From: Nautiliaceae bacterium
Lineage (GTDB): Bacteria > Campylobacterota > Campylobacteria > Campylobacterales > Nautiliaceae
Reading direction: 5' to 3'
Assembly: GCA_027062625.1 (NCBI GenBank)
Contig: JAMOSZ010000031.1
Coordinates: forward strand, 1-42,365
Length of the DNA stretch: 42,365 nucleotides
Shown: positions 1 to 42,365 of the stretch, piece by piece
Layout of the letters: every line of letters begins with the position of its first letter
Numbering within the stretch: position 1 is the first letter of the stretch
Notes under the pieces: model-generated
The model's database searches: none
Seen by the model: only the letters and a program-made list of their open reading frames with translations
What the model was told of the DNA's origin: nothing
Translations under genes and position numbers: made by a program

Positions 1-1
1 T

Positions 2-976
2 TACAGCACATCAATAAGACTTATAAATAGACGCGCAAAAAACTATAAAAAATACCGTCCTATTGCTTATGTGCCAAATTTTGCAAAAAAAATTATTCCT
101 CTTATAGACAAAAACGCTACTTTTTTAGGATGGGGATATAAAAAAAGCGGCCTTGAAGCCATGGAAATGCCAAAATGGCTTTTATTGGAAGATGGCTTTA
201 TACGCTCAGTCGGTCTTGGAGTTCAAGGTTACCCAGCTTTTTCGGTAGTAGAAGACGATGCCGGAATGCATTATGATGCCAGCAAAGAAACCAGAATTGA
301 GAAAATTTTAAAAACGTATGACTTTAAAAACGACGAAAAACTTTTGAACAAAGCAAAAGAGGCTATTGAGCTTATTAAAAAATACAAAATTTCAAAATAC
401 AACCTCTCTCCCTTAACACTGCCCGAGAGCATAAAAAAATCTAAAAAGAAAAAAGTACTTATTATCGCTCAAACAGCTGGGGATAATTCTCTTGTATACG
501 GGAGGGCTTATGAATTTCAACCAAAAGATATAATCCTAAGTGCCCTTGAAGAAAACGAAGGCGCAGATGTATTTGTAAAAGTCCATCCGGATGTCTTAAC
601 AGGCAAAAGAAAAAGTTCAATTGATGTAGAGCTTGCCAAAAAATACTGTAAAGTTATAACTAAAAACTCCAATCCAATAATGCTTCTTGAAGAATTTGAC
701 AAAATTTACACTCAAACTTCACAAATGGGCTTTGAGGCGGCGTTTTTAGGAAAAGAAGTAATAACTCTTGGAATGCCTTTTTATGCCGGATGGGGAATAA
801 CGCAAGATAAACTAACCAATAATAGAAGAAAAAGAAAATTAACTCCTCTTGAAATTTTCGCCGGAGCATACATACTTTATAGCAGTTATTATAATCCATA
901 TGAAAAAAGAGAGTGCGACATAATTGAAGCAATAGAAACCATTTATAAAAAAAGAAAGGAAATATTAGGTGTTTAA
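2..976 (+). CDS. KpsC-like capsule polysaccharide synthesis protein (5' end outside window)
   Basis: Likely a Capsule_synth (PF05159) protein of the KpsC/LpsZ type, a cytoplasmic-face enzyme that builds the Kdo linker for capsule or surface polysaccharide. Visible family motifs are 'GWGYKKSG', 'LEDGFIRSVGLG', 'VFVKVHPDV' and 'FYAGWGITQD'. The track starts it at a GTG (position 71), but the frame is open to the window edge and the residues before it ('RPIAYVPNFAKK') read as family sequence, so the GTG is probably an internal valine and the gene is truncated by the window. Full KpsC has two such domains (about 650-700 aa), so this may be the second half or a one-domain relative. Its stop overlaps the next gene by 8 bp, which makes it part of the downstream operon. 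Confidence 0.85.
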   Translation, partial: YSTSIRLINRRAKNYKKYRPIAYVPNFAKKIIPLIDKNATFLGWGYKKSGLEAMEMPKWLLLEDGFIRSVGLGVQGYPAFSVVEDDAGMHYDASKETRIEKILKTYDFKNDEKLLNKAKEAIELIKKYKISKYNLSPLTLPESIKKSKKKKVLIIAQTAGDNSLVYGRAYEFQPKDIILSALEENEGADVFVKVHPDVLTGKRKSSIDVELAKKYCKVITKNSNPIMLLEEFDKIYTQTSQMGFEAAFLGKEVITLGMPFYAGWGITQDKLTNNRRKRKLTPLEIFAGAYILYSSYYNPYEKRECDIIEAIETIYKKRKEILGV

Positions 977-2663
977 ATTTTTAAAAGAGTATATGCCATA
1001 TTATAAACATTATAAAAAAGAGATTTTTTTAGCCCTTCTTGGAATGATAATGGTATCAGCGGCAACTGCCGCAACTGCTTATCTTGTAAAACCTGTTCTT
1101 GATAAGGTTTTTATTGAAAAAAACGAAAAAATGCTTTATATTTTGCCTCTTTTTATAATTCTAGCCTACTTCATAAAAGGAGTTGGAGCGGTTATTCAAC
1201 AATACTACATCGCATACATAGGAGAAGATATCGTAAGGAAAATTAGAGATAAATTTTTAAGCCATATTCTCTCCCTTGATTTAAACTTTTTTAAAAAAAT
1301 CCACTCAGGAGAGCTGATAAGCCGCATAATAAACGATATAAACAGAATCCAAAACGCAATCTCAACCCAAATGGCAAATTTAATCCAAAACTCCCTAATG
1401 GCACTTTTTTTAATGGGAGTCGTTATTTATCAAAACCCAAAGTTAGCTTTTTTTGCACTTGTTATTTTACCTTTTCTTATTTACCCAATCTCAATTATTA
1501 CTAAAAAGCTCAAAAAACTCTCTAAAAAATCTCAGGCAAAAACTGCTGATATAAATAAACATTTAAGTGAAATTTTCAAAAACATAGAAACTATAAAAGC
1601 TTATAATGCCAAAAAGGATGAAATAAAACACTTCTACGAAAATAACTTAAACTTTTTTAAAATCAATATAAAAGCAAAAAGAACCCAAATCCTTCTAACC
1701 CCGATTTTAGAACTTTTCTCAGCAACAATTGCGGCAATTGTGATAATAGTAGGAGGAAAGGAAGTAATTAATGGGGGGATGAGTGTTGGAGCGTTTTTTT
1801 CGTTTATGACGGCTCTTTTTATGATGACTGACCCAATCAGAAAAGTTGCAAAAAGCATCTCAAACATGCAAGAGGCAATTGCGGCAAATGAGAGATTAAA
1901 AGAAATTTTCAAAATAAAACCAAAAATAATTAACGGAAAAGAAACCCTAAAAGAGATTAAGGAGATTAAATTCAAAGATGTAAGCTTAAAATACGGCAAC
2001 AAAACCGCCTTAAAAAATATAAATTATCTTGCAACAAAACCCAAAATTATAGGACTTGTTGGAGATAGCGGAGGGGGGAAGAGTAGCTTTGTGAGTTTAA
2101 TTTTGAGGTTTTATGATGTAAGTAGCGGAGAGATTTTAATAAACAATAAAGACATAAAGAAGTATAAAATAAAAAGCCTAAGAGAAAAAATAGCTTACAT
2201 CCCCCAAACCATCCAAATCTTTAACGACACAATCGCGGCAAATGTTGCTTATGGTAAAGAGATAGACGAAAAAAGAGTAAAAGAGGCTTTGCAAAAGGCA
2301 AATTTGCTTGAATTTGTAGAAAGCTTACCAAATGGAATTTATACAATCTTGGAAGAAGGGGGAAGCAACCTCAGCGGCGGACAAAGACAAAGAATAGCGA
2401 TTGCAAGAGCCCTTTATAATAACCCTGATGTTTTAATACTTGATGAAGCCACAAGTGCACTTGATAACAAAAGCGAAGAGGTTATTATGAAAACAATTGA
2501 GAGTTTGGATAATAAACTCATCTTCATAATAGCCCACCGCCTCTCAACCATTGAAAAAGCGGATGAAATTTTGGTATTTAAGGGAGGAGAGATTGTTTGC
2601 AAAGGGAATAAAAATGAACTTCTTAAAAAGTGCAAAGAGTTTCAAAAGCTTTATAAAGGATAA
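969..2663 (+). CDS. MsbA-like lipid/polysaccharide ABC exporter
   Basis: A half-size type IV ABC exporter (564 aa) with an N-terminal six-helix membrane domain (roughly residues 17-290) and a C-terminal ATPase. Walker A is GDSGGGKSS (365-373), the signature is LSGGQ (468-472), Walker B leads into DEATSALD (492-499) and the switch histidine is in 'IIAHRLST' (about 523). All catalytic elements are intact. By family and neighbours it probably flips lipid A-core or another lipid-linked glycan across the inner membrane. It starts with GTG and has AAGGAAA about ten bases upstream. The next gene follows after 2 bp. Assignment to MsbA rather than another exporter of the same fold rests on context. 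Confidence 0.85.
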   Translation: MFKFLKEYMPYYKHYKKEIFLALLGMIMVSAATAATAYLVKPVLDKVFIEKNEKMLYILPLFIILAYFIKGVGAVIQQYYIAYIGEDIVRKIRDKFLSHILSLDLNFFKKIHSGELISRIINDINRIQNAISTQMANLIQNSLMALFLMGVVIYQNPKLAFFALVILPFLIYPISIITKKLKKLSKKSQAKTADINKHLSEIFKNIETIKAYNAKKDEIKHFYENNLNFFKINIKAKRTQILLTPILELFSATIAAIVIIVGGKEVINGGMSVGAFFSFMTALFMMTDPIRKVAKSISNMQEAIAANERLKEIFKIKPKIINGKETLKEIKEIKFKDVSLKYGNKTALKNINYLATKPKIIGLVGDSGGGKSSFVSLILRFYDVSSGEILINNKDIKKYKIKSLREKIAYIPQTIQIFNDTIAANVAYGKEIDEKRVKEALQKANLLEFVESLPNGIYTILEEGGSNLSGGQRQRIAIARALYNNPDVLILDEATSALDNKSEEVIMKTIESLDNKLIFIIAHRLSTIEKADEILVFKGGEIVCKGNKNELLKKCKEFQKLYKG

Positions 2664-2665
2664 TA

Positions 2666-3484
2666 ATGCATATTTCAATGGCACTACTGGTAAAAAATGA
2701 AATTGATATAATAGAAAAAAATATTCGCTTCCACTCAAAAATGGGAGTTGATAGTTTTGTAATAATGGATAATAATTCAGATGATGGAACTTATGAAAAA
2801 CTAAAAGAGCTTAGTAAAGAGTTTGAAATAACCTTAATTCAAAATAAAGAGCCTTATAAGCAAGCCAAATTTATGACCTACTTAACTAAACTTGCTAAAA
2901 AAAAGTATAATCCAAATTGGGTAATAAATTCAGATGCCGATGAATTTTGGGTAAGTAAGAAAGGATTAAAAAAGAGCTTACAAATAAAAGGGAGCGTCTT
3001 ACAAATTCCAAGGTATAATATGACACTATATAAAAGGCTTAATAACTGGTGGGAGAGTGAATATAAAGTAGTAAATCAAGTTTTGTACAAAGAAGGAGAA
3101 CCAAACATTATCCTTGGAAAAATCGGAAGAAAAGTTATAATCAATCCAAAAGGATACTTAAAAACAAACTCAGGTAACCACAGTGCAGAACACCTGTTTT
3201 TTTGGCAAAAAAAAGAGTTTAGAGAAATTGAGATTTTTCACTATCCAATAAGAAGCTATGAGCAGTTTGAAAAAAATATAAAAAATAGAGTTGCACTTTT
3301 AAAAATTGGAGCAAAAATGGGAAATCATTACAAAATGTGGGCAAGGGCGTATGAGCAAAATTGCTTAAAAGAGGAGTTTGAGAAAATTGTATTTAGCAAA
3401 GAAAAGCTAAAATGTCTTGAAGATGTGAATATAATAAAAAAAGATTCTACAATAAAGGAAATGTTTGAAAAGTTTAAAATATAA
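2666..3484 (+). CDS. Glycosyltransferase family 2-like protein
   Basis: A 272-aa protein with the start of a GT-A fold: 'MALLVKNEIDIIEKNI', then 'VIMDNNSDDGT' and the metal-binding DxD-like 'NSDADEFW' near residue 93. This matches the Glyco_tranf_2_4 type of glycosyltransferase found in lipopolysaccharide and capsule clusters. No membrane segment is evident, so it probably acts at the inner face of the membrane. It sits between the flippase and the phosphoethanolamine transferase genes in the same operon, with AAGGA before ATG, so it probably adds a sugar to the lipooligosaccharide or a surface glycan. The donor sugar cannot be told from the sequence. Confidence 0.8.
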   Translation: MHISMALLVKNEIDIIEKNIRFHSKMGVDSFVIMDNNSDDGTYEKLKELSKEFEITLIQNKEPYKQAKFMTYLTKLAKKKYNPNWVINSDADEFWVSKKGLKKSLQIKGSVLQIPRYNMTLYKRLNNWWESEYKVVNQVLYKEGEPNIILGKIGRKVIINPKGYLKTNSGNHSAEHLFFWQKKEFREIEIFHYPIRSYEQFEKNIKNRVALLKIGAKMGNHYKMWARAYEQNCLKEEFEKIVFSKEKLKCLEDVNIIKKDSTIKEMFEKFKI

Positions 3485-5000
3485 CTTAATAATTGCTACT
3501 CTTTTTACAATTTTACTCTTATTACCGGATTTTATAGGAAATATCTTATGGCAAAATTATTACATAATAACATCTAAAAATACTTTAAAAGAGATTGCAA
3601 TTACCTTTTTTATCTCTTTGCTTATCTCTTTTTCAAATGCAAGAATTTTATTTTTTACTCTTTTCTTTTTATTTGGAGTAATAGAGCTTATTTACTTTGA
3701 TTTTTTTCATTCTTACATTCAACCATATCAAACAGACTTGCTATTTAGTGAACTTGAAGACATTTTAGATTCACTAAAATCAATTGCGACATTTATTGGG
3801 ATTTTGATGGCTTTTGTAATAGCGATAATAGCTTTACTCTCTTACTTTCTAAAAAAACTCCCACTAAAATCATACAAACTCTCAACCATACTTCTTTTAA
3901 CATTAATATTAATTTTTCCATTTTTTGTAAACAAAAAAAAAGTAATCTACATCCCAAACTCAACCCATCTAAGCTATCTTAATACTTTCTTTGCTACAAA
4001 TTTATGGATACTAAATAAATTTAGCAAAAAAATAAAAAAGACTTATAAACCATACATAGTAAAAAAAGAAAGCAATGGAAAAAAAATAGTAATAGTAATA
4101 ATGGGAGAGAGTTTAAATTATAAAAGAATGCATCTATTTGGATGGGATATAAACAACACCCCAAACCTTGACAAACTCGCAAAAAACGATAAAAATTTTA
4201 TCTTCAAAAAAGCGATAAGCAGCGGGATTAATACTCCTGTTAGTGTTGTAAGCTTTTTTAATCTAAAAAGAGAGCCTCAAAATATAAATCTTTTACTCTC
4301 TCAAAAGACAAATCTTTTAAAACTTGCAAAAGAGAACAACTATTCAACCTACTGGCTAAGCCTCCAAGAAGAGGGAACTTCCATCTCAACCCTTTTAAAT
4401 TATGCAGATTACAAAAAAACGCGAAAAGATTTTATTAAAAAGTATGATGAAGTCTTAATTAACGAACTTAAAAAAATCCCAAACAAAAAAACTTTTATTA
4501 TTTTGCATCTAAGGGCAAACCATTCACCTTATGAAGAATATACTCCAAAAAAATTTTACAAATGGGACTTTCACTCAAAAGATTATGCAACCTACAAACG
4601 AAAAAGCTATTATAATGGAGTTTTGTATAATGATTATGTAATTTCAAAAGTGATTGAGTATGTAAAAAGTCATTTTAAAAACTATTCAATCTACTTTACA
4701 TCAGACCACGGGGAGATGCTTGGATTTAAGGATGAAGGGGGAAGGTTTGGACACTCTCAGCTGACATTCGGAGATACTTTTGTGCCATTTTTGTATTATA
4801 GCGATACAAAAAGAGAACTTAATAAAACCTTTTACAATCACTACCAAATTGGTAAAATGATAGCAAAAGACTTAGGATATGAAATAATAAATCCAAATGA
4901 AGATGGAACCTACTTTATAAACGGAGTTAGCATTGATGGAAGCAGTGGATTTATTCAATATAAAATAAACAACTCAAAGTTAATAAAGGAAAATAAGTGA
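3465..5000 (+). CDS. EptA-like phosphoethanolamine transferase, copy 1
   Basis: A membrane sulfatase-fold enzyme (511 aa) that would transfer phosphoethanolamine from phosphatidylethanolamine to lipid A, core sugar or another periplasmic target. About five hydrophobic helices fill residues 5-160; the periplasmic catalytic domain follows. Zinc and active-site residues can be placed by analogy with EptA/MCR: GE at 214-215, candidate nucleophile Thr257 in 'SSGINTPVS', His353 in 'ANHSP', and SDHGE at 413-417. It starts at TTG, with AAAGGA nine bases upstream, inside the end of the glycosyltransferase gene. Codons 382 to about 499 are identical in DNA to the following gene. Its stop overlaps the next start (GTGA). 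Confidence 0.85.
   Translation: MKSLKYNLIIATLFTILLLLPDFIGNILWQNYYIITSKNTLKEIAITFFISLLISFSNARILFFTLFFLFGVIELIYFDFFHSYIQPYQTDLLFSELEDILDSLKSIATFIGILMAFVIAIIALLSYFLKKLPLKSYKLSTILLLTLILIFPFFVNKKKVIYIPNSTHLSYLNTFFATNLWILNKFSKKIKKTYKPYIVKKESNGKKIVIVIMGESLNYKRMHLFGWDINNTPNLDKLAKNDKNFIFKKAISSGINTPVSVVSFFNLKREPQNINLLLSQKTNLLKLAKENNYSTYWLSLQEEGTSISTLLNYADYKKTRKDFIKKYDEVLINELKKIPNKKTFIILHLRANHSPYEEYTPKKFYKWDFHSKDYATYKRKSYYNGVLYNDYVISKVIEYVKSHFKNYSIYFTSDHGEMLGFKDEGGRFGHSQLTFGDTFVPFLYYSDTKRELNKTFYNHYQIGKMIAKDLGYEIINPNEDGTYFINGVSIDGSSGFIQYKINNSKLIKENK
4608..4961 (+). repeat. 354-bp perfect direct repeat, copy 1 (in eptA-like gene 1)
   Basis: Compared block by block with 6134-6487, every base matches (offset 1526). 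The match starts at the codons for YYNGVLYN and ends after GFIQY. It breaks off sharply at both ends (c/t before, a/c after). It encodes the zinc-binding SDHGE segment and the C-terminal part of the catalytic domain. Confidence 0.97.
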
Positions 5001-6562
5001 AAAAAATAGTGCCAAATTTTTTATTTGCAATAATAACAACCCTTCTTTTAATAGTACCAGATTTTATCACTAACCTATTCTTTAATGGATATTACGACTT
5101 TACCTGTTATAGATTTAGTAGAGAATTTTTTGCAACTTTGGCAATTACTTTTCTCCTAAGCTTTACACCAAGATACTTCCTAACAACAATTTTATCTCTT
5201 TTTGTCCTCTTTGCCTTTATAAGCATAGCTCATTTTGGATACTTTCATACTTACTTAATGCCTTATGAAATTGGCATATTAAAAAATAGCGACGATGTAA
5301 AAGATATATTTTTCTCTTTAAGTCAAATTGCACCACTTGTTATTTTACTTTTAATTTTATGGATAGGGATTACTACTTTTATCTACTTTCTTGATAAAAA
5401 GCTAAATCCCCAAAAAGCCCCAAAAATAAGCATTTCGCTCTTTCTTTTTGCTTTAATAATTTATCCATACTTTATTCACAAAAAACCAAATATCTATTTA
5501 GCAAACTTTACCCATTTTAGCTATTTCAATACTCTAAACACACTTTATCTTGCTTTACTTGATAGCTTTAAAAAACACTCTTACCACCACTACAAACCAT
5601 ACATAGTAAAAAAAGAAGGCAATGGGAAAAAAATAGTAATAGTAATAATGGGAGAGAGTTTAAATTATAAAAGAATGCACCTTTTTGGATGGGATGTAAA
5701 CAATACCCCAAACCTTGATAAACTCGCAAAAAACGATAAAAATTTTATCTTCAAACCAGCAATTAGCTGCTCTGTTAGGACAATTTGCTCAGTTACAACC
5801 TTTTTTTATAATAAAAGAGAACCTGATAACATAAACCTACTTTTAAACAATAAAACAAACCTTATGAAACTTGCCGATAAAAATGGATATGATACTTATT
5901 GGCTTAGTATGCAAAGTGATGTTAGCTTAGTCTCAAAAGTAATAAACTTTGCAAAGCATAAAAAGTTTGAATGGGAATTTAAAAGACACTATGATGATGC
6001 ATTAATTAATGAGTTAAAAAAGATCCCTTTTAATAAAAAAACATTTGTAGTCTTACATCTAAAAGCTGTCCACTCTCCTTATAATAAATATGTACCAAAA
6101 AAATTCCAAATATTCAAAGACAAAAGAGGAGCTTATTATAATGGAGTTTTGTATAATGATTATGTAATTTCAAAAGTGATTGAGTATGTAAAAAGTCATT
6201 TTAAAAACTATTCAATCTACTTTACATCAGACCACGGGGAGATGCTTGGATTTAAGGATGAAGGGGGAAGGTTTGGACACTCTCAGCTGACATTCGGAGA
6301 TACTTTTGTGCCATTTTTGTATTATAGCGATACAAAAAGAGAACTTAATAAAACCTTTTACAATCACTACCAAATTGGTAAAATGATAGCAAAAGACTTA
6401 GGATATGAAATAATAAATCCAAATGAAGATGGAACCTACTTTATAAACGGAGTTAGCATTGATGGAAGCAGTGGATTTATTCAATATCAATTCAAAAACT
6501 GCAACAATCCTTTAAAAAATCCAAAAGAGTGCATAAAAATTATAAAAAGGAAGCAATATTGA
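4997..6562 (+). CDS. EptA-like phosphoethanolamine transferase, copy 2
   Basis: A paralogue (521 aa) of the preceding gene with the same layout: helices in about residues 5-160, then a sulfatase-fold domain with GE at 219-220, candidate nucleophile Thr262 and SDHGE at 411-415. The membrane domain and the segment around the nucleophile differ from copy 1 ('SCSVRTICS' against 'SSGINTPVS'), and copy 2 has extra cysteines there, as in many EptA proteins that carry disulphides. From codon 380 onward 354 bp are identical to copy 1, after which the C-termini diverge (this one ends in a Lys/Cys-rich tail). It starts with GTG overlapping the previous stop. The two copies may act on different acceptor sites. 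Confidence 0.85.
   Translation: MKKIVPNFLFAIITTLLLIVPDFITNLFFNGYYDFTCYRFSREFFATLAITFLLSFTPRYFLTTILSLFVLFAFISIAHFGYFHTYLMPYEIGILKNSDDVKDIFFSLSQIAPLVILLLILWIGITTFIYFLDKKLNPQKAPKISISLFLFALIIYPYFIHKKPNIYLANFTHFSYFNTLNTLYLALLDSFKKHSYHHYKPYIVKKEGNGKKIVIVIMGESLNYKRMHLFGWDVNNTPNLDKLAKNDKNFIFKPAISCSVRTICSVTTFFYNKREPDNINLLLNNKTNLMKLADKNGYDTYWLSMQSDVSLVSKVINFAKHKKFEWEFKRHYDDALINELKKIPFNKKTFVVLHLKAVHSPYNKYVPKKFQIFKDKRGAYYNGVLYNDYVISKVIEYVKSHFKNYSIYFTSDHGEMLGFKDEGGRFGHSQLTFGDTFVPFLYYSDTKRELNKTFYNHYQIGKMIAKDLGYEIINPNEDGTYFINGVSIDGSSGFIQYQFKNCNNPLKNPKECIKIIKRKQY
6134..6487 (+). repeat. 354-bp perfect direct repeat, copy 2 (in eptA-like gene 2)
   Basis: The second member of the repeat described at 4608-4961, in the same reading frame and the same position within the protein. 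A shorter, nearly identical stretch lies further upstream in both genes (about 4047-4206 and 5592-5754, encoding 'KKIVIVIMGESLNYK'), separated by clearly diverged sequence. Confidence 0.97.
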
Positions 6563-6903
6563 AAAAGTATAATCTCTTTAAAAACGCAAGCTACGCAATT
6601 GAGGGGCTTTTTACGCTTTTAAAAGAAAAAGCTTTTTTACTTGAACTTTCATTTATAATCCCGCTTTTAACCCTTCTTTTTTTCTTAAATCTTACCCCAA
6701 CCCAAAAATCTATTATGGCAATGAGCCTTTTTATCATTTTAATCACAGAAGCTCTAAATACAGCGGTTGAGTATGTTGTGGATTTAGTAACCAATGAGTG
6801 GCACGAATTTGCAAAAAAAGCAAAAGATACCGCAAGTGCGGCGGTATTTCTTAGCTTAGTGCAAGCGGCAATAGTTTGGGGAGTTAATTTATTCTTTTCT
6901 TAA
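6559..6903 (+). CDS. dgkA: Diacylglycerol kinase
   Basis: A small integral-membrane kinase (114 aa with the start used here) that phosphorylates diacylglycerol to phosphatidic acid. The family signature is clear: 'ALNTAVEYVVDLVTNEWHEFAKKAKDTASAAVF', with the catalytic Glu of the 'E.LNTA.E' element, and three hydrophobic helices. The track begins at an ATG at 6529, but a TTG at 6559 has AAGG about eight bases upstream, overlaps the previous stop (TTGA) and gives the usual family length, so I prefer it. Being last in the operon behind two phosphoethanolamine transferases fits: those enzymes leave diacylglycerol, which DgkA recycles. Its 3' end overlaps the convergent phosphatase gene by 15 bp. 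Confidence 0.93.
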   Translation: MKKYNLFKNASYAIEGLFTLLKEKAFLLELSFIIPLLTLLFFLNLTPTQKSIMAMSLFIILITEALNTAVEYVVDLVTNEWHEFAKKAKDTASAAVFLSLVQAAIVWGVNLFFS

Positions 6904-7506
6904 AATTTTATCCGCTAAAAAATCGCTAAATCTATTTGATTTAAACTCTTTAAACTTATCCCTGTTTTTATCAAACCACTCAACAAAATCATCCCCATCA
7001 TAAAGCTCAAAAATCCTTTTTATCTTCCCAGCCTTACTCCAAGAAAGGTAGAGGTATTTAAGCCTTAACTCCTTTTTTATTGCCCACTCTTTATCACGCC
7101 CATTTAAAACATGCCAAAGAACCGCCACAAACCCCGTCCTATCGGCTCCGGCTTTGCAGTGAAAAAGAATAGGTTTTTTGGCAGTTTTAAGAATATTTAC
7201 AAGTTTTTCGAGTTCTTCTTTTCTGATTCTTTCAGGAGAGCGAGAAAGAAGCGCCACCGTATGATATTTAACTCCTATCTCCTCACAAATCTCTTTTTCT
7301 CTTTTATAAATATAATTTTTATTGTTTCCTCTTAGGTTTATGATAGTTTTTATACCGTATTTTTTTATTATCTTTTTAAGCCTCCAAGGCGTCATTTGAG
7401 CACTCCTATAAACTCCCTCATCCACTTTATGAAAATTAAACCAAAAAAGGTTTAAAAAGTTATGCTCTTCGCTTATTACTTTAAAAAATTCACGCAAAAT
7501 CTTCAA
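6889..7506 (-). CDS. Tyrosine/dual-specificity phosphatase family protein
   Basis: A 205-aa cysteine phosphatase. The P-loop HCKAGADRTG (Cys117 nucleophile, Arg123) matches HCx5R, and 'VYRSAQMTP' plus 'IKTIINLRG' near the N-terminus are typical of the bacterial dual-specificity phosphatase family. Substrate unknown; a phosphoprotein, phosphoinositide or lipid phosphate is possible. It starts with TTG, overlapping the end of the nnr gene by 17 bp, so it is the last gene of the tig-clpP-def-comM-nnr operon. Its 3' end meets dgkA, and the two transcripts would overlap tail to tail. No signal peptide is seen, so it should be cytoplasmic. Confidence 0.82.
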   Translation of the reverse strand: MKILREFFKVISEEHNFLNLFWFNFHKVDEGVYRSAQMTPWRLKKIIKKYGIKTIINLRGNNKNYIYKREKEICEEIGVKYHTVALLSRSPERIRKEELEKLVNILKTAKKPILFHCKAGADRTGFVAVLWHVLNGRDKEWAIKKELRLKYLYLSWSKAGKIKRIFELYDGDDFVEWFDKNRDKFKEFKSNRFSDFLADKILRKE

Positions 7507-8875
7507 GCCTTTTTATAAGTTTTAAAGGAGTTAGAGCATAATTTGGTTTATAATCTCCTGCAATTGAATGAGCCAAAGAAGCGTGAATTGTTGCTTTTAG
7601 AGGATGCCATTTTTGAGCAAGAAGTGAGCCAATCATACCAGCAAGCACATCCCCGCTCCCTCCTTTTGCAAGAGCCACGCTTCCATTTGGATCAATTACC
7701 AAATTGCCTTTATACGCAATTATCTTATTTGCTCCTTTTAACAAAAGCACAACATCTGGATAATTTTTGCTAAACATTTCAGCAAGCTCAAATCTGTTTA
7801 ATTGAACATCTTCTACACTATAATCTCCAAGCCCAACTATTTTTAATAAAGAAGCAAACTCTTTTGGATGAGGGGTTAAGACTATTTTATCTTTTTTCAA
7901 AAACTCTTTTATAACATCCTTATAAAACATATCAGCATCAATTACCATCGGAATATCAAGAGATAAAATCTTCTCCATCTCATCGTCAAAGTGATTATTA
8001 AGTCCCATTCCAAAAGCAAGTGCAGTGAAATTTTCAATATGGTGAGAGTGCATAATCTCATAAGGGATATTAATGTTTTCATTATGACTTACAACGCTAA
8101 CAAGCCCAGCCCCAAAATTAAAAGCAGCCATCGCCGCCATTATGCCAGCTCCTGTTTTTTCACCAACTAAAACCCCCAAATGTCCAAAAGTTCTTTTGTG
8201 AGCGTTTTTTACTCTTCTTATAGGCAAAATCAAATCCTCTTTTTGAACAATATGATATTTTGTAGGACCTTTGTATTTATTAAAACTCACTCCAAGATTT
8301 GCAACTTTTATCTTGCCTACATAATCTTTTGCAAAGTCACTATAAAGAGATAATTTTTCAGCCCCCATTGTCACCGTTAAATCAGCCCTAAATGCAACCG
8401 GTCTTAAATTTCCCTTATCATCAAGCCCCGTTGGAATATCGCACGCTATCTTAAAAGCCTTTGCCTTATTCATTCTTCTAATAAGAGAAATAATCTCCCC
8501 TGGCAAATCCCTTTTTAGCCCGCTTCCAAAAATAGCATCAACTATCACATCTCCGCTCTCACACTCCTTCTTTACTCTCCCCCCAACTGCTTTAAACCTT
8601 TCAAGTTGAAGTTTACACATCTTAGACTTAGCACCAAGTGGCAAGTAAAGATTTACAACATAATCTCCGTGCAAAATCCTTCCAAGAGTTATTCCATCAG
8701 CCCCGTTATTCCCAGGACCAGCAACTATATTTATCTTACTAAATTTTGGAAACTTTTTATAAATTTCAAGTGCCATTTCATAAGCGGCGTGCTCCATTAA
8801 AATATCTTCTGTTAAATGATATTTCTCATAACACTTCCTATCAAGACTATAAACCTCTTTATAAACTGGTCTCAT
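7490..8875 (-). CDS. nnr: Bifunctional NAD(P)H-hydrate epimerase / ADP-dependent dehydratase
   Basis: A fused repair enzyme of the E. coli YjeF type (461 aa). The N-terminal half (about 1-205) is the YjeF_N epimerase with 'GPGNNGADG' and 'DIPTGLD'; the C-terminal half (about 220-461) is the ribokinase-like dehydratase with 'VLTPHPKEFA' and 'ALAKGGSGDVLAGMIGSLLAQ'. Together they turn damaged NADHX/NADPHX back into NAD(P)H, using ADP. Hydration of NAD(P)H is faster when hot, so the gene fits a thermophile. It overlaps comM by 4 bp (ATGA) and the phosphatase by 17 bp. Both domains look complete. Confidence 0.93.
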   Translation of the reverse strand: MRPVYKEVYSLDRKCYEKYHLTEDILMEHAAYEMALEIYKKFPKFSKINIVAGPGNNGADGITLGRILHGDYVVNLYLPLGAKSKMCKLQLERFKAVGGRVKKECESGDVIVDAIFGSGLKRDLPGEIISLIRRMNKAKAFKIACDIPTGLDDKGNLRPVAFRADLTVTMGAEKLSLYSDFAKDYVGKIKVANLGVSFNKYKGPTKYHIVQKEDLILPIRRVKNAHKRTFGHLGVLVGEKTGAGIMAAMAAFNFGAGLVSVVSHNENINIPYEIMHSHHIENFTALAFGMGLNNHFDDEMEKILSLDIPMVIDADMFYKDVIKEFLKKDKIVLTPHPKEFASLLKIVGLGDYSVEDVQLNRFELAEMFSKNYPDVVLLLKGANKIIAYKGNLVIDPNGSVALAKGGSGDVLAGMIGSLLAQKWHPLKATIHASLAHSIAGDYKPNYALTPLKLIKRLEDFA

Positions 8876-10353
8876 CCTCTCCTCCTAAACTTTATCGCTT
8901 TTAAAATATCCTCTTTTTTAATTTTATCTCTTTTTTGAGTATTTGCAACAGTTTTTGCAAGTTTTAAGAGGTTAAATTCTCCTCTTTTGCTAAGATTAAA
9001 GTTTTTAATGGCTTTTTGTTTAATTTCATAGGCATTATTTTCCATATTGAATTGATAATTCTCTTTTAAATTTGCGTTAAATTTACCCTTTTGCATCTCA
9101 AAAGCAATTAATACCCTCTCAAACATCTCTTTGCTTGAAATTCTTGAAGTATCATCACCTTCACTCATCTGATAATAAATCTCAATCCTATCATATAAAG
9201 GCTCGCTGATTCTGTTTTTGTATCTTTTTATCTCAACATCACTGCATCTACACTCTTTAAAAGGGCTTAACAAATTACCGCAAGGACAAGGATTCATAGC
9301 CGCCGCAAACAAAACATCAGCTTCATACTCAACCTTTGAATTTACGCGACTAATTAACACTTTTTTATCCTGCAAAGGTAGCCTTAGGTTTTCTAAGATA
9401 TCCTTTTGAAAATAAGGAAGCTCATCAAAAAACAAAATCCCCTTATTTGCAAAAGCTATCTCCCCAAGTTTAGCCCCCCGGCTCCCACCTCCAAAAATAG
9501 CTGCTCGCGTTGAAGAGTAATGGGGATTTCTAAAAGGACGGATAGGCTTAAAATTAACCTCCTCCCCATCAATTGCCCTAACTTTCTGAACTTCTAAAAT
9601 ATCCTCCAAACTCATAGGAGGTAGAATATATCTTAACCTGTTAATTATCATTGACTTCCCAACCCCAGGACTTCCTTCAAGTAAAATATTCAAAAACCCA
9701 GCAGCCGAATACAAAGCTGCTTCTTTTGCCCCACTTTGACCAATAACATCGCCAAAATCAAGCTCAAAATTTTCAAGATAATAATACTTTTTGCCATTGA
9801 TTTTTAAATGGCTGTAATTTAACTCCGTGCTTTTTATCTCTTTTGGACTAAACTTTTCAAATTCGCTTATATGAGAAAAGGCATAAATCTCAATTCCTGG
9901 AATTTTGCTAATCTTTTTTGCACTCTCAAAAGGAATTATCACTTTTTTTGGACGAAGAGAGAGAATAATTGGAAAAATTGAAGAAGTATCTTTTAATCTT
10001 CCATCAAGCCCAAGCTCACCTAATACAAGATATTCACTTAAATTAACATCCCTATTATAAAAAAGAATACTAAGGGCTATTGGTAAATCAAAGTGACTTC
10101 CTTCTTTTTTCAAATCAGCAGGTGAGAGGGAGATTGTGATTTTTAAAGGGGGAAAAGAGAAACCATTGTTAAGAAGAGCCGATTTTACCCTCTCTTTTGC
10201 TTCTTGAATAGATTGAGAACCAAGCCCAACTATTGAAAAACCAGGCAGTGCTTTTATAAAGCTACTCTCAACCTCAACCCTCTTAGCAACTATCCCGTTT
10301 AAGGTAGCTGAATTTATCTTTTTTGTTTTCTCTTTTTTAACAGTTTTTTCCAC
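8872..10353 (-). CDS. comM: ComM/YifB-family Mg-chelatase-like AAA+ ATPase
   Basis: A 493-aa AAA+ helicase-like protein. The N-terminal domain (about 14-190) has the family start 'SATLNGIVAKRVEVE' and 'PGFSIVGLG'. Walker A is GSPGVGKS (227-234), Walker B is 'GILFFDELPYF' and a four-cysteine element 'CPCG..CRC' follows. In other bacteria ComM drives branch migration when transformed DNA is integrated. It starts at GTG within the 3' end of def (40-bp overlap); the extra 12 charged residues before the conserved start are unusual, but no better start codon lies between. Cytoplasmic and probably translationally coupled to def and nnr. Confidence 0.9.
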   Translation of the reverse strand: MEKTVKKEKTKKINSATLNGIVAKRVEVESSFIKALPGFSIVGLGSQSIQEAKERVKSALLNNGFSFPPLKITISLSPADLKKEGSHFDLPIALSILFYNRDVNLSEYLVLGELGLDGRLKDTSSIFPIILSLRPKKVIIPFESAKKISKIPGIEIYAFSHISEFEKFSPKEIKSTELNYSHLKINGKKYYYLENFELDFGDVIGQSGAKEAALYSAAGFLNILLEGSPGVGKSMIINRLRYILPPMSLEDILEVQKVRAIDGEEVNFKPIRPFRNPHYSSTRAAIFGGGSRGAKLGEIAFANKGILFFDELPYFQKDILENLRLPLQDKKVLISRVNSKVEYEADVLFAAAMNPCPCGNLLSPFKECRCSDVEIKRYKNRISEPLYDRIEIYYQMSEGDDTSRISSKEMFERVLIAFEMQKGKFNANLKENYQFNMENNAYEIKQKAIKNFNLSKRGEFNLLKLAKTVANTQKRDKIKKEDILKAIKFRRRG

Positions 10354-10841
10354 TCTTTCTCAAACTTTTTGCGTCTTATATAATCAAGTCTTTCAATAAA
10401 AAGATGCCCATCAAGATGGTCCGTTTCGTGTTGAAAAGCAACACTTAAAAGTCCATCTGCATCCATAATATGCTCTTTTCCAAACCTATCAAAAAACTTA
10501 ACTTTTACTCTTTCATATCTATTTACATCATCAAAATACTCCGGCACACTAAGGCATCCTTCTTTATATTTTTGAGTACCTTCCCACTCTAAAAATTCTG
10601 GATTAATAACCTCAATTAAGGTATCCTTGCTTTGATTTCCCTCTTTATCTCCAATATCAATAATCAAAGCCCTAATAGGAACGGCTACTTGAATAGCTGC
10701 AAGCCCGACTCCATTTTTTGCAAGCATTGTCTCATACATATCATCAAGAAGTTTATGAAGCTCACTATCAAACCTCTCAACCGGCTTTGAAATTTTTTTA
10801 AGCAAAGGGTTTGGATAAGTTACAATATCCAAAACAGCCAT
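10314..10841 (-). CDS. def: Peptide deformylase
   Basis: Removes the formyl group from the N-terminal methionine of new proteins. All three family motifs are present in this 175-aa protein: GVGLAAIQV (44-52), EGCLSVP with metal ligand Cys96, and HETDH (138-142) with two histidine ligands and the catalytic glutamate. Length is normal. Its ATG overlaps the clpP stop by one base (TAATG), which points to coupled translation. It lies directly behind trigger factor and ClpP, a grouping that makes sense because trigger factor and deformylase both act at the ribosome exit. Confidence 0.96.
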   Translation of the reverse strand: MAVLDIVTYPNPLLKKISKPVERFDSELHKLLDDMYETMLAKNGVGLAAIQVAVPIRALIIDIGDKEGNQSKDTLIEVINPEFLEWEGTQKYKEGCLSVPEYFDDVNRYERVKVKFFDRFGKEHIMDADGLLSVAFQHETDHLDGHLFIERLDYIRRKKFEKEWKKLLKKRKQKR

Positions 10842-11431
10842 TAAAGTTCCCTTTTTGTTAGGACCCTATCAATAAGCCCATATTTTACTGCTTCTTCTGC
10901 ACTCATAAAAAAGTCTCTTTCGGTATCTCTTTCAATTTTTCTAATACTCTGTCCTGTATTCTGGGCTAAAATTTTATTTAGCTCTTTTTTAAGTCTTAAA
11001 ATCTCTTTTGCGTGAATTTCAATATCAGTCGCCTGTCCCTGAGCTCCTCCAAGAGGCTGGTGAATCATAATTCTTGCATGAGGCAAGGCAAATCTTTTAC
11101 CTTTTGCACCACTACTTAATAAAAAAGCCCCCATACTTGCAGCTTGACCCATACAAATTGTCACAACATCTGGTTTAATATAATTCATCGTATCATAAAT
11201 TGCAAATCCACTTGTAACAACTCCACCTGGCGAATTTATATAAAGGTAGATATCTTTTTCCGGGTTTTCAGCTTCTAAAAAGAGAAGCTGAGCTACAATG
11301 AGTCCGGCTGTATGGTCGTTAATTTCGCCTTGGAGCATAATTACTCTATCTTTTAATAAGCGAGAGTAGATATCATACGCCCTCTCGCCCCTTCCTGTCT
11401 TTTCAATAACCGTTGGAATTAAAATACTCAT
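10841..11431 (-). CDS. clpP: ATP-dependent Clp protease proteolytic subunit
   Basis: The barrel-forming serine protease subunit that works with ClpX or ClpA. In 196 aa the catalytic triad is visible: Ser99 in 'GQAASMGAF', His124 in 'IMIHQPLGG' and an Asp near 173 in 'DTERDFF'. '[10 protein letters not shown]' supplies the oxyanion strand. The start overlaps the trigger factor stop by one base (TAATG), the same arrangement as at the next junction. No ATPase partner gene is in the window. Confidence 0.97.
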
Positions 11432-12714
11432 TACTCACCCTTAACTTTTTCCTCTAAAAGTTTATTTAAGAGTTTCTCTTGAATTAATTGCATTTTTAAA
11501 ACTGGCAGTAAATTATTTTCTTGATAGTATTTAATAACTTCTTGTGGATTTTGACCTTGAAGGAGTGCTTCATAATAAATTACTTGATAAAGCTCATCAT
11601 CACTCACATCAACTCCCTCTTTTTTTGCAAGTGCATCAATAATAAATGTAAGTTTTACTCTATTTTTAGCTCCCTCTTTGAATTTATCCATAAACTCTTT
11701 TAGTTTCTCTTCATTTTCTTGAAGTTCTTTAAGCTCAGCTGGGCTTAGTTTTGCCGCTTCTTCATTTACGATTAGATTAAGCTCTTTTTGAACAATCGCT
11801 TCTGGAAGGTCAATATCATACTTTTCAACCAAACATTCAAGAATTTTTTCTTTCAAAGGTGCAAAAGTTTGAGCTTTTTTACTTTGAAGGATTGAGTCTT
11901 TAATATAGTTTTTTAATTCTTCCAAAGTAGCGTTTTCGTTATTTAAATATTTTTTAGCCAGATTATCATCTATTTTAGCCGGAACTTTTTCTTGGATTTC
12001 TTGAAGTTCAACCTCAAACTCAGCCTCTTTTCCGGCAATTTCCTTTGCCCCGTAATTTTCTGGGAAAGTTACTTTAATTTTCCTTTTCTCACCAACTTTC
12101 ATACCAATAAGCTGCTCTTCAAATCCTGGGATAAATTGTCCGCTTCCAATTTCAAGAGGATAATCCTCTCCACTTCCATTTTCCATAGGTTTTCCATCAA
12201 TAAAGCCTTTAAAATTAATAACCGCAATATCACCCTTTTCAAGAGTCTCTTTACTGCTAACTTTTGTCTCATTCATACTTTCAGCAATTTTTTTAAGCTC
12301 CTCTTCAACTTCTTCATCGCTAACTTCTGGAAGAGTCACTTCTGGTACACACTCTTTATAACTCTCATCAAGGTTAATTTCTGGGGTAGTGTAGATTTTA
12401 ATTTCTACATCGATTTTATCGCCATTATCTTCAAATTTCACAACTTCTGGGTCAGCTATCATTTTACCTTCAATTTTACTTGCCGCTTCATCTAACACTT
12501 TTTGAATTAAATTTCTAATAGCATCTTGTTTAATTTGCTCACCATACATCTTTTTAACTACTTTAACAGGCACCTTTCCAGGTCTAAATCCAGAAATTTT
12601 TACTTTTTTTGATAACTCTTTTGCAATTTTGTCTTCTTCTTTTTGTAATTCATTTTTATCAATTTGAGCAGTTACTAAACTGTTTGCAGAATCAATTTTC
12701 TTAACTTCAACCAT
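11431..12714 (-). CDS. tig: Trigger factor
   Basis: A ribosome-bound chaperone and peptidyl-prolyl isomerase (427 aa, normal length). The ribosome-binding domain carries '[17 protein letters not shown]' near residues 41-57, the central FKBP-like domain has '[14 protein letters not shown]' and '[16 protein letters not shown]', and a long helical C-terminal domain follows. First gene of the minus-strand operon. It is preceded by AGGAAAG and by a -10 element shared with folE on the other strand. Confidence 0.96.
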
Positions 12715-12733
12715 TCACTTTCCTTTTTTAAAA

Positions 12734-12744
12734 GGTATAATACC
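12734..12744. promoter_or_regulatory. Shared, near-palindromic -10 element for folE (+) and tig (-)
   Basis: GGTATAATACC reads TATAAT on the plus strand (12736-12741) and TATTAT on the minus strand (12738-12743). Only 50-56 bp separate the two divergent starts, so one polymerase site probably serves both directions. No clear -35 is seen on either side, as is usual in Campylobacterota. Confidence 0.6.
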
Positions 12745-12770
12745 AAAAAAGTTATCTTAAAGGAATGGCT

Positions 12771-13343
12771 ATGGATTTAAAAAAAATTGAAAAAGCTGTA
12801 AAAGAAATACTCGAAGCAATAGGAGAGGACCCTAAAAGAGAAGGACTTATAAAAACCCCAAAAAGGGTTGCAAAAGCATTTGAAGAACTTTGCAGCGGAT
12901 ATAAAAAAGACCCAAAAGAAATATTAAACAACGCCCTTTTTGAGAGTACAAACAACGAAATGGTGGTAGTTAGGGATATAGAGTTTTATTCAATGTGTGA
13001 GCATCACATTTTGCCATTCTTTGGAAGAGTAAGCGTCGCTTATATTCCGGATAAAAAGGTTGTAGGACTTAGCAAAATTCCAAGAATGGTGGAAATTTAC
13101 GCAAGAAGACTTCAAATCCAAGAACAACTAACAGAACAAATTGCCGATGCTATTATGGAAGTTGTAAAACCAAAAGGGGTTGGGGTTGTAATTCACGCAA
13201 GGCATATGTGCATGGAAGCAAGAGGAGTAAAAAGCAAATTTTCATACACTTCAACATCGGCTCTAAGAGGAGTATTTTTAGAAGAGAAGACAAGGGAAGA
13301 GTTTTTTAATATTATAAACGCCCCTATTAACAACCATTTCTAA
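12771..13343 (+). CDS. folE: GTP cyclohydrolase I
   Basis: Converts GTP to dihydroneopterin triphosphate, the first step towards folate (and pterins). Motifs include '[18 protein letters not shown]' with zinc ligands Cys and His, '[10 protein letters not shown]' and 'CMEARGV' with the third ligand. The track begins at ATG 12765, but AAAGGA touches that codon; the second ATG at 12771 has correct spacing (about six bases) and is chosen here, giving 190 aa. The gene stands alone between a divergent promoter and a hairpin that covers its stop codon. Confidence 0.94.
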
Positions 13344-13358
13344 GCGACTTTCGCTTAG
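13340..13358. terminator. Candidate bidirectional terminator between folE and thiG
   Basis: CTAAGCGA-CTT-TCGCTTAG is a perfect 8-bp stem with a 3-nt loop. It contains the folE stop (13341-13343) and, on the other strand, the thiG stop (13355-13357). It lacks a long T run on either side, so strength as an intrinsic terminator is uncertain. Confidence 0.55.
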
Positions 13359-14134
13359 AATTCTATTAATCCTTCAAGTGGCGAAGAAGCAGTTGCGTAT
13401 GGTTTTTTAGGAATTCTTCCAGCCTTATAAGCCATTCTACCAGCCATTACCGCATATTTCATAGCCTCAGCCATTTTAATTGGGTCTTTTGCCTGAGCAA
13501 TTGCCGTATTTGTAAGAACTCCATCAGCTCCAAGCTCCATAGCAACACTTGCATCACTTGCAGTTCCAATTCCAGCATCAACAATTACTGGCACACTTAC
13601 AGCATCCTTTACAAACACTACATTATATCTATTTTGAATCCCAAGCCCACTTCCAATTGGCGCAGCAAGCGGCATAACAGCAGCAGCCCCGGCATCTTCA
13701 AGTCTTTTTGCCATAATAGGGTCATCATTTGTATAAGCCATAACGGTAAAACCTTCTTTTGCTAAAACTTCACATGCTTTAAGCGTTTCAATCACATCTG
13801 GATAAAGAGTTTTTTTAGTATCTCCAATTACTTCAAGCTTAATAATATCAATCCCAGTAGCTTCTCTAACTAACCTAAAAAGAGTAATAGCTTCTTCTGC
13901 GGTTGTACATCCAGCGGAATTTGGCAAAATTTGAACATCGGTATCTTTAAAATAATCCATCAAATTCTCTTCATTTGGATCAAGAATATTTACTCTCCTA
14001 ACAGCAACCGTAATCATCTCAGCACCACTTGCCAATGTAGCATCGCGAGTAGTTTTAAAATCTGGATATTTCCCACTTCCAACAATTAATCTACTTGTAA
14101 ATTCATACTTTCCAATTTTTAAAATATCAGCCAT
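13355..14134 (-). CDS. thiG: Thiazole synthase
   Basis: A TIM-barrel enzyme (259 aa) that forms the thiazole phosphate moiety of thiamine from deoxyxylulose phosphate, dehydroglycine or iminoglycine, and ThiS thiocarboxylate. Family hallmarks: '[13 protein letters not shown]' at the N-terminus, the Schiff-base lysine in 'IIKLEVIGD', 'VMAYTNDDP' and '[13 protein letters not shown]'. It starts at ATG with AAAGGAG upstream and overlaps livM by 8 bp, so it is the last gene of the liv-like operon rather than part of a thi cluster. thiS, thiF and thiH are not in the window. Confidence 0.96.
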
Positions 14135-15194
14135 TTTGTCTCCTTTGTTTTATTTTCTTATACAAATCAATAACTACATCCCAAATCTCCCTCTCACCAA
14201 AAAGCCCTCTTCTTGCAAAAAGAATAATTAAAATCAAAAGTAAACTAAAAATTACCATCCTAAGTCCAGGTACTCCGTGAATTGGTCCAAAATGCCACAT
14301 ACCATCATCAAGAGGTCTTAAAATTTCCATACTTCCAAAAAATAAAAATGTAGCAACAATACTTCCACTAATACTTCCAAGCCCTCCAATTACAATAATT
14401 ATCAACAACTCAAAAGTCATCATAAAAGTAAACTGATCAGGACTAACCGCTCCAATAAAACTTGCCATAAGCCCTCCCCCAACTCCCTCAAAAAAAGCAC
14501 TAGTTACAAATGCCAAAGTCTTAATCTTAAAAGTATCAATTCCCATTAAAAGTGCCGCATCTTCATCATTTTTAATAGCTCTCATTGCTCTTCCAAATCG
14601 CGAATAAACCAAATTATAAACCAATATAACAATAATTAAAGCACACACTCCAATAAAAATATAACTTGCAAAATCTGGAACAGAATCAATTCCCATTGCT
14701 CCATTTGAAATTGAAGGATAATTAATTAAAATAGTCCTTATAATAAATCCAAACCCAAGAGTAACGATTGCTAAATAATCACCTCTTACTCTAAATACTG
14801 GAAAAGAGACAAGAAGCGCAATAAAAGCGGCTACCAATCCACTAATTATAAGCACCAAAAACGGATTTGGAACATAAACATCCTTTATAAAAGGATAAGG
14901 AGAACTTAACATAAAAATCTCTTCTTTTAATTCAGGAGATAAAATCAAAATAGCCGTAACATATGCTCCAATTGCCACAAATCCATTTGGCTCTAAGCTA
15001 AATTGACCAGCAACTCCATTAATAAGATTATAACTAACTGCCAAAATAACAAAAATATAAATATATCCAAGAACGGTTAGAGTATATTGATTAAAAGTTA
15101 CGGATGAAAAAAGTAAAAACGAAATAAATAATGCACTAACCCCAATAACGATTGAAAAGTATTCAAATGGAGTTAGCGTCCTCAATTTCTTCAC
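14127..15194 (-). CDS. LivM-like branched-chain amino acid/amide ABC transporter permease
   Basis: A polytopic inner-membrane permease (355 aa here) of the BPD_transp_2 family. Typical stretches are '[17 protein letters not shown]', '[15 protein letters not shown]', '[19 protein letters not shown]' and '[12 protein letters not shown]', with about nine hydrophobic helices. The track uses a TTG at 15215 that overlaps livH by 20 bp; a GTG at 15194 lies seven bases behind AAAGG and one base after the livH stop, so I prefer that. Pairs with LivH; the solute could be leucine-type amino acids, urea, amides or something else. Confidence 0.87.
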
Positions 15195-15195
15195 A

Positions 15196-16146
15196 TTAAA
15201 ACCTTTGTCTCTCAAAATCTTTACCCAAAATGCCAGTAGGCTTAAAGAGTAAAATAAAAATTAACAAAATAAACGCAAACGCATCCTTCCATCCTCCAAG
15301 AGATGGAAAAAAGCCTGGCAACATCGTCTCAACAAACCCCAAAATAAAACTGCCAATAACCGCTCCACCAATACTTCCAATCCCTCCAATTACCGCTGCT
15401 GCAAAAGCTTTTAACCCAAGAAAAATTCCCATATAAGGGTCAATACTTGGAAACTCAATCGCATAAAAAATTCCCCCAACCCCAGCATATGCTGAGCTTA
15501 CAAAGAAGATAATTGAAATCAACAAATTGGTATTAATACCCATAAGCTTTACCATTTCAATATCATATGATAAAGCTCTAATTGCAATTCCAATTTTGTG
15601 AGTTTTCATAATATAAATTAATATAGAAACCATAACCAAAACAACAATTGGAATAATCAAACTCGTAATTGAAATAGTAGCATCTCCAAGATATAAAATG
15701 ATTCCAAAAAATCTTGGAAAATAGAAAGTTTGAAAAGAACCTCCTAAGAGATTGTTTGCAATTACATTAAATAAAGATTCAAGAAAAAAAGAGACTGCAA
15801 TAGCAGCAATTAACATAGTAATACGCGGAGCTTTCTTATCTAAAAGAGGCCGATATACTAAAACATAAATTAACATTCCCAAAAGGGATACAAAAAGAGT
15901 AGCTAAGAAGTTTGATGCTGAGAAAGTATAAAATGAGACATTATTCATCTCAATCTCTTGCCAATTAAATATAAGCCCCATAATAATCAAAGAGATAAAA
16001 GCACCCCATATCATAACATCCCCATGAGCAAAATTAATCACTCTAATAGCGGCATAAATCATTGTATAGCCAATAGCAACTAACGCATACAAACTTCCAA
16101 GCGATAAAGAGTTAATAAACTGCTGTATAAAAAAATCTATTCTCAT
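15196..16146 (-). CDS. LivH-like branched-chain amino acid/amide ABC transporter permease
   Basis: Second permease of the pair (316 aa). It has the LivH start 'FIQQFINSLSLGSLYALVAIGYTMIYAAIRVINFAHGD' and the coupling-helix region 'IGIAIRALSYDIEMVKLMGIN', then 'AAVIGGIGSIGGAVIGSF'. About eight hydrophobic helices. AAAGGGA lies before ATG. Operon order on this strand is binding protein, binding protein, PAS, livH, livM, thiG. No LivF or LivG ATPase is present, so the ATPases must lie elsewhere. Confidence 0.88.
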   Translation of the reverse strand: MRIDFFIQQFINSLSLGSLYALVAIGYTMIYAAIRVINFAHGDVMIWGAFISLIIMGLIFNWQEIEMNNVSFYTFSASNFLATLFVSLLGMLIYVLVYRPLLDKKAPRITMLIAAIAVSFFLESLFNVIANNLLGGSFQTFYFPRFFGIILYLGDATISITSLIIPIVVLVMVSILIYIMKTHKIGIAIRALSYDIEMVKLMGINTNLLISIIFFVSSAYAGVGGIFYAIEFPSIDPYMGIFLGLKAFAAAVIGGIGSIGGAVIGSFILGFVETMLPGFFPSLGGWKDAFAFILLIFILLFKPTGILGKDFERQRF

Positions 16147-16171
16147 ATTTTTATTCCCTTTGGGTAAACCC

Positions 16172-16621
16172 TTACTTCTTCTCTTTTTGAAGTTCTTTTT
16201 CTCTCATCTCTTTATACTTAGCTTCATAAAAAGCTTTTGTATCATCACTTACACTTTTTCTTGCCGAAGAGTAACCTATAATATTACCATCATCATCAAA
16301 AATAGGAGTAATAACTGCTTCTACCCAATAATACCTTCCATCTTTTCTCAAATTCTTAACAACCCCCTTCCAAGTCTCTCCTCTTTGAATAGTATCCCAC
16401 ATATCTTTAAAAACAGATTTTGGCATATCTGGATGTCTTACAATATTGTGAGAACGCCCTACCATCTCCCCCTTTTCATATCCAGAAAGTGCTCTAAACA
16501 CTGAATTTGTATAAGTAATTATCCCTTTTAAGTCAGTTTGTGATACAACCGGACGCCCACTTGAATTAACATCCTCAAATCTTACCTCTTCATCAATAAT
16601 CTCAACCTTTGGTTTTTTCAA
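16172..16621 (-). CDS. Standalone PAS-domain protein, CetB/Aer-like
   Basis: A 149-aa protein made of a single PAS domain (about residues 20-130). Features such as 'DLKGIITYTNSVFRALSGY', 'NIVRHPDMPKSVFKDMW', 'KGVVKNLRKDGRYYWVEAVITPI' match the FAD-binding Aer/CetB type of redox-sensing PAS. A Lys/Glu-rich C-terminal helix follows, with no kinase, GGDEF or methyl-accepting domain. In Campylobacter such a protein signals through a separate membrane partner (CetA), not found here. It starts at TTG with a strong AAGGAGAGG. It has its own candidate -10 and sits 25 bp upstream of livH. Confidence 0.85.
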   Translation of the reverse strand: MKKPKVEIIDEEVRFEDVNSSGRPVVSQTDLKGIITYTNSVFRALSGYEKGEMVGRSHNIVRHPDMPKSVFKDMWDTIQRGETWKGVVKNLRKDGRYYWVEAVITPIFDDDGNIIGYSSARKSVSDDTKAFYEAKYKEMREKELQKEKK

Positions 16622-16646
16622 TTCCTCTCCTTAATAGTTTTAAAAA

Positions 16647-16652
16647 ATTATA
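16647..16652 (-). promoter_or_regulatory. Candidate -10 for PAS-livH-livM-thiG
   Basis: On the minus strand 'TTTGATATAAT' lies just after the stop of the second binding-protein gene, about 26 bp before the TTG start. It has the same form as the other promoters in this window, so the PAS and permease genes may be transcribed separately from the binding proteins. Confidence 0.5.
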
Positions 16653-16657
16653 TCAAA

Positions 16658-17764
16658 TTACCTCTCAACTCCTATAACTTTTGAACCTTTATTATCTATT
16701 TCTTCAAAAATTATTGGCTTATTTATAGGATTTCCAGTAGTTGAATTTATAGTAATTTTACCAGTAACTCCCTCTAAGTTGATAGTGTTTCTTATATTTT
16801 CACTTACACACTCTCTAAGATAAGATATATTTTTTGAAGTATCACACTTTTTAAGTGCCTCATAAATTATTAAGTATGCATCAACCCCAAGTGCTGAAAA
16901 GGCTGATGGCATTTCATTATACCTCTCTTTGTATTTTTCAATAAATATCTTAGCTTTATTTGTAAGAGGCTTCCTTACATCAAAATGAGTTGTAAAAGTA
17001 AGCCCATTTGCTTTCTCTTTTGCTAAATTCTTAACAACTTTTACAATAACTCCATCTCCTGCTAACACATTAGACTTAAATCCTTGACTCCTAAACTCTT
17101 TTAAAAAAAGCCCAATTTCGTTTGCATACAAAGGCAAAAACACAACATCAACATCTTTTGGAATTCTTGAAATTAAAGGATTAAAATTTTTCATATTAGT
17201 ATAAATAGTCCCAGATTTTGGATAAAGTCCTTTTTTATGATAGTATTTGTTAAAAGCCTGAGAGAGTCCAACTGAGTATTGCTGCTTAATATCAACAACC
17301 ATAAAAACTTTTTTCCAATTATGATTTAGGGCATACTTTGCAAGCACCTTACCTTGGGCTAAATCGGTATAACAAACTCTTGTAACATAATCACTTCCTT
17401 TTGTAACTTTTGGACTAGTTGCTACTGGTAAAACAATTGCAACTCTATCTTTGTTAACTTCTCTTTTTACAGAAATTGAATTTGAAGAAGAAAAAGGTCC
17501 AACAACCGCTACAACACCTTCGTTTACAAGTCTTTTATACCCAAGAATTGTTTGAGTTTTATCACTACTATTATCCATAAAAATTATCTTAACCCTATCT
17601 CCATTTGGAAGAAATTGATGATGTATATAAATTACATTAAGTCCTCTTTTTATCTGATTTCCAAAATCAGAAAAAACTCCACTAAACGGGAGTAAAACCC
17701 CAACTTTTATCTCTCTTGCAAAAATAAAAGCAAAAAGAGCCAACAATATTCCAACTACTTTCAT
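16658..17764 (-). CDS. LivJ-like periplasmic substrate-binding protein 2
   Basis: A type I periplasmic binding protein (368 aa, Peripla_BP_6 type) with a signal peptide (residues 1-15, cleavage likely after 'FIFA'). 'IKVGVLLPFSGVFSDFGNQ' begins the mature fold, and 'VVAVVGPFSSSNSISVKREV', 'YSVGLSQAF' and 'GVDAYLIIYEALKKCD' follow the family. It lies 10 bp behind a paralogue of the same length and layout. Probably delivers a small amino acid or amide to LivHM. The ligand cannot be named; the residues around the expected binding site differ between the two copies. Confidence 0.86.
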   Translation of the reverse strand: MKVVGILLALFAFIFAREIKVGVLLPFSGVFSDFGNQIKRGLNVIYIHHQFLPNGDRVKIIFMDNSSDKTQTILGYKRLVNEGVVAVVGPFSSSNSISVKREVNKDRVAIVLPVATSPKVTKGSDYVTRVCYTDLAQGKVLAKYALNHNWKKVFMVVDIKQQYSVGLSQAFNKYYHKKGLYPKSGTIYTNMKNFNPLISRIPKDVDVVFLPLYANEIGLFLKEFRSQGFKSNVLAGDGVIVKVVKNLAKEKANGLTFTTHFDVRKPLTNKAKIFIEKYKERYNEMPSAFSALGVDAYLIIYEALKKCDTSKNISYLRECVSENIRNTINLEGVTGKITINSTTGNPINKPIIFEEIDNKGSKVIGVER

Positions 17765-17774
17765 TTTAATCTAT

Positions 17775-18926
17775 CTACCTATTTGGTTTGAACATATCAA
17801 CAAAGACTGGTTTACCATTCGCAATTTCTTCAATATAAACTGATTTACTAACTGGATTACCAGTCCTTGGATTGATTGTAATATATCCAGTAACTCCTTC
17901 AATATGTCTTGCGTGTCTTATATTCCAAGCAACACATTTTCTAAGCTTTTGAAGAGATGCTTTATTTTGTGAATTATCACATTTAGCCAACGCATAATAA
18001 ATCAATAAATAAGCATCAACCCCCGTTGCTTCATAAGGTCCAGGCAAACGATGATATTTTGCTTTAAACTCTCTTATGAATCTTTTTGAGAGGGGAGTTG
18101 GAGGGCGAGAGTAATCAAATGGAGATGTATATAAAACTCCATTTGCTGCAATTCCTGCAAGTTTTGAAAAATAAAACGCATCCCCAATACCGCTTGACCC
18201 AAGAATAGTTGCATCAATACCAGCTTTCCTTATTCCTCTTACAATCATAGCAGCTTCTGGCGCATAAAGTGGCAAATAGATAAAATCTGGTTTAAATTGA
18301 GCAAGCGCTGAAATTTGAGAAGAGAAGTTTTTTTGTCCAGTTGATATAAATAAAACTTTTGTCAAAACTCCATATTTTTTAATTTTATGCAAAGTATTTC
18401 TAAAAATAGAAGTAAGTCTAACAGAATATCCTTGCTTCATATCTGCAAAAATAGCTACTTTCTTAACTTTATTCTTAATCGCATACCTTGCAGCAGCTTC
18501 GGCTTCAAAAACATCAACAAACGATACCCTACTTGCTACCTTGCTTCCAGCAGTAGCTCTTTTATCAGTTGCAAACGGAGTAACAGTTGGAGTAAAAGTA
18601 GCATCGGCAATTCTTTTTATAACTACTGCATTTTCCGAAATTAAAGGTCCCTCAACCGCTACAACCTTATTTTCATAAACAAGCTTTGAGTATGCATTTT
18701 TTGTTGCAATTTTATCACTTTGGTTATCTACTGTTAAAATCTTAATATTATCTCCGGTTTTAAATCTATTGTAATATTGATAAATCCATCTCATTCCATC
18801 AAGAGTTCTTTTACCCAAATCTCCCATTCTCCCACTAAGCGGTAAAAGCGCTCCTACTTTAAAAGAAGTTGCAAATAATGATGAAACAAGCCCTAATAAC
18901 AAAATACTTTTACAAACTTTTTTCAT
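17775..18926 (-). CDS. LivJ-like periplasmic substrate-binding protein 1
   Basis: First gene of the liv-like group (383 aa). Signal peptide 'MKKVCKSILLLGLVSSLFA', then 'FKVGALLPLSGRMGDLGKRTLDG', 'VVAVEGPLISENAVVIKRIA', 'YSVRLTSIF', 'GVDAYLLIYYALAKCD' and 'IEGVTGYITINPRTGNPVSK'. It is clearly a paralogue of the next gene, as the C-terminal 'EGVTG.ITIN..TGNP' is shared. AAAAAGG stands before ATG. Divergent from serS. Confidence 0.87.
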   Translation of the reverse strand: MKKVCKSILLLGLVSSLFATSFKVGALLPLSGRMGDLGKRTLDGMRWIYQYYNRFKTGDNIKILTVDNQSDKIATKNAYSKLVYENKVVAVEGPLISENAVVIKRIADATFTPTVTPFATDKRATAGSKVASRVSFVDVFEAEAAARYAIKNKVKKVAIFADMKQGYSVRLTSIFRNTLHKIKKYGVLTKVLFISTGQKNFSSQISALAQFKPDFIYLPLYAPEAAMIVRGIRKAGIDATILGSSGIGDAFYFSKLAGIAANGVLYTSPFDYSRPPTPLSKRFIREFKAKYHRLPGPYEATGVDAYLLIYYALAKCDNSQNKASLQKLRKCVAWNIRHARHIEGVTGYITINPRTGNPVSKSVYIEEIANGKPVFVDMFKPNR

Positions 18927-18963
18927 AACTCACCTTTTTGTTAAAATACAATTTTATGTAATA

Positions 18964-18969
18964 ATTATA
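18964..18969 (-). promoter_or_regulatory. Candidate -10 for livJ-like gene 1
   Basis: TATAAT in 'TTGCTATAATTATTAC' on the minus strand, leaving a leader of about 30 nt before the ATG. The 70-bp gap with serS must also hold the serS promoter, whose -10 I cannot place with confidence. Confidence 0.5.
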
Positions 18970-18996
18970 GCAAACTTCAACAAAAAAAGGGTAAAA

Positions 18997-20250
18997 ATGA
19001 TAGATTTAAAAGCATTAGAGAGAGATTTTGAAACCATTTCACAAAGATTAAGACTAAAAGGGGTTGAAGAGGAGCTTTTAAGGAAAGTAAAAAAGCTTTT
19101 TGAAGAGAAAAAAGAGATTACAACAAAAATCCAAAATCTCCAAGCAAAAAGAAATACCCTCTCAAAACAGATTGGAGTCTTGATAAGAGAGAGTAAAAAA
19201 GAAGAGGCTGAGAAAATCAAAAATGAAGTAAGTAATATAAAAAAAGAGCTTGAAGAGCTAAATAAAAAATTAAAATCAATAGAAGAAAAACTAAATATCT
19301 TAGCTTTATCCATTCCAAATATTCCAGATAGCGATGTGCCGGTTGGAAAAGATGAAAATGATAATGTAGAGATTAAAAGAGTAGGAGAAATTCCAAAATT
19401 TGATTTTGAAGTAAAATCTCACGATGAGCTTGGAGAAAAATTAAATTGGCTTGATTTTAAAAGAGGGGTAAAACTTGCAAAGAGTAGATTTGTTGTTATG
19501 AAAAATGAAGCTGCAAGAATTGAGAGGGCATTAATTAACTTCTTTTTAGACCATAATAAAAGATATGGATTTGAAGAAGTTTGGGTGCCTTTGATGGTAA
19601 ATGAGACTACAATGACTGGAACTGGTCAACTTCCAAAATTTAAAGAGGATTTGTTTAAAATTGAAGATGAGGACTTATACTTAATTCCAACAGCAGAAGT
19701 GCCATTAACTAACCTTTTTAGAGATGAGATTATCAGCGATTTAACAAAGCCAATAAAGCTAACTTCTTATACGCCTTGTTTTAGAAAAGAGGCTGGAAGC
19801 TATGGTAAAGATACAAAAGGGATAATACGCCAGCATCAATTTGATAAGGTTGAGCTTGTAGCAATTACACGCCCAGAAGATAGTAATAAGGTATTTGAAG
19901 AGATGGTAGAAGTTGCAAGTAAAGCCCTTGAAAAATTAAACCTACCTTATCGCCAAGTTATGCTTTGCACAGGGGACCTTGGATTTAGTGCAGCAAAGAC
20001 TATTGACCTTGAAGTTTGGATTCCATCTCAAAACAGATACAGAGAAATAAGCTCAATTAGCAATACCCGTGATTTTCAATCAAGAAGGGCAAAAATCAGA
20101 TTTAAAGATGGCAAAAAAAATCGCCTTGTGCATACTCTAAATGGGAGTAGTTTAGCAGTTGGTAGAACTCTTGTAGCGATAATGGAGAATTTCCAGACAA
20201 AAGATGGAAAAGTAGAAATTCCAGAGGTTTTAAGAAAATATATGTTATAA
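18997..20250 (+). CDS. serS: Serine--tRNA ligase
   Basis: Class II aminoacyl-tRNA synthetase (417 aa) that charges tRNA-Ser and also supplies Ser-tRNA-Sec where selenocysteine is used. Residues about 25-105 form the long antiparallel coiled coil that clasps the tRNA extra arm. Motif 2 is in 'TPCFRKEAGSYGKDTKGIIRQHQFDKVE' and motif 3 in 'LNGSSLAVGRTLVAIMENFQ'. Length and domains are normal. AAAAAAGGG lies before ATG. Confidence 0.97.
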   Translation: MIDLKALERDFETISQRLRLKGVEEELLRKVKKLFEEKKEITTKIQNLQAKRNTLSKQIGVLIRESKKEEAEKIKNEVSNIKKELEELNKKLKSIEEKLNILALSIPNIPDSDVPVGKDENDNVEIKRVGEIPKFDFEVKSHDELGEKLNWLDFKRGVKLAKSRFVVMKNEAARIERALINFFLDHNKRYGFEEVWVPLMVNETTMTGTGQLPKFKEDLFKIEDEDLYLIPTAEVPLTNLFRDEIISDLTKPIKLTSYTPCFRKEAGSYGKDTKGIIRQHQFDKVELVAITRPEDSNKVFEEMVEVASKALEKLNLPYRQVMLCTGDLGFSAAKTIDLEVWIPSQNRYREISSISNTRDFQSRRAKIRFKDGKKNRLVHTLNGSSLAVGRTLVAIMENFQTKDGKVEIPEVLRKYML

Positions 20251-20251
20251 T
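20246..20251 (+). promoter_or_regulatory. Candidate -10 for the Bax-inhibitor-1 family gene
   Basis: TATAAT overlaps the serS stop codon ('TATGTTATAATTAAG'), 20 bp before the next ATG. It would give a leader of about 13 nt that still includes the AAGGAGAG ribosome site. Confidence 0.35.
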
Positions 20252-20270
20252 TAAGAAAAAAAGGAGAGTT

Positions 20271-21005
20271 ATGAAATTTTCATCAAAAGATTTTGGAAGT
20301 AATTACAACCAAAACGCTTCTATTCAAACACAAAACACAACAACCAAAGCAACCGAAATTAGCAATATCAACGCTTTTGTAAAAAGAGTTTATCAGTTGG
20401 TAGCTGGAAGTTTGATAGCAGGTGCCGTTGGAGCTTATGTTGGGATTGGAATGGTTGGATATTTAATCTCTCAAAACGGTCTTAGCTTTGCATATTGGGG
20501 AAGTGTGATTTTGGAGTTTGTTTTGCTTTTTGGCTTAATGTTTGCAAAAGACAAATCCCCTCTTAATCTTATCTTACTTTTTGCCTTTACATTTATGAGC
20601 GGATTTACGCTTGCTCCAACCCTTGCACTTTTTATATCAAAAGGGCTTGGATATGTAATTGGAGAAGCTTTTTTACTTAGTGCAATAGCCTTTTTTGCAC
20701 TAACTGTCTTTGCAATGAATACAAAAAGAGACTTTACTACAATGGGTAAAATTTTGTTTATTACTTTAATTATAGTAGTGGTAGCCGGGCTTATTAATAT
20801 CTTTTTACATCTGCCTTTGCTCCAATTAATTATTGCATCAGTTAGTGCAATATTATTTAGCTTTTTTATCCTTTATGATACTCAAAACATTATAAGAGGA
20901 AATGTAACAAATGAAATTGAAGCGGCTGTTAGTTTGTATCTTGATTTTCTAAACCTTTTTATCTCACTTTTACAAATACTTGGATTTTTAAACAATGAAG
21001 AGTAA
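20271..21005 (+). CDS. Bax inhibitor-1/YccA family membrane protein
   Basis: A 244-aa protein with about 50 polar residues rich in Asn, Gln and Thr followed by seven hydrophobic helices. 'INAFVKRVYQLVAGSLIAGAVGAYVG' and the C-terminal 'FFILYDTQNIIRG...EAAVSLYLDFLNLFISLLQILG' are typical of the UPF0005 (BI-1) family, whose Asp residues near the end are thought to form a pH/calcium-sensitive gate. Bacterial members (YccA) interact with FtsH. A strong AAGGAGAG precedes the ATG. Its stop overlaps the thiD2-like gene by 11 bp. Confidence 0.9.
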   Translation: MKFSSKDFGSNYNQNASIQTQNTTTKATEISNINAFVKRVYQLVAGSLIAGAVGAYVGIGMVGYLISQNGLSFAYWGSVILEFVLLFGLMFAKDKSPLNLILLFAFTFMSGFTLAPTLALFISKGLGYVIGEAFLLSAIAFFALTVFAMNTKRDFTTMGKILFITLIIVVVAGLINIFLHLPLLQLIIASVSAILFSFFILYDTQNIIRGNVTNEIEAAVSLYLDFLNLFISLLQILGFLNNEE

Positions 21006-21387
21006 AGCCCTAAGGACAATTGACGCAAACTTTAACAGATTTAAAGAGGGGATAAGGGTTGTTGAGGATATTTTAAGATATGAATTCTCCTCTCCCCTTG
21101 CAAAAGAGTTAAAATCAATCCGCCATATTAAAATCCCAAATTACAAAGAAGTAGTATTATCAAGAGATGCAAAAAACGATATCTTAAAACCATCCACTAA
21201 ATCTGAACTTAATAAAAATTCCTTAGAAGAGATAATAATCTCAAACCTAAAAAGAAGCCAAGAGAGTGCGAGAGTATTAGAGGAGCTTTTTAAATTAATT
21301 GATACAAATACATCTGAAAAATTCAAAGACGCAAGATATAACCTTTATGAAATTGAAAAGGAGATAATCAAGATTTTAGAACAATAA
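20995..21387 (+). CDS. Standalone ThiD2-type HMP-P kinase domain protein
   Basis: A small protein (130 aa) that begins 'ALRTIDANFNRFKEGIRVVEDILRYEF', the pattern R-x-x-DAN-x-N-R-x-x-EG-x-RV-x-ED of the ThiD2 domain (PF17792). This domain is usually the N-terminal part of a ThiE fusion and has been described as a monofunctional hydroxymethylpyrimidine-phosphate kinase, so it would make HMP pyrophosphate for thiamine. Databases often mislabel it as thiamine-phosphate pyrophosphorylase. Here the ThiE part is absent: the gene ends cleanly at 130 codons and its 3' end overlaps a convergent gene by 20 bp. The family name is from recognition, not a search. Confidence 0.75.
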   Translation: MKSKALRTIDANFNRFKEGIRVVEDILRYEFSSPLAKELKSIRHIKIPNYKEVVLSRDAKNDILKPSTKSELNKNSLEEIIISNLKRSQESARVLEELFKLIDTNTSEKFKDARYNLYEIEKEIIKILEQ

Positions 21388-22012
21388 CCTCAAATTCAAG
21401 CTCTTTTATCAAATTTTTCTTACAAATCTCTCTTAATTTTTTTATACCAGCCATCTTTTTAGGATTTACCCCCGAGAGTTTTATATATCTTAACATCTCA
21501 ATTGAAGTTTTAAACTCCTTTTTAAATCTTAAAACCTCAACCCTTGGAGATAAAATTTTAGAATACTCTAAAATCTCCTCTTTTGAATAAATTGGGGACT
21601 TAACTCCTAAAAAACTATGAAGATTTTTGAAAGTATTGGAAGTAAAAAGGGCTAAGGTAAAAGGTTTTTTAAATAAAGCAATATTTTCAAACACTTTTTT
21701 TAAATCCCTTGACCATTGAAGAGCTGAAAAAGAGACAATCTCATCAAATTCAAACTCCTTTAACCTCTCAAAACACTCCATATCATCAAAATCACAAAGA
21801 AGAGTATTGCAAGGATTTCTTTTTAGCATCTCTTCACTTTTATCAATTCCAAGATAAAAATCAAAATTCCTATATTTACAAAGCCCCTCACTCCCACACC
21901 CTAAATCCACAACCCTATTTGAGAGAAGATTTATATACCGCCTTATAAGTGATTTTTGAATAGAGTTATATTTTTCATAACTAAATGCATATTTATCAAA
22001 ACTTTTTGGCAT
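21368..22012 (-). CDS. SAM-dependent methyltransferase, BioC-like
   Basis: A class I methyltransferase of 214 aa. Motif I is 'RVVDLGCGSEGLCKY' followed by the acidic strand end 'YLGIDKSEEML', and 'DEIVSFSALQWSRDLKKVF' corresponds to motifs II-III. The N-terminus 'SFDKYAFSYEKYNSIQKSL' resembles BioC, which methylates malonyl-ACP to start biotin synthesis, and the 'SALQWSRDL' segment matches that family's 'lqW..d'. No other biotin gene is nearby, so BioC is a good but unproven guess. Confidence 0.72.
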   Translation of the reverse strand: MPKSFDKYAFSYEKYNSIQKSLIRRYINLLSNRVVDLGCGSEGLCKYRNFDFYLGIDKSEEMLKRNPCNTLLCDFDDMECFERLKEFEFDEIVSFSALQWSRDLKKVFENIALFKKPFTLALFTSNTFKNLHSFLGVKSPIYSKEEILEYSKILSPRVEVLRFKKEFKTSIEMLRYIKLSGVNPKKMAGIKKLREICKKNLIKELEFEVIVLKS

Positions 22013-22051
22013 AAACTCACCTTAAAAAGAGATAGTAGTTTTTTATTTTGA

Positions 22052-22061
22052 TATAATTTTA
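22052..22061. promoter_or_regulatory. Overlapping -10 elements for secG (+) and the bioC-like gene (-)
   Basis: TATAATTTTA gives TATAAT on the plus strand (22052-22057, within 'TTTTGATATAAT') and TAAAAT on the minus strand (22056-22061). The plus leader would be about 14 nt, the minus one about 37 nt. Confidence 0.5.
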
Positions 22062-22077
22062 TCAAAAAAGGCTTATA

Positions 22078-22374
22078 ATGACTGGATTTTTAATGATTGT
22101 TCAAATAGTACTTGTAATAGCAATTACCATTTTAGTATTACTTCAACGCTCAGAATCAATGGGACTTGGTGCATATTCATCTTCGAACAACTCGGTATTT
22201 GGCGCAGGCGGACCTATGAACTTTTTGACAAAAGCGACTATGATTTTAGGACTTTTATTTGTGCTAAATACTCTAACTCTGGTTTATCTATACAACAAAC
22301 AATCAAACACATCAGCCCTTGATAAAGTGAAAATAGAAAAACAAATCCCAATCCCTCAGGCACCGGTTAAGTGA
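22078..22374 (+). CDS. secG: Preprotein translocase subunit SecG
   Basis: A small two-helix partner of SecY and SecE (98 aa). Helix 1 is 'MIVQIVLVIAITILVLLQRS' and helix 2 is 'MILGLLFVLNTLTLVYLY', with the conserved glycine/serine-rich cytoplasmic loop 'SMGLGAYSSSNNSVFGAGG...FLTKAT' between. The start is ATG with AAAAAAGG upstream. Its stop overlaps the next gene (GTGA). Confidence 0.95.
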   Translation: MTGFLMIVQIVLVIAITILVLLQRSESMGLGAYSSSNNSVFGAGGPMNFLTKATMILGLLFVLNTLTLVYLYNKQSNTSALDKVKIEKQIPIPQAPVK

Positions 22375-23300
22375 GATTTTTATTAATTTTTTTAGCATCT
22401 CTCCTCTTTGGAGATGCTCATATCTTTGTACTTCATAGAATTAACGACCCCCGCTACCCATCTACAAACACCCAAACCGCTCAACTGAGAAACTATTTTG
22501 AATTTTTAAAATCCCACAACTACAAAGTCGTAACACTCTCAACCCTAATCAAAATGATAAAAAATAAAAAACCAATTGATAAAATTGTAGTTTTTACAAT
22601 TGATGATAGCTATAAAAGCTTTTACAAAAACGGGCTCCCGCTTTTTAAAAAATACAACTATCCTTTTACTCTCTTTGTCTATACAAAAGCGACAACCGAA
22701 AAATGGGGCGATTTTATGAGCTGGGATGAGGTAAGAGAAGCTAAAAAACATGGAGAACTTGGAGTTCATAGCTTCTCTCATCCTCATCTTGCAAAATTAA
22801 GCAACAAAGAGATAATAGATGATACAAAAAAAGCGATTGAAATTTTTAAAAAAGAGATTGGGTATATACCAAAAATTTATAGCTACCCTTATGGAGAATA
22901 TGATAAGAGGGTAAAAAAAATTATTAAAAAATTTTTCCCATACATTGTAAATCAAAACCCAGGAGTTATTGACTTTACCACTCCTCTTGATGATATGGAT
23001 AGAATAGCGCTAACAGGAAAAACAAATATAACCAAAAAACTAAAATTAAAAAGACTTCACGCCAATATAAACATTACAAAATCCAAAAACAAAATCATAA
23101 AAGTATCGGGAAAAATTTATGATAAAGTCCCTTATATAAATTTATACCTTACAAAGATGGGATGGATTTATAAAATCCCTTTAAAAAACGGTTTTTTCTC
23201 TACTAACTTAAACTTTCCACTCAAAAAATACAGAAACAGACTTATCATAAGATATAATTATAAAATAATTTCAAAAATGATAATAAAGGAGGAGAAATGA
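22371..23300 (+). CDS. Secreted polysaccharide deacetylase (NodB-type)
   Basis: A 309-aa protein with a signal peptide ('MRFLLIFLASLLFGDA') and a NodB deacetylase domain (about 45-200). Metal-binding motif 1 is 'FTIDDSYKSF' (Asp-Asp), motif 2 is 'HSFSHPHL' (His..His) and motif 3 'YSYPYGEY'. Active-site ligands are present, so it should be a working periplasmic or envelope enzyme acting on peptidoglycan, capsule or another N-acetylated glycan. A basic C-terminal region (about 210-309) looks beta-rich and is not recognised. It starts with GTG overlapping secG and its end overlaps frr (ATGA), so it is transcribed with housekeeping genes. Confidence 0.86.
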   Translation: MRFLLIFLASLLFGDAHIFVLHRINDPRYPSTNTQTAQLRNYFEFLKSHNYKVVTLSTLIKMIKNKKPIDKIVVFTIDDSYKSFYKNGLPLFKKYNYPFTLFVYTKATTEKWGDFMSWDEVREAKKHGELGVHSFSHPHLAKLSNKEIIDDTKKAIEIFKKEIGYIPKIYSYPYGEYDKRVKKIIKKFFPYIVNQNPGVIDFTTPLDDMDRIALTGKTNITKKLKLKRLHANINITKSKNKIIKVSGKIYDKVPYINLYLTKMGWIYKIPLKNGFFSTNLNFPLKKYRNRLIIRYNYKIISKMIIKEEK

Positions 23301-23851
23301 AAGAAGTGTTTGATTATGCAAGAGAGCATATGCAAAAAAGTATTGAAGTATTAAAAAAAGATTTAAACACACTAAGAACTGGTAGAGTTTCAATTCATGT
23401 TTTAGATGGAATTAAAGTAGAATACTATGGAACTCCAACTCCACTAAACCAAGTAGCAAACATAAACGCAGTAGATGCAACTACAATTGTTATAAGCCCT
23501 TGGGATAAATCTATCATAAATTCAATTGAAAAAGCAATTCAAGAAGCAAATGTAGGAGCAAATCCAAACAATGATGGAGATACAATTAAACTCTACTTTC
23601 CACCAATGACAGAAGAAGAGAGAAAAAAACAGGCAAAAAAAGCCAAAGAGTTTGGTGAAAAAGCAAAAATCGCAATAAGAAATGTAAGAAGAGAAGCAAA
23701 CGACAAAATCAAAAAACTCTTTAAAGATAAAGCAATAACAGAAGATGAGCAAAAAAGAGGACTTGAAGAAGTGCAAAAAATTACTGATGAGTTTGTAAGC
23801 AAAGTAGATGAGATTGTAAATAAAAAAATTGACGATGTTATGAAAGTTTAA
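23297..23851 (+). CDS. frr: Ribosome recycling factor
   Basis: Splits post-termination ribosomes together with EF-G. 184 aa with the family core '[38 protein letters not shown]' and C-terminal '[24 protein letters not shown]'. The three-helix bundle and the small domain are both present. It has a textbook AAGGAGG before the ATG. pyrE follows one base after its stop. Confidence 0.97.
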
Positions 23852-23852
23852 T

Positions 23853-24464
23853 ATGAATGTAAAAGAGATTTACGAAAAATATGGAGCATTGCTCAAAGGG
23901 CACTTTTTACTAAGTAGCGGAAAGCATAGTGAGTATTATCTTCAAAGTGCAAGGGTGCTTGAACATCCAGAAGTTGCAGAAAAATTGGCAAAAGAGCTTG
24001 CAAAGCAAATTATTGACGCCGGGATAAAGGTAGATACCGTATGCTCACCGGCAATTGGAGGGCTTCTTGCTGGATATGAGCTTGCAAGAGCCCTTGGAGT
24101 TAGGTTTATTTTTACCGAAAGAGTAAAAGGTGAGATGACCCTAAGAAGAGGTTTTGAAGTAAAGCCTGGGGAGAAGGTATTGATTTGTGAAGATATTATT
24201 ACAACCGGCGGGTCTGCTATGGAAGCTGCAAGAGAGATTGAAAAAAGAGGAGCTAAGGTTGTAGGATTTAGTGCTATTGCAAACAGAGGAGTTTGTAAGA
24301 GGATAAACGGAAAGAGTGAGAGAAAAAAAGAGTGCAAACTCCCAGAAGATAAACCATTTTTCGCACTGGATGACTTTGATTTTGAAGTGTATGAACCAAA
24401 TGAGTGTCCAATGTGCAAAGCTGGAAGCAAGCCAGTAAAACCAGGGAGCAGAGGAAACCAATGA
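23853..24464 (+). CDS. pyrE: Orotate phosphoribosyltransferase
   Basis: Joins orotate and PRPP to make orotidine monophosphate in pyrimidine synthesis. The PRPP-binding loop is '[21 protein letters not shown]'; '[30 protein letters not shown]' is the N-terminal hood. At 203 aa it is of the type seen in Campylobacterota, with a C-terminal extension bearing cysteines ('[14 protein letters not shown]'). Its last bases overlap the HIT gene start (ATGA). Confidence 0.95.
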
Positions 24465-24853
24465 GTTGTCCTCTTTGCTCTTTGAGAGACTTTATTTATG
24501 AAGATAATTTTATAAAAATCATTTTAGTTGATGAAATTCCAGGATACATAAGAGTAATTACCAAAAAACATATTAAAGAGTTTAGCGATTTAAGCGATGA
24601 AGATGCTATAAAACTCATGCTCCTTATCAAAAAGATTGAAAAAGTTATGATTAAAGAGCTAAACCCAGATAAAGTAAATATAGCTTCCCTTGGCAATCAA
24701 ATGCCACACCTTCATTTTCACATTATCCCCCGCTACAAAAACGACCCATGGTGGAGCGGAGCAAGCTTTTGTGAAAAAAAAAGAGATTTCACATACCCTC
24801 AATTTAACAAAGAAAAATATATAACTGCAATAAAAAAAGCCCTTGAAAAGTAG
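24461..24853 (+). CDS. HIT-family nucleotide hydrolase
   Basis: A histidine-triad protein (130 aa with this start). The triad is '[11 protein letters not shown]', and '[10 protein letters not shown]' at the N-terminus looks like half of a zinc site. Such proteins cleave nucleoside phosphoramidates or dinucleoside polyphosphates. The track begins at 24404 inside pyrE; the ATG at 24461 is preceded by GAGGA, overlaps the pyrE stop by 4 bp and starts where homology does, so it is used here. Confidence 0.88.
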
Positions 24854-25886
24854 ATTTTTTATAACTCTTAGTTTATATTATTTCCTTTTTTTCGCATTAA
24901 TAGGCGATTATGTAATTTTCTTACCAAAATATTTTCAAAGCATTGGATTCTCACCCTTTGAAATTGGAATTATTTTTGCAATGATGCCAATAGCAAGATT
25001 TATAACTCCTTTTATTTTTCTTAAAAAACCCCTAATCAAAAAAGATTTTTTAATCTCCTTAATCATCTCAACCCTCGCGTCATTTTTAATATTAACCAAA
25101 AATTTTTTTTTCATAATTTTGGCGTTTTTTTTAATTGGGGCAAGTTTTAGCGTAGTTTTCCCTTATATTGAAGCAATTGCAATTGCCAAATTAAATACCC
25201 GCTATGGACAAGCAAGGCTTTTTGGAAGTATAGGGTTTATGCTCTTTGGAATAATCTTCTCTTATATAAAAGTAAATTTAGTTTACGCTTTTATAATCTT
25301 AATGACTATTACAAACTTAGTCTCTTTATACTTTTTAGAAGATAAAACTATCAAAAAATCAAACGCCCCAATTGATTTTAAAAAAGCTTGGAGGTTTTGG
25401 TTAGCCGTTATTTTAATGCAAATCAGTTTTGGAGGATTTTATAACTTTTTCACAATTTATGAGATAAGTCACGGAATTGATAAAGAGTATATTGGATGGC
25501 TTTTTGCAATTGGAGTTAGTGCTGAGATTTTAGTTTTTATCTTTCAGCATAAGTTCATTGATAAATTTTCTCCTATTTTTTGGATAAAAATTTCTATACT
25601 CTTAACCGCCATTAGATGGATTGTATTAAATTTTTTTGCATCAAATATCTTTATAGTAGCCTTAACTCAATTAATCCACGCTTTCTCTTTTGCGATATTT
25701 CACACCTCAGCCCTCTTATATCTTTCCAAAACCTATGAAAATAAAACCCTTGCCCAACAATTTTATGCAGGGATTGCTTATGGAGCGGCTGCTTTTATTG
25801 GAAGTATAATTTCAGGGATGCTTTATGGGGAGAATTTATTTTTATGTGAAGGATTAATAGCATTAATTGGATTTTTAATCCTCTAA
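24843..25886 (+). CDS. MFS transporter (MFS_1-like)
   Basis: A polytopic membrane protein of 347 aa with about 11-12 hydrophobic helices. 'LPKYFQSIGFSPFEIGIIFAMMPIARFITPF' at the start and 'RYGQARLFGSIGFMLFG' in the middle are typical of the MFS_1_like group related to nucleoside and sugar permeases. Substrate unknown. It starts with TTG overlapping the HIT gene by 11 bp, without an obvious ribosome site, so translation is probably coupled. It is slightly short for the family and ends within the moaE 3' end. Confidence 0.8.
   Translation: MKSRFFITLSLYYFLFFALIGDYVIFLPKYFQSIGFSPFEIGIIFAMMPIARFITPFIFLKKPLIKKDFLISLIISTLASFLILTKNFFFIILAFFLIGASFSVVFPYIEAIAIAKLNTRYGQARLFGSIGFMLFGIIFSYIKVNLVYAFIILMTITNLVSLYFLEDKTIKKSNAPIDFKKAWRFWLAVILMQISFGGFYNFFTIYEISHGIDKEYIGWLFAIGVSAEILVFIFQHKFIDKFSPIFWIKISILLTAIRWIVLNFFASNIFIVALTQLIHAFSFAIFHTSALLYLSKTYENKTLAQQFYAGIAYGAAAFIGSIISGMLYGENLFLCEGLIALIGFLIL
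25869..25881. terminator. Weak hairpin at the MFS/moaE convergence
   Basis: GGATT-TTT-AATCC, a 5-bp stem with a 3-nt loop, covers the moaE stop codon and lies 3 bp before the MFS stop codon. It is short and AT-rich and may be chance; listed because two stronger hairpins sit at other convergent junctions. Confidence 0.25.
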
Positions 25887-26303
25887 AAGTCCAGCCCCTT
25901 TTAATATTTTTGCCCTATCCTTTGCAAAAATTCTTTTTCCATTTACTAAATCATACTTCCAAATAGGAGCGTTGGCTTTAAAATCCTCTACAAACTCTTT
26001 AATATATCTAAATCCCTCTTCTCTATGTTTTGTAAAAACCGCACACAAAAAACTACTCTCCCCTACTCTAACATCCCCAAAACTATGAGCCATTACAATC
26101 TTTGCATCTGGCAAATTTTCCCACTTCTTAAACCACTCATTAAGCATAGGCAAATACAAATCAAAACTAAGCCCATCAATCCCCTTATCTCTTCTTACAA
26201 TCCCAATAAAAGGAATCATAGCTCCATATCCATCTTTAAACTCACTATACCACCTATCCAAAACTTCAATTACAGGAATTCCTCCTTTATAAATCTCTAC
26301 CAT
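25875..26303 (-). CDS. moaE: Molybdopterin synthase catalytic subunit
   Basis: The large subunit that, with MoaD thiocarboxylate, inserts sulphur into precursor Z to form molybdopterin. In 142 aa the family landmarks are 'AMIPFIGIVR', 'AHSFGDVRVGESSFLCAVFTKHREEGF' and 'EFVEDFKANAPIWKYDL', which holds the two expected catalytic lysines. It lies 79 bp behind moaD on the same strand and has AAGGAGTG before ATG. Confidence 0.92.
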   Translation of the reverse strand: MVEIYKGGIPVIEVLDRWYSEFKDGYGAMIPFIGIVRRDKGIDGLSFDLYLPMLNEWFKKWENLPDAKIVMAHSFGDVRVGESSFLCAVFTKHREEGFRYIKEFVEDFKANAPIWKYDLVNGKRIFAKDRAKILKGAGLLED

Positions 26304-26382
26304 TTACACTCCTTAATAATCCAACTTCATTTGATATTTTTTTAGTAAGCCAGAATACTCCATAAACTAAAAACCCTTTAAT

Positions 26383-26604
26383 CTATCCTCCACAAACTGG
26401 GGGTAATATCACAACTCTATCACCATCTTTTAGCGGAGTATCTAAGTTAGTTACAATCTTATCATTTACCCCAACAGCTGAGACTCTAAGCCACTCTTTT
26501 AACTCTTCATCTTTATTTAAAACCTCTTTTAGCTCTTTTAAATTCTTTACATCTACTTCAATTGGCTCTTTTTGAATTGGTCCTAAAAACTCTACTTTTA
26601 CCAT
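26383..26604 (-). CDS. moaD: Molybdopterin synthase sulphur carrier subunit
   Basis: A 73-aa ubiquitin-like protein ending in the double glycine needed for thiocarboxylate formation ('VVILPPVCGG'). 'VAVNDKIV'-type sequence before it ('VSAVGVNDKIVTNLDTPLKDGD') is typical. Works with MoaE. AAAGGA stands before the ATG. The 79-bp gap to moaE holds only a 16-codon ORF that I do not accept. Confidence 0.93.
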   Translation of the reverse strand: MVKVEFLGPIQKEPIEVDVKNLKELKEVLNKDEELKEWLRVSAVGVNDKIVTNLDTPLKDGDRVVILPPVCGG

Positions 26605-26619
26605 TTTTATCCTTTATGT

Positions 26620-26629
26620 TAAAATAATA
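26620..26629. promoter_or_regulatory. Overlapping -10 elements for mqnA (+) and moaD (-)
   Basis: TGTTAAAAT on the plus strand is an extended -10 (hexamer 26620-26625) and TATTAT on the minus strand occupies 26624-26629. The two ATGs are 40 bp apart, so both promoters must fit in this gap. Confidence 0.4.
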
Positions 26630-26644
26630 AAAAAAAAGGGCATT

Positions 26645-27301
26645 ATGAAAATTGGACATATTAACTATTTAAACCTTTTGCCATTTTATCAATTTTTGAA
26701 AAAAAAAGGGATAAGAGTTTATAGTAGTTATCCAGCTTACATCAATAAATTATTTGAAAAAAAACAAATTGAGGCAGCTTTTATCTCATCAATAAAAGCA
26801 AAAAACAAAAAATGCTTTAATGTTGGAATCGCAGCAAAAAATAGAGTAAAAAGCGTATTAGTATGCCCGGGTCAAGGAGAAGATAAAGAATCCCAAACAT
26901 CAAATATTTTAGCAAAAATCCTAAACCAAGAAGGAAGAGTAGTTATTGGAGATAAAGCATTTAAAGAAAAAGGGTGCAAAGATTTAGCAAAAATTTGGTT
27001 TGAGAAATATAATCTCCCATTTGTTTTTGCACTTTTTTGCGTAAACAAAAATGAAAAAAAATATGAAAAACTTATAAAAGAATTTTTAAAATCAAAACAA
27101 AAAATTCCTTATTACATTTTAAAACCATACCTAAAAAAAACCTCTCTAAGCTATAAAGAAGCAAGAGAATATTTAGAAAAGATAATTTATTATAAATTAT
27201 CTTGGCAGGAGAAAAAAGCTCTTTATAAATTTTGGAAAGAAGCAAAAAAATTAAAAAAGGAAAGCCATGGATTACTCAAAACCAATAGAGATAGGGGATG
27301 A
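26645..27301 (+). CDS. mqnA: Menaquinone biosynthesis protein MqnA (chorismate dehydratase)
   Basis: Family MqnA/MqnD, a periplasmic-binding-protein fold used as an enzyme: it removes water from chorismate to give 3-enolpyruvylbenzoate, the entry to the futalosine route of menaquinone synthesis used by Campylobacterota. The N-terminus 'KIGHINYLNLLPFYQFL' is the family hallmark; 'AAFISSIKAK' and 'SQTSNILAKIL' follow. At 218 aa it is shorter than many homologues (about 270) but similar to Campylobacter-type ones. The end overlaps the next gene by 35 bp. Confidence 0.85.
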   Translation: MKIGHINYLNLLPFYQFLKKKGIRVYSSYPAYINKLFEKKQIEAAFISSIKAKNKKCFNVGIAAKNRVKSVLVCPGQGEDKESQTSNILAKILNQEGRVVIGDKAFKEKGCKDLAKIWFEKYNLPFVFALFCVNKNEKKYEKLIKEFLKSKQKIPYYILKPYLKKTSLSYKEAREYLEKIIYYKLSWQEKKALYKFWKEAKKLKKESHGLLKTNRDRG

Positions 27302-28940
27302 AATTTTTTGGGTTGGGTATGTTATACCAAATGACCCTTTTCAATGTCATGTCTATCTTATAAGAAATAAAGATGAATCAATCTTAATTGACCCAGGAAG
27401 TATGATAACTTTTCCAGTTGTATTAGAAAAAATAACATCTCTTATCAAGCTAAGGGATATTAAATACATAATTATGCACCACCAAGACCCAGACATTGTA
27501 GGATGCTATTCTACTCTTGAAACTCTCTTTCCACAAGGTAAACGATATATTGTAACTCATTGGCGAACAGAAATGCTCTTAAAGCATTATCAGTGGAAAA
27601 CTCCTTTTTATTTAGTAGATAAGCACGATTGGAAGCTAAAAGCAGGAGATAGGGAGCTTGAATTTATTTTTACTCCATATGCTCACTTTGCAGGGGCATT
27701 TTGCACTTACGATAAAAAAAGTGAAATTTTATTTTCAAGCGACTTATTTGGGGGACTTACGAAAGAATTTAAACTCTTTGTTGATGATGTAGATGAATAC
27801 TTTGAAGCTGCAAAACTATTTCACAAACACTACATCCCAACCAATGAAGTATTAAATTTTGCCCTAAGTCAAGTAGAAAAAAAAGACCCTCAAATGATAG
27901 CTCCTCAACACGGCTCAATTATTAAAAAAGAGTTTATAAAACCATTAATTGAAAAATTAAAAAAACTTGATTGCGGACTTTATTTAATGGATACATATGA
28001 GAGTGATTTAAAAACACTAAACGCAATTGATGAAGTTTTAAAAAAATTTTTTCAAGATACAATCTCAGGAAGCAAAATTGAAATAATTTTAAGAAATTTA
28101 TTTAATAACCTAAAAAAAGTCCTTCCAACGATAATAAAAATAGAATTTTGCGGCATATCTCCAATCTCTGGGAAACTCCACTGCTTTGAGTTTAAGAATG
28201 ATACTTTAAAAGAGATAGAAAAAAATAGCATTGATTACTCTTACACTCAAATCCTCACCCAAGATAATGAGCAAGTTGGATATATCTATCTTTGGACAAA
28301 AAGAAAACTCACAAAACATCAAATAAACTTAATAAGAATACTTTTTGATAAAATCTCAATGCCAATTAGCATCTCTTTGCAAAAAGAGCTTATGTTAAAA
28401 GAGCTCGAAGAAGAAAATAAAAACCTCCATCAAAAAGTATTAATAGACCCTCTAACAAAACTTCACAACAGGGAATATTTAGAAAAATATCTCTCCCAAA
28501 AGATTGAAGAAGCAAAAAAATATAGTGTTCCACTTAGCGTAGCAATGGTAGATATAGATTTTTTTAAGAAAATAAACGACACTTATGGACATTTAATAGG
28601 AGATTGCGTATTAAAAGAGATTGCAAATTTGCTAAAAGAGCACTTCCAAAGCGATGATGTTATAAGATATGGGGGAGAAGAGTTTTTGATTGTTATGCCA
28701 TTTACTCCAATAAAAAAAGCGTATGAAAAACTGGAAAATTTTAGAAAAGAAGTAGAGAAAAAAAACTTTTGCAAAGAGAAAAAACTCAATATTACAATAA
28801 GCTGTGGTATTGCTGAGCTAAGTAAAGATGACACTATCCAAACTTTAATAGACAAAGCCGATAAAAAACTTTATGAAGCAAAAAAAACTTCTCGCAATGT
28901 TGTAATTTGTTATAATTTCAATCCATACAACCACACTTAA
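27267..28940 (+). CDS. ODP-type di-iron protein fused to GGDEF diguanylate cyclase
   Basis: A 557-aa probable oxygen/redox sensor that makes cyclic di-GMP. Residues about 5-240 are a metallo-beta-lactamase-fold di-iron domain like that of flavodiiron proteins: 'HHQDPDIVG', 'YAHFAGAF', 'FSSDLFGG', 'APQHGSI'. The final His of the usual HxExDH is Ile here, and there is no flavodoxin domain, so it is unlikely to be an NO/O2 reductase. Residues about 265-385 look GAF-like, then a coiled coil, then the cyclase with GGEEF at 469-473. The product-inhibition RxxD is replaced by FQSD. It starts at ATG behind AAGGAAA, overlapping mqnA. Confidence 0.85.
   Translation: MDYSKPIEIGDEIFWVGYVIPNDPFQCHVYLIRNKDESILIDPGSMITFPVVLEKITSLIKLRDIKYIIMHHQDPDIVGCYSTLETLFPQGKRYIVTHWRTEMLLKHYQWKTPFYLVDKHDWKLKAGDRELEFIFTPYAHFAGAFCTYDKKSEILFSSDLFGGLTKEFKLFVDDVDEYFEAAKLFHKHYIPTNEVLNFALSQVEKKDPQMIAPQHGSIIKKEFIKPLIEKLKKLDCGLYLMDTYESDLKTLNAIDEVLKKFFQDTISGSKIEIILRNLFNNLKKVLPTIIKIEFCGISPISGKLHCFEFKNDTLKEIEKNSIDYSYTQILTQDNEQVGYIYLWTKRKLTKHQINLIRILFDKISMPISISLQKELMLKELEEENKNLHQKVLIDPLTKLHNREYLEKYLSQKIEEAKKYSVPLSVAMVDIDFFKKINDTYGHLIGDCVLKEIANLLKEHFQSDDVIRYGGEEFLIVMPFTPIKKAYEKLENFRKEVEKKNFCKEKKLNITISCGIAELSKDDTIQTLIDKADKKLYEAKKTSRNVVICYNFNPYNHT
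28911..28916 (+). promoter_or_regulatory. Candidate -10 for pckA inside the end of the GGDEF gene
   Basis: TATAAT in 'AATTTGTTATAATTTC', 37 bp before the pckA ATG. It would give pckA its own promoter in spite of the 12-bp gap to the upstream gene. The match lies within coding DNA and may be chance. Confidence 0.3.
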
Positions 28941-28952
28941 TAGGAGAACATT

Positions 28953-30530
28953 ATGAAGGAACTTGAAAAAATAGGTATAAAAACAAAAAAGGTCATTCAT
29001 AATCCAAATTATGATAAAATCATTGAAGATAGCTTAAAAAGAGGTGAAGTAGTTAAAACGGCTCACGGAGCAACTGCTGTTGATACTGGTGAATTCACAG
29101 GAAGAAGCCCAAAAGACAAATACTTCGTAAAACAACCTCCAAGCGAACAATACATAGCATGGGGAGAGATTAACCAGCCAATCTCGCCAGAAGTTTTTAA
29201 AAAACTTGAAAAATTTACAAAAGATGAACTTAGCAAATATGATGAACTTTATGTTGTTGATGTATTTGTTGGAGCAAGTAAAGAGTCTAGACGTGCAATT
29301 AGATTTGTAACTCCAATTGCTTGGCAAGCACATTTTGTTATGAATATGTTTATCTTACCAACCAAAGAAGAACTCAAAAACTTTAAACCCGATTTTACTT
29401 TCTTAGTAGCTGGTCCTGCAAGATATCCTAACTGGAAAGAAGATGGCTTAAATAGCGACATTTTCGTAGCATTTAACATTGAAGATAATTTAGCGATAAT
29501 GAGTGGAACAATGTATGGTGGAGAGATGAAAAAAGGAATTTTCACTATGATGAATTACTGGCTCCCACTTGAAGGCAAACTCTCAATGCACTGCTCGGCA
29601 AATGTTGGGGAAGAGGGAGATGTCGCTTTATTCTTTGGATTATCTGGAACTGGAAAAACTACTCTATCAACTGACCCAAAAAGAAAGTTAATTGGAGATG
29701 ATGAACACGGCTGGGATGATAATGGAGTATTTAACTTTGAGGGTGGATGTTATGCAAAAGTAATCAATCTTGATAAAGAGAGTGAACCTGAGATTTATAA
29801 CGCAATAAAAAGAGGGGCTTTGCTTGAAAATGTAGTAGTAAAAGAGAATGGAGAAGTTGATTTTACAGATTCAAGTAAAACCGAAAACACAAGGGTATCT
29901 TACCCAATTGAACATATCAAAAATCACGAATGCACACTCCAAGGCGATCATCCAAAAAATATTATCTTTTTAACAGCTGATGCGTTTGGAGTATTACCTC
30001 CGGTATCTAAACTTACAAAAGAGCAAGCAATGTATTATTTCCTTAGTGGATACACCGCAAAAGTTGCTGGAACTGAGAGAGGAATTACAGAGCCTGTTGC
30101 TACATTTAGTGCGTGTTTTGGTGAGCCGTTTTTACCGCTTCATCCAACCGTTTATGCAAAACTTCTTGGAGAAAAAATAGACAAACACGGAGTAAATGTT
30201 TATCTTGTAAACACAGGATGGACTGGTGGACCTTATGGAGTTGGAAAAAGAATGAGCATTAAAGATACAAGAGCTTGCATTAACGCAATTCTTGATGGAA
30301 GCATTGAAAAAGCTGAATTTGAAACTTTGCCGGTATTTAACTTAAAAATACCAAAAGAACTTCCAGGAGTTGATACAAAAGTATTAAATCCAAGAAACAC
30401 TTGGGAAGATAAAGAAGCGTATGACAAACAACTAAGAAAACTTGCTAAAATGTTTATTGATAACTTTAAAAGATATGAAGATGTACCAGAAGGCAAAGAG
30501 TATGAAAAAGCTGGTCCAAAGCTTGATTAA
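28953..30530 (+). CDS. pckA: Phosphoenolpyruvate carboxykinase (ATP)
   Basis: Interconverts oxaloacetate + ATP and phosphoenolpyruvate + CO2 + ADP. 525 aa, normal length. The kinase-specific P-loop is '[16 protein letters not shown]', followed by the metal site '[24 protein letters not shown]'; '[11 protein letters not shown]' and '[14 protein letters not shown]' are also conserved. In an autotroph using the reductive TCA cycle this enzyme would feed carbon into sugar synthesis. TAGGAGA precedes ATG; the next gene's ATG overlaps the stop. Confidence 0.97.
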
Positions 30531-30739
30531 TGGCTAAAATTTTCATTTTTATTGGGGTAGTCTTTATAATTATTGGTTTATTACTCTACTTTTTTAAAGA
30601 CTTCCCCCTTTTTCATTTACCAGGAGATATCGTGATAAAAAAAGAGAATTTTATCTTTTATTTTCCAATTACCTCATCAATCTTAATAAGCGTTATTTTA
30701 AGTCTTATTTTTTATATTATCTCAAAGATTTTCCAATGA
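30530..30739 (+). CDS. DUF2905-type small membrane protein
   Basis: A 69-aa protein with two hydrophobic helices: 'IFIFIGVVFIIIGLLLYFF' and 'FPITSSILISVILSLIFYII', separated by 'PLFHLPGDIVIKKENFIFYFP'. The 'LPGDI' loop with two flanking helices is typical of DUF2905. Function unknown. It starts on the last base of the pckA stop (TAATG) and its own stop overlaps thpR by 4 bp, so it is embedded in the pckA operon. Confidence 0.8.
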   Translation: MAKIFIFIGVVFIIIGLLLYFFKDFPLFHLPGDIVIKKENFIFYFPITSSILISVILSLIFYIISKIFQ

Positions 30740-31209
30740 GACTTTTTATAGCCTCCCCAATCTCACTTCCAACTTATCAAACCATAAAAGAAGATTTTAA
30801 AGGATGCATAAAAGGAAAATGGGTTGAGGGATGGAATTTACATCTAACTTATAAATTTATAGGTGAAGATGACGCAAAAAAATATCAAAAACCTCTTAAT
30901 CTCTCAAAAGTCGAAATAAAAATAAAAGGGCTTGGGACTTTTAGTGAAAAGGTGCTATTTTTAAAAGTAACAAACGACTTAAAAGAGATAAACGAAAAAA
31001 TCAATAAAGAGTTTAACCTCTCAAATGATAAATCATTTATTCCTCATATTACTCTTTGCAGAATTAAAGAGATAAACAACAAAGAAGAATTCAATCTAAA
31101 ACTCAAAAAATGGGAAAACTTCTCCTTTTCTATCTCTTCTGAAATATACCTCTATGCATCTACTCTCACTAAAAAAGGTCCAATTTATAAAAAAATTTAT
31201 AAATATTAA
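30736..31209 (+). CDS. thpR: RNA 2',3'-cyclic phosphodiesterase (2H family)
   Basis: A LigT/ThpR-like 2H phosphoesterase (157 aa). The two catalytic HxTx motifs are 'LHLTYKFIG' and 'PHITLCRI'. These enzymes open RNA 2',3'-cyclic phosphates to 2'-phosphates and can show 2'-5' ligase activity in vitro. N-terminal 'MRLFIASPI' matches the family. Start overlaps the previous stop (ATGA). It lies 2.5 kb from an RNA ligase gene, though not in the same operon. Confidence 0.87.
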   Translation: MRLFIASPISLPTYQTIKEDFKGCIKGKWVEGWNLHLTYKFIGEDDAKKYQKPLNLSKVEIKIKGLGTFSEKVLFLKVTNDLKEINEKINKEFNLSNDKSFIPHITLCRIKEINNKEEFNLKLKKWENFSFSISSEIYLYASTLTKKGPIYKKIYKY

Positions 31210-31223
31210 CTCAATTTTTGTGA

Positions 31224-31229
31224 TATAAT
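31224..31229 (+). promoter_or_regulatory. Candidate -10 for the AMMECR1 gene
   Basis: TGATATAAT after 'CAATTTTTG', an extended -10 with a T-rich upstream, 26 bp before ATG. The leader carries AAGGAGAGGAG. Confidence 0.55.
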
Positions 31230-31254
31230 AAAATAAAACTTTTAAGGAGAGGAG

Positions 31255-31824
31255 ATGGAAAAGTATAAAATCTTGCCAAAACTTGCAAGATTATCAATTT
31301 TAGAAGAATTTGAAGGTAAAAAACTTATAAACAAAGAAGAGTGGCTAAGTAAATACCCTTGGCTTGGAGAAAAAAGAGCTACCTTTGTTACTTTAAAACT
31401 AAAAGATAAACCAAGAGGCTCAAATCTTAGAGGATGCATTGGCTCAATACTCCCTTATCGCCCAATGATTGATGATGTAATTGAAAATGCAAAAGCAGCC
31501 GCTTTTTCTGACCCAAGATTCCCACCGCTAAGACCCGAAGAGTTTGATAAAGTCAAAATTGAAGTTAGCGTGCTTACAATTCCACAAAAAGTAGATTATG
31601 AAGATATTGAAGATTTAAGACGCAAAATTCGCCCAGGAGTTGATGGAATCATACTCCAACTTGGTAATCATCAAGCAACATTCCTTCCAACAGTATGGAA
31701 TGAATTACCACTATTTGATTTATTTTTTGCTCACCTTTGTGTAAAAGCTGGACTTCCAGGAGATTGTTTGAAGTTTCACCCAACAATTTATAAATATCAA
31801 GCAATAGAAGTAGAGGAGGAGTAA
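31255..31824 (+). CDS. AMMECR1-domain protein
   Basis: A 189-aa AMMECR1 family protein. The hallmark is 'LRGCIGSILPYRPMIDDVIENAKAAAFSDPRFPPLRPEEF', followed by 'IEVSVLT' and 'GVDGIILQLGNHQATFLPTVWNELP'. The family is often clustered with MEMO1 and a radical-SAM protein (AmmeMemoRadiSam), but neither is next to it. Its biochemical role is not established. It has its own promoter and a strong ribosome site. Confidence 0.92.
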   Translation: MEKYKILPKLARLSILEEFEGKKLINKEEWLSKYPWLGEKRATFVTLKLKDKPRGSNLRGCIGSILPYRPMIDDVIENAKAAAFSDPRFPPLRPEEFDKVKIEVSVLTIPQKVDYEDIEDLRRKIRPGVDGIILQLGNHQATFLPTVWNELPLFDLFFAHLCVKAGLPGDCLKFHPTIYKYQAIEVEEE

Positions 31825-31831
31825 TCCTCCT
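31814..31831. terminator. Candidate bidirectional terminator between AMMECR1 gene and ilvD
   Basis: AGGAGGA-GTAA-TCCTCCT is a perfect 7-bp stem with a GNRA-type tetraloop (GUAA). It contains the AMMECR1 stop (31822-31824) and most of the ilvD stop (31830-31832). It has no T run. The arrangement is the same as at folE/thiG. Confidence 0.55.
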
Positions 31832-33518
31832 AATCCGCTTTTAAAATCGCTCCGTTACTTGCATTTGTAACAAGTGCTCTATATTGTCTTAGCCATCTGC
31901 CGGGTACATCTTTTTTAATAGGTTTGAACTCTTTTTTTCTCTTTTCAATCTCTTCATCACTTAGTTTTACATTAATTGAGAAATTATCAACATCAATCTC
32001 TATTATATCTCCATCTTTAAGTAGTCCAATCATTCCGCCCTCAGCTGCTTCTGGGCTAATATGCCCGACACTAAGTCCCCTAGTAGCACCTGAGAATCTA
32101 CCATCGGTAATTAAAGCTACTTTATCTCCAAGCCCCATTCCCATTATAAGAGAAGTAGGTGCAAGCATCTCTTGCATTCCAGGACCGCCTTTTGGACCTT
32201 CATATCTAATAACAACAACATCCCCCTCTTTAACTTTTCCGCTTGTAATTCCTTCAATAGCTTCTTGCTGAGAGTTAAAGCATACCGCTTTTCCTGTGAA
32301 TTTTCTGCTTCCAGTAATCCCAGCAGTTTTAATAACGCATCCCTCTTGTGCCAAGTTACCAAACAAAATTGCAAGCCCTCCAACTTCGCTATAAGGATTA
32401 TCAACCGGATGAATTACGCTATAATCCTTAACCTCGGCATCTTTTAGCCTATCGGCTACAACTCCACCCTCAATTACCGGATTATCAAGGTATAAAATTG
32501 TATCGCTTCTTTTACTAATTTCTTTCATCACCGCACTTATTCCACCGGCTCTGTGGATATCTTCCATATGGATAGTTTGAAGTGAAGGTGAAATTTTTGC
32601 AATGTGGGCTGTGTGGCGTGCAATCTCATTAATCTTTGCAAGGTCAAAATCAACCCCAGCTTCTTTTGCAATCGCCATCATATGTAAAACCGTATTTGAA
32701 CTTCCACCCATTGCCATATCAACAACAAAAGCGTTATGAATCGCTTTTTCGTTTATGATGTTTCTTATTCTGTATTGTTCGCTAAGTTTTTCATCTTTTG
32801 CAATTTCACAAATTCTTCTTGCAGCTTTTCTAAGTAACTCTTCTCTCTCAGGCGTAAGTGCTAAAATAGTCCCGTTTCCTTTAAGAGCTATTCCCATAGC
32901 TTCAATTAATGTATTCATACTATTTGCCGTAAACATCCCGCTACAACTTCCACCACCAGGACACGCAAGGCACTCTAACTGATAAAGCTTATCTTCATCA
33001 ATCTCACCCTTTTCAAATTTACCAACCCCCTCAAACACACTCGCTAAATCAATTGGAGTCCCATCTGGCAAATGTCCAGCTCTCATAGGACCACCGGTTA
33101 CAAAGATTGTTGGCACATTTACTCTAAGCGCTCCCATTACCATTCCAGGAGTGATTTTATCGCAGTTTGGAAGGGCAATCATTGCATCAAGTTTATGAGC
33201 ATTCATTACAGTCTCAATTGAGTTTGCAATAATTTCACGGCTAGGCAAGCTATAAAGCATACCATCATGCCCCATTGCAATCCCATCATCAACTCCGATT
33301 GTATTAAATTCAAACGGCACGCACCCGTTTTTTCTAATCTCATCTTTTACAATCTCAGCATACTTATTTAAAAAAAAGTGCCCAGGAATTATCTCAATAA
33401 AACTATTCGCAACCCCAATAAACGGCTTATCAAAATCCTCATCCTTTAACCCACAAGCTCTAAGCAAACTTCTATGCGGTGCCCTGTGCCACCCTTTTTT
33501 AACCTCATCACTTCTCAT
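31830..33518 (-). CDS. ilvD: Dihydroxy-acid dehydratase
   Basis: Fe-S enzyme of valine, leucine, isoleucine and pantothenate synthesis (562 aa). Cluster-binding cysteines are in '[11 protein letters not shown]' and '[16 protein letters not shown]'; '[18 protein letters not shown]'-type sequence ('[14 protein letters not shown]') and '[20 protein letters not shown]' are also conserved. Length is normal. It has AAAAGGA before the ATG and stands alone on its strand. Confidence 0.96.
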
Positions 33519-33538
33519 TATAATCCTTTTTTTTCGCT

Positions 33539-33544
33539 ATTTTA
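33539..33544 (-). promoter_or_regulatory. Candidate -10 for ilvD
   Basis: TAAAAT in 'TTTTGCTAAAATAGCG' on the minus strand, 21-26 bp before the ATG. The short leader is A-rich and includes AAAAGGA. Confidence 0.4.
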
Positions 33545-33615
33545 GCAAAATTGGGAGATTATCTTCACTTCAAAGTCTTAATTTTTATGATTTAAAATAT
33601 CAAAAAGATAAACTC

Positions 33616-33658
33616 ATCCATTTTACAAACTTCCCAATCCATTTTAAAATCAGTGGGA
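33616..33658 (+). promoter_or_regulatory. Direct repeats and dyad upstream of the RNA ligase promoter
   Basis: ATCCATTTTA occurs at 33616-33625 and again at 33637-33646, exactly 21 bp apart (two helix turns). The second copy lies inside a dyad TCCCA-n4-ATTTTAAAAT-n3-TGGGA (33632-33658). The block ends 8 bp before the -10 element, where an operator would be expected. In such AT-rich DNA a chance origin cannot be excluded. Confidence 0.35.
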
Positions 33659-33666
33659 CATTTTGA

Positions 33667-33672
33667 TATAAT
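33667..33672 (+). promoter_or_regulatory. Candidate -10 for the RNA ligase gene
   Basis: TATAAT in 'ACATTTTGATATAATTTC', the same TTTTGATATAAT form seen upstream of secG. The start codon is 31 bp downstream, with AAGG at 33691-33694. Confidence 0.55.
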
Positions 33673-33702
33673 TTCACTAAAAAAAGTTAAAAGGTTTAAT
33701 TT

Positions 33703-34773
33703 ATGTTTATACTTCCCACAAAAAAAGATGCTGATTTTATAGTATCAAACTCAAAGCAGTTTTTTAGAAAAGATGATAAATTTTTAGATAAAAATATTTC
33801 GATTTATCATTATAAACAGGCTAAATTTGAAGAGTTTGAAAAATTTAAAGATAAAGGCTCTTATGAACTTAGAGGGCTTACATTTGTAGAAGATAAGAGA
33901 TTTTTGGCTTTACATAAATTTTTTGAGCTTAATCAGGCTCCTGGATGGATGGAAGAGGATTTAAAAGATAAAAAAATCATAAAAGCCACAGAAAAGATTG
34001 ATGGGACCTTGCTTCAACCAATTTTAATCAATAATAAAATCTACTTTAAAACAAAACTCTCATTTGATATCTACCAAGCAAAAAAAGCAAACGAAATGCT
34101 TAAAAATCCAAAACTCAAAGAGTATATTCTAAAAAAATTTAGAGAAAATAAAATTCCTATTTTTGAATTTGTATCCCCAAAGACTCAGGTTGTGTTAAAT
34201 TACGATAAAGACGAACTAAACTTAATTCAAGTTAGAGACTTAAAAACAGGAGAGTATGAACTTGATTTTGAAAAAGAGGCAAATGAATATCAAATTAAAA
34301 CTCCAAAAAGATACAATATCTCAAATTTAGATGAGTTTTTAGAGCTTGCTACAAAAGAGAAAGAAAAAGAGGGGTGGATTTTAATATTTGAAGGGATGAA
34401 ATTTGTAAAAATAAAAACAAAAGAGTACCTTAAAAAGCATAAACTTTTAGCAAAAATTCAACCTCACGACATTATAAAATCAATTTTAGAAAAAAGAGAC
34501 AAAGAGTATGAAGAGATGCTAAATAAAAAAAGCGAAAAATATCAATATTTCAAAGAAATTAAAAATCGTTTTTTACAAAAGTATAATTATTTAAAAAGAG
34601 AAGCAAAAAAAGCAATTAAACTTAGCAAAAAAGAACTCAAAAAAAGATATTCATCCCATCCTTACTATGAATTATTTGCATATTGCAAAAACAGAGGACT
34701 TGAAGGATTTGATGAGTGGATAAAGCAACACACTTCAAAGCTCAAAGGAGCTAAGAAGTTTTTGGAGTTATAG
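33703..34773 (+). CDS. T4 Rnl1-like RNA ligase
   Basis: A 356-aa nucleotidyltransferase of the RNA_lig_T4_1 type, which joins 3'-OH and 5'-phosphate RNA ends using ATP. Upstream of the active site are 'YELRGLTF' (Arg57) and 'LHKFFELNQ' (Lys72). Motif I is EKIDGT with the AMP-accepting Lys98, close to the position in T4 Rnl1 (Lys99). 'FEFVSPKTQVVLNY' is motif IIIa, 'EGWILIFEG' motif IV and 'MKFVKIKTKEY' motif V. A lysine-rich helical C-terminal domain (about 245-356) matches the tRNA-recognising part of Rnl1 in size. No kinase/phosphatase partner is adjacent. Such ligases are known mainly from phages, yet no other phage gene is seen here. Confidence 0.83.
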   Translation: MFILPTKKDADFIVSNSKQFFRKDDKFLDKNISIYHYKQAKFEEFEKFKDKGSYELRGLTFVEDKRFLALHKFFELNQAPGWMEEDLKDKKIIKATEKIDGTLLQPILINNKIYFKTKLSFDIYQAKKANEMLKNPKLKEYILKKFRENKIPIFEFVSPKTQVVLNYDKDELNLIQVRDLKTGEYELDFEKEANEYQIKTPKRYNISNLDEFLELATKEKEKEGWILIFEGMKFVKIKTKEYLKKHKLLAKIQPHDIIKSILEKRDKEYEEMLNKKSEKYQYFKEIKNRFLQKYNYLKREAKKAIKLSKKELKKRYSSHPYYELFAYCKNRGLEGFDEWIKQHTSKLKGAKKFLEL

Positions 34774-35010
34774 CACAAATTTAATATCTTTATGCCCTTG
34801 GAGCCTTTTGAAAAATTCGTTTCTCTCCTCTTCACTTGTTACATAAGCTTCAAACTTTTGAGAAAAATATTTCCCTCTTTGATTGTTATCCTCAACTTTT
34901 ATATCTTGATTTGGAATACAATCTTTTACAGCTTCTCTCATTTTTTCTTTATCTTCTCCAATAATCCTAAATCCCCACATTCTTGGATACTCAATTTTTT
35001 TCTCACTCAT
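34768..35010 (-). CDS. DUF493 (YbeD-like) family protein
   Basis: An 80-aa protein of the small alpha/beta DUF493 family: 'PRMWGFRIIGEDKEKMREAV', then 'RGKYFSQKFEAYVTSEEERNEFFKRLQGHKDIKFVL'. Homologues such as E. coli YbeD have an ACT-like fold and a possible regulatory role; function here is unknown. It has an exceptionally good ribosome site, AAGGAGGGG, and its own -10. Its 3' end overlaps the RNA ligase gene by 6 bp. Confidence 0.82.
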   Translation of the reverse strand: MSEKKIEYPRMWGFRIIGEDKEKMREAVKDCIPNQDIKVEDNNQRGKYFSQKFEAYVTSEEERNEFFKRLQGHKDIKFVL

Positions 35011-35030
35011 TTCCCCTCCTTTTTTACAAA

Positions 35031-35036
35031 ATTATA
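35031..35036 (-). promoter_or_regulatory. Candidate -10 for the DUF493 gene
   Basis: TATAAT in 'TTTGGTATAATTTTG' on the minus strand, about 20 bp before the ATG, in the 46-bp gap behind the 87-aa gene. Confidence 0.5.
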
Positions 35037-35056
35037 CCAAATTTTAGCGAGAGTGA

Positions 35057-35320
35057 CTAATCAACCTTGATTTCAATTGAGTCAACTTCTACTTTTTTAG
35101 CAACTACATCAACCTCTACTAAATCATTAACAGCAAAATTTTTATCCTCTATCAACTTTTCAATCTCATCTACAAGCTCAACTACCAAAAAATTATCATC
35201 ATCTTTTGTATACAAAGGCTTACCCTTATAAGCTTCTTTTTTCTCCATTGCCGCAATGTAAGCGGGAGAGTGTTTGATTTTTTCTACCAAAACGATTAAA
35301 TCTTTTGCTTTAATTACCAT
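35057..35320 (-). CDS. Hypothetical 87-aa acidic protein
   Basis: Not recognised. A soluble protein with no signal or membrane segment, mixed Lys/Glu/Asp/Val. The N-terminal half is helical with aromatic residues ('VEKIKHSPAYIAAMEKKEAY'), the middle 'DDDNFLVVELVDEIEKLIED' is acidic, and the C-terminus alternates Val and Asp/Lys as in beta strands ('VEVDVVAKKVEVDSIEIKVD'). AAAAGGA precedes the ATG. It follows rnj on the same strand after 51 bp, so it may share its transcript. Confidence 0.7.
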   Translation of the reverse strand: MVIKAKDLIVLVEKIKHSPAYIAAMEKKEAYKGKPLYTKDDDNFLVVELVDEIEKLIEDKNFAVNDLVEVDVVAKKVEVDSIEIKVD

Positions 35321-35337
35321 TGAAAATCCTTTTTTTT

Positions 35338-35376
35338 AATTTTACAAATTTTTTAATTTTACAAAAAAATTTTACA
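35338..35376. repeat. Three AATTTTACA direct repeats between rnj and the 87-aa gene
   Basis: AATTTTACAA at 35338 and 35355 and AATTTTACA at 35368 (TTGTAAAATT on the coding strand), spaced 17 and 13 bp. The last copy includes the rnj stop codon. Each copy also contains TAAAAT, so one may serve as a -10 for the 87-aa gene. Confidence 0.5.
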
Positions 35377-37363
35377 TAAAGTAAATCATAGGCACAATTG
35401 TTGGATATTTTTTCGTTTTTCTAAACACATGTTTTCTAATAACATTTCTAAGCTCATTTTCAAAAATCCTATTTTTTTCATAAACATAATCTTTTGCATG
35501 AGTTATATAATTAATCAATAATTCCTCCATCTCTTTTGCAAAATCCCTATCATCCTTATCAGCAATAATTCCAAAAGTGCTAACCCTTGGACGCCCAATA
35601 AGCTTTTTATTTTGTTTGTCAACCTGAGCTACAATCATAATAATTCCCTCAGTTGCAAGTTTTTGCCTATCAATTACCACATCATTTTCAATTTGCTCAT
35701 TAATTTGATTATCAATATAAATCTTACCAACTTTTACTTTTCCAACTTTTCTTACTCTCTTTGGAGTAATTTCCCACTGCTCTCCATCTTCCATAATAAA
35801 TACATTCTCCTCTTTCATTCCAGCTTGCAAAGCGGTCTCTTTGTGTTTTACCAAGTGATTATACTCTCCATGCACTGGGAAGAAATATTTTGGCTTTACA
35901 AGGCGAAGCATTAACTTTTGCTCTTCTTGACTTGCGTGTCCTGAGACATGAATTTCGCTAAATTCTTGGTATGCTACGTTTGCCCCTTTTTTCATCAAAA
36001 AGTTAATAAGTTGAGAAACGGTTGGCTCATTCCCAGGAATTGCTTTGGCTGAGATTATTATTTGGTCTCCCTCTTTAATTTTTACATGTCTGTGCTCATC
36101 AATTGCCATTCTATATAAAGCACTCATACTCTCGCCCTGAGAGCCTGTTGTAACAATCAAAATCTCGTGGTCTTGATATTTACCAATTTCGTATGGGTCA
36201 ATAAAAATATCTTTTGGTAAATTAATATATCCAAGCTCCATTGCAACATTTAAGTTTTGTTCCATACTTCTTCCAATAATACAAACTTTCCTACCAAATT
36301 TCATTCCAGCTTGGATTGCTTGATAGACTCTGTGAATATTTGATGAGAAGGTTGACATTATTACCCTTCCCTTTGTCTTCATAAATAAATCTTCAAAAGT
36401 TTTCCCAACAACACTCTCACTTGGAGTAATTCCCGGTTTATAAGAGTTTGTAGAATCACTAAACAAAGCCAAAACTCCCTCTTCTCCATAGTGTGCTAAG
36501 CGGTGCAAATCTGGCGGATATCCATCAATTGGTGTATTATCAATTTTAAAGTCTCCCGTGTGAATAATAGTTCCAACTGGCGTTTGAATGGCAAGGGATG
36601 AGCTATCAACAATTGAGTGAGTCATATGAATCCACTCAACCTTAAAATCGCCTATTTGAATTGGAACTCTTTTTTTAACGCTTCTAAAATAACTCTCATA
36701 TTGAGACATTTTATGCTCTTTGAATTTATTTTTAATCATTGCAAGAGGAAGTGAGGTTCCATAAATTGGAATTTGCATCTCTTTAAAAAGATACGGCACC
36801 GCACCAATGTGGTCTTCGTGCCCATGAGTGATTACAAGCCCTTTAATTTTGTGTCTAATCTCTTTTAAATAACTAAAATCTGGAATTAAAATATCAACTC
36901 CGTGCATATCTTCACTTGGAAAGCTCATTCCACAATCAATAATAATTGCACTATTTTCAGTTTCAAGCACAGCACAATTACCACCAATCTCATCAAGTCC
37001 ACCAAGAGGAGTAAATTTTATCCACCCTTTGCTTAAAGAGTTAATTTTATTAAAGCAAGTTAATCTTCTTTTATGAATTTTTTCATTCTCATCAAAAGCC
37101 CTATTTAAATCCTTAAACCACACAAAATTTTTGGAATCTCTTTTTCTAAATTTCCTTTGATTTTTTTCAAGATTTTCTTTTATCTCTTTTTCTTCGTTTT
37201 GACTCTCTTTTTTATCTACTTTTACCTCTTCTACACTCTCTACCTTATTCTCTTTTTCATCAATTTTATTAAAAACTTCTTTATTAGCACTATTTTTACT
37301 CTCATCTTTTAAATTACTCTCAATTGTTTTTTCTATCTCCTGTTGTAAATTCATTTTTTCCAT
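35372..37363 (-). CDS. rnj: Ribonuclease J
   Basis: A metallo-beta-lactamase/beta-CASP nuclease (663 aa with this start) that degrades and matures RNA. After the extension the core begins '[15 protein letters not shown]'; 'TDHTGDFK'-type ligands are seen as '[15 protein letters not shown]' and '[13 protein letters not shown]', and 'PVHGEYNHL' follows. About 125 residues of Lys/Glu-rich, probably disordered sequence precede the core, as in Helicobacter RNase J. The track start at 37414 gives 17 extra residues; the ATG at 37363 has AAAGGAG five bases upstream and is chosen. It overlaps rsmA by 44 bp. Confidence 0.92.
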
Positions 37364-38120
37364 CTTCACTCCTTTCTTTTGACGCAGAAAAGAGCTGGAA
37401 AAAAGTATCAGCATCTACTTGGTGAGGTCTTATAGTATCAGCAAGTCCAAATTCACTCAAATTCAAATTAAATTTAGATAAGTTTTTTTTAAGAGTTTTT
37501 CTTGGATTAGCAAAAGCAACTTTTAAAAACTTCGCAAATTCTTCATCATATGAGTCTTTAAACTTTTCAAACAATATCACGCTACTCATAACCTTAGGGG
37601 CTGGCACAAATGCCCCGGGTGGTATGTCAAAAAGCTTTTTAACTTTTGCAACTTGACTTGCTAAAATACTCAAAGACCCATAATTTCTATCACCAACTTT
37701 GGCACTAAATTTATCTGCTACCTCTTTTTGGATTAAAACCAAAATATTTTTTGCGTTTTTATCCCTTAACGCTTTTAAAATAATGTTCGTTGCTATATAA
37801 TAAGGTAAGTTTGCTATTAAATCATAACTCTCATTAACCAAACTACCATTTTGCCAATACTCTAAAACATCACCACATTTTAAATCAAGATTTGGAAACT
37901 TCTTTTTTAAAATTTCACAAAGTTCTCTATCAATCTCAAAAGCCGTTACTCTTCTTTTTTCCAGCAGCTTTTCTGTTAAATCGCCCAAGCCAGGTCCAAT
38001 CTCTACTACCAAATTATTGGTATTGGGCATCGCTTTGGCGATTTTGTTTAGATAAAATTTATCTTTTAGAAAATTTTGTCCAAATTTTTTCTTTGCCTTG
38101 ATTATAGCATATCCTTTCAA
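37320..38120 (-). CDS. rsmA: 16S rRNA dimethyladenosine transferase (RsmA/KsgA)
   Basis: Dimethylates two adjacent adenines near the 3' end of 16S rRNA. Motifs: '[11 protein letters not shown]', SAM motif I '[15 protein letters not shown]', '[14 protein letters not shown]' and the catalytic '[10 protein letters not shown]'; '[11 protein letters not shown]' is also conserved. The track start at 38306 lies deep in hisF on the other strand and adds unrelated residues. A TTG at 38120 (then [14 protein letters not shown]) is the only ordinary start near the homology but has no clear ribosome site. Start uncertain; function firm. Confidence 0.93.
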
Positions 38121-38145
38121 AAAATGTAAATTAAAATTTGATAAA

Positions 38146-38155
38146 ATTATACAAT
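38146..38155. promoter_or_regulatory. Overlapping -10 elements for rsmA (-) and hisF (+)
   Basis: Minus strand 'TTGTATAATTTTATC' gives TATAAT at 38146-38151. On the plus strand TACAAT at 38150-38155 is a plausible -10 for hisF, 24 bp before its ATG. Only 58 bp separate the two starts. Confidence 0.45.
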
Positions 38156-38178
38156 AAACTTGTAAAGTGGAGATTAAT

Positions 38179-38943
38179 ATGAGAGAGTATTTTGCCAAAA
38201 GAATAATTCCTTGCCTTGATGTTAAAGATGGAAGGGTTGTAAAAGGGGTGAATTTTGTAGGGTTAAAAGATGCCGGAGACCCAGTAGAAGCTGCAATAAG
38301 ATACAATGAAGAAGGAGCAGATGAGCTAACTTTTCTTGATATAACGGCAAGCTATGAGAAAAGAAAACCGATTGTTGATATTGTAAAAGAGGTGGCAAAA
38401 GAGGTATTTATTCCTTTAACTGTTGGAGGAGGTATAAGCGAGCTTGGGGATATTTACGATTTGCTTAATGTAGGATGCGATAAAGTTAGTATAAATTCAG
38501 CTGCCGTAAAAAGACCAGATTTTATAAACGAAGCTGCTAAAAGGTTTGGGAGTCAGTGTATTGTAGTGGCAATTGATGTTAAAAAAGTAGCACCTAATAA
38601 GTGGAATGTCTTTATAAAAGGGGGGAGAGAGGATACAGGGCTTGATGCAATAAAATGGGCAAAAGAGGTTGTTAATAGAGGAGCTGGCGAAATTCTTTTA
38701 ACATCAATGGATGCTGATGGGACAAAAAAGGGCTTTGATATAGAAATTACAGAAAAAATCTCCTCTCTTGTAAATGTGCCAGTAATTGCAAGCGGAGGGG
38801 CTGGGGAGATGAAACACTTTAAAGAGGTTTTTGAACATAAAGCTGATGCGGCTTTGGCGGCAAGTATTTTTCATTTTAGAGAAATTGATATAATGGATTT
38901 AAAAAGGTATCTTGATAAAGAAGGGATAAGTGTCAGAATATGA
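38179..38943 (+). CDS. hisF: Imidazole glycerol phosphate synthase subunit HisF
   Basis: The cyclase half of the HisFH enzyme (254 aa), a TIM barrel linking histidine and purine synthesis. Conserved parts are '[19 protein letters not shown]' with catalytic Asp, '[12 protein letters not shown]', 'VPLTVGGGI'-type '[14 protein letters not shown]' and '[15 protein letters not shown]'. The track uses a GTG at 38167, but the ATG at 38179 is six bases behind GGAG and is used here. hisH is not adjacent. Its stop overlaps a 49-codon ORF. Confidence 0.96.
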
Positions 38944-39089
38944 AAAAATTGCTTTTTCTCTTGCATACTTTTCTTTTAGTTTATAAAGCAAGTTTTACAA
39001 AAGTTTATAAAGAGAGTATTGTCCCTAAAAAAGAGAATGTTTTTATAAAAATAAAAGCAACTTTACCTTTTCCTTTTACATTTTTTTAA
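38940..39089 (+). CDS. Possible 49-aa secreted peptide
   Basis: An ORF too short for the track. It starts with ATG overlapping the hisF stop (ATGA), has an N-terminal hydrophobic segment '[17 protein letters not shown]' like a signal peptide or membrane anchor, then a basic stretch and an aromatic end 'TLPFPFTFF'. It has no own ribosome site beyond coupling to hisF. It fills an otherwise empty 155-bp gap. It could be a real small protein or the remnant of a secreted-protein gene. Confidence 0.4.
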
Positions 39090-39098
39090 AGAAATTTT

Positions 39099-40346
39099 AT
39101 GAAAAAAATATTAATTTTTATTTTTTTTATTTTTGTTTTTCTTTTTGCAAATGAAAAAACCTACACAATAAAAGTAGATAATAAAACCTACACTTATAAA
39201 AAAATCTTAACCACTGAAATATTTGAAAATAAAAAAATTACAAAAGAGATAATAGTTTGTTGCGGAAAAATTTTTAACAGCGTAAAAGAGCTAAAAAAAC
39301 GATTAAAAGGGAATAATTTATTTGATAAGTCAAAAATAATAAAAATAGAAAAATTTACTCCTAAGCCTATGCAAATTAAAAGATACTATTTTACTACAAA
39401 AGAAGAAACTTTTAGATATTTACAAATTAAATCTTGCAAAGATTTTAAGAAATTAACCCCTTATCAAAGAGGAGAAGCAATAATTGCTTTTTTAATTAAT
39501 GAAAAATATGAAAAAGCCAATAAACTTCTAAACTGCAACCTTAAAATTACCTCTCATTCACTTGCTGAGCCGTATATGGCAATTTTTCAAGGGGATTATA
39601 AAAAAATAGATAAATTATTAAAAAGACACAAGATAAAAATAAGTGACTTTGCAATTTGTAAGATAGCGGCTAAAAAAAGATGGGATTTATTTGAATATTT
39701 TACCAACAAAGAAGAGTTTTTTAAAACAAATTTAACTTGTGTAAGTGGTATTGATAATGTAATAAAACACTATGGCTACACTCCTCTACCTAAAAAAGAA
39801 CTAAAAAAATTATCAAGTGAGGAACTTAGAGTCTTAGAAAGGTATGACAACAGAGATTATATAAAAGCTTTAATTTGTATAAAAGAATTGTATTTTTACG
39901 ATGGAGATAATCATTGCAAATATGCACTTAAATATTTTCCTGATAATATAAGAGTATTAGCGGCAAACAAAAAAACCAATTTACTGATTTCAAAACTAAA
40001 AAATTCAAACAATAGCTTATTTTTATCATATTTGGTAAATTTGTATATAATTAAAAACGATAAAGAAAATGCAAAAAAAGCGTATAAAAAACTTCTAAAA
40101 GAAATATACAAACAAGAAGGCTCACTATCTACCAGAATTATTGTATCAATCCTTGGCCCTTTAATGGGAGTTAAATATCCAAAAAACGAATATCAGTTAA
40201 AACAACACGTTATTGATTTAGCTCTTGGAAGATTTGAGGGAGTAAATTTTATAGAAAAATTTTTAAAAAGATTTTATAATGACTATAACGAAACTTTAAA
40301 AAAAGAAGTAATAAATGAAGTTAATAAGGAGTTTTTAGAAAAATGA
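39099..40346 (+). CDS. Hypothetical secreted, Cys-containing protein
   Basis: Not recognised. 415 aa with a clear signal peptide ('MKKILIFIFFIFVFLFA', cleavage before NEKTYT), so probably periplasmic. Residues about 20-110 look beta-rich, with an 'IVCCGKIF' pair of cysteines; the rest is helical and very lysine-rich, and segments such as 'RGEAIIAFLINEKYEKANKLL' and 'DKENAKKAYKKLLKEIYKQEG' resemble TPR or SEL1-type helical hairpins. At least seven scattered cysteines occur in single-Cys contexts. The 3' end overlaps the next gene (ATGA). A role in envelope assembly is only a guess. Confidence 0.72.
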   Translation: MKKILIFIFFIFVFLFANEKTYTIKVDNKTYTYKKILTTEIFENKKITKEIIVCCGKIFNSVKELKKRLKGNNLFDKSKIIKIEKFTPKPMQIKRYYFTTKEETFRYLQIKSCKDFKKLTPYQRGEAIIAFLINEKYEKANKLLNCNLKITSHSLAEPYMAIFQGDYKKIDKLLKRHKIKISDFAICKIAAKKRWDLFEYFTNKEEFFKTNLTCVSGIDNVIKHYGYTPLPKKELKKLSSEELRVLERYDNRDYIKALICIKELYFYDGDNHCKYALKYFPDNIRVLAANKKTNLLISKLKNSNNSLFLSYLVNLYIIKNDKENAKKAYKKLLKEIYKQEGSLSTRIIVSILGPLMGVKYPKNEYQLKQHVIDLALGRFEGVNFIEKFLKRFYNDYNETLKKEVINEVNKEFLEK

Positions 40347-40885
40347 ATATAAAAATAATAAGTGCAGGAGATGTAGAAACATTTGACTTTGCAATTCCTA
40401 TTGGAGTTGGAATGGTTGAGAGTGCAATTAACTTAACAAAACTTTGTGAGTTTGACAGACCGGATTTATTAATATTTATAGGAAGTGCCGGAAGTTATGG
40501 GAGGCTTAGACCTTTTGAAGTAATTGAGAGTTTTAGTGCCTCAAACATAGAACACTGCTTTTTGCAAAAAAAATGCTATACTCCAATTGATAACATAATC
40601 TCAATAAAGCCATCTATACTTATAAACTCATCAAACTACATAACAACTAATAAAACAATCTCAAAAGCATATCTAAGCTTTGGGATTGATGGGGAGAATA
40701 TGGAGTTTTATTCGGTAATGAAGGTTGCAAAAGAATTTGGGATAGGAGTAATTGGGATTTTTGTAATTACAAACTACTGCTTTGAAGAAGCCCACAAAGA
40801 ATACCTCCAAAACATAAAAAAAGCAAAGAAAATCTTAATTGAATATTTAATGGATAAAAAACTAATAAAGGATAACAATGGATAA
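40343..40885 (+). CDS. Nucleoside phosphorylase-like protein (PNP/MTAN superfamily)
   Basis: A 180-aa protein that keeps the main landmarks of the PNP_UDP_1 fold in compact form: '[15 protein letters not shown]', '[14 protein letters not shown]' (the GSAG phosphate/ribose loop) and '[28 protein letters not shown]', in which 'MEF' matches the ribose-binding Met-Glu. It is about 50 residues shorter than typical MTA/SAH nucleosidases, lacking much of the first strand and middle. Substrate unclear; could be adenosine-type nucleosides. Coupled to both neighbours (4-bp and 8-bp overlaps). Confidence 0.7.
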
Positions 40886-41948
40886 AAAAATCTTTATGGA
40901 CTATCTCCCACAGGAGCTTGAAGAGTTTGGAATAAAACCAAAATTTAGGGTAAAACAGCTTTATAACTGGGTTTATAGAAAATATGTGGACGACTTTGAG
41001 AAGATGAGTAATCTGCCAAAAGATTTAAGAGAAAAATTAAAAGAGGAGTTTATTATAAATCCCCTTGAACTTCTAAATCACGAAGTCTCCAAAGACAAAA
41101 CAGAGAAGTTTTTGTTTAAGTTAAGGGATAATCACACAATTGAAGTGGTGCTTATTAAGATGAAAGACGAGAGGATTGAAAACGGCAAAAAGAAAGAGGC
41201 AAAATATACAGTATGCGTCTCAACCCAAGTTGGATGCAAAGTGGGATGTGCTTTTTGTCTGACTGCAAAAGGGGGGTTTGTTAGGAATTTGAGTGCCGGG
41301 GAGATTGTGGCTCAGGTTTGGTTTATGAAAAAGTTTAAAGGGTTTGACGAGAATAAGGCTTTAAATGTTGTTTATATGGGAATGGGAGAGCCCCTTGATA
41401 ATTATGAAAATTTAGTAAAAGCGATAAAAATAATAGCTCATCCAGATGGCTTAAATATCTCTCCAAAAAGACAGACAATCTCAACATCAGGCATCGCCCC
41501 GAAAATAAAACGCTTAGGAGAAGAGAATCTTGGGGTAAATCTGGCTATCTCTTTACACGCGGTTGATGATAAGCTAAGAGAAGAGTTAATCCCTATGAAC
41601 AAAGCCTATAACATAAAAAGCGTAATTGATGCGGTTAGGGAGTTTCCAATTGATAAAAGAAAAAAGGTAATGTTTGAATATCTTGTGATAAAAGATGTAA
41701 ACGATGATTTGGAGAGTGCCAAAAAGCTGGTAAAACTTTTAAATGGCATCCCAAGCAAAGTAAACCTTATTTATTTTAACCCATATCCAGGGAGTCCTTA
41801 CAAACGCCCAGATGAAGAGACTATGAAAAAATTTCAAAGATACCTTCTTGATAAAGGGATAACCTGCACAATAAGAGAATCAAAAGGAATTGATATAAGT
41901 GCAGCTTGCGGACAACTAAGGGAAAAAAAGCTTAAAAATGAAACCTAA
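40878..41948 (+). CDS. rlmN: Dual-specificity 23S rRNA/tRNA adenine C2-methyltransferase RlmN
   Basis: Radical-SAM enzyme (356 aa) that methylates A2503 of 23S rRNA and A37 of some tRNAs. The cluster motif is '[15 protein letters not shown]' (CxxxCxxC), with '[13 protein letters not shown]', '[14 protein letters not shown]', '[18 protein letters not shown]' and the C-terminal catalytic Cys in 'SAACGQL'. Length is normal. AAGGA precedes ATG. Close to rnj and rsmA, a grouping also seen in Campylobacter. Overlaps hsdS by 11 bp. Confidence 0.97.
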
Positions 41949-42365
41949 GCTTAGATTCAAGGAGTTTAGTGGGGAGTGGATAGAAAAGAGGCTTGGGGAG
42001 GTTGCAGTTTGTGAAGATAATAAAAGAATTCCATTAAATGAGACTGAAAGAAAACAACGAAAAGGAATATATCCTTATTGGGGTTCAACAAAAGTTATGG
42101 ATTATGTGAATGATTATATTTTTAATGGTGAATATGTTTTATTATCAGAAGATGGAGGATATTTTTATGATTATAAAGAAAAACCAATTGCTTTTTATGT
42201 AAATGGAAAATTTTGGGCGAATAATCATATACATGTTTTAAAAATAAATAAAAGAAATAGTGCGAAATTTATATATTATACATTAGCTCACAAGAATATA
42301 TTAGCTTACATAATTGGAGGAACAAGAACAAAATTAAATCAAAAAGATATGTTAAAAATAAAAAT
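41938..42365 (+). CDS. hsdS: Type I restriction-modification specificity subunit HsdS (3' end outside window)
   Basis: An open frame running to the window edge and therefore absent from the ORF track. It starts with ATG at 41938, eleven bases before the rlmN stop ends, and reads '[22 protein letters not shown]', then '[32 protein letters not shown]' and '[11 protein letters not shown]', closing with '[17 protein letters not shown]'. These are the typical first target-recognition domain and start of the spacer helix of HsdS, the subunit that picks the DNA target. 142 codons are visible of an expected 380-450. hsdM is not upstream, so it must be downstream, elsewhere or missing. Confidence 0.92.

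Follow-up and report, generated by a model that had tools for sequence, protein, structure and literature searches.

A divergent Rnl1-type RNA ligase resident in Nautiliaceae chromosomes, with a probable role in sealing 5'-phosphate/3'-hydroxyl RNA ends

An open reading frame resembling the RNA ligase 1 of phage T4, lying in a bacterial chromosome, raises the question of whether it is a genuine member of that family, how it came to its place and what it would seal there. The locus was analysed within a window, which is the whole stretch of 42,365 nucleotides of a Nautiliaceae contig; the genome is a MAG of 1.48 Mb in 113 contigs and is 99.9% complete. The ORF was located at 33703-34773 on the forward strand, exactly where the first-pass annotation had placed it, with ATG at 33703, TAG at 34771-34773 and a product of 356 amino acids. 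Its divergent neighbour on the reverse strand is ilvD (31830-33518), recognised as IlvD by reading of its sequence. A promoter of its own had also been proposed for the ligase, and a promoter-like TTTAAA-N18-TATAAT sequence matching the consensus at 10 of 12 positions is indeed present at 33643-33672 on the forward strand; it is a weak candidate, since AT-rich DNA of this kind yields many hits of that quality (16 found against 7.5 +/- 3.4 expected). The G+C content of the gene is 27% against a window mean of 32%, and its third-position G+C of 23% equals the value of its neighbours.

The family assignment of the ORF was examined by several searches. T4 Rnl1 (2c5u) matched the window ligase with an E-value of 4e-19 in phmmer, PHROG 562 (RNA ligase) with 3.2e-47 and TIGR02308 with 3.8e-22. 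The TIGR02308 score of 78.9 bits lies under the equivalog cut-off of 242 bits; on comparison proteins the same model gave 634 bits for RB55 of the T4 group and 62-123 bits for other phage and plasmid ligases. An independent HMM trained on 17 Rnl1 proteins, all of them from phages or plasmids, scored the window ligase at 227 bits, while 200 shuffles reached at most 6.3 bits. The similarity to Rnl1 proteins was significant over the full length, and these searches bear out the earlier naming of the ORF as a T4 Rnl1-type RNA ligase. The check that had been suggested for it, a search with PF09511 (RNA_lig_T4_1; gathering cut-off 28.3 bits), turned out otherwise and gave no match to the window ligase. 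The model also failed on the one other Nautiliaceae ligase scanned (L014), and six of six phage and plasmid control ligases passed with 50-89 bits. An effect of the bias filter found no support when tried on the 17-protein profile, which detected all 15 Nautiliaceae ligases with the filter on or off. Because the homology is clear by other routes, the miss reflects a limit of the model and is not a refutation; the ORF is a real, divergent Rnl1-type RNA ligase.

The residues known from mutagenesis to matter for the function of T4 Rnl1 were compared by alignment. T4 Arg54, Lys75, Phe77, Lys99, Asp101 and Gly102 correspond to Arg57, Lys72, Phe74, Lys98, Asp100 and Gly101 of the window ligase, and T4 Lys119, Glu159, Glu227, Gly228, Lys240 and Lys242 to Lys118, Glu155, Glu223, Gly224, Lys236 and Lys238. 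Within the nucleotidyltransferase domain (about residues 1-245, forward strand), the two upstream positions are encoded at 33871-33873 (Arg57, in ELRG) and 33916-33918 (Lys72, in HKFF), followed by motif I, Lys98-Ile-Asp-Gly, at 33994-34005 (in EKIDGT), where the KxDG pattern is present. Glu155 represents motif III; motif IV (Glu223-Gly224, 34369-34374) and motif V (Lys236-x-Lys238, 34408-34416) align with T4 Rnl1, all on the forward strand. Arg57, Lys72, Lys98, Asp100 and Gly101 are invariant in 15 orthologues. The nucleotidyltransferase motifs, the upstream arginine and lysine and the active lysine at 98 named in the first-pass annotation were thus all found again, and Lys98 is predicted from this alignment to be the nucleophile that accepts AMP.

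The structure of the ligase was modelled with AlphaFold2, the model being used for fold identity only (mean pLDDT 79, pTM 0.62, alignment of 10 sequences, weak stretches at 71-82 and 159-168). The top Foldseek matches to it were three T4 Rnl1 structures, with E-values of 3e-17 to 1.3e-16 over about 380 columns and a TM-score of 0.5. The model shows the last 110 residues as helical (helices 240-355), and the corresponding domain spans about residues 246-356 (34438-34770, forward strand). PF20819 of Pfam does not match this domain. Profile comparison related it to the C-terminal domains of the huge-phage ligases with 93.5% probability and to a joint profile of huge-phage and T4-group ligases with 95.6% probability and a pairwise E-value of 1.3e-8, whereas the T4-group profile alone gave a weak 18.8%; the E-values are those of single comparisons. 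The domain is by this comparison homologous to that of Rnl1, which supports the earlier suggestion of an Rnl1-like helical C-terminal domain. Fold and catalytic residues establish the membership in Rnl1, and the assignment as an Rnl1-type ATP-dependent 5'-3' RNA ligase draws together PHROG, NCBIfam, phmmer, Foldseek, alignment, profile comparison and our own HMM.

The distribution of the gene and its surroundings were then considered. The ligase is present in 15 of 21 Nautiliaceae genomes, covering four of five genera, and in a phylum-wide draw it was found in eight of nine high-quality Nautiliaceae and was absent from all of about 388 other Campylobacterota genomes searched. The same ABC-transporter gene adjoins it tail-to-tail in 14 of 14 relatives, with ilvD on the opposite flank in 13 of them; in the window the ABC gene is not adjacent. 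Three relatives without the ligase (G010, G012, G016) show a clean empty site where the ABC gene and ilvD directly adjoin, which indicates that the ligase is dispensable. Closely related ligases, compared in pairs, have a dN/dS of 0.03-0.18; for several of these pairs the synonymous sites approach saturation. The ligase tree follows the genera for the most part (exceptions G015 and G002), and the IlvD and ABC trees lack the resolution that a strict test of congruence would need. The gene was probably inherited vertically with some losses.

The relatives' neighbourhoods revealed no conserved operon partner that would point to a substrate. In G003, G004 and G019 the ligase is immediately preceded by two uncharacterised genes, one for a coiled-coil protein and one for a protein with weak resemblance to cNMP-binding proteins, and the coiled-coil gene is also upstream in G001; the pair is seen in relatives at L017 2839-4025, L018 and L026. 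In G006, G017 and G018 the coiled-coil gene stands elsewhere than next to the ligase, and G007, in which the ligase was not detected, gave a weak match to it; an obligate operon partnership is ruled out by this occurrence apart.

A gene of this kind could also be phage or mobile-element cargo brought recently into the chromosome. The best matches outside the family are phages, and in G018 an integrase gene lies beyond the ABC gene. A 'phage-associated RNA ligase' has moreover been named in Nautilia sp. PV-1 (PMC10092268); the name probably concerns the Nautiliaceae ligase gene, since the integrase stands across the ABC gene in G018, which is guessed to be PV-1. The integrase of G018, however, is outside the ABC-ligase-ilvD block and no phage genes were found at the ligase locus. 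The shared position in 14 relatives from four genera, the broadly genus-wise tree and the low dN/dS also oppose a recent arrival, which is very improbable and already largely refuted by synteny. The ligase is a resident chromosomal gene and not phage cargo, and the earlier description of a non-phage context gains weight from the conserved synteny, from purifying selection and from the presence of the gene across the family.

The older origin of the gene was approached through its nearest relatives. The best matches outside the Nautiliaceae were ligases of huge uncultured phages (32-35% identity), followed by those of Fletchervirus and T4-like phages. A tree of 25 proteins placed the Nautiliaceae in one clade (support 100/100) with the huge-phage ligases as sister group (93/89), on long branches. 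With huge phages holding the nearest relatives found, the gene was likely captured long ago from a phage by the Nautiliaceae ancestor, which is the simplest reading of the tree. Another donor is possible, because bacterial chromosomes outside the phylum are poorly sampled. An IMG/VR scan with the Nautiliaceae alignment gave no match, and a scan of GTDB contigs gave matches in Nautiliaceae MAGs only, which is due to the family-specific search patterns.

The enzymes with which the ligase could cooperate were searched for family by family. RtcB was found in none of the 21 Nautiliaceae genomes, and nothing in the window genome exceeded the cut-off for Rnl2 (PF09414). The suggestion to look for Pnkp elsewhere in the genome returned no HAD_PNKP match; the positive control of this search was weak (one of 14 control genomes, below cut-off), and a divergent healing enzyme could escape it in a MAG of this fragmentation. 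AAA_33 gave five matches in the window genome, read by eye as the housekeeping P-loop enzymes adenylate kinase, guanylate kinase, shikimate kinase, MiaA and Ffh, and was set aside as too broad for a kinase test. A LigT-type 2',3'-cyclic phosphodiesterase gene at 30736-31209, seen also in several relatives' neighbourhoods, was rejected as a substitute for Pnkp and shares no operon with the ligase. No match in the window genome was obtained for PrrC/RloC-like AAA_13 (PF13166) or for a PIN toxin, and PADLOC returned no match for the ligase. Neither a Pnkp partner, under the weak PNKP control, nor an anticodon nuclease was recognised in the window genome, and with RtcB, Rnl2, HAD-PNKP, AAA_13 and PIN all unmatched the T4-style PrrC-Pnkp-Rnl1 cycle is therefore not recognisably encoded. 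A type I restriction specificity subunit (PF01420, E 2.6e-16) was observed about 7 kb from the ligase at 41938-42363, cut by the contig end, in this genome that has no PrrC-like AAA_13 match.

The search for partners bears on a reading in which the ligase mends tRNAs whose anticodon loops have been cleaved, whether by an anticodon nuclease or by a PIN-type toxin, and so gives standing immunity against host or rival toxins. PIN RNases leave 5'-phosphate and 3'-hydroxyl ends, and 13 of the 21 Nautiliaceae genomes carry PIN genes. The ligase-bearing G015 carries an RloC-like protein (L075 1474-3705) with a full-length AAA_13 and a CPFC zinc-hook-like motif. T4 Rnl1 gives the precedent, repairing cut tRNA anticodon loops together with Pnkp (PMC3400036). 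The window genome and G017, however, have the ligase and no PIN match, the window genome being also without AAA_13, and PIN genes are present in the ligase-less G012 and G016, so there is no simple pairing of PIN with the ligase. A pairing of PrrC/RloC or PIN toxins with the ligase was hence dropped, with no match in its own genome and no simple co-occurrence. Anticodon-loop repair in this form is a tentative reading, although a role in tRNA repair is in itself plausible by analogy with T4 (PMC3400036, PMC11494293).

The preferred reading is that of a functional, chromosomally fixed 5'-3' ligase of the Rnl1 type, captured from phage and inherited vertically, which seals 5'-phosphate/3'-hydroxyl RNA without end-healing; this is considered probable. 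T4 Rnl1 requires 5'-phosphate and 3'-hydroxyl ends (PMC11494293), and we infer ligation activity and this end chemistry for the window ligase. ATP would charge Lys98 with AMP, as in T4 Rnl1, the AMP would move from Lys98 to the RNA 5'-phosphate, and the 3'-hydroxyl would attack the adenylated 5'-phosphate so that the strand is sealed. The substrates would be RNAs cut to such ends, as by metal-dependent RNases, and breaks of this type are the most likely ones, given that the genome yielded neither an end-healing enzyme nor a second RNA ligase. The leading candidate is nicked structured RNA such as tRNA, the choice of tRNA being a guess.

The ligase could instead serve RNA processing, for example by circularising or splicing a cellular RNA after RNase III or RNase P has cut it. 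PMC9014305 describes an archaeal Rnl that circularises box C/D RNA, and the strong purifying selection on a ligase without a toxin partner would fit such a use; the clean losses in relatives speak against an essential step. Resealing of 23S intervening sequences was not supported in a limited test: two 23S copies of G001 cover 1-2925 within about 2.9 kb and carry no insert, and matches in the remaining genomes were incomplete or absent. A processing role is on balance unlikely. The boldest reading is stand-alone cellular RNA sealing, where one captured phage Rnl1 without healing enzymes carries out resident RNA repair or processing in vent thermophiles via 5'-phosphate/3'-hydroxyl breaks, which is possible but less likely than not.

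Most attention to Rnl1 concerns phages, and a chromosomal Rnl1 that is spread through a bacterial family and kept under selection, in the absence of RtcB and of a detectable Pnkp, offers a clean setting to probe a cellular use. The Nautiliaceae are moderate thermophiles, so the enzyme may be a usefully heat-stable single-strand RNA ligase. Since PF09511 misses the window ligase, relatives annotated through that model alone would be overlooked. Two further features of the window were observed: at 27267-28940 an ODP-type metallo-beta-lactamase domain is fused to a GGDEF diguanylate cyclase domain, and at 3465-5000 and 4997-6562 lie tandem membrane proteins resembling sulfatase-fold transferases, whose C-terminal halves are nearly identical, read as recent duplication or gene conversion.

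The ligase was finally compared with known systems. T4 Rnl1 (gp63, rnlA; PDB 2c5u, 5tt6, 9do4) shares the whole-length fold, the motif order, all compared catalytic residues and the C-terminal helical domain, with 27% identity in the catalytic domain and 15% in the C-terminal domain. In contrast to it, the window ligase is chromosomal and family-wide, falls below the TIGR02308 equivalog cut-off, is missed by PF09511 and PF20819 and has no Pnkp found in its genome (weak control); nothing here corresponds to the part that gp63 plays in tail-fibre attachment. The huge uncultured phage ligases (LR756504, LR756502, LR745206) are the nearest relatives found, with 32-35% identity in the catalytic domain and a matching C-terminal end; they are carried by phage genomes of 630-640 kb, and LR756504 is matched by PF09511, unlike the window ligase. 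The Campylobacter Fletchervirus ligase (CPX and relatives) is likewise of Rnl1 type, from phages of another Campylobacterota host, with about 30% identity; its long branch outside the clade of Nautiliaceae and huge phages indicates that Fletchervirus was not a recent donor.

Among bacterial enzymes, RtcB, Rnl2/DraRnl and Pnkp-Rnl-Hen1 likewise seal RNA but belong to other protein families with other partners, and the RtcB and PF09414 families of bacterial RNA repair were not found in the window genome. The Rnl1-like ligase of a Rhizobium plasmid is also bacterial and apparently non-phage, with about 21% identity; it is near RtcB, whereas the Nautiliaceae are without RtcB. On that plasmid (L087) the ligase lies between sarcosine oxidase genes and a cluster of rtcR, an RNA-binding protein and RtcB, possibly a mixed RNA-repair locus. 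The Rnl1 copies of Bacillus and Vagococcus plasmids sit among phage-like genes. The Nautiliaceae are thus not alone in having an Rnl1-like ligase on a bacterial replicon, and the comparison gives good support to the view of the Nautiliaceae ligase as a known kind of enzyme in an unusual genomic setting.
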